Source: a virus. From it: DNA of 30,396 nt. A program made the translations under genes and the position numbers. Where the stretch lies: the IMG/VR virus record IMGVR_UViG_3300014913_000053, positions 1 to 30,396 of that record; one strand, 5' to 3'. The notes under the pieces are model-generated. The model was not told the origin of the DNA, made no database searches, and worked only from the letters and a program-made list of their open reading frames with translations. How positions within the stretch are numbered: the first letter of the stretch is position 1; each line of letters starts with the position of its first letter. Below, piece by piece: positions 1-30,396 of the stretch.

Positions 1-77
1 CCAGGTTTCTTAACAATTCTCAAACCATCATGGGTACACGGCTTACTGTTTCCCCGTGTCAACATGTACTTTTTCAT
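1..77 (-). CDS. Start of a gene downstream of the capsid gene (partial)
   Basis: Reads MKKYMLTRGNSKPCTHDG and continues off the window edge, so only the first 25 codons are visible. The start is supported by AAGGAG about 7 bases upstream of the ATG at 77. The gene lies just after the terminator that follows the major capsid gene, so it must be transcribed by readthrough or from a promoter in the short gap. Too little is visible to assign a function. In T4-type phages this place often holds a vertex or head-decoration gene, but nothing in these residues shows that. Confidence 0.7.
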   Translation of the reverse strand, partial: MKKYMLTRGNSKPCTHDGLRIVKKP

Positions 78-92
78 AACGAATCTCCTTGT

Positions 93-137
93 AAAAAAAA
101 AGAAGCCAGGCCGGTTTTGCACCAACCCGGCTTCTTT
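93..137 (-). terminator. Intrinsic terminator after the major capsid gene
   Basis: On the minus strand a 15-16 bp stem is formed by AAGAAGCC followed by GGGTTGGT, pairing with its complement through a few G-U pairs. The loop is short and a run of nine T residues follows. It starts 28 bases past the capsid stop codon. The long stem plus U tract is the classic Rho-independent form and would close the head operon. Confidence 0.92.
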
Positions 138-164
138 CCGGTTGTACGTCAGAGACGCCTACTG

Positions 165-1772
165 TTACGGAGTAGTCGTCACGGTAGGCAGACCACTGAC
201 AGTCACGGTACCGTAGTACTCAGGACGCAGCATCTTCGTCGCGTACCGAGTCCTCACGCCCTTGCGGAACGTGAAATCGTTCGGGTCCATGAAAGTAGGA
301 GTCACCTGGAGCGGTACGTAAGGAGCATACACGTACCCGGCATCCAGGAACGAGTTCCCCTTGAGACCTACCAGGATGGTGCCCTCGTCCATGTACGGGT
401 CTTGGTAGACCGCATACTTGCGCAGAAGGGTACCAATCCTAGCGATGCCGTAATTCGACGTGATAGGACCGTACGAGGACGCCTGCACGTTCTGCTCGAT
501 AGACGCGAAGTCACCATGCGTCGAAAGCTGGTCCATCAGCGAACCCACCGCAGGAGACACCACCAAGAAATTAGCAGGAGCCCTGTTCGTGCTCTTGTGA
601 ATCCTGGCACTCACAGCACTGATCTTGGTAATCAGTGAGCGAATGTTCTCAATCTCACCCGGAGTAGCAGCATTGTAGGTATAGGACGCATTGTGCTGCG
701 CACCATTCACGAGGTCAGTGATGATCTCACGGTCAACCTCAAGCATAACCTCATTCGAGAAGGTCGAAACCAGCTCGGCCTCAGCGTCCATCCCATGGAG
801 CGCACGGAGATCATCAACCGCCTCAACCGTCCAGCGAGCCTTGAGCTTGCGGCTCTCAGCCTGCACGGTCTGAAGGGTAATATCCAGGCCAATGCTCGGA
901 ACCTCAGCACCAGTCGTGTAACCAACCAGCTCCCAATTCACGAAGTACTGGAAGTATACCACAGTGTTGTTAACGAAATTCGAAGCAGAACCACTAGATC
1001 CCAGAGGCGTGATTGCCCAGTTACCAGTCGCAATAGCAAACGTACCCACGTTGTTGCTGTTCAGATCGTCAATCAGGTTCCCGGAGTTGTTCATCGTAGC
1101 AACAACCTCGGTAGGTGCGCTGGCAGCGTCGGCATCGAGAATCCTGAAATAAGCCTTAACGTAGAAGGTGCGCTGCCCAGCCGTACCATTGTCACGAATC
1201 GGCTTCCATGCTGCTGCCGCACAATTTGTGGATGCCTGCGTGAGAGTCGAGGTGGAAGTCCCCGTGTCAGTACAAGCAGGATCGTAATCCACGAACTCAG
1301 AACTGTAGTACTTGCCAAAGTTCTGGTTGATGTTGTCACCAGCACTCAGCTTGCCGCTGTAGTTCATGTCCGTAGGGTTACCAGTGATACCGTTCTGCGG
1401 AATCTTCGTGCCCTTGGTATCATCATATTTCTTCTCGTAATAGAAGATACCGCCAACAGGTGCCGACATAGGCTGAACCGACACGAGCTGATTCGCAATC
1501 AGGTTCGGAAAAACCCGGCGCAGGATCGGGAACACGTACTTCGTGAACGACCCAGCGTTGGTGCTCAGAGTATCCTCAGTGAACGACTTGATGTGCTCCA
1601 TCTCGTTCTCCAGAAGAATAGCCGTCGCCTTCTTAGTGTAACCCTTGTCATGACGAGTCTCGATACCTTCGAGCAACTGTCCCCACTTGGTTACACAAGC
1701 GTTCGCATAACCATTGTCATGAATGGTGTGCTGCCCAGATCGTTCCATCAATTCTCTTGCTTCGTGTGCCAT
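165..1772 (-). CDS. Major capsid protein, T4 gp23-like
   Basis: 535 residues, close to the size of T4 gp23 (521). It forms the hexameric shell of the head. The family signature appears at residues 82-111: a PILRR-x-FPNLIA stretch followed by VSVQPM and PVGGIFYY, matching the gp23 region with VQPM. Thr/Ser/Ala-rich inserts around residues 165-190 are probably surface loops. A prohead-protease site is plausible at FTE66-D67, near the known cleavage after Glu65 in T4 gp23; this is inference. The start has GAGGAG 9 bases upstream. It is the last gene of the head operon, after the protease-scaffold, and is followed by a strong terminator. Confidence 0.95.
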   Translation of the reverse strand: MAHEARELMERSGQHTIHDNGYANACVTKWGQLLEGIETRHDKGYTKKATAILLENEMEHIKSFTEDTLSTNAGSFTKYVFPILRRVFPNLIANQLVSVQPMSAPVGGIFYYEKKYDDTKGTKIPQNGITGNPTDMNYSGKLSAGDNINQNFGKYYSSEFVDYDPACTDTGTSTSTLTQASTNCAAAAWKPIRDNGTAGQRTFYVKAYFRILDADAASAPTEVVATMNNSGNLIDDLNSNNVGTFAIATGNWAITPLGSSGSASNFVNNTVVYFQYFVNWELVGYTTGAEVPSIGLDITLQTVQAESRKLKARWTVEAVDDLRALHGMDAEAELVSTFSNEVMLEVDREIITDLVNGAQHNASYTYNAATPGEIENIRSLITKISAVSARIHKSTNRAPANFLVVSPAVGSLMDQLSTHGDFASIEQNVQASSYGPITSNYGIARIGTLLRKYAVYQDPYMDEGTILVGLKGNSFLDAGYVYAPYVPLQVTPTFMDPNDFTFRKGVRTRYATKMLRPEYYGTVTVSGLPTVTTTP

Positions 1773-1817
1773 TTTTCTGTCTCCTCAGTTGTTATCAAAC
1801 GGTTTCTTTTTGCGGAA

Positions 1818-3449
1818 TCAATATCCCGCCAATTTCAGCATGTGACCGAGACTATTGCCAAGCTCATCAACCTGATCTTGACTATCGCCCCTGTGCTCCT
1901 CCAGTATCATCTCGTCTTTCTCACTTACACCACGACGTAAACTCTTTCGCATCGCTGTGAGGTCAGACTCAGAGACACTCCCTACACCTCTTTCCTGCAC
2001 CAACCTATCAACCGCGTCCTCGGAGTTTAAATCCTCCATCAGACCTAACAACTGTCCACCATTTGGCAACCCTGCAACCCTCTTGTGCTTATATGACTCA
2101 AGCTTGAGCCTGGATTCAGCGTTGCCAATCTCTGCTAGAGCTTCCTCTAGCCTGGCAGCAACCTCCTCCTTCTCCTCTTCAGCCTCTTGCACACGGCTCT
2201 CGGCATCACTAAGCCTAGAATCAGCCTTCATCCCAACGTCTACTGCTCTCTGCAATTTACTCTTCAACGCGCCCACCTTGTCATTCAGGTGGTCTATTTC
2301 CGATCTCAAGGAAGCATTTTCCTCCCTGATTTCAGCATCCTCTTCACTTACGCCAGTCTCACCTAGATCATCAGGAAGATCCGCGAGCACAGCCGCCAAC
2401 TTGTCATTAGCATCCTTGAGACTCGTGAACTTCTGACCACCCATCATCTTACGTACAGAATCAGCCATGGGGTGATTACTCACCTTACGCTCAACCAGGT
2501 ACATGCACCCTATCTGTAACGCCTCATCCTCGGCCTCATCAGCTCTGCCTACAGCCTCCGCAACCTCAAGCTCCTTGGCCTTTAGCGCGTCAGACATTGC
2601 AAGCTCATCAGCTTCTGCTCGATAAGGAGCAACCATCTCCCAAATAGCAGCCAGGATCGCTTTCGAGCCACCAACATTAGGATCTGACTCGTACTCTTCT
2701 CGGATGTCACCGGCGATGTCATCCCTGGCTTCCATTAAGGTGCTGGCAAGTTGCTTCTCAAAGTTCTCAGTGAGCTTATCCTTGCTCTCCTTGACAGCCG
2801 CCTCAACAGCCGCGTCCACACCACGGTCAACCCTAAGCTTCGCCCTGCTGATAGCATCCTCTTGAAGCCTCTCGGCTATTTCAGGAAATTCAGACATGAA
2901 CATCTCTGCAATGTCAGGACGATCAATTTCAAGATCCTCATCCTCGGTATAGATCCCAGGAATCGCAGTCCTCACCGCTGGATCGGCAACGAAATCCCAA
3001 GTCTTCAAAACGAAATCATCCTGAACAATCTCGCCTTCCATCTTGGGATTGTTAGATGGCCGCGTAGATCCCAGACCTCTCGATGAGACACCAACCTGGA
3101 CATTCGCCTCAATAAGAGCCTTAAGATTCTTACCCTTCTTGGTGTTGAGTATCTCTGCCTCACCTACAATAATGCCATCCTTGATCTTCAGGCTGGTTAT
3201 CACATGAGACACGTCATCCAGCGACGTCCTGCCATTCTCAGGATGATCAAGAGTACCAACAACACCACGATTCGCCAGCTTCTCAGACAGCCGTTCAATC
3301 TCCCGCTGCATCAATTGCGCAGGATAGATCCTACCATTAGCAGTAGGTACATCAACACGTCCAAACTCACCACGAGCAATATACTTTCCTCCTGCACTTT
3401 CGACCATTGTCATATGTACAGAAGTAGTCTCAGTCAGCACCTTAGTCAT
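1818..3449 (-). CDS. Prohead protease-scaffold fusion
   Basis: 543 residues. Residues 20-165 look like the gp21-type prohead protease: GEFGRVDVPTANGRIYP, then TLDHPENG with the likely catalytic His69, then VQVGVSSRGLGS with the likely nucleophile Ser122 or Ser123, and DFVADPA at 153-159. The remaining 370 residues are acidic and largely coiled coil (about 340-500), as expected of a gp22-type scaffold core. T4 makes these as two proteins; here they are one chain. The start at 3449 is chosen because AAGGGGATAAG precedes it and the previous small gene ends one base upstream. A longer in-frame reading from TTG at 3602 would overlap that gene wholly. The protease should cleave the scaffold and capsid protein during head maturation. 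Confidence 0.85.
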   Translation of the reverse strand: MTKVLTETTSVHMTMVESAGGKYIARGEFGRVDVPTANGRIYPAQLMQREIERLSEKLANRGVVGTLDHPENGRTSLDDVSHVITSLKIKDGIIVGEAEILNTKKGKNLKALIEANVQVGVSSRGLGSTRPSNNPKMEGEIVQDDFVLKTWDFVADPAVRTAIPGIYTEDEDLEIDRPDIAEMFMSEFPEIAERLQEDAISRAKLRVDRGVDAAVEAAVKESKDKLTENFEKQLASTLMEARDDIAGDIREEYESDPNVGGSKAILAAIWEMVAPYRAEADELAMSDALKAKELEVAEAVGRADEAEDEALQIGCMYLVERKVSNHPMADSVRKMMGGQKFTSLKDANDKLAAVLADLPDDLGETGVSEEDAEIREENASLRSEIDHLNDKVGALKSKLQRAVDVGMKADSRLSDAESRVQEAEEEKEEVAARLEEALAEIGNAESRLKLESYKHKRVAGLPNGGQLLGLMEDLNSEDAVDRLVQERGVGSVSESDLTAMRKSLRRGVSEKDEMILEEHRGDSQDQVDELGNSLGHMLKLAGY

Positions 3450-3450
3450 C

Positions 3451-3594
3451 TTATCCCCTTTTGCCGGTCTTCCCGCGCCAGCGTCTGATTCGTGTTCTAG
3501 CAATAGGGTTCCTGTCGAGTTTCCTCTTAGCTTCAGGGGAGACTCGTCTATCCGTTTTTTTGCCATCCGCACGAGCCATTTTCTTGAGTGACAC
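3451..3594 (-). CDS. Small highly basic head-operon protein (47 aa)
   Basis: A 47-codon frame starting at GTG 3594, or 42 codons from ATG 3579. AAGGAGG lies 11 bases before the GTG. The product is very basic (KRKLDRNPIARTRIRRWRGK), and its stop TAA at 3451-3453 lies one base before the protease start. It sits between the 309-residue core-like protein and the protease, where T4 has the small prohead core proteins gp67 and gp68. A DNA- or scaffold-binding core protein is a reasonable guess, but there is no recognisable domain. An alternative explanation is a 5' extension of the protease in another frame, but the exact junction and strong ribosome site favour a separate gene. Confidence 0.65.
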   Translation of the reverse strand: MSLKKMARADGKKTDRRVSPEAKRKLDRNPIARTRIRRWRGKTGKRG

Positions 3595-3668
3595 AAAACC
3601 AACTGCCTCCTTACGCCCAGACGAGGTGCCTAGTCTTCTTCGCCAGACAGCCTCACCAAGACGCTTGA

Positions 3669-4598
3669 TCAGTTTCCCGACATACCCTCAATCTTATCCA
3701 TCGAACGGTGGATAAGCATGAGCGCAGGCTTGATCTCGGCTATAAATTCATCTTCATCCATGACGTCCTCATCAAGGCGTCCAGACTCCCAAGCCGCATC
3801 AATCGACTCATAGGTGTTTACCAGAACCTCAGTCACGGAATCATCCAGGAACTCCTCATGGATTAGCAGCATGATATTGGCCACACTCTCCATGATGTCA
3901 TCACGTACAGTTTCCTTCTCAGATTGAACATCCTCCACCAAAGAGTTAAGCTCCAACGCGAGCGAAGAAACATTAACATCCTCACGCCTGGCAGCCCAGC
4001 GACTCGACTTGCGAGCAGACTTTTTGCCAAGACCGCTCTTTGACCATCGTTTTTTCTTGCGAGCCATCTTCTTCAACTTGCCCGCACCACCAGCAGCTTT
4101 AGCAGCTCTGACGCACCTACGACCAGACTTGTCCTTCGGATCTTTCCTGGTACCTTCTGGACACTGGATTGATTTCTTCTTGGACATCTTGCCAGCCCTG
4201 GCGCGGCGTATCCGCTTGCCAACGACCTCAAGTAGGTGATCAATAATCTCTTCGGCTCGCTCTTTAAGCTCATCGCTGGCATCATCAGGAAGGTTCTTTT
4301 CCTTGAGAGCCTCAATAATCTCGTTAACGTCATCCTCATCCATGCTCTCGAAAGGAAGAGCCATAATAGATTCAAACAACTCAAAATTGACATCAGGATC
4401 TTCGAGCGGATCGTAACCCTCACCAACGCTGTCAAGGTCGGAATCGTCCTCGTCAGCATCCAGATCCAGGTCGAATCCTTCGTCTTCCTCTGTCAGGGGT
4501 GTACCACTCAACTTAGCCTGATCGCGTACGGACATCCTGTTGATACCCAATGCGTCAAAGTCCTCATTAAGAGTGCTAGTAATTCCACGCTGTGCCAT
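3669..4598 (-). CDS. Putative prohead core protein with alternating acidic and basic blocks
   Basis: 309 residues with sharply segregated charge. Residues 33-75 are Asp/Glu-rich, 125-210 are Lys/Arg-rich (including KKKSIQCPEGTRKDPKDKSG and many KK/RR pairs), and 225-309 are acidic and helical. Two Cys flank the CPEGTRKDPKDKSGRRC segment. No enzyme motif is visible. Its position between portal and protease genes, and its charge pattern, suggest a prohead core or internal head protein that contacts DNA; this is inference. The start has GAGGAG 8 bases upstream. It lies 16 bases after the 281-residue gene. Confidence 0.8.
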   Translation of the reverse strand: MAQRGITSTLNEDFDALGINRMSVRDQAKLSGTPLTEEDEGFDLDLDADEDDSDLDSVGEGYDPLEDPDVNFELFESIMALPFESMDEDDVNEIIEALKEKNLPDDASDELKERAEEIIDHLLEVVGKRIRRARAGKMSKKKSIQCPEGTRKDPKDKSGRRCVRAAKAAGGAGKLKKMARKKKRWSKSGLGKKSARKSSRWAARREDVNVSSLALELNSLVEDVQSEKETVRDDIMESVANIMLLIHEEFLDDSVTEVLVNTYESIDAAWESGRLDEDVMDEDEFIAEIKPALMLIHRSMDKIEGMSGN

Positions 4599-4614
4599 TT
4601 TTCTCTCCTCGTTG

Positions 4615-5460
4615 TCAGTGGGTTGTGGTTTGTCGTTCTAGGTATTTGGCCACAACCGCCATTTGTTTCACTCGCTCAGCAAGCCTATCGTGTGCTACTG
4701 CCACGCGACCAACACTTCTAGGTCGCACCAACTGTCCAGCCTTGCTGAGCAAGCTCGAAATGGCTTGCGCTTCAACTTTCAACGATTCGCAAATAGCACC
4801 AAAGAACTCATCTTCTCTATCAAAAACCATTTTTTCACATTCGTCAACTATTTCTTTTGACAAAACAGATAATAGTTTTACCGAGTCAGTCAACTCTTCC
4901 TCGAATGCGCCTATCTTACTGTTGGCAATCTTGGCAAACCTTGTATCAGGGAAAGGCGACTCAATATCGCGAATATTGCCATACAGCGACGTTCGTATTT
5001 TCTCTTGATTGGCCTCGTACATCTCGTACCACTTGGAATCTGACATGCGCTCATCAATATCCTCAACAATATCATCAATCCAGTAATACTCATCCCTGCG
5101 CATCATCTGGAAAAGCTCGCGAACTTGAGTTCGCACCATCGGCTTCCCATCCATGGCACCCTCTACCAGTTTGCCAATCTGCTCAGACACAAACACCGGA
5201 ACGTCAGCATCCTCAACCACGCTAATCTCTTTTGTGCCCTTCACTTCAACATTAGAGACCTTGCCATTCTTGAAGGCAAATTTTGCCTTGAGCACGTTGC
5301 CATCATCGTCCAGCATATAAGCGTGATTTTCATGAGTAGCCAACATGGTCAAGCTGGATCCCTGATAAGCCTCACCAATAGCCTCACCGATAATATCAGC
5401 CCTATGCTCCAGGCTACCCTTGTACTTCTTCTCTATCGCAGACCCTTGAATAAACGGCAT
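4615..5460 (-). CDS. Head-region protein of unknown function
   Basis: 281 residues, not recognised. The N-terminal third (about 40-85) is beta-rich with a DDDGNVLKAKFAFKNGKV hairpin-like stretch. The middle is acidic and aromatic (RRDEYYWIDDIVEDIDERM), and the C-terminal half is helical. It lies 9 bases after the portal stop and just before the core-like protein, so a role in prohead assembly is likely from context only. The start follows AGGAGGATACG. One copy of the dispersed palindrome GCGAACTTGAGTTCGC (5119-5134) lies inside the gene, encoding part of VRTQVRE. Confidence 0.8.
   Translation of the reverse strand: MPFIQGSAIEKKYKGSLEHRADIIGEAIGEAYQGSSLTMLATHENHAYMLDDDGNVLKAKFAFKNGKVSNVEVKGTKEISVVEDADVPVFVSEQIGKLVEGAMDGKPMVRTQVRELFQMMRRDEYYWIDDIVEDIDERMSDSKWYEMYEANQEKIRTSLYGNIRDIESPFPDTRFAKIANSKIGAFEEELTDSVKLLSVLSKEIVDECEKMVFDREDEFFGAICESLKVEAQAISSLLSKAGQLVRPRSVGRVAVAHDRLAERVKQMAVVAKYLERQTTTH
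5119..5134. repeat. Dispersed palindrome copy A
   Basis: GCGAACTTGAGTTCGC inside the 281-residue head gene. The 7-base arms are perfect. It is read as part of VRTQVRE, a frame different from the other copies. Confidence 0.8.
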
Positions 5461-5469
5461 CGTATCCTC

Positions 5470-7134
5470 CTAGTTATTGAGAGCGTTTCTTTTGATAACT
5501 CTCTCTAACGCGATCAACCTGTTGTCTATACTGTCAAACCTTTTCGACAAAACTGCATTTCCACTATTCGATTCCTTCAAAACCTTCACCAACCCCTTGA
5601 TCTCTTTTATCGACTCTTGGGGAGGCAGTGGCTCTTCCCCAGGAGGTTGCGGCAACTCTTGCAATTCAGGATACATCTTCTGAATTTCAGCCTGTGTAGA
5701 TGCCTCCTTCTTCATCGTGGAGTCTACCTCATCCTCCTTGCTCCGCACCACCGTAGACGCATCATCCTCAGTGAAATGGAATATGTGTTCAAGTATCCAT
5801 TGCTTATCCGCAAAGTCAGCCATAGCGCCAGCAAGCGATGCCTGTGCATTCAGCACCTCGATTTGCTGCATCTCAAATATGGCAGACGGAACCGTCATTC
5901 TAAGATCCCATTTCACGGAATCAGGATCAATGTTCAACGCCGCCAAATGAAGTCTAAGAACAGCCTTGAGACCCTGGATGAATTCGCGCTGCAACCGCAT
6001 GCATATTCTAGCTACCTTGACATCCTCCTGGCTCATTGCCGCACCACTAGGTTGACCTTCGCGCTGCGTATCAGGCATCCTAATGGCCAGAAGAAGTTTT
6101 TTGTGGAAATAATCCACATCATCCATCATCTGAACGTCCGGTCCAGATATAACCTCTATTCTGGTTGACTCCTTGCCACCCTTTGTAGGTACCCAGAAAT
6201 CCTCTGTAGGCGACAATACGTTAGCTTTGAAGTCCAACTTGCCGGTACGAGGATCAACAAATGTCTTCTTTTTATACCCACGCTTGACCTTCCGCACCAA
6301 CGCCATCGCCTCACGCGGCGGAAGATCCCCAGTGTCAACATAAAACGCATATCTGCTAGGTGATCTAAGAAGTTTATTAACAAGTGCCTGATCCTCCAAA
6401 AGCTTCAGCCTCTTGAAGATCCAGCGTCCACTATCGAGTAAACTATACCCATACTGCGACCACATGTTTTTAGAACGCAATCGCCAATGCGTAACCTGCC
6501 AAGGATGAAAAAATATCAGCGTACCCTTGTGCTTTTCTTCTACACTAGGAAGCACCGCCTTTGTCATAGCCTGGTTTACGGTATTCTTATCGTAATTAAA
6601 TTGCCCCGTTAGATCCTGAACGAAACCAAGCAGTAAACCCTTCTCGTTCACCACTCTTCGCATAGTGGGCACGGGCAGCCAATTCAACCCTATGACGCCT
6701 ATCTCATTAACCAGATTTTCAGAGTACAGATTCCCATACTTGGCCAATGTTCTAACCGCTGACCAAACATCTTCCTCTATTCTTAGTCTTCGAGTCAAAC
6801 AATCATCAAGAATATCCCTAACGACCCTGTCAGGTGAAGTAGCCCAAATTGTCTTGTTGTGTATGCTATCAGGAATCGTAGAATCATCCGTAAACTGGTC
6901 AAGCGCAACAATAGTCTCAGGATAGTCATCCATATCCTCGTAATCAGCATACCTGTGCATCAGGTCCTGATTCATCTCCAGCATGCCCATTAGGTGTTTT
7001 GTCCCGGCATCGTAGCCAGCAGGAGACCCTACGTTCGGCCCAGGTGCTCCAGAACCTACACCACGAGCCTCTTTCGAGACAACAACTTCTTTATCCTTGA
7101 CAAACAGGTCTTTGACGCGATTAAGCCATGCCAT
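5470..7134 (-). CDS. Portal protein, T4 gp20-like
   Basis: 554 residues, like T4 gp20 (524). The portal forms the dodecameric ring at one vertex through which DNA is packaged and to which the tail attaches. Recognisable features are RYADYEDMDDYPETIVALDQ at 61-80 (equivalent to the YEDMDQDPIV.SALD stretch of the gp20 family), the following wing and stem regions with LPVPTMRRVV, and a C-terminal helical region ending in a coiled coil (KRFDSIDNRLIALERVI). The start is two bases after the terminase stop, and the ribosome site GGAGA is within the last terminase codons, so translation is probably coupled. Confidence 0.9.
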   Translation of the reverse strand: MAWLNRVKDLFVKDKEVVVSKEARGVGSGAPGPNVGSPAGYDAGTKHLMGMLEMNQDLMHRYADYEDMDDYPETIVALDQFTDDSTIPDSIHNKTIWATSPDRVVRDILDDCLTRRLRIEEDVWSAVRTLAKYGNLYSENLVNEIGVIGLNWLPVPTMRRVVNEKGLLLGFVQDLTGQFNYDKNTVNQAMTKAVLPSVEEKHKGTLIFFHPWQVTHWRLRSKNMWSQYGYSLLDSGRWIFKRLKLLEDQALVNKLLRSPSRYAFYVDTGDLPPREAMALVRKVKRGYKKKTFVDPRTGKLDFKANVLSPTEDFWVPTKGGKESTRIEVISGPDVQMMDDVDYFHKKLLLAIRMPDTQREGQPSGAAMSQEDVKVARICMRLQREFIQGLKAVLRLHLAALNIDPDSVKWDLRMTVPSAIFEMQQIEVLNAQASLAGAMADFADKQWILEHIFHFTEDDASTVVRSKEDEVDSTMKKEASTQAEIQKMYPELQELPQPPGEEPLPPQESIKEIKGLVKVLKESNSGNAVLSKRFDSIDNRLIALERVIKRNALNN

Positions 7135-7136
7135 AT

Positions 7137-10100
7137 TTAGTCTCCAAACAGAATAGGTACGTAGTCGCTGTCTTGCGCATCTTCTGCCATTTCTCGCGCC
7201 TCAGCAATATCCACCTGGGAAGCCGGAACCAAGGGGCTCACCCACGAGTTATCACCTTTCCCTTGTATACCCTTATCAGGTATCATGTCAATTGGCAAGC
7301 GTGTTGATCTGATAGATAATCCATAAATAGCACCTGCTACTGCATCTGCGATATCCTTAGAATTATGAACGAACACGCCAGATGCTAACGCAAAATTCGA
7401 AAAAACATCCACCTCAAGGTCATACACAGGCACCGCAACCTCTAGCTTAACAGGAATAACATATCTCACCTTGTGGTTTTTACCAATCTCAGACGCAAGA
7501 AAATCCTCCCAATTCTTAAATCCATTTTCACGCAGAACCCTCATAACAACATTGCGTCCACAATTCAAAGATCTAGCAGCAGCGTTAGCATTTTCCTCAG
7601 AGCGAACACTGTTGAGTGACTCAAGATCTATATCAGATCTGAAATTGCGATTTTTATGGGCACGTCTTATATAATCTTCTGTCGTAGAAGACTTATGAAG
7701 ACGAGACATTGCCTCACTATGAACACGTCTCCCACGTTCACTGGTATTAAACCGCTGTAACCCCTCAGCTACCTTTTTGGTGTACTCACCACTTTCACGA
7801 TGTCGCATCAATGTATGATGATAAGCATGAAAAGATTTCGACTCACACGCCAGGTTAGCCAAAGCGTTATCAACCTTGCAACCATTAAGATGATGTACAC
7901 ATTTGTCATTACTGATATCATCATAATGGAACGACCAAACCAAATGATGAGTCAACGTCCTCCTGCCATGAGAGTCAGAAACCCGCTCATACCCCCCGTT
8001 AACCGGCCATATCCGGCTGATAGGCATCAACCTGTCCACGCCAGGACGGAGCATGTCAGCACGTTTATACGTACCGTCCCGCAACATCCAAAAATGCTCC
8101 GGTGTACACCTCTCAACAGCCCCGCTATCCAAAACAATATCTACAAAATCCGTCACGTACTTTGTTAGACGACCACGCGCAATTCCAGGAACAATCCTGC
8201 CATTCTGTGTACATGAATAAAGTTCAACCTCTTTGCCCGCAAGCTCGGAAATCATCGGACAACTTCCATCCAGTAAAGGTATTCTGGTGCTACCAACAAA
8301 ACACCCAGCCTCTGGATGATCGATTTTACCTCTCAGCCTGTCATACTCAAGGGTTTTAAGCTCTTCGATGAGAGGTTCATACTCATGAAAACGTATTCTC
8401 TTCTCATAAATCGCCCTCTTCAGCTCATCATAAGGGTTTGTCGTCTCATCCATAGAGATCAGCTCAGCATGAATCCCTCTACGCTTTATCTGTTGGTGCA
8501 TCTCCACATACTGATATTTGTCCGTGGAAAACCCCATAAACGAATAACCGTGCGTCGATAACTCATACACAAGCCGCCTTAAGTCAGGAAGATAAATCTG
8601 CTCCCCCGGTGGTGGATTTATCCTCAGCACAACATCCACATAAAAAGACGGCGCATAATCCACGTATTTCCTGCCATCCCCGTCTCTTCTCACAACCTCT
8701 ACCCACCTGTCAATATGAGCTACTGTAAACCCCGTGCTGTCACCACTTACAGACGTATCAATATGACACCACCTCAACGCCTTGGGGTTCACTTTGGGCA
8801 TGAAACCCTCTTCCGTATACCCCCCCGGCAACCTGCGCTCAAAACGCCTACATAGATATTTCCATCTAAATGCACCTGGCCCACCCGCTGTCCATTCGCC
8901 CATAGTAAACGCATGCTTTATTTCAGGATCTGCACACTCACGGATAGCCTCAGACCGCTGAATATATATTGACATAGCTTGCGTAGAAATACCGGCAATG
9001 TCCCTCAATGCATTCTCTATATCACTATCAAAATCATCCTTGTACTCAATAGGGACATCTAGCAACCAAGCATCATTGTCGTCCAAATACTCATCTGTAA
9101 TGACGTCGTACTCATCCTCCTCTAAAATCCTGGCCCGCAATGACGACGACGAACAGATAACCCAAAACTTCTCACCACAAAAATTCTCCCCAGGCTTTGC
9201 TGTCCAAGGAACATGATCTCTCACAAACACTTTCGGATCATCCCTCGAATCCTTGATCTTGCGCTCTGTAAAACTCTCCAACGTAGCCGCCGAAGACGCA
9301 AGAATGATCATCCCAGGAAAATCACCACCCGCCTTCATCATCCTGGATTTAATACGCCGCACCAAGTTGCGGTAGACCTTCTCTACAGGATCGTAATGCG
9401 CTCGTGTTCTACGCTGTCCAAACCCAGTAGTTATCTGTTGAGCTTTTCTGGCAGGAGGGAAATTTGTGTTATGCACCAAGAAACCTCCTGCAAAGAAGGT
9501 CTCATATTGAGTACACAAAGAATACGTCTGTTCTGAGGGCAATTCTCTTACAGACAAAACCTTCGTAAGAGCCAACCCTACAGGCAGATCATCAACCCTT
9601 AACGTCTCGTCCCTTACCCCTCTTGCGAACTTGAGTTCGCAGGAACCGTCGCCCTTCCCCCCGTCCTCCTCCTCAACCGTACTACTAACTCCCTCCGTAA
9701 CGATGCTGTCACCCGGTTTGATATTACAAGCATAGTCGTATACAAGCCAATCCCCACGCCTAACGAGCACTGGATGCTCAAGAGAAGGACTCATATCACC
9801 ATGCCCAGTTTTTATATTAACACGCCGCTGAATTGTCGATTTCTTTATCCGCCACCAACCACTCTTGACCTCTTTTTTTTCATGATCAAAGCCAAGCACC
9901 TCAACATAAGACTTCTCTGGATCACTCATCCTCCAAAGGTCACCAACCGTAACACTAGAAACCTCGCCATCACGAACCACTGACACAGATTGATCTTCAC
10001 CAAAACATTCATCTAAGCCGACACTAAAAACATTGGAACCAAGAATTCTCTCGCTTCCATATGAACCAATTATAACACGTATATTACTTGGAAACAGAGT

Positions 10101-10664
10101 GTATTCTTTAGAAATACGCGGCGTGAACTTCTCCATAAAATACGGTGACTCACGGATCTTGTCATCAATAGCCGTCTTCATAACCTGCCTGGCCAACGGT
10201 AGATTTTTTGAGATGAGCGGTATAACCATCTCAGTCCCTGTAGATAAACCGAAAGTCTTCTGAGGATCTATCAAGCATGAAAGTTCGTAGATAACACGAC
10301 ACAAAGATATTGACAGCAAAAATGTCTTTCCAACGCCGATCGCACCTGTCAATACAACTTCTCTGTAATTGTAATCAAAAAGATCTATCAGATCCTTCCT
10401 GAGTTCGGGATATAGTGTTTCACAAGATTCTCCCAAATAATAAGGATCGTCAATAAATTGCTCCATAGAAACAGGCTCTGTATGATACCTGTGGTCCATC
10501 AGTTCCTGCGTTGACTCCACACCATTTTCATCATCCTGCAAGATACCAAACAGTAATGCTCTCTCTTCAGGTGTGAGTGTAGACACCATATCCCCTGCTA
10601 CAGAGTCAATCTCATCAGGGGTTACTATCGAACGCTTACGCCCCTGTCTAGTCGTTATTATCAT
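7137..10664 (-). CDS. Terminase large subunit with two inteins
   Basis: 1175 residues in one frame. Removing residues 220-399 and 788-1101 leaves a 681-residue large terminase. ATPase: Walker A GAIGVGKT at 107-114 and Walker B VFSVGLDE at 212-219. Nuclease (RNase H-like): HIDTSVSGDSTGF at 634-646 with Asp636, then KIDHPEAG joined to SKDIADAVAG after splicing, with Asp1104 and Asp1107. Intein 1 starts at Cys220 directly after Walker B and ends HN, with Thr as +1 residue. Intein 2 starts at Cys788 and ends HN, with Ser as +1. Both interrupt the most conserved catalytic motifs, so packaging should depend on splicing. The start overlaps the preceding gene by 17 bases. The gene is followed two bases later by the portal. 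Confidence 0.95.
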   Translation of the reverse strand: MIITTRQGRKRSIVTPDEIDSVAGDMVSTLTPEERALLFGILQDDENGVESTQELMDHRYHTEPVSMEQFIDDPYYLGESCETLYPELRKDLIDLFDYNYREVVLTGAIGVGKTFLLSISLCRVIYELSCLIDPQKTFGLSTGTEMVIPLISKNLPLARQVMKTAIDDKIRESPYFMEKFTPRISKEYTLFPSNIRVIIGSYGSERILGSNVFSVGLDECFGEDQSVSVVRDGEVSSVTVGDLWRMSDPEKSYVEVLGFDHEKKEVKSGWWRIKKSTIQRRVNIKTGHGDMSPSLEHPVLVRRGDWLVYDYACNIKPGDSIVTEGVSSTVEEEDGGKGDGSCELKFARGVRDETLRVDDLPVGLALTKVLSVRELPSEQTYSLCTQYETFFAGGFLVHNTNFPPARKAQQITTGFGQRRTRAHYDPVEKVYRNLVRRIKSRMMKAGGDFPGMIILASSAATLESFTERKIKDSRDDPKVFVRDHVPWTAKPGENFCGEKFWVICSSSSLRARILEEDEYDVITDEYLDDNDAWLLDVPIEYKDDFDSDIENALRDIAGISTQAMSIYIQRSEAIRECADPEIKHAFTMGEWTAGGPGAFRWKYLCRRFERRLPGGYTEEGFMPKVNPKALRWCHIDTSVSGDSTGFTVAHIDRWVEVVRRDGDGRKYVDYAPSFYVDVVLRINPPPGEQIYLPDLRRLVYELSTHGYSFMGFSTDKYQYVEMHQQIKRRGIHAELISMDETTNPYDELKRAIYEKRIRFHEYEPLIEELKTLEYDRLRGKIDHPEAGCFVGSTRIPLLDGSCPMISELAGKEVELYSCTQNGRIVPGIARGRLTKYVTDFVDIVLDSGAVERCTPEHFWMLRDGTYKRADMLRPGVDRLMPISRIWPVNGGYERVSDSHGRRTLTHHLVWSFHYDDISNDKCVHHLNGCKVDNALANLACESKSFHAYHHTLMRHRESGEYTKKVAEGLQRFNTSERGRRVHSEAMSRLHKSSTTEDYIRRAHKNRNFRSDIDLESLNSVRSEENANAAARSLNCGRNVVMRVLRENGFKNWEDFLASEIGKNHKVRYVIPVKLEVAVPVYDLEVDVFSNFALASGVFVHNSKDIADAVAGAIYGLSIRSTRLPIDMIPDKGIQGKGDNSWVSPLVPASQVDIAEAREMAEDAQDSDYVPILFGD
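7362..8303 (-). mobile_element. Intein 2 (314 aa) with HNH endonuclease, in the terminase nuclease site
   Basis: Residues 788-1101 of the terminase. Block A is CFVGSTRIPLLDG; block B is near AVERCTPEHFWML; block F is VPVYDLEVDVFSNFAL; block G is GVFVHN followed by Ser. The middle holds an HNH homing endonuclease (HHLVWSFHYDDI, then CVHHLNGCKVDNALANL at 922-938). After that comes a basic helical segment and an HTH-like tail (NAAARSLNCGRNVVMRVL) that could read DNA. The insertion lies between HPEAG and SKDIADA. All splicing residues look present, so it is probably active. Confidence 0.93.
9468..10007 (-). mobile_element. Intein 1 (180 aa, mini-intein) at the terminase Walker B site
   Basis: Residues 220-399 of the terminase. 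Block A is CFGEDQSVSVVRDG; block B is GHGDMSPSLEHPVLV with the usual His; block F is EQTYSLCTQYETFFAGG; block G is FLVHN followed by Thr. No endonuclease is present; the linker (about 325-350) is short, acidic and Gly-rich. The penultimate His and terminal Asn are intact, so splicing is likely. One copy of the dispersed palindrome GCGAACTTGAGTTCGC (9625-9640) lies in this linker, where an endonuclease domain would normally sit. Confidence 0.9.
9625..9640. repeat. Dispersed palindrome copy B (inside intein 1)
   Basis: GCGAACTTGAGTTCGC in the linker of intein 1, read as CELKFA. Same sequence as copy A. Confidence 0.8.
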
Positions 10665-11787
10665 TCTGTTTTCCGCTCATGTCCGTGCTCCATACTTTTT
10701 TGTTAGCCACACCTGCCTTTGCTGGCCCAGGAGGCATACTAGCAGCCACTTTTACGACAACATGCTCCTCTTCTTCTCCCTGTTGTTCATCTCCCATGTC
10801 AGGCTTCTCATCAGCCTCCCTAACCTCCATGTTTTCTACAGGATCTGCGACATCCTCTATAGGTGCGTATTCTTCCTCTTCCTCATCCTCTTCATCTCTA
10901 TCACTATCGTCCTGCCCGTTATCCTCAACCCCAAATCTCTCCACTATATGATCATCCGTGCGACCATCCTCCCTGTCATCCTCGCCACCCTTGTCTTGCC
11001 CTTTTTGCTTCTCACTCACCTCAAAAGGAACATCTATCACCAAAGGCTCTTCTTCCTCCATCTCATCTTCGTAACCATCATCCATGGGCTCGTCATCCAT
11101 GGCAACCCCCAACTTGTCAGCCATCTCCTTGCGAATCTCTCCGTTGTCATCACGCAAGAGACCAGCTCTCTTAATAGCACCAAGAGCGGCCAATACCCTT
11201 CCCCGTGACACCGGCTCCTTGAACGCTTTAGCAGCCGCCTCACCATAACGATCCTTAACGAAAGCTTCTTTCTCGGCAGATACCGTCAAAGTGCCAAGAT
11301 CACGAGACCCTACCAGCCCAAGATCCATCTTTATGGTATGCATATCCTTAACCACGGATCGCATCTCCCTGGCAACAGGCAACAACTGACTCCTGAACGT
11401 TTGATTTATCCTGGATTCAGCCGCCAACACATCAAAATGATATTCAAGTTCTCTGTACGTATTTTCAAGCCTCTGTAACTCACCTAACTTGCTGGAAAAC
11501 GTCTCCTCTGCCTCATTGAACATTCGAGGCAAAGACGCCCTCACCATCATCCCTTTGTTGAGATCTTCCTTGTATCTATACAGGAGTATCGTCATGGATT
11601 TCCTGGTGACATCCCTCGACTCTCCCATTCTTTCCTGTATGTATTTCGCTATATGAGGCACCGGGAACCCGGCATAGAACATCTCATCAATTTGGCTTTT
11701 ACACCTAAGAGCCTTTATCCTCTTATGTTTTTTTTGTTCCTTAAGAAGCTTACGCACAGCAGCAGGTGTGGTTTTCTTTCTAGCCAT
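10648..11787 (-). CDS. Putative small terminase subunit / DNA-recognition protein
   Basis: 379 residues. The N-terminus is basic with an HTH-like stretch (GFPVPHIAKYIQERMGE, about 40-56). The middle is helical and the last 140 residues are extremely acidic, with runs of Glu and Asp. It lies directly upstream of the large terminase and overlaps it by 17 bases. That position, the N-terminal DNA-binding look and the helical core fit a small terminase subunit, but no family signature is certain and the acidic tail is unusual. Start at ATG 11787. A 17-codon frame (TTG start, STAEVACLVAVMWSVD) ends in a TGATG overlap with it and might be a leader. Confidence 0.7.
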   Translation of the reverse strand: MARKKTTPAAVRKLLKEQKKHKRIKALRCKSQIDEMFYAGFPVPHIAKYIQERMGESRDVTRKSMTILLYRYKEDLNKGMMVRASLPRMFNEAEETFSSKLGELQRLENTYRELEYHFDVLAAESRINQTFRSQLLPVAREMRSVVKDMHTIKMDLGLVGSRDLGTLTVSAEKEAFVKDRYGEAAAKAFKEPVSRGRVLAALGAIKRAGLLRDDNGEIRKEMADKLGVAMDDEPMDDGYEDEMEEEEPLVIDVPFEVSEKQKGQDKGGEDDREDGRTDDHIVERFGVEDNGQDDSDRDEEDEEEEEYAPIEDVADPVENMEVREADEKPDMGDEQQGEEEEHVVVKVAASMPPGPAKAGVANKKVWSTDMSGKQNDNND

Positions 11788-11852
11788 CAGTCAACGCTCC
11801 ACATTACAGCAACCAAACAGGCAACTTCAGCCGTTGACAATACTACACCATT

Positions 11853-13676
11853 CTATTCCAAAACACCAGACACACTTGCCAACTTACCACGTTTTTCCTT
11901 TTGAAGCTTCTTGACAAGCTGTTCTATCCTCTTCTGTGCCCTCTTTTCAGCCTCGTGCTGCTCTTTTTGAGTATCAGGCTCATCACCCATTATACCCACA
12001 AATTGACCAGTCTTAACCCCTAAGACATCCAGCATCACCTCGTCATGGCCAATGTTAGAAACACAGTAATAACTAGGCACATTCTCAACCGTCTCATTCA
12101 CACCTATCCGCGCAATCCTCGTCTCGCATTGTGCAAATACAGCAGGACTCCAATCAAGTTCCGCGAAAACACATACCGTAGCCCTGTGCTGCAAACCATC
12201 CAAACCAGCCGCCGATCTAAGACTAAGAATAGCTATATCCGTCTCCCCCTCCATGAACGATTTCAACCCCTTTTTCTTCTTCTTAACCGTCTCCTTACCC
12301 GTAAAAAATACAGGTTTAAAATCTTTCAACTCTTCTCGTAAAATATCATGGACAGCATGATGCCAGGCATACACCAACGGCTTCTCGCCAGCCTCTAACA
12401 ACCCTCTCACAAACGCCGCCACATACTCAGCTTTGGCTACCCCCGTAGCCTTCCTTGACTCACGCTCTATATCCCTAGCCAGCCGTCCCTTGGCCGTAAA
12501 ACTGGCTTCGTGGTAACCGTCAGCCTTTATCAATGCAACCTTAATGAGACTATCATACAGCTCGCTATCATGATTCAGATCCTGCACATGCCTGTCCACA
12601 CGAGGAAGATTGAGCGCCACATCATCATCGGTAGCACGTCGCCTCAACATCAACCCCTCCCTCGTTAAATGACCATGCAGAGCTTGAGGATCTGTCACAA
12701 TATCCTCACCGTACCCACTGCACCATTCCCGCGTAAACGCCTCACGAGATCCCAGGCAATGAAAATCTATAGCATTCATCACCGACCAAATCTCTACACC
12801 GTATCCAAAAACCGGCGTCCCCGACATCCCAAACACATTCTCAGCCCTTGACGAAACCAACGATGCAGACGAGTACTTTTGTGTCCCTATATGCCTCAAC
12901 TCTTGAATCTCATCAAAAATAATCGTCTTAAATTCTCGCTCTAAGATCTCCTCTTCCCACCATTGTAAAAGCCCATAATGGATAATAGCAAACGGTGTGG
13001 ACGGTATCGCAGTTGCCGTCTGGCTTTTCAAAACAGGAGCCAGCGCACGCCCCCTACGCTCCCATCGCTCAAAATCTGAAATGAGCATATCGTCTTGCCA
13101 TGTCAGCCCTTTCATCTCGAAGAGCATCCCTATCATGCGCTGCCATTGTTCCTGTACATGCGTCTGACATACCACAAGGATAGGATATTTGCCCGCTGTC
13201 GCCGCCGCTGCTAACCCCGTCCACGTCTTCCCTAACCCCATACCGTCCGCTAATAGACACCGCTTGTTCCCCGCCATATAGGTCACACCGGACTCCTGAT
13301 AGGGATACAGCTTGCCCAAAAAATTGGACGGTGGCGTAGTCTTTAACAGGTCATCACCTGTTATGCGTTTATTTATACGCTTGATCTCTTCATCACGAGA
13401 AGATTCCAGCACCCACCTGCACTGGTCTATATTGACAGGATACCGCATCAATAACCAGTTAAGGTCTGCTACTTCTCGCCTACTAGAACTAAACTCCAGC
13501 ATCTTATCCCTGTGGTGAACCTTTGCCCCCGGAAATACCCTCTTGGCAAACTCTAACAGAATAGGCTCACCCACTAGCTGAAACATCCTGTCACTAGTAT
13601 CATACTCAAGAGTGCCGTAACAGTGACCGTCTAAACTAGGCTCTTTAAGGTAATCAGGTACAATCAACTCACTCAT
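11853..13676 (-). CDS. SNF2-family DNA helicase/translocase
   Basis: 607 residues with a complete SF2/SNF2 ATPase core: YPYQESGV (Q-like motif) at 124-131, Walker A DGMGLGKT at 144-151, Walker B variant DEIQ at 255-258, SGTP at 285-288, then the second lobe with SLRSAAGLDGLQ and QCETRIARIG (arginine-finger motif VI). The last 60 residues are a Lys/Glu-rich helix. Such proteins move on DNA and remodel protein-DNA complexes. In phages they can act in replication, recombination or anti-defence. The start at 13676 forms an ATGA overlap with the nuclease gene and has GGGGAG upstream; an in-frame start 5 codons earlier is less likely. Confidence 0.9.
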   Translation of the reverse strand: MSELIVPDYLKEPSLDGHCYGTLEYDTSDRMFQLVGEPILLEFAKRVFPGAKVHHRDKMLEFSSSRREVADLNWLLMRYPVNIDQCRWVLESSRDEEIKRINKRITGDDLLKTTPPSNFLGKLYPYQESGVTYMAGNKRCLLADGMGLGKTWTGLAAAATAGKYPILVVCQTHVQEQWQRMIGMLFEMKGLTWQDDMLISDFERWERRGRALAPVLKSQTATAIPSTPFAIIHYGLLQWWEEEILEREFKTIIFDEIQELRHIGTQKYSSASLVSSRAENVFGMSGTPVFGYGVEIWSVMNAIDFHCLGSREAFTREWCSGYGEDIVTDPQALHGHLTREGLMLRRRATDDDVALNLPRVDRHVQDLNHDSELYDSLIKVALIKADGYHEASFTAKGRLARDIERESRKATGVAKAEYVAAFVRGLLEAGEKPLVYAWHHAVHDILREELKDFKPVFFTGKETVKKKKKGLKSFMEGETDIAILSLRSAAGLDGLQHRATVCVFAELDWSPAVFAQCETRIARIGVNETVENVPSYYCVSNIGHDEVMLDVLGVKTGQFVGIMGDEPDTQKEQHEAEKRAQKRIEQLVKKLQKEKRGKLASVSGVLE

Positions 13677-14068
13677 ACAGTAACTCCCCAATTTCTGCTC
13701 AACGCAATGTACAATACGGGCTTCCCATGAGCCTCCGTGATATGGTGAAACAACCCTCTCTCACTAACCAAAATGACAGCCTTCACCTTTCCACCCGCCG
13801 CATACCTGGCAACCTGCTTGGCTACCGTCTTCGAGTTTGGTTTACCCTTCTTTACCTCTATAGCTACCCCGTCCCCAGCTAAAAGATCAACCCTACACCG
13901 TGGAGCTATCACAACCTCTTTTTCGTAGATTATTCCATGCTCATCAAGTAGATCACGAACAGCTTTTACAACCTCAGACTCTAGCCTCACATAATGCAAT
14001 CTCAAAGAGCGTAAAAGCTCCCTGATAGCATACGCATCCTGCGAACTTGAGTTCGTTTTTTCAGTCAC
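13673..14068 (-). CDS. PD-(D/E)XK nuclease
   Basis: 131 residues. Residues 40-95 carry the fold's hallmark: CRVDLLAGDGVAIEVKKGKPN, that is an Asp, about 10 residues, then Glu-x-Lys, and a following helix with KQVARY that often holds the conserved Gln. The N-terminus is a helix ahead of the catalytic core. It overlaps the SNF2 gene by ATGA, so the two are translationally coupled and may act together as a nuclease-helicase pair. DNA rather than RNA as substrate is inferred from the partner. The palindrome GCGAACTTGAGTTCG (14041-14055) lies at codons 5-9. Confidence 0.85.
   Translation of the reverse strand: MTEKTNSSSQDAYAIRELLRSLRLHYVRLESEVVKAVRDLLDEHGIIYEKEVVIAPRCRVDLLAGDGVAIEVKKGKPNSKTVAKQVARYAAGGKVKAVILVSERGLFHHITEAHGKPVLYIALSRNWGVTV
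14041..14055. repeat. Dispersed palindrome copy C
   Basis: GCGAACTTGAGTTCG in codons 5-9 of the PD-(D/E)XK nuclease gene, read as TNSSSQ and followed by T6 on the plus strand. Confidence 0.8.
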
Positions 14069-14372
14069 AAGGAATACTGTCAGAAGCTATTCTGACCTTG
14101 GCAGCTTCTCTTTCCATGTGAGTCTTGAGGACGGCTTCAACCTCACCTATGCCATAGAGCGTATAAAGATCGGCAAGCCCAGAAAAGACCTCGCGTCTTA
14201 TCTTTAACTCCAGGTAGTAACGCTCATCAGCTTCATCTTTTGACATATCTGTTTTTTTGTCCATTCCAACATCTCCTCTTCGAGCCTGCTCAGCAAGGCA
14301 GGCATTACAGATACTATCATTCACCTTATGCGTAAACGTCCTGCATTTTGGGTTTTCACACACGTATGACAT
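14061..14372 (-). CDS. Small zinc-ribbon protein
   Basis: 103 residues. An N-terminal Cys cluster, CENPKC and CNACLAEQ, would bind one zinc. The rest is helical and acidic, with YYLELKIRREVFSGLADLY. GAGGAG precedes the start, and the gene overlaps the nuclease gene by 8 bases. Function unknown; the position in the nuclease-helicase operon is the only hint. Confidence 0.75.
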   Translation of the reverse strand: MSYVCENPKCRTFTHKVNDSICNACLAEQARRGDVGMDKKTDMSKDEADERYYLELKIRREVFSGLADLYTLYGIGEVEAVLKTHMEREAAKVRIASDSIPCD

Positions 14373-14375
14373 AGC

Positions 14376-14633
14376 CTACTCCTCAGCACCAGCCTCTGCA
14401 CGCCCCTCCTCTAACCCCTCAATCTTACCCTCATTATAACCGTCCGTCTTGCCTTCCTCGTAGCCATTATCGTAACCTATCTCCTTCGCCGCATCCTCAC
14501 CCTCTTCTCTGGCCTCATCCATACAATGTGAACACGGATCTGCTGCTACCATGATTGTCCCAGCACTAACATCAAGACTTCCACTCAGATCCGTTCCACA
14601 CTCAGAGCACTGTATCGAAAATTCAAACTGCAT
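14376..14633 (-). CDS. Small zinc-binding protein with acidic Gly/Glu repeat tail
   Basis: 85 residues. CSECGTDL and CSHCMDEA give two CxxC pairs separated by about 25 residues, a zinc ribbon. The C-terminal half is a low-complexity acidic tail built from imperfect units such as DNGYEEGKT, DGYNEGKI and EGLEEGR. AGGAGG precedes the start, and an inverted repeat lies just upstream (14643-14670). It is the first gene after the promoter at 14791-14819, heading the run towards the nuclease, helicase and terminase genes. Function unknown. Confidence 0.75.
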   Translation of the reverse strand: MQFEFSIQCSECGTDLSGSLDVSAGTIMVAADPCSHCMDEAREEGEDAAKEIGYDNGYEEGKTDGYNEGKIEGLEEGRAEAGAEE

Positions 14634-14642
14634 AATCCCTCC

Positions 14643-14670
14643 TCTTGAGCATCTTGCTCATTATTCAAGA
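14643..14670 (-). promoter_or_regulatory. Stem-loop in the leader of the 14376-14633 gene
   Basis: The arms TCTTGA and TCAAGA enclose a second inverted repeat GAGCA-TCT-TGCTC. On the transcript it would fold just upstream of the AGGAGG ribosome site and could influence translation. There is no T run, so it is not a terminator. Confidence 0.35.
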
Positions 14671-14790
14671 TAATTACCGATCATAATTAAGCTGCGAAAT
14701 GCTGCGCACAACATCCCACAGACCCTAAATTAACGCCGTCTACACGAATTATACCTAAACCGCTCCTGCGCTCGTTTATACTCTCCCTTG

Positions 14791-14819
14791 ACCCTACTCT
14801 ATCTTGGGGATTTTGTCAA
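14791..14819 (-). promoter_or_regulatory. Sigma70-like promoter (TTGACA-N17-TAGGGT)
   Basis: A perfect -35 TTGACA overlaps the stop codon of the upstream gene, with a 17-base spacer and a weak -10 TAGGGT. The stretch 14634-14815 holds this promoter, a leader of about 150 bases and the stem-loop before the 85-residue gene. It is 182 bases long with no supportable gene. A nearby TATAAT at about 14746 lacks a good -35. Confidence 0.5.
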
Positions 14820-15145
14820 CCTACTGACGGTCTCTCGGCAACGTGGTACTGCCCGTTGACCCAGCCATCCTGGTAGTCGTCAGAATTCACTTGTGGATCG
14901 GAAATCTTCACAGCAAACTTCTCCACCTCATCCCAATTCATGTTCCCAGATGCCCAGTCATGGATCTCGTAATAATCATCCTCAAACACGGGTATGATCT
15001 CCTCATCAAGACACCGCTGCATATCACCATCGTACTCCTCTTTGTAATGCATAGCTTTACTCTCAGCAATAACATAAACAGGCACTCCCCACTTGGTGCC
15101 ATCCGGCATCTCGACAACATACAGTTTTTCCATTACTCCACTCAT
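14816..15145 (-). CDS. Hypothetical acidic protein
   Basis: 109 residues, not recognised. It begins as a beta strand pair (EKLYVVEMPDGTKWGVPVYVIAE) and continues acidic and aromatic (DDYYEIHDWASGNMNWDEVEKFAVKISD). No Cys cluster or membrane segment. The start overlaps the stop of the Lar-like gene by ATGA and has AGGAGAG upstream. Its stop codon lies inside the -35 box of the next promoter. Confidence 0.75.
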   Translation of the reverse strand: MSGVMEKLYVVEMPDGTKWGVPVYVIAESKAMHYKEEYDGDMQRCLDEEIIPVFEDDYYEIHDWASGNMNWDEVEKFAVKISDPQVNSDDYQDGWVNGQYHVAERPSVG

Positions 15146-15450
15146 TTTTCACTCTCCTTTTCTTGCTCGCTAGCAGCCTTCCTCGCCGCTGCAATTTTGT
15201 CCTCAATACCACTGAGAAATCTTTCCATTTCTCTTCTTGTCATTTTAGAATAATCAACCTCTTCAATATCAATAACCCTTGGCAGACCATTCCATAAACG
15301 AATTGCACCAGTCTTATTTCCAGCCGTTGGCCCATTCATATGACACAACTTGCACTCTACGTACCACATATTTTCAGACGCCACATGATCAACATTTTCG
15401 TCGTTACATTGACCACCACAGATAGGATTAGGACATCTCTTTATCCTCAT
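15142..15450 (-). CDS. Lar-like zinc-ribbon protein
   Basis: 102 residues from ATG 15450. The first half follows the pattern of Lar-type restriction-alleviation proteins: CPNPICGGQC, then MWYVECKLCHMNGPTAG, then a KTGAIRLWNGL stretch matching the usual A-x-x-x-WN ending. The rest is a helical Lys/Glu tail. Lar proteins modulate host type I restriction, but many phage copies are uncharacterised. Start choice: AAGGAGAAGAA precedes 15450, and the upstream frame ends with an ATGA overlap here; a start 8 codons earlier (15474) would bury that ribosome site. A second, broken Lar-like gene lies at 17621-17822. Confidence 0.75.
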   Translation of the reverse strand: MRIKRCPNPICGGQCNDENVDHVASENMWYVECKLCHMNGPTAGNKTGAIRLWNGLPRVIDIEEVDYSKMTRREMERFLSGIEDKIAAARKAASEQEKESEK

Positions 15451-15738
15451 TTCTTCTCCTTCTTTTTTCTGCATATTGGATACAACGGATAATGTTCACA
15501 GTATCCCTTTAGCCAGGACACTGGCTTTCTTGCTCTTATCGTTATCCCAAAACCACCGTGCTGACACTCAACAAACTGGTTATCACCTACAAAAAAAAAG
15601 CGTTGTACTTCCGTACATTCTTACGCTTTTGATTTCTTTGCCAGGATACAACTCTTTGACAGTATAGTAGCAATCACCTGGTGTATTGCCACACCCTGTA
15701 ACCAACATCATCAAAGCAAAAATTAGATACTTCAGCAC
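15447..15738 (-). pseudogene. Small lipoprotein interrupted by a frameshift at a T9 run
   Basis: GTG 15738 opens MLKYLIFALMMLVTGCGNTP, a lipoprotein signal with lipobox LVTGC and the modified Cys at residue 16. The frame then runs into nine T residues (15591-15599) and stops at 15583 after 51 residues. Reading eight T instead of nine continues for 47 more codons (VGDNQFVECQHGGFGI, then KPVSWLKGYCEHYPLYPICR) and ends exactly in an ATGA overlap with the Lar-like gene. The intact product would be about 96 residues with several Cys, anchored to a membrane. AAGGTGAG precedes the start, 4 bases after the Thg1 stop. Homopolymer mutation, transcriptional slippage or a sequence error are all possible. 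Confidence 0.75.
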
Positions 15739-15742
15739 TGTC

Positions 15743-16618
15743 TCACCTTTCGTTCTTCTTTTCGTTTTTTCTTAATAAAAACGGCTTACCTTCAAAAATA
15801 ACATCAACAGTATTAGCTATACGCTGCAGAGGAGGCATTCCAAGAAGTTCGACATTTGTTCTTAAAACCTCTAACCCTGGATTTGTTCGAGCCTCGTGCA
15901 TAGCAGGAAGTCTGTCTATTTCATCCGTTGTAAACTTTAACATCTTTTTTACTCGTCTAAAATATGCACCTTTCTTTTCGCGATCCATATAATCATTCCA
16001 GTTAACGCCATACTCAGAGAACATCATCTCTTGCATCTCTTTTGTGGATTTTTTATACAGATCTTTATTCGAGAAAAATGATTGCGCTGCGGATTGAACA
16101 CTATTCCTGCTGGCATCCTGTTCACGCCACAACAAGCAATTAACAACCTCCTCCTTTGTGGGCACCTGAAATACACGACAATCGAACAATGCAAACGGTT
16201 TATTTTGCAGGAGAAGCGATTTATCCCGATCTGATTGCAAAAGCCCCAAACATTCATCAAGCACAGCTCCTCTAAAATATGCCGTACACATGGAAGCCAA
16301 TATGCTAGTAAGTTTCGCCAACTTTCCATCCATGAAAATCTGACTTCTCGTATCGGGCGAATAGAACACCAAGGTTATCTCATCAGATTGAGTATAACCA
16401 ACCACTGCATTTGTTTCTTTTACAAGCTCAAAGGTAGTAGCATCCATGATTCTATGAAAAGACGCATCAAACGGCCTGGCTAACCCCTTTGTCCACGTAT
16501 GAAATGCCTTCCCATCCAACCTGGCTATAACAGGGAGAAGAGGCATAGCTCTTGCCGATGTATAAGCCTTCTCGTATGACTTCATTCTGTCGCCTAGCCC
16601 CGTTTTGTCAGTACTCAT
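15743..16618 (-). CDS. Thg1-like 3'-5' RNA polymerase (tRNA-His guanylyltransferase family)
   Basis: 291 residues. Family motifs: DRMKSYE at 10-16, IARLDGKAFHTWTKG at 31-45 with metal-binding Asp35, and GYTQSDEITLVF at 74-85 with Asp79. These enzymes add nucleotides to the 5' end of tRNA in the reverse direction. Thg1-like proteins of bacteria and phages mostly repair truncated 5' ends by templated addition rather than making tRNA-His G-1. The start at 16618 is the ATG with AGGTGA upstream; a TTG two codons earlier is in frame. It lies between a DHH phosphoesterase and a lipoprotein gene in a tight operon, and fits with the CCA-adding, kinase and RlaP-like genes further upstream. Confidence 0.9.
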   Translation of the reverse strand: MSTDKTGLGDRMKSYEKAYTSARAMPLLPVIARLDGKAFHTWTKGLARPFDASFHRIMDATTFELVKETNAVVGYTQSDEITLVFYSPDTRSQIFMDGKLAKLTSILASMCTAYFRGAVLDECLGLLQSDRDKSLLLQNKPFALFDCRVFQVPTKEEVVNCLLWREQDASRNSVQSAAQSFFSNKDLYKKSTKEMQEMMFSEYGVNWNDYMDREKKGAYFRRVKKMLKFTTDEIDRLPAMHEARTNPGLEVLRTNVELLGMPPLQRIANTVDVIFEGKPFLLRKNEKKNER

Positions 16619-16628
16619 TGTCAATCAC

Positions 16629-17618
16629 CTACCCCTTGCTCCACAACGTTTTAAAATACTCCCAGCTACACTGAAAACCAGCCGCCCCAGCATGTCCTCC
16701 ACCGCTTGGCATATCACCCTCGTTACCCAGCTTCTTAGCCAGATCTCCCAGATGAATATCTTCCGTATGAGTACCATAAAAGCTCACCGTCAAGAACTCA
16801 CCCCTCACAAGCTGAAACGTCACCATGAGATCATGTTTTGACTCATCATAGAACCCGTTAAACATTTCAGAATTGCCAGTCTGATTCAACATGATCGCGT
16901 CATATCCAGCAAAGTTAGCCTCAAACGCTTTGCTCTCCATCAACGTAGCCCATTGAGCCTCTTGATACTCCATCAATTCACGTCCCTTGTACAGACATGA
17001 TCGCAAGAAATCCCTGCGCTTATCAGAGAACAAATCATCCCAAAAAACTCGCGCCATATACCTCGAAGGATCACATGAGATCGATCCCAAATAGTAGCTT
17101 AATGACCTCGCCTTTGAGGCATCATCGTCACTCATATCTGCATGCCGCCACGTATCCCAGTCACCTATAAGACTCAGAACCTCTGGAATCTCTTTCCTAT
17201 CCTCAATATCCTTATCCATGTGTTGCAAATCGTTAAGGAACATCCATGTCAACTCACATGCCGACAAAGGTTTCCCGTCAACATCATTGACCCACCTCAC
17301 ACCGTCAACAGCATTAGCTACATTGAACGCAAGGGATAAATCAACCGAAGTCTTATGATGATCAATCCATACAAGCCTATCACCCAGCTTATCAGCAAAC
17401 TTAAGCATCTCATCATCCGGCTGAAACGAAAAATCTACAAGATAAATCCGTCCTGCATCCTCACCATAAGGAAGATTCTTTGGGATAGGCATACCATAGT
17501 TGATCGGATGCCACTGAACGGACGGATCTACACCGCCGTTCTGTTTTCTTAAATACTTATACACCACCATTGCAGAGGCATATCCATCTGGGTCCATATG
17601 ATAAATTATCGCATCCAT
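16629..17618 (-). CDS. DHH/DHHA1-family phosphoesterase
   Basis: 329 residues. Motif I HMDPDGYAS at 7-15, motif II LVDFS, motif III WIDHH, and the C-terminal DHHA1 signature PSGGGHAGAAGF. The family cleaves phosphodiester or pyrophosphate bonds in small nucleotides or nucleic acids (NrnA nano-RNase, RecJ, GdpP C-terminus); the substrate here is not decided by sequence. Start at 17618: it follows the broken Lar-like frame by two bases and has GAGGAAAGAAGAG upstream, so a start 11 codons earlier is unlikely. It lies 10 bases before the Thg1-like gene, which suggests shared RNA-end metabolism. Confidence 0.9.
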   Translation of the reverse strand: MDAIIYHMDPDGYASAMVVYKYLRKQNGGVDPSVQWHPINYGMPIPKNLPYGEDAGRIYLVDFSFQPDDEMLKFADKLGDRLVWIDHHKTSVDLSLAFNVANAVDGVRWVNDVDGKPLSACELTWMFLNDLQHMDKDIEDRKEIPEVLSLIGDWDTWRHADMSDDDASKARSLSYYLGSISCDPSRYMARVFWDDLFSDKRRDFLRSCLYKGRELMEYQEAQWATLMESKAFEANFAGYDAIMLNQTGNSEMFNGFYDESKHDLMVTFQLVRGEFLTVSFYGTHTEDIHLGDLAKKLGNEGDMPSGGGHAGAAGFQCSWEYFKTLWSKG

Positions 17619-17620
17619 TT

Positions 17621-17822
17621 TTACTCTTCTTTCCTCAGCAGACCATTCCATAAACGGAATGCCTCTTTTCTGTATTCAGCTACCGGACCCCTCATTCCAC
17701 AAGAATAACATTCCACATGCCACAACTTTGCGCTCAATCATTATCGTCGTCAGATTACTACCACAAAACGGACAAATCGCCGTCAGCTTGCTACCACAAA
17801 ACGGACAATCATCTTTGTTCAT
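17621..17822 (-). pseudogene. Lar-like zinc protein, frameshifted, with duplicated CPFCG unit
   Basis: ATG 17822 (ATGA overlap with the upstream gene) reads MNKDD, then two tandem 11-residue units, CPFCGSKLTAI and CPFCGSNLTTI. It soon leaves frame near CGCAAAG (about 17727) and stops after 48 residues. Shifting one base there gives WHVECYSCGMRGPVAEYRKE, then AFRLWNGLLRKEE, the typical Lar ending, with a stop two bases before the DHH start. The length of 202 bases is one more than a multiple of three, so one extra base explains it. The intact protein would be about 66 residues. It could be a decayed gene or a sequence error. Confidence 0.75.
17742..17807 (-). repeat. Tandem 33-bp duplication encoding CPFCG units
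   Basis: Two adjacent 33-base units beginning TGTCCGTTTTGTGGTAG differ at only 4 positions and encode 11 residues each. The duplication doubles the first zinc knuckle of the Lar-like protein and appears recent. Confidence 0.85.
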
Positions 17823-18514
17823 TTTTCAGCCTCTCGCTCTTCCTTTTCGCTGATCCTCTCAACCAATCTATTAATCGCCCTGTGACCAGCAAACATGGCT
17901 CTATCATGATTAGAACAACACCCCATATAGTCAGAGTTTGGCTCAGCAATAACACCTTTATAAAGCACACGCCAAGACCATTTCAAATCTGAACACATCT
18001 CAAGATAGGCATAAATTGACAGATCTTTTCGTTCCGTCTCCCAAATCCTCTTCTCTTCGTTGAAATGCCAATCTTTCATGAATTTAAACCATTCCCTAAC
18101 ACCCGTTACATCCTCATTTTCTCCATTGCTCCCTCTAACCAGTCTGTTAATCGCCCTAGATGCCTCATCCATAGCACTGGTCGCTATAAGCCCACCACCA
18201 ACATGATCATGGTACGGCTCTAGAACCTCACCATTACGGAACACACGCCAATGCCACTCACGGTGTTCGTCCCTGTCAATATAGGCATAAACCGACAGAT
18301 CTTTTCGCTCCGTCTCCCAAATCATCTTCTCTTCGTTGAGACGCCAATCTCTATATTCAGATGTCATCATAGCCTCAACTCGTAAACGCGAATTCGAAGC
18401 CTCCAGCTCTGCGTTAATCTGCAACAGCTCAAACACGAAAACATCAAGACTTTTAGTCGCCTTGTCAAACAGCTCTCTTACCACCTTAGCTCTCATTCTC
18501 GTGTTTCCACTCAT
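17819..18514 (-). CDS. Hypothetical protein with two 75-residue repeats
   Basis: 231 residues, not recognised. After an N-terminal helix (about 10-55) come two copies of a unit that begins EEK-x-IWETERKDLS(V/I)YAY, continues with a W-x-WRV strand, and ends RAINRLV. The repeats are 92 codons apart. At DNA level 18005-18074 and 18281-18350 are nearly identical, so the duplication is fairly recent. The unit looks like a small alpha-beta fold. The gene overlaps the upstream gene by 29 bases and the broken Lar-like gene by ATGA. Confidence 0.8.
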   Translation of the reverse strand: MSGNTRMRAKVVRELFDKATKSLDVFVFELLQINAELEASNSRLRVEAMMTSEYRDWRLNEEKMIWETERKDLSVYAYIDRDEHREWHWRVFRNGEVLEPYHDHVGGGLIATSAMDEASRAINRLVRGSNGENEDVTGVREWFKFMKDWHFNEEKRIWETERKDLSIYAYLEMCSDLKWSWRVLYKGVIAEPNSDYMGCCSNHDRAMFAGHRAINRLVERISEKEEREAEK

Positions 18515-18704
18515 CGCTCACCCTTTCAGCCATCTGTTCATCCAACTCTCTTAATGCAGCACGCGCCGTTATCAAAAGCCATCCCGTGATATAGACACTA
18601 TCAGAATTATCAGCCTCTTCCAAAATACGCTCATAGCTCTCAATCTTTGAAATCAAATCTGAACGTGTCTCTTTTAAACGATTCTCCATCATCCCTCCAG
18701 ACAT
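18486..18704 (-). CDS. Small helical hypothetical protein
   Basis: 72 residues, nearly all helix and probably coiled coil (LKETRSDLISKIESYERILE, then TARAALRELDEQMAERV). The start is uncertain: ATG 18704 has no clear ribosome site, while GGAGGG lies just before two further in-frame ATGs (18692 and 18689). It is the first gene after a palindrome copy (18712-18726) and a weak promoter-like sequence. Function unknown. Confidence 0.65.
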   Translation of the reverse strand: MSGGMMENRLKETRSDLISKIESYERILEEADNSDSVYITGWLLITARAALRELDEQMAERVSDEWKHENES

Positions 18705-18711
18705 CGCGTCT

Positions 18712-18726
18712 GCGAACTCAAGTTCG
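18712..18726. repeat. Dispersed palindrome copy D, 14 nt after a -10 box
   Basis: GCGAACTCAAGTTCG on the plus strand. On the minus strand GAACTTG begins 14 bases after the -10-like AAGAAT, the same spacing as copy E at 21358. The position would cover the transcription start, which fits an operator. Confidence 0.7.
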
Positions 18727-18739
18727 TTTTAAGACAACC

Positions 18740-18768
18740 ATTCTTGCACAAAACGGTACAAAAAGCAA
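18740..18768 (-). promoter_or_regulatory. Weak extended -10 promoter candidate
   Basis: TTGCTT, 17 bases, AAGAAT, with TGTGC just before the -10. The hexamers are poor. Its layout matches the better promoter at 21386-21414 in the TTTTG block, the TTGTGC end of the spacer and the 14-base gap to the palindrome, which is why it is listed. Confidence 0.4.
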
Positions 18769-18774
18769 GCAATT

Positions 18775-19071
18775 TTATGCGACAGAAGATAGCAAGTCAT
18801 GATAAGGATCTAACTCCTTGACTTGTGAATAATGCACGAATTCCAACCACGGAGAGCCATTATCAAGCACAACAGTGATACCCCAGGCAGTTGCCGCAAA
18901 CCCCGTGAATGTAGCCTGAGCACCCAAGCCCCCATGTAGGTTTATAGTCTTACCTTTTAGACGTTTGGAAATATCCTCAAGAACATCCGGCTTATCAACA
19001 GAATCTTCTTCTAGCACCTTATCTTTCCATTGTTGAATATTGGTCAGTAACCGCTTGGTTTTATCCTGCAT
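18775..19071 (-). CDS. Small hypothetical protein
   Basis: 98 residues from ATG 19071, which has AGGAGGAGA upstream. The N-terminal half is a charged helix (QQWKDKVLEEDSVDKPDVLE). The second half is a beta-rich stretch with GAQATFTGFAATAWGITVVL and SPWLEFVHYSQVKELDPY, similar in feel to SH3-like folds. A reading frame open further upstream to 19404 reads through the 3' part of the neighbouring gene out of frame and is not a single protein. Function unknown. Confidence 0.75.
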   Translation of the reverse strand: MQDKTKRLLTNIQQWKDKVLEEDSVDKPDVLEDISKRLKGKTINLHGGLGAQATFTGFAATAWGITVVLDNGSPWLEFVHYSQVKELDPYHDLLSSVA

Positions 19072-19075
19072 ATTT

Positions 19076-19338
19076 CTATCTCCTCCTGGCCTTTCGACGT
19101 GCCTGACGCTCACGCTTGCGCCTGTTGTGTCTCGTCTTCGCATCACGCTTGCCAGCCGCCCACTCAAGCAGCTTCTTGCTCTTAGGCATGGATGGGGCTT
19201 CACCTTTACAGAATCCGCCCCGTCTAGTACCGCTTCTGCATCACCATGAAGCTCTTCTGGAACTTTTTCAAATTTGTCCCTCAGCTCCTTGGGTACATCA
19301 TTCAAATCTTTCACCAATTCATCAGTCTGTACTTGCAT
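19076..19338 (-). pseudogene. Small acidic-to-basic protein, apparently frameshifted
   Basis: ATG 19338 has AAGGAGA upstream and reads MQVQTDELVKDLNDVPKELR, then a charged helix up to GDAEAVLDGADSV. In a different frame the sequence continues as KGEAPSMPKSKKLLEWAAGK and a very basic end (RRKRERQARRKARRR) with TAG at 19076-19078, 4 bases before the next start. Its 263 bases are one short of a multiple of three, so a base missing near GTAAAGG (about 19209) would explain it and give about 87 residues. Alternatively the basic part is a separate 37-residue gene from ATG 19189 (AAGGTGA upstream). The basic end could bind nucleic acid. Confidence 0.6.
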
Positions 19339-19354
19339 CTTTTCTCCTTGGATA

Positions 19355-19633
19355 CTAGCTTTTATCATCCTTGTCACACTTGAACGCCTCGAAGAATATC
19401 TCACTAACCGGCTTTGTCATAGGCTGAACCGAAACAATTCTATCAACTGACAGATTCCAATCATTTCTCTTGACAATTGGTATCGTAAACTTTTTGAAAC
19501 GCCTCCAACGCCACCAAAAAAGAAATCTGTACAACAGACGCATATACCACGGACCATTCCGACAGACGTTAGCTATACAAGCATTCTTCCTTAGCAAACT
19601 ACTCTTTGCTCTTTTGCATATATGACTTATCAT
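19355..19633 (-). CDS. Short protein with a major-capsid-like segment
   Basis: 92 residues. Residues 47-80 align by eye with residues 76-111 of the major capsid protein: FKKFTIPIVKR...NL, then IVSVQPMTKPVSEIFFE against LVSVQPMSAPVGGIFYY. Upstream is a Trp/Arg/Phe-rich segment (RFLFWWRWRRFKKF). The rest of the capsid fold is missing. It could be a capsid-gene fragment, a protein that mimics a capsid interface, or a chance likeness. The start is unsure: ATG 19633 lacks a ribosome site, and a frame from ATG 19645 overlapping the previous stop would join after a one-base shift at AGCAAAG. Function unknown. Confidence 0.6.
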   Translation of the reverse strand: MISHICKRAKSSLLRKNACIANVCRNGPWYMRLLYRFLFWWRWRRFKKFTIPIVKRNDWNLSVDRIVSVQPMTKPVSEIFFEAFKCDKDDKS

Positions 19634-19638
19634 TCAAT

Positions 19639-20145
19639 TCACTCATATTGTTCAGCCTTCATTCTTCTCTTCTCATCCCTTATAGATTGCTCACTGCACC
19701 CTATCCAGTTAGCAATTATTGATGCTGTCCAGTCCCTCTCTAGCATCGATCTTATTTCCTCCCTGTCCTCGTCAGACAGCCGCATAGCCTGCCTCTTCCT
19801 TATCACCTTAACCTCTACCCCTTGCGCCATCCTTCCTGCCACAGAACGGGACGTGCCTATACGCTTGCCAATCTCAACATAACTATAACCTTGCTCGCGT
19901 AGCTCCCTGGCTTTCTTCACCACAGCCTTATCCCAGCCGTTTTTCTTCCTCGGTACACTCCACCCCCTGTCATCAAGCACCTCTACATCATAGACTCCTG
20001 ACGGTCTTCCATGTCCATCCTTCGTTACAGCCACAAGAATGCCGTCACGTCCCTCTAACGCAAAGATCTCACACGCACCTATCTGAGCATGTGTCCTCAA
20101 CTCACCCGGTAGTACATCTAACAATTGTCCCAGTCCTTTATCCAC
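19639..20145 (-). CDS. Protein with two helix-turn-helix segments
   Basis: 168 residues from GTG 20145. Residues 1-60 look beta-rich (GRDGILVAVTKDGHGRPSGV). Residues 72-108 contain an HTH (AVVKKARELREQGYSYVEIG, then KRIGTSRSVAGRM). Residues 122-163 hold a second (DEDREEIRSMLERDWTASII, then ANWIGCSEQSIRDEKRRMK). This is the look of a phage DNA-binding regulator or homing-type specificity protein without nuclease. It overlaps the upstream gene by 28 bases. Confidence 0.75.
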   Translation of the reverse strand: MDKGLGQLLDVLPGELRTHAQIGACEIFALEGRDGILVAVTKDGHGRPSGVYDVEVLDDRGWSVPRKKNGWDKAVVKKARELREQGYSYVEIGKRIGTSRSVAGRMAQGVEVKVIRKRQAMRLSDEDREEIRSMLERDWTASIIANWIGCSEQSIRDEKRRMKAEQYE

Positions 20146-20543
20146 TTGAAAATATCTTCCAAGTTCATCCTGTATTCACTTTGAAAAACAAGTATTTTGC
20201 CAACTATCTCAGCCATGGCATAATGCTTGTTAAAATCGCGCTGTGTTCCTTCTGGAAGATTTGGTAAAAGTTCCTCGACATTATCACGAGAAGGTTCTAA
20301 CTGTGCCACATGCCACTTGACATCAGAACAGTTACTATCCTCCTCTGCGAAAGCAGCCGCAGCCTCACGCCGGTTAAATTTCATAAGAAAAGGATCATCC
20401 GGCATCCCCCATCTTGTCCGTCGCGCATCAAGATCATCTCTGTTATAATCACAATCACAAAGATAGAAATTAACGCCATTAGATAACGTGTTCTCAATCA
20501 CAAAAGAATAATCATCATCACCTATTTCTTTCTTATCCCTCAT
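20118..20543 (-). CDS. Hypothetical protein
   Basis: 141 residues, not recognised. It starts with a strand-rich region (DDDYSFVIENTLSNGVNFYL) containing CDCDYNRDDLDARRTRWGM. A stretch with FNRREAAAAFAEEDSNC and KWHVAQLEP follows, and a helical acidic and aromatic C-terminus ends the chain. The start overlaps the preceding stop by TAATG and has AAGGAGAA upstream. No catalytic motif is visible. Confidence 0.75.
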   Translation of the reverse strand: MRDKKEIGDDDYSFVIENTLSNGVNFYLCDCDYNRDDLDARRTRWGMPDDPFLMKFNRREAAAAFAEEDSNCSDVKWHVAQLEPSRDNVEELLPNLPEGTQRDFNKHYAMAEIVGKILVFQSEYRMNLEDIFKWIKDWDNC

Positions 20544-20830
20544 TACCAGTTCTCCTTATCCAAGATCTCTCGCAACCTATTGAACGAATCATGCTGTCCA
20601 TACTCCTCCAGCAAGCCATAGATGAAATCATCCATCTTCTTCTTGCTCTTACCAGACAGCACAGCTATCTCACGCAACAACGCCCCCATAACCTCTTCCC
20701 TCATGTTTATCATAGACACCTGAACAGCCATGACCCCCGCCCTCTCTGTCACACAAGCAGGACACCTGAGAAGTCCCTCCCTGTCAGGATGCGCTTGGAT
20801 AGTCCCATGCTTTTGACACGTAATATACAC
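20543..20830 (-). CDS. Small zinc-binding hypothetical protein
   Basis: 95 residues. The N-terminus has CQKHG, a His in HPDREG, and CPAC, enough for one zinc site of C-H-C-C type. The rest is helical with a basic SGKSKKKMDD turn; this is not a Walker A motif. The stop overlaps the start of the next gene by one base, suggesting coupling. Function unknown. Confidence 0.72.
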   Translation of the reverse strand: MYITCQKHGTIQAHPDREGLLRCPACVTERAGVMAVQVSMINMREEVMGALLREIAVLSGKSKKKMDDFIYGLLEEYGQHDSFNRLREILDKENW

Positions 20831-20833
20831 AGA

Positions 20834-21139
20834 TCACCTCATCAAAGTAAGATTGTACTTTGTCAATACCCACCAGATGCCTATCATTAAACACTCAACG
20901 CAATTTCCCTCATCAGCATCTGGAGCCCCCAACTTGTCGAAAGGTATCAACACCTTCCTGTCCCTCTTCATAAGCCTACCGTTCTCGCTATAATGCTCCT
21001 CAAATTCAGCCTTAAAAACCCACTCCTCACCATTACCGTCATCAGCAGGAACAGCCCCATAAAAGAACTTTTTGTTCCATACCTTCATGCCTGCATAATC
21101 GTCAGAAACTATAATTTCCGGTAACAAACCAGACGCCAT
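20834..21139 (-). CDS. Hypothetical protein
   Basis: 101 residues, not recognised. Beta-rich at the start (PEIIVSDDYAGMKVWNKKFF), then an acidic and aromatic middle and KRDRKVLIPFDKLGAPDADE. Two Cys near the end (CVEC) precede a short hydrophobic segment (LMIGIWWVL) that is too short and late for a signal peptide. AGGAGG precedes the start at a good distance. Confidence 0.72.
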   Translation of the reverse strand: MASGLLPEIIVSDDYAGMKVWNKKFFYGAVPADDGNGEEWVFKAEFEEHYSENGRLMKRDRKVLIPFDKLGAPDADEGNCVECLMIGIWWVLTKYNLTLMR

Positions 21140-21151
21140 CTTGGCCTCCTA

Positions 21152-21340
21152 TCAAACCCTTTTAACGTCACCTTTTAATCGCTGCACCATCCTGGCTAAC
21201 GCCTCCATGGTACTAAACGTGTCAACCACCTCCCCACAATCCCTGCACCTTACCCTGCGCTCCTTTGTCTCGACGACCAACGATGAATGAGTACAATCCC
21301 TTTTCTTCTTCCCAAAATCAGCACGAACAACATCGCCCAT
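21152..21340 (-). CDS. Small zinc-ribbon protein
   Basis: 62 residues from ATG 21340. CTHSSLVVETKERRVRCRDCGEVVD gives a C-x-H...C-x2-C site of a type common in small phage proteins; the rest is helical. The start is chosen because GAGGAG lies 6 bases upstream. The in-frame ATG at 21373 has no ribosome site and overlaps the palindrome copy E. The promoter at 21386-21414 should start transcription around 21379, so the palindrome falls in the leader or at the start site. Confidence 0.72.
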   Translation of the reverse strand: MGDVVRADFGKKKRDCTHSSLVVETKERRVRCRDCGEVVDTFSTMEALARMVQRLKGDVKRV

Positions 21341-21357
21341 CCTCAACTCCTCAATCT

Positions 21358-21372
21358 GCGAACTCAAGTTCA
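21358..21372. repeat. Dispersed palindrome copy E at a promoter
   Basis: GCGAACTCAAGTTCA on the plus strand, differing from the consensus at the last base. On the minus strand GAACTTG starts 14 bases after the -10 TATAGT, so it would sit just after the transcription start: a good operator position. Confidence 0.75.
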
Positions 21373-21385
21373 TTCAAGATGCTGG

Positions 21386-21414
21386 ACTATAGCACAATCC
21401 CCCAAAAAAGACAA
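21386..21414 (-). promoter_or_regulatory. Extended -10 promoter with downstream palindrome
   Basis: TTGTCT, a 17-base spacer ending ATTGTGC, then TATAGT. TGC before the -10 gives an extended -10. It drives the zinc-ribbon gene ending at 21152 and probably the genes after it. Confidence 0.65.
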
Positions 21415-21432
21415 GCCATTTATCAGCCTATC

Positions 21433-22383
21433 TTATAGCAAATGCTCACGCATCATCCTTATCACCATTGACTCAACGTCTTGATAACGAGCATTCGCTG
21501 GTAACGACGACGATAATACCAAACTGTCAGATTCAGCCTCTAACTCCTCAGAGTACTTCACCACTTTTTCCATGTCCCATTTTCCCAGTTTAATATCCAA
21601 CACAGTTTGTCGCTCTTCTTCCGGCAACGGAAACACTAACTCACTCGTCTTGAGCATCCTGTTGTTCTCAAGCAAGAGCCTAATAAGGTGACTGGCGAAT
21701 TTGGTATCATAGCCATACTTGTCCATGAGCGTAGATCTCGACGTGGCGTTATCAAGTCGGTGTTTCACCATCTTGTACGCTTTCTTGACATACACGCCAG
21801 GCTCTATCAGCAGATCACCTACCTGAATGTGATTCTTCACCCTCCCAAAAGGTCCTTTTTCCAGCGACAACTCAGCCATGACCATCTTGTCGTTACCATG
21901 ATCTATCAACTCGCTCAGCACCGATTCAGCCTCTAACAAAGACTCACGGTGCTCACCCCTCATGATCATCTTATGACGCTGTCCCCTGGCGTACGCGGAA
22001 AACCTCTTATGCGATTGCCTACTAGGAAACAGATGCCTATTCTTCAATAGCTCACGTCCCGTCTCTGTACATGAAACAATAGCATCCTCACCTACAAAGA
22101 GAACCTCCAAGATATTTGGATTGTTTGCAAGAGCCAGTTTTACAAAATGCCTAAACTCGTACAGCTTGACATCCACGGCATCCTTGTCGTTACGACCAGA
22201 TTTATCCTTGGATTTTATCGAGCAGTCCACCTCCTTAACCGTCTTAAGACCAAAGACATATTCTTCTGGGGGCATAAAAATCCCCATATAATCCCTGTCC
22301 GACTCGGGAGTATTTGTGCCATACAGGTGACTACCTGACTTCACCTCTAAGACAACATTCTCAAGGACTTCATCACCTCTCAT
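21433..22383 (-). CDS. RlaP-like nucleotidyltransferase (DNA polymerase beta superfamily)
   Basis: 316 residues. The nucleotidyltransferase signature is near the start: SGSHLYGTNTPESDRDYMG at 16-34, with Gly-Ser and two metal-binding Asp residues (29 and 31), followed by a strand with VDVKLYEFRHFV that could supply the third acidic residue. Helical C-terminal two-thirds. The pattern fits the RlaP-type family, proposed from genome context to act in RNA repair with ligases and kinases. The start overlaps the preceding stop by ATGA, with GGAGGG upstream. The specific substrate is unknown. Confidence 0.82.
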   Translation of the reverse strand: MRGDEVLENVVLEVKSGSHLYGTNTPESDRDYMGIFMPPEEYVFGLKTVKEVDCSIKSKDKSGRNDKDAVDVKLYEFRHFVKLALANNPNILEVLFVGEDAIVSCTETGRELLKNRHLFPSRQSHKRFSAYARGQRHKMIMRGEHRESLLEAESVLSELIDHGNDKMVMAELSLEKGPFGRVKNHIQVGDLLIEPGVYVKKAYKMVKHRLDNATSRSTLMDKYGYDTKFASHLIRLLLENNRMLKTSELVFPLPEEERQTVLDIKLGKWDMEKVVKYSEELEAESDSLVLSSSLPANARYQDVESMVIRMMREHLL

Positions 22384-22637
22384 TCGCCGCCCTCCATGAG
22401 ATTCACTGTCTGTCCCATCTTTATCTCATCTATGTACGCTTCTTCTAGCGCAGCCACTACCTCATCAAAAGAGCCTTCGACCCCTCCTATCTCACCTTCA
22501 TCAGTCGTTTGTGGACTTGTAGACTCTGAAATAAACGTAACACCATCCCCTTTGCCCTCGTAAACACTTGTGATCTTATCCGGCCAAACAGCAACCCGTC
22601 TCCCTAGCCTACTAAGCGTAAATATTGCCATTCTCAT
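22380..22637 (-). CDS. Small conserved-type phage protein, paralogue of 28675-28893
   Basis: 85 residues. LGRRVAVWPDKITSVYEG, then an acidic variable stretch, then SFDEVVAALEEAYID. The protein at 28675-28893 has the same plan (GEKLEIAVWPTDCTLVQ ... KIGELAERLG), so the two look related: a strand pair with VWP followed by a helix. The start and stop are coupled by ATGA to both neighbours. Function unknown. Confidence 0.75.
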   Translation of the reverse strand: MRMAIFTLSRLGRRVAVWPDKITSVYEGKGDGVTFISESTSPQTTDEGEIGGVEGSFDEVVAALEEAYIDEIKMGQTVNLMEGGE

Positions 22638-22813
22638 TTTGGTGTCCCCCTTAGTATACTCGAAAGCACTCTCGAAACTTCGTGATCTATCTTGGCTTGA
22701 TCGCTCTTGGAATACTCTTCAATCCTATCCTCAACAGCACCAGCCTGAAGATCAGCTACAAGCAACCCATGAAACAAATTGGCTACCCAGTCTTGCACTT
22801 CTTTTTTTGTCAT
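22634..22813 (-). CDS. Small helical hypothetical protein (59 aa)
   Basis: 59 residues from ATG 22813: MTKKEVQDWVANLFHGLLVA, then a charged helical remainder ending SILRGTPK. Both ends form ATGA overlaps with the neighbouring genes, which strongly supports it as a real gene. It belongs to the four-gene run that ends with the RlaP-like enzyme. Function unknown. Confidence 0.8.
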   Translation of the reverse strand: MTKKEVQDWVANLFHGLLVADLQAGAVEDRIEEYSKSDQAKIDHEVSRVLSSILRGTPK

Positions 22814-23148
22814 TTCTTGCTTATCTTGATCTTGTAGCCATTATGCTTGAGAAACACCTTGATATTTCTAATCTCTTTGCTGAACGCTCTTTCATTACAC
22901 TTCTTGTAATACCAACTCCTAAACTCGTGAGCTTCCTCTCTATTATCGGCCAACTCGTTATCAACCCTCTCGATACCATGTTCCTTCTCGTCTTCCTCGA
23001 CCCTAAGCAGAAGCCTTGCCACAACACTCTCCCACTTGCCTTCACTGTCCTCAAACAGCCAACCTTTAACGAACGGCACCTCGGTACGTTGCGAAGCCTC
23101 TCTTACTATCCTGCGTGCTCGCTCTCTTGTCATAAAATCATCCAGCAT
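22810..23148 (-). CDS. Hypothetical basic helical protein
   Basis: 112 residues from ATG 23148, which has GAGGGAG upstream; ATG 23175 is an alternative without a ribosome site. Mostly helical and charged (TRERARRIVREASQRTEVPF, then SVVARLLLRVEEDEKEHGIE), with a lysine-rich end. First gene after the promoter at 23195-23223, and it overlaps the 59-residue gene by ATGA. Function unknown. Confidence 0.75.
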   Translation of the reverse strand: MLDDFMTRERARRIVREASQRTEVPFVKGWLFEDSEGKWESVVARLLLRVEEDEKEHGIERVDNELADNREEAHEFRSWYYKKCNERAFSKEIRNIKVFLKHNGYKIKISKK

Positions 23149-23194
23149 AACAGCTCCCTCTTGTTGATAACTCATCAACGATCATTGAGCAAAG

Positions 23195-23223
23195 AGACTA
23201 TCACAAACTGGTCAAAAAGTCAA
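23195..23223 (-). promoter_or_regulatory. Sigma70-like extended -10 promoter
   Basis: TTGACT, 17 bases, TAGTCT, with TGTGA before the -10. The -35 overlaps the stop of the upstream gene. It would drive the four-gene run ending with the RlaP-like gene. Confidence 0.6.
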
Positions 23224-23492
23224 GACTTCAAACGTCTCTCAGCCTCCAAGCACTCAGGACGCCGCAACAAAACATGTCCACCCCCCTCGTTAAGTGGTAA
23301 AATACGCCCCTTCACACCTATCTCATGCCAGATTGAACAATACCAGATCGTTCCCATCCTGGCTGTAACCAAAAACTTACAAAACTTCCCAGGCTCCCAC
23401 GCGCATGTCTTCTCACCACATTTTATGGGCATAGCAAGCATTCTGTCCGACATCGCAGGATCACCAAAATGTTCTATGTCTTCTTTGTTCAT
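23220..23492 (-). CDS. Cys-rich hypothetical protein
   Basis: 90 residues with CGEKTCAWEPGKFCKF, YCSIW and PECL: five Cys spread over about 60 residues, suiting a zinc or iron-sulphur site. GAGGAGGAGTGAGTA precedes the start. The leader 23493-23587 carries palindrome copy F and a short open stretch ending DECKCEEE without a convincing start, possibly a remnant. Function unknown. Confidence 0.7.
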   Translation of the reverse strand: MNKEDIEHFGDPAMSDRMLAMPIKCGEKTCAWEPGKFCKFLVTARMGTIWYCSIWHEIGVKGRILPLNEGGGHVLLRRPECLEAERRLKS

Positions 23493-23573
23493 TACTCACT
23501 CCTCCTCACACTTGCACTCATCCACTAAATCATGCACTCTGAACCTATAACTCCCATATCGTCATCCTCTCTA

Positions 23574-23587
23574 CGAACTCAAGTTCG
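23574..23587. repeat. Dispersed palindrome copy F
   Basis: CGAACTCAAGTTCG immediately after the stop of the 71-residue gene, in the 95-base gap before the Cys-rich gene. No good promoter lies 14 bases upstream as for copies D and E. Confidence 0.75.
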
Positions 23588-23803
23588 TCAATCATCAAGT
23601 TTGAAATCCGGCAACACATCAGAGCCTTGACTCAATCTCCCTGTCAGCTTTGCATGTTCCAGTCTTATCGCCATAATCTTGCCCGCTGTCCCCAGTAGGC
23701 GAGCCTCAGCATGGGATTGATCAACCGCCGTTTCACCGCTGATTAGTCTATCTGTAGCTTGTCTCACGCTGCTCAGTAATTCGCTTGTCGTCTTCCACGT
23801 CAT
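23588..23803 (-). CDS. Small helical phage protein
   Basis: 71 residues, all helix: SVRQATDRLISGETAVDQSH, AEARLLGTAGKIMAIRLEHA, then a KLTGRL turn and an acidic PDFKLDD end. The pattern resembles short phage proteins with a helical pair ending in HA(K/R)LTGRL. It lies 3 bases after the HTH-repeat gene. Function unknown. Confidence 0.75.
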   Translation of the reverse strand: MTWKTTSELLSSVRQATDRLISGETAVDQSHAEARLLGTAGKIMAIRLEHAKLTGRLSQGSDVLPDFKLDD

Positions 23804-23806
23804 TTT

Positions 23807-24379
23807 TCATCTCCTTTTTGCAACTTCACGCCTCAGCCTTGACAGAGACGCAACCACTTCATCCAATAAACCATCTGCACCATATTTTAGTCGAAACCTC
23901 GATACGGCCTTTTGGCACTCTATTGAGCAAAACTTTTGTTTTTTCTTAACAACTTCAAAATCTTCACCACAAGGACATACCCTAATCTGCACTGGACGCT
24001 GATACCCAACCCTTATCCGTGCCTCACCTACTGTCTTCACGCTCTTCCCTGTCATCTCCGCTATGTCACTATCCCACATGCCCCAGTCAACCGATCCCCA
24101 GTCTGTACCCCTTAGCCCAGTATGGCATATATCTCTTCGTCTTCTTGCTCTTCCTACGGACGAAACCGTAACACCTAATCGCGTAGCCAGCACTTCATCC
24201 TCAACCTCACCAAGGGGTTGCTTGTCCCAGTCTATCCATACATCGACCTTTTTTATCCCCCTTCTTTCACGCGCATCCCTTACAGCCTGAAGAGATACCC
24301 CTAATTCCCTCGCAAGCTCAGCATCGGCAACTTCACCAAGAGGTTGCTTGTCCCAGTCTATACCACGCGGAGCACTCAT
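23807..24379 (-). CDS. HTH-repeat protein with C-terminal zinc finger
   Basis: 190 residues from ATG 24379. Two close copies of a DNA-binding unit, IDWDKQPLGEV followed by DAELARELGVSLQAVRDAR and DEVLATRLGVTVSSVGRAR, each ending RRRGI or RRRDI. A third, diverged copy follows (DWGMWDSDIAEMTGKSVKTV). Then comes a Cys4-type finger: CPCGEDFEVVKKKQKFCSIEC. It probably binds DNA as a regulator. The frame is open 34 codons further upstream, but that part is Cys/Trp-rich and overlaps the neighbouring gene, so the later start is chosen; its ribosome site is weak. Confidence 0.75.
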   Translation of the reverse strand: MSAPRGIDWDKQPLGEVADAELARELGVSLQAVRDARERRGIKKVDVWIDWDKQPLGEVEDEVLATRLGVTVSSVGRARRRRDICHTGLRGTDWGSVDWGMWDSDIAEMTGKSVKTVGEARIRVGYQRPVQIRVCPCGEDFEVVKKKQKFCSIECQKAVSRFRLKYGADGLLDEVVASLSRLRREVAKRR

Positions 24380-24384
24380 CCGAA

Positions 24385-24840
24385 CTACCCAGCATATGCC
24401 GTCTGAATAACAACAGATACCCCATCGTACATAACACCCACAACAGCCGTACTGTGATACTCTCCCCAGTTGGACACCCATAATGTGGTATTCTTGTCCA
24501 TAAAATACTCGCCACCCTTGTATCCTCTAAACTTTTTTTCTACGGCATCCTTGAGCATTGCGATAAATCCCCCCAGATCCAAACACGGATCACTTGGAGC
24601 AACGGCATTCAACGCCAACTCGGCATAGCTTCCTCGCCAGCTATCTATGCTAACAACGCCCATCCCGCAAAAATCATATATAACAGGAGTCTTGTCAGCA
24701 TCAACATCAATGTCATCATCGCTTTCAATGCTATCACGAATCCCCTCACACACTGTAATCATCTCACCTAGCAGCATTTGACCAGTCTCTTTAGCCTGCG
24801 AAAGACGCGCATTCTTAACCATCTCCTCAAAAGAATTCAT
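24385..24840 (-). CDS. Conserved-type phage hypothetical protein
   Basis: 151 residues. It resembles a common phage protein with YDFCGMGVVSIDSWRGSYAE, a DLGGFIAMLKDAVEKKFRGY helix, then GGEYFMDKNTTLWVSNWGEY and a beta-rich end. The domain looks like a compact alpha-beta fold. The start overlaps the preceding gene by ATGA. Function unknown. Confidence 0.8.
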   Translation of the reverse strand: MNSFEEMVKNARLSQAKETGQMLLGEMITVCEGIRDSIESDDDIDVDADKTPVIYDFCGMGVVSIDSWRGSYAELALNAVAPSDPCLDLGGFIAMLKDAVEKKFRGYKGGEYFMDKNTTLWVSNWGEYHSTAVVGVMYDGVSVVIQTAYAG

Positions 24841-25187
24841 CGTTCACCCTCCATTGGTTTGATTCTCAATGCCACTTCTAGATCATCTATCAACGTCACA
24901 CCACCTAGTCTCGCCGCATCTGTCACAACGAACCTTTCCTCGTAGTTGTCGGCATCATGATCGCTATCCCCCGACGACTCCATAAAACCTTCTACACGGT
25001 AGATTCCAGGCCCTTCCGGTAGCCTCTTCCAGACCAGCTCTGCACCTATGTTATTCCACGACTCCTGAAACCATTCCCTGTCCGCCCCCTCTGTGTACTC
25101 AAGCTCAGCCCAGTGATCATCATGATCTTCATCAATATCCATGACCACCTTTATCAATGCTACTATTTTCTTAGATCTAATGCGCAT
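24837..25187 (-). CDS. Hypothetical acidic protein
   Basis: 116 residues. Beta-rich, with KIVALIKVVMDIDEDHDDHW, PEGPGIYRVEGFMESSGDSD and RFVVTDAARLG. No catalytic motif. The start immediately follows the TAG of the frame-broken gene upstream, and its end overlaps the next start by ATGA. Function unknown. Confidence 0.75.
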   Translation of the reverse strand: MRIRSKKIVALIKVVMDIDEDHDDHWAELEYTEGADREWFQESWNNIGAELVWKRLPEGPGIYRVEGFMESSGDSDHDADNYEERFVVTDAARLGGVTLIDDLEVALRIKPMEGER

Positions 25188-25333
25188 CTAGTACTCCTGC
25201 TCACTATTCGGGTTGTATCCCTTTGTGTAAAAATTACTTCCATCAACATTACCACTTCAACAGGATAAATATCCCCATTTTTGTTGGGCTTATCACACAC
25301 CAAGACCACATTTTTACCCTTCTTGTCAGTCAT
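25188..25333 (-). pseudogene. Small hypothetical protein, frameshifted
   Basis: ATG 25333 has GGAGGAAGTT before it and reads MTDKKGKNVVLVCDKPNKNG, then DIYPVEV. In that frame it runs on into the next gene with an unlikely sequence. In another frame it continues NVDGSNFYTKGYNPNSEQEY and stops at TAG 25188-25190, directly before the next ATG. The span of 146 bases is one short of a multiple of three, so a base missing near GTGGTAATG (about 25251) explains it; the intact product would be about 48 residues. Function unknown. Confidence 0.7.
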
Positions 25334-25382
25334 AACTTCCTCCACTCACCATCAAAGTAAGCAATCAAAAATCAACAATGGG

Positions 25383-25411
25383 ATACTAGCACATCTCGCA
25401 CAATTATACAA
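25383..25411 (-). promoter_or_regulatory. Extended -10 promoter candidate
   Basis: TTGTAT, a 17-base spacer ending GATGTGC, TAGTAT. TGC before the -10 gives an extended -10, as at 21386. It would start transcription about 43 bases before the gene at 25333. Confidence 0.5.
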
Positions 25412-25865
25412 GCGTCTCCGCACCCCAAGAGCGAGGAATCTCCTCCATCTCCTCATGCATCCGCCTAACAACGGCTTCAGGAACCTTATGCAAGCCACGT
25501 TTGACAGCCGTCTTCACAGCGCACAGCACACGAACGAACTCAACTTCGCAACCATGAACTTGAGCTATCCTGAAATATGGAGCCATCTCATGCAAGTGGA
25601 TATTCGTATTATCTACCACCACATAATCATATTTCCACGTCACAACACTCATAAACTGACGCAAACATGTCGTGTGAGCCTCACCTATCTTCGACGCATC
25701 AAAAACATACCCCTTGATAGCGTCCTCAAAGAAATGATCGGCAGAACAAACACACACCCTATCCTCGCCAACCTCCTCAACCAACTTCTTGATATACGTA
25801 GACTTTCCAGAACCAGGAATCCCACGCATGATCACAACCTTTTTAGGATAATTTACCAACGGCAT
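25404..25865 (-). CDS. P-loop kinase, polynucleotide-kinase-like
   Basis: 153 residues. Walker A MRGIPGSGKSTYIKK at 13-27; CSADHFFEDAIKG near 43; DNTNIH near 86; and RGLHKVPEAVVRRMHEEME as the lid region. This is the AAA_33/PNK-like kinase type that includes the 5'-kinase domain of T4 Pnkp, though short P-loop proteins of this type may phosphorylate other targets. Its stop and start are tightly linked to the CCA enzyme (one base apart, with GGGAGG upstream), so the two are expressed together. An imperfect palindrome copy lies at 25535-25548 inside it. Confidence 0.8.
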   Translation of the reverse strand: MPLVNYPKKVVIMRGIPGSGKSTYIKKLVEEVGEDRVCVCSADHFFEDAIKGYVFDASKIGEAHTTCLRQFMSVVTWKYDYVVVDNTNIHLHEMAPYFRIAQVHGCEVEFVRVLCAVKTAVKRGLHKVPEAVVRRMHEEMEEIPRSWGAETLV

Positions 25866-25866
25866 A

Positions 25867-27225
25867 CTAATCCTCCCTCATCACAGCATCAAACAGCTCA
25901 TCAGGATCTACTATCCCGCTATCAAGCTGTATTTCGTACGCAGCCTTCAAAATCTCTCCCACTCGCTTGCCTGTCTTTACCCCTTTAGCTATTACATGCC
26001 GCCCAAGGAGCACAGGAGGAACAGGTTTGTTGCCCAAGACGCCATACCAGTAATCGCACAGCTCAGAAACCCTATGCCTGGCAGTCAGTACGTCTTTACC
26101 GTACCGAGACAGACCGTCAGCTCTGTTAAGTTTGCCTAGCACGTCCAACCGTACAACGTTACTCAGTCGCCTCCATGCTCCACCCTTAGCCCGATTATCC
26201 CTGGACAGTTGAAACGGCCTCATGTGCGCCCCTACGAGCGCCACAACCTGCTCAATGAGTCTACGTCTGTTAGTTATACGCCGCATAAACGTAGCAGCAG
26301 CCTCCTTGCCAGCCTCATCATGTCCATGAGCGGTCATGTCAGGAGCGGTAGTCGAAGGCTTACCCGTATCATGCAGGAGTGTCGCAAACATGAATGCAAG
26401 TTGCCAATCTCTATCTACCGAACTCCTCAATTTAGCCGCTGCGTCCACAACTTGAAGGGTATGCTCCCAAACGTCTCCCTCGGGATGATGCTCTGGGTTT
26501 TGTGGACACCCGATCATGGCCGACAACTCTGGAAAATGGCTAACCCAAGAGCACTCAGCCAAAAAACGCAGCCCCATTGACGGATTCTCAGACTTCATGA
26601 GGAGCTTATAAAACTCTTCAAAAACTCGCTCGGATGGAAGATCTCTAAAATCAGCCCACATCGAACGACAAAGTTCAACCGTGCTAGAGTCTACCATTTT
26701 ACCCTTGCGAGCCAAAAGTTGCATAACCCTCAGTACGCGGAGTGGGTCCTCTACAAACGACTCATGGCTGGTCGCTCGCATGATACCTCTTTCAAGATCG
26801 GCCACCCCATTGAACGGGTCAACTATCTCGCCAGTGACCAGATCCACATACATAGAGTTAATAGTCAGATCTCTTCGACTACCCGCCTCAAGAGGAGTCA
26901 TGCTAGGGTCAAATTGAACATCAAAACCCTTGTGGCCGATGCCACTCTTGTTGTCTCGACGCGGCACAGATATATCCATGTCTATACCTCCCGCAGAGAT
27001 CTTGATCACGCCAAACGAACGACCTACGATGTTGCACTCGTAGCCGTTTTCTTCCAGAATATCCTGAACCACTGACAGATTAAGGCCAAAGACCTCAACA
27101 TCCCAATCCTTGACCTCATACCCCTTGAAACAATCAATGACAGCCCCACCGATAAGATAAACCTCACCCAGGAGCCTGCCGACTCGCTTAACCTCATCCG
27201 GTATCCTGTTAGTGTCTATTCTCAT
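25867..27225 (-). CDS. CCA-adding-enzyme-like tRNA nucleotidyltransferase with HD domain
   Basis: 452 residues, similar to E. coli Cca (412). Nucleotidyltransferase head: VYLIGGAVID at 22-31, DWDVEVFG at 40-47 with the two metal-binding Asp residues, RRDLTINSM at 117-125, and the nucleotide-selecting EDPLRVLR at 159-166. HD phosphohydrolase: HPEGDVWEHTLQV, LLHDTGKP and HGHDEAG. The HD part of the E. coli enzyme removes 2',3'-cyclic and 2' phosphates. The usual GGA-x-RD motif has Ile in place of Arg (GGAVID), which is odd. Together with the kinase after it, this looks like a tRNA-end repair unit. Driven by the promoter at 27266-27294. Confidence 0.9.
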   Translation of the reverse strand: MRIDTNRIPDEVKRVGRLLGEVYLIGGAVIDCFKGYEVKDWDVEVFGLNLSVVQDILEENGYECNIVGRSFGVIKISAGGIDMDISVPRRDNKSGIGHKGFDVQFDPSMTPLEAGSRRDLTINSMYVDLVTGEIVDPFNGVADLERGIMRATSHESFVEDPLRVLRVMQLLARKGKMVDSSTVELCRSMWADFRDLPSERVFEEFYKLLMKSENPSMGLRFLAECSWVSHFPELSAMIGCPQNPEHHPEGDVWEHTLQVVDAAAKLRSSVDRDWQLAFMFATLLHDTGKPSTTAPDMTAHGHDEAGKEAAATFMRRITNRRRLIEQVVALVGAHMRPFQLSRDNRAKGGAWRRLSNVVRLDVLGKLNRADGLSRYGKDVLTARHRVSELCDYWYGVLGNKPVPPVLLGRHVIAKGVKTGKRVGEILKAAYEIQLDSGIVDPDELFDAVMRED

Positions 27226-27265
27226 ATCTATCTCCCTGGAAACATCCTGTTCCCAACCTTACAAC

Positions 27266-27294
27266 AATCTAATTACTATCTCAGGTTTTGTCAA
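27266..27294 (-). promoter_or_regulatory. Sigma70-like promoter for the tRNA-repair genes
   Basis: TTGACA preceded by GGGG, a 17-base spacer and TAGATT. The start would be near 27259, just before the CCA-adding-enzyme gene. The spacing matches the promoters at 28545 and 30266. Confidence 0.65.
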
Positions 27295-27303
27295 CCCCTT
27301 ATT

Positions 27304-27825
27304 TTAATCTTCGTCCCACCCTCTACTCCCCCAATAGAGTAGTAATCGCCACCGTAAAACGGAACCCTCTTGGCAATCTGAAAAGCCAGACTCCCTTTCC
27401 CATCCGCCAAGACTCCAACCTCTCTTCTGCAAACCGTTTGCAGTATCTACCCCTAGCGCCTTGGATTTCTCCTTGAGCTGGTCCAGGGTGAACAGCCGAA
27501 GGTCACGTTCTAGGGACTTCCTGATAGATGGTGTGTCATCGCCGCTATTCTCCCACTTGGTGACAGTTAAATGACTGACATCGAAGAACTTGCCGAAGTC
27601 GGCGAGGGTGAGACCAAAATAGTCTCTGACAAATTTGATCTCATTCCCTGTGAGGCGGGTTGGTTTGTACGCCAGGGCACGAGCTACCACTTTATGCAGA
27701 GTGTTATAGTTGATGTCAGGCGTCCAGACTCCGCGAACATGGATCATGGGGACATCTTTGATAACCACTGGGAATCCACACCCATTGTCCACGAATACTT
27801 TCTGTATCTTCGTTTTGCATTCCAT
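27304..27825 (-). CDS. XRE/MqsA-type HTH regulator with a chimeric C-terminus
   Basis: 173 residues. HTH region at about 55-95: KPTRLTGNEIKFVRDYFGLT followed by LADFGKFFDVSHLTVTKWEN, a classic XRE-like fold close to the MqsA C-terminal type. The N-terminal 50 residues include VDNGCGFPVVIKDVPM. The last 50 residues are translated from duplicated DNA: 27335-27413 is identical to 28165-28243, and 27417-27452 matches 28506-28541. Both are read in other frames than in the original, giving an unusual Trp/Gly-rich tail (GWSLGGWERESGF). The tail may be non-functional. AGAAGGAAAC precedes the start. Confidence 0.8.
   Translation of the reverse strand: MECKTKIQKVFVDNGCGFPVVIKDVPMIHVRGVWTPDINYNTLHKVVARALAYKPTRLTGNEIKFVRDYFGLTLADFGKFFDVSHLTVTKWENSGDDTPSIRKSLERDLRLFTLDQLKEKSKALGVDTANGLQKRGWSLGGWERESGFSDCQEGSVLRWRLLLYWGSRGWDED
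27335..27413. repeat. 79-bp direct repeat, copy 1
   Basis: Identical over 79 bases to 28165-28243, offset by exactly 830 bases. Here it is inside the 3' end of the HTH gene in a frame different from the source gene, followed within 3 bases by the 36-base repeat. The source is probably the copy at 28165, where it codes for a conserved-looking protein. Confidence 0.97.
27417..27452. repeat. 36-bp direct repeat containing palindrome, copy 1
   Basis: Matches 28506-28541 except one base. It holds the 17-bp palindrome CTGCAAACCGTTTGCAG (27427-27443). Here it lies inside the HTH gene. Confidence 0.95.
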
Positions 27826-27854
27826 GTTGTTTCCTTCTCATCCCCCAAAAGATG

Positions 27855-28085
27855 TCAACACCCATCCTGACACCCAGGACAAACTCTATACCCCTCCAAC
27901 CCATCAAACCCCTCATCACAGGATGGATTGTCGTCCCCGCACAATTCACATGTGCGACACTTCTCGCACATGTACCCGTTGGTATCATCAGTGATTAACG
28001 TATCCGACTCTACCCATGTCCCGCAAACATCACACCGTTCACGAGTTTCATTCGCCGGATCGTATCCTATCGAACATGTAAGCAT
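27855..28085 (-). CDS. Cys-rich zinc-binding protein
   Basis: 76 residues with CDVCGTW, CEKCRTCELCGDDNPSC and CPGCQDGC: enough Cys pairs for two or three zinc sites. No other motif. It overlaps the preceding gene by one base. Probably a small zinc-knuckle protein; function unknown. Confidence 0.75.
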   Translation of the reverse strand: MLTCSIGYDPANETRERCDVCGTWVESDTLITDDTNGYMCEKCRTCELCGDDNPSCDEGFDGLEGYRVCPGCQDGC

Positions 28086-28273
28086 TAGGACACCTCCCCA
28101 AGATTTCTCAACCGCTCAAGAGCCTTCGAAAAAACAACAGGACCATTATCCTCTACATCCTCAGTAGAGTAGTAATCGCCACCGTAAAACGGAACCCTCT
28201 TGGCAATCTGAAAAGCCAGACTCCCTTTCCCATCCGCCAAGACCCCGGCTTCTACTATTACATATTTAGGCAT
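28085..28273 (-). CDS. Small hypothetical protein containing the repeat source
   Basis: 62 residues from ATG 28273, which has AAGGAG upstream. MPKYVIVEAGVLADGKGSLA, then FQIAKRVPFYGGDYYSTEDV, then a helix with ALERLRNL. Residues 11-36 come from the 79-bp segment duplicated in the HTH gene. A start 9 codons earlier would lie within the neighbour. Function unknown. Confidence 0.75.
   Translation of the reverse strand: MPKYVIVEAGVLADGKGSLAFQIAKRVPFYGGDYYSTEDVEDNGPVVFSKALERLRNLGEVS
28165..28243. repeat. 79-bp direct repeat, copy 2
   Basis: Partner of 27335-27413. Here it encodes residues 11-36 of the 62-residue protein at 28085-28273. Confidence 0.97.
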
Positions 28274-28505
28274 CGTTGCGCTCCTTTCTGATTCCAGCAT
28301 ATACCTTGGCGCACCGCTTACACATCGTACCAGTTAGCACGTCCACAATAGACACACTATACGCTGTCTCGCGTCCAAGAGGAATTCCACAAAGTGTCGT
28401 ATCCCCTTTTTTTGTCGGTCCTTTTACCAAGTGATCCTTTGAGAAATAAGGACCACTGTTTCCGTTCCAGTATTCCCAGTAAACATATTTGTAATCATCC
28501 ATCAT
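28266..28505 (-). CDS. Small zinc-binding hypothetical protein
   Basis: 79 residues (ATG 28505 or the adjacent ATG 28502). Aromatic N-terminus YKYVYWEYWNGNSGPYF; one Cys in CGIPLGRE and a CKRC pair give a possible zinc site. First gene after the operator-like palindrome and promoter 28545-28573. Function unknown. Confidence 0.72.
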   Translation of the reverse strand: MMDDYKYVYWEYWNGNSGPYFSKDHLVKGPTKKGDTTLCGIPLGRETAYSVSIVDVLTGTMCKRCAKVYAGIRKERNDA

Positions 28506-28541
28506 AACCCCTCTTCTGCAAACCGTTTGCAGTATCTACCC
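28506..28541. repeat. 36-bp direct repeat containing palindrome, copy 2 (operator-like)
   Basis: The palindrome CTGCAAACCGTTTGCAG (28516-28532) begins about 12 bases after the -10 TAGACT, so it sits just after the transcription start. It is followed by the ribosome site GAGGGG of the 79-residue gene. This is a good operator position, perhaps for the HTH protein encoded downstream. Confidence 0.75.
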
Positions 28542-28544
28542 AAG

Positions 28545-28573
28545 AGTCTAACCTCTGTTTCTATTTTTGTCAA
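28545..28573 (-). promoter_or_regulatory. Sigma70-like promoter with operator-like palindrome
   Basis: TTGACA preceded by GGGG, a 17-base spacer, TAGACT. The stretch 28506-28674 (169 bases) has no gene. It contains this promoter, palindrome copy G (28583-28597), CTACCAGGTAG (28606-28616), GTCAACTATTGAC (28639-28651) and GGTTGATCAACC (28660-28671). Confidence 0.7.
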
Positions 28574-28582
28574 CCCCTTTTT

Positions 28583-28597
28583 GCGAACTCAAGTTCG
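28583..28597. repeat. Dispersed palindrome copy G
   Basis: GCGAACTCAAGTTCG, about 10 bases upstream of the -35 box of the 28545 promoter and followed by TTTT on the plus strand. Its position upstream, rather than downstream of the promoter, differs from copies D and E. Confidence 0.8.
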
Positions 28598-28674
28598 TTT
28601 TCTGGCTACCAGGTAGGGCAGTACACTATGCCAACACCGTCAACTATTGACACCTTGATGGTTGATCAACCGCC

Positions 28675-28893
28675 TTAGTGGGATCTTGCGAACATTCCCA
28701 GCCGTTCGGCCAACTCGCCAATCTTCATCGGGACGTAGAACCCACCCTCCTCTAGTGTTGACACAATCATAAGCGTTTGATCTTCGCCAGTCTCATGATT
28801 CTGCACCAATGTACAGTCAGTCGGCCACACGGCAATTTCAAGCTTCTCACCTGTACGCACCGACATCACGCTTGACAAACGTAACATTATCAT
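28675..28893 (-). CDS. Small conserved-type phage protein, paralogue of 22380-22637
   Basis: 72 residues. GEKLEIAVWPTDCTLVQ, then a strand with TLMIVSTLEEGGFYVPM and a helix KIGELAERLG. Same plan as the protein at 22380-22637. GGAGGAACACAA precedes the start. Its stop is just before the palindrome GGTTGATCAACC. Function unknown. Confidence 0.75.
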   Translation of the reverse strand: MIMLRLSSVMSVRTGEKLEIAVWPTDCTLVQNHETGEDQTLMIVSTLEEGGFYVPMKIGELAERLGMFARSH

Positions 28894-29114
28894 TTGTGTT
28901 CCTCCAAGAAAACCAGATCTTCAGGATATACGCTTACCACCTTCCCCGTGCAGAGCTTCACAATCGCACAGGTGACCGGAAAAGTCTCACTTTAACTGTC
29001 TGGCGCATATCCCCATGTTTCAAAAACACCATTCTCGACATAGGGTTTCCTGTCAACAGAACGGAAAGTCACAGAAACTTTCCTGCCTATGCCACACTCG
29101 CACCTACACATCAT
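28890..29114 (-). pseudogene. Small Cys-rich protein interrupted by an in-frame stop
   Basis: ATG 29114 (AGGAGAT upstream) reads MMCRCECGIGRKVSVTFRSV, then a stretch ending ETWGYAPDS, and meets TAA at 28992-28994. The same frame goes on as SETFPVTCAIVKLCTGKVVS, then VYPEDLVFLEEHK, and ends in an ATGA overlap with the gene at 28893. The continuation looks like real protein, so this is probably one 74-residue gene with a nonsense codon at position 41. It could also be a 40-residue gene followed by an untranslated remnant, or a sequence error. Confidence 0.7.
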
Positions 29115-29376
29115 GCATATCTCCTACTCTCAACGGCTTATATTCCTTGCATGCTGATCTAACAAGGAACTGAAACATTATGTCCATATCACACCAAACT
29201 TCAGACCCGTAAATGTGAATCATATGCTCACATCTACTACACAAACTATCCGCTTCGGTGTAATCACGGCAACCGTCGTCACCCTCTTCTTGACCTACTA
29301 TACCATTCAGCTTGCACCATATCTTATCGCCATACTGGGCAATAAAATTGGAGCATTTTTCACACGGATCTTTCAT
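29104..29376 (-). CDS. Protein of two tandem Cys-rich modules
   Basis: 90 residues. Two copies of a module: CEKC...YGDKIWC...GCRDY and CSRC...YGSEVWC...ACKEY, each a four-Cys zinc or metal site, about 40 residues apart. The similarity suggests internal duplication. It overlaps the neighbouring start at 29114. Function unknown. Confidence 0.78.
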   Translation of the reverse strand: MKDPCEKCSNFIAQYGDKIWCKLNGIVGQEEGDDGCRDYTEADSLCSRCEHMIHIYGSEVWCDMDIMFQFLVRSACKEYKPLRVGDMHDV

Positions 29377-29385
29377 CCTGCCTCC

Positions 29386-29814
29386 TTACGAAAAATCACC
29401 TGTCACATAGTCCCAAGAACCCTTCCCGTGACCACTACAGAATTCACCCACCTTGTGACGCAGCAACCCATTCGCGTCAATCTCACATTGATTTATTTCA
29501 TAAAAATCCCACCATGTATCATAACCTGGCGGAACATGCTCAAGATCTCCATATTTGCCAATCCTATTCTCGACGATCATCACAAACTCATCAAGCGACC
29601 ATTTAGCCCCGTCCTCATCAATAATGGCCATGCCAGGCTTATCCAGAAAAGCCTTCCACTCACCCCATGTGTTCAGATGCTTTTCAGGAATAACATGGAG
29701 ACTAAATGCCCAACCAGCCGACGACTTGCCGATATGAAATTTTATGCCATTATGAACAGCATGACCGCATTCTTGACACCTGACAACATCAGCCACATAG
29801 AAATTAGTTGACAT
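29386..29814 (-). CDS. Conserved-type phage hypothetical protein
   Basis: 142 residues. VRCQECGHAVHNGIKFHIGK, then SSAGWAFSLHV. The GKSSAGW-x-FSLH stretch is familiar from hypothetical proteins of many phages. A helical, Trp-rich C-terminus and CSGHGKGSW follow. CQEC may bind zinc. The function of the family is not known to me. Confidence 0.8.
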   Translation of the reverse strand: MSTNFYVADVVRCQECGHAVHNGIKFHIGKSSAGWAFSLHVIPEKHLNTWGEWKAFLDKPGMAIIDEDGAKWSLDEFVMIVENRIGKYGDLEHVPPGYDTWWDFYEINQCEIDANGLLRHKVGEFCSGHGKGSWDYVTGDFS

Positions 29815-29816
29815 TT

Positions 29817-29996
29817 CTATTCCTCCTTTACAAGATCAATCTTGACACCCATATACCTGGCAAGCACCCTGAAACAATGCGTACTGTCTAAAGCACACCG
29901 ATCCCTAACAGGACACGATTCACAAAATTGAGTATTCTCGCCAGCACCTATAGCCAACAGCAACTCAACTAACCTGTCATTGTCTACTTCTGTTAT
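29817..29996 (-). CDS. Small Cys-rich protein with possible ATA start
   Basis: 59 residues if translated from ATA 29996: (M)TEVDNDRLVELLLAIGAGE, then FCESCPVRDRCALDSTHCF and a short helix. AGAGGA lies 5 bases upstream of the ATA and no ATG is nearby. The stop is two bases before the next ATG. Four Cys would suit a metal site. A mutated start, a rare ATA start, or use of a later TTG are all possible. Confidence 0.6.
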   Translation of the reverse strand: MTEVDNDRLVELLLAIGAGENTQFCESCPVRDRCALDSTHCFRVLARYMGVKIDLVKEE

Positions 29997-30005
29997 ATTT
30001 TTCCT

Positions 30006-30209
30006 CTACTGATAAAAGTGCTCGTAGTAGAAGCACTCGCCACCCTCCCAGTCACTTATATCCCCAAGCACAGAATCATCCGTCTCTGTGCTCACATCCA
30101 CCGGACCCTCCATACAGACGCTGTCAGTATCCGCAACCTGGGCATCCTTTTTCGCCTTCTTCTCTCTGTCCACGTCTCCCCCTCTACAGCTCATCACGTT
30201 AGCTTCCAT
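30006..30209 (-). CDS. Small acidic hypothetical protein
   Basis: 67 residues, Asp/Glu-rich (VADTDSVCMEGPVDVSTETD) with an aromatic end (ECFYYEHFYQ). A basic REKKAKKD stretch lies near the start. AAGGAGG precedes the ATG. First gene after the promoter at 30266-30294. Function unknown. Confidence 0.7.
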   Translation of the reverse strand: MEANVMSCRGGDVDREKKAKKDAQVADTDSVCMEGPVDVSTETDDSVLGDISDWEGGECFYYEHFYQ

Positions 30210-30265
30210 AACATCCTCCTTTTTCGCACATCTTGTACGACATCAAAAATCCCCGTTCTCAGAAG

Positions 30266-30294
30266 AGCTTAATCCTTAACTCTCTTTTTGTCAA
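30266..30294 (-). promoter_or_regulatory. Sigma70-like promoter inside the end of the upstream gene
   Basis: TTGACA, a 17-base spacer, TAAGCT. It lies within the last codons of the partial gene at the window end, as the 14814 and 23218 -35 boxes overlap stop codons. Confidence 0.55.
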
Positions 30295-30396
30295 CCTTTT
30301 TAAACGGCTTACTCTCAGAACATCCAAGCATATCATTTTCTCTATCAGCAAGGTCGGATTCGTGCGCAAGTATAGCTTCATATTCAAGCTCGCTAA
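30269..30396 (-). CDS. C-terminal end of a gene running in from outside the window
   Basis: The last 41 full codons are visible: SELEYEAILAHESDLADREN, then DMLGCSESKPFKKVDKKRVK and a final Asp before the stop. Acidic, then basic; helical. No domain can be assigned. The end carries a promoter for the next genes. Confidence 0.65.
   Translation of the reverse strand, partial: SELEYEAILAHESDLADRENDMLGCSESKPFKKVDKKRVKD

Follow-up and report, generated by a model that had tools for sequence, protein, structure and literature searches.

The large terminase subunit (TerL) of the virus considered here is, very probably, made as a precursor carrying two independent class 1 inteins, the first of which would be an endonuclease-less descendant of a dual-coding intein and the second of which carries a predicted HNH endonuclease. 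The window, i.e., the entire stretch of DNA that was analysed, is 30,396 nucleotides long and consists of positions 1 to 30,396 of IMG/VR record IMGVR_UViG_3300014913_000053. Among relatives, the intein found at the Walker-B position appears, with good probability, to keep its endonuclease as an independently translated gene, one that is read in the +1 frame across an expendable intein centre and which the window form has lost. The family to which these elements belong would then be a cis-splicing intermediate between ordinary endonuclease inteins and split, 'fractured' inteins.

By tblastn, the window TerL resembles the terminases of Vibrio, Rhodobacter, Maribacter, Rhizobium and other phages at approximately 29-34%. 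The motifs of a large terminase all are present as read with relatives aligned (GAIGVGKT, VFSVGLDE, HIDTSVSGD and SKDIADA), and the gene has as neighbours in the window genes for a T4-type portal, a prohead protease and a Gp23-type capsid protein. Joining exteins 1 to 3, that is, removing both inserts in silico, yields a 681-aa terminase (Table 1). The original prediction was of two inserts within this terminase, one per catalytic centre, and that prediction is upheld by their boundaries, by intein homology and by the existence of empty alleles. The insertion points are where they had been placed, intein 1 right behind NVFSVGLDE and intein 2 right behind KIDHPEAG, and in the span given for the pair, 7362-10007, the first coordinate indeed is where intein 2 ends and the second is where intein 1 starts. 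Recomputing from the 1175-aa ORF returns the same sizes of 180 aa and 314 aa and the same spliced length, while the Cys1, the final HN and the +1 residue (Thr for intein 1, Ser for intein 2) all can be read in the translated ORF. Pfam and PHROG matches agree that intein 1 is without an in-frame endonuclease and that intein 2 possesses an HNH domain. Homologous flanking exteins, also anticipated, are found in many IMG/VR relatives, whose TerLs of 681-686 aa are empty at both sites, 55-73% identical to that of the window and collinear with it end to end, i.e., through both junctions.

Table 1. Features of the window terminase gene and of the Walker-B inteins of relatives.
Feature	Sequence	Position	Strand	Details
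TerL precursor ORF, ATG start	window	7137..10664	minus	1175 aa (codons); PHROG terminase large subunit, E 7e-7; tblastn to phage TerLs
Extein 1, aa 1-219	window	10008..10664	minus	ATPase domain containing both Walker motifs, A and B; 60-76% identity to relatives
Walker A, GAIGVGKT	window	10323..10346	minus	without intein in window; motif reading
Walker B, NVFSVGLDE	window	10008..10034	minus	immediately before intein 1; motif reading
Intein 1, aa 220-399	window	9468..10007	minus	180-aa predicted mini-intein, DE/C...HN/T; sequence, profiles, tree
GGAGG in intein 1	window	9692..9696	minus	homologous to RBS position of relatives' out-of-frame endonuclease gene; putative vestige
Extein 2, aa 400-787	window	8304..9467	minus	remaining ATPase and most of nuclease domain
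Nuclease motif, HIDTSVSGD	window	8739..8765	minus	relative L149 has an intein here
Intein 2, aa 788-1101	window	7362..8303	minus	314 aa, EAG/C...HN/S; nuclease site
HNH_3 endonuclease domain in intein 2, aa 904-946	window	7827..7955	minus	Pfam PF13392
Extein 3, aa 1102-1175	window	7140..7361	minus	begins SKDIADA, third nuclease motif
Walker-B intein with +1-frame NUMOD3 and TnsA-like endonuclease gene	L012	3055-4509
Walker-B intein with +1-frame NUMOD3 and TnsA-like endonuclease gene	L013	2181-5009
Walker-B intein with +1-frame NUMOD3 and TnsA-like endonuclease gene	L019	2501-3925
Walker-B intein with +1-frame endonuclease gene	L139	4175-5587
Walker-B intein with +1-frame endonuclease gene	L143	4160-5599
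Walker-B intein with +1-frame endonuclease gene	L148	3818-5605
Walker-B intein with +1-frame endonuclease gene	L149	4139-6019

The Pfam profile Intein_splicing, when applied to the whole 1175-aa protein, scores 40.9 bits and passes its cut-off of 35.8. Applied to each intein alone it matches positions 12-180 of intein 1 (E 3e-4) and positions 17-314 of intein 2 (E 4e-7), in both cases under the curated cut-off. Block B reads SLEH and TPEH in the two inteins, i.e., (T/S)xxH, and both end in VHN; block F of intein 1 has Ser where Asp is usual. Across eight inteins of the Walker-B site, which are those of the window and of seven relatives, C1, S75-x-x-H78 and H179-N180 are invariant, and a profile built from these eight with their middle parts omitted matched nine PDB sequences, all nine of them inteins (best E 7e-6). 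The HNH domain of intein 2 is positioned between blocks B and F, with an HNH_3 match (E 3e-5) of 23.8 bits that is just below the cut-off of 24.8, and with matches as well to several PHROG HNH families at E values down to 4e-8. Both inserts therefore are read as class 1 inteins, predicted to be self-splicing, with intein 2 a full intein that possesses an in-frame, predicted HNH homing endonuclease. In the window and the seven relatives alike the terminase is a single ORF, with no intein halves in separate ORFs of the fractured-gene or split-intein kind. Intein 1 had no match among cultivated phages. Scanning viruses with intein 2 by itself gave no match either, though this search, being for close patterns only, also misses the known mini-intein of relative L013.

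Across the relatives, occupied sites are numerous. Lineages with an intein at the Walker-B site number seven, all of them divergent (L012, L013, L019, L139, L143, L148 and L149), with L014 and L016, being identical to L013, not counted as separate lineages. The window's nuclease site, EAG/S, is occupied also in L013, there by a 141-aa mini-intein that is 78% identical in its N part, while the L013 Walker-B intein is a full one of 943 aa. Inteins are seen at the Walker A site, GK/T, in eight relatives (L013, L017, L032, L033, L035, L042, L139 and L148), slightly upstream of the P-loop in three (L048, L139 and L143), at LEG/SIRD in L048, at SGD/S of nuclease motif I in L149, and at KD/C, three residues past the window's nuclease site, in L028 and L143. 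At the P-loop of L139 two inteins are separated by just six extein residues. The TerLs of this phage group, as judged from their sequences, thus accumulate inteins at catalytic motifs.

Other genes and arrangements were noted in passing. The terminase of L139 (1037-6970) has three inteins in its ATPase core, the first of which starts with Ser. Portal genes as well have inteins, at up to two sites (L002 7056-9749, L012 5904-8099, L013 6802-9675 and L017 6732-10601), with that of L012 in mini-intein form and the near-identical L008 empty there; no intein was recognised in the portal gene of the window. Upstream of the L017 terminase (1-2388) is a SNF2-type helicase gene with an intein-like insert. 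The window itself encodes, on its minus strand between 15743 and 27225, a Thg1-like guanylyltransferase, a DHH (RecJ-like) protein, an RlaP-family nucleotidyltransferase and a CCA-adding enzyme, i.e., RNA repair or tRNA enzymes; no tRNA genes were found in the window.

The Walker-B inteins of the seven relatives, all of them metagenomic contigs, are 471-943 aa in length, and their terminase frame is open throughout, with no known domain in the middle. The +1 frame over the same DNA instead encodes 321-805 aa consisting of NUMOD3 repeats, which exceed the Pfam cut-off in all seven, along with a nuclease domain. A model of the latter that was built from an alignment (pLDDT 92.6) has the TnsA transposition endonuclease as its best fold match (Foldseek E 3e-6, Z 10.5), and two of the seven lineages pass the Pfam TnsA-like cut-off. 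Catalytic-type residues E23, D62, E76 and K78, in alignment numbering, are invariant. The hidden nuclease is thus, based on this model, a TnsA-like PD-(D/E)XK enzyme and a predicted homing endonuclease. Its ATG is found 107-119 codons into the intein, directly past the GDxVV block. By sequence the nuclease matched PDB entries at chance level only; it had no match in cultivated phages, nor did the Walker-B intein of L019, and no relative turned up when 84,980 genomes of bacteria and archaea were scanned with the nuclease. For the L012 endonuclease, a model made from its single sequence was poor (pLDDT 45) and was discarded. The L013 version (2503-4920) has three tandem nuclease-like domains, with E-x-K lost in the second and the third.

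That this overlap DNA codes for two products is suggested especially by codon choice. A stop arises in the intein frame wherever an endonuclease codon ending in T precedes a codon starting with AA, AG or GA. Over the seven lineages, third-position T is present at 0 of 659 such stop-risk sites, versus 512 of 1553 (33%) elsewhere in the same genes (Fisher p per lineage 1.5e-6 to 2e-31), while no such avoidance is seen in other genes from these phages (T at 400 of 1322 stop-risk sites versus 1114 of 3392 elsewhere). One might suppose that base composition or codon bias suffices to leave the intein frame open, particularly as GC-rich lineages expect fewer stops, approximately 10 in L139 and L143. 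Permuting each gene's own synonymous codons, however, gave means of 9.7-43 stops and never left the frame open, versus none in any of the seven actual sequences, and among 79 other NUMOD3 ORFs every one has +1-frame stops, at no fewer than 3.2 per 100 codons. Together with the avoidance of T these results render the composition account practically negligible. A frameshift or assembly error as the origin of the overlapping frame was rejected as well, the same frame being found in seven lineages with the TerL frame unbroken in each. On the same DNA, furthermore, the endonuclease frame is 40-64% identical between lineages and the intein frame 17-44%, with the endonuclease higher in every pair and endonuclease codon position 3 the most variable. 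Given the T avoidance, the permutations, the controls and this endonuclease-frame conservation, the overlap is read as dual coding, with selection apparently acting on the endonuclease at the protein level and on the intein frame chiefly to keep it open; the intein presumably tolerates a long, unrelated linker there. How the endonuclease comes to be translated is a separate issue. Its being found every time in the same +1 frame could point to a +1 frameshift out of the intein N-part, giving rise to a fusion rather than to a product of internal initiation. We consider such a fusion quite unlikely, as all seven genes have a start codon that is preceded, 5-9 nt upstream, by a purine-rich, RBS-like sequence (GGAGG in four of the seven).

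Two further alternatives concern the window inteins themselves. Conceivably both inserts are domains built permanently into TerL and never spliced out, in favour of which the ORF continues unbroken through each. Each, however, splits a catalytic motif (Walker B in one case and the third nuclease acid motif in the other), each matches intein splicing profiles while retaining Cys1, the block B His, the HN end and a Thr or Ser at +1, and relatives lack exactly these two inserts, so that permanent insertion is very improbable. Turning to the origin of intein 1, no endonuclease ORF is present in it, with many stops in frames +1 and +2, nor was a NUMOD3/TnsA-like endonuclease gene found elsewhere in the window. 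In a tree of eight site-1 inteins, the inner forks of which are partly unresolved, intein 1 clusters with those of L012, L013 and L019 (96/96), and all other members bear endonucleases. Endonuclease genes can invade mini-inteins, and with those inner forks in mind intein 1 might instead be ancestrally endonuclease-free, with relatives acquiring the +1-frame gene later. Against such late gain, the deepest split has bearers to either side, with the window inside one of the two; the frame, the start position and the RBS-like site are common to all seven bearers; and the window retains GGAGG (9696-9692) at the relatives' RBS position, with the start codon after it absent. Late gain accordingly is judged unlikely. 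The simplest reading, as intein 1 is nested among bearers and has kept the GGAGG without its start codon, is that it is a mini-intein which descends from a dual-coding intein via in-frame deletion of the endonuclease gene, the order of loss being that which the tree suggests. The endonuclease tree puts L139 elsewhere than does the splicing-domain tree, with weak support, and no recombination is proposed on that basis.

It had been suggested, too, that the two window inteins are at different life stages, and this view gains substance from the seven relatives, whose Walker-B intein keeps the +1-frame endonuclease gene that the window copy has lost. The state of L013, which is reciprocal to that of the window, provides support as well: there it is the Walker-B intein which keeps its gene and the nuclease-site intein which has lost its endonuclease domain.

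Carriers are dispersed among empty terminases in the TerL tree. L012, which is occupied, and L008, which is empty at both the Walker-B and the portal sites, are 97.6-98.9% identical over most of their shared sequence near TerL. Over the 660 bp 5' of the insertion they differ at 12 positions, nine of which fall within the last 50 bp (p 1.5e-8). This tract, seen on the 5' side only, is suggestive of co-conversion, i.e., of flanking DNA having been copied during homing.

A published precedent exists for a terminase in which each domain holds one intein. The TerL of cyanophage Mic1 has an intein in its ATPase domain and another in its nuclease domain (PMC7156551, MN013189), to which the window adds another example. 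As in the window, one Mic1 intein has a homing endonuclease domain and one does not, but in Mic1 it is the ATPase-domain intein which has it and in the window the nuclease-domain intein. The sites also differ, those of Mic1, as read from its sequence, being LTG/C..HN/TPKG and QDHL/C..SN/CDALRY, versus LDE/C..HN/T and EAG/C..HN/S in the window. An overlapping-frame endonuclease is not reported for Mic1, unlike the site-1 relatives (PMC7156551). TerL inteins of mycobacteriophages are known from seven sites, all in the ATPase domain (Kelley 2016, PMC5050341), with splicing and cleavage shown by experiment for examples (PMC5050341). These resemble the window in their insertion at ATPase motifs, from which the window differs in having an intein in the nuclease domain.

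Comparable in their coding arrangement are the ShiLan domain and the Pacc40 insertion, in each of which a homing-type endonuclease is encoded out of frame within an insertion that is open in the host frame (Arsenault 2025, PMC11855218). Those insertions are not inteins, their enzyme is of the HNH type and an RBS is undetectable (PMC11855218), whereas the insertions in the relatives here are inteins whose enzyme combines NUMOD3 with a TnsA-like nuclease and whose RBS-like site is recognisable. Dassa 2009 is said to have described 'fractured genes', in which split inteins flank a free-standing endonuclease gene. Phage MIJ3 supplies an example of this arrangement (PMC6892783). Fractured genes are like the relatives in having the endonuclease as its own ORF between intein halves, but there each half has a gene of its own and splicing is in trans, while in the relatives one open frame allows for splicing in cis. 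A literature search of incomplete coverage returned no published intein whose endonuclease is encoded out of frame. The window, that is, is ordinary as a two-intein terminase, and what sets it apart is its place as a deletion form within a dual-coding intein family.

Put together as a mechanism, each window intein would cut itself out and ligate its flanks, resulting in the mature ATPase/nuclease, and as each insert lies within a catalytic motif, packaging would require both of these splicing events. In the relatives, the ribosome translating TerL would read through the intein frame, thereby producing an expendable linker, and a second ribosome, starting internally, would make the endonuclease. 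That enzyme may cleave empty terminase alleles, with the element then copied in. In the window lineage the endonuclease gene would have been deleted in frame, with splicing retained.

A two-intein terminase extends a known theme, that of catalytic-motif inteins in packaging enzymes. With the Walker-B inteins of the relatives, one DNA stretch read in two frames would belong at once to an essential gene, its intein and a homing endonuclease, and the selection which holds both of these frames open is readable in codon choice. They thus would be a genuine intein counterpart of the out-of-frame endonucleases of phage methylases, with the RBS-like site suggesting a route of translation. The near-identical pair of L012 and L008, occupied and empty, makes homing directly testable. 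Dual-coding inteins may represent as well a possible route to split inteins, as one stop in the linker would turn such an intein into a fractured gene.
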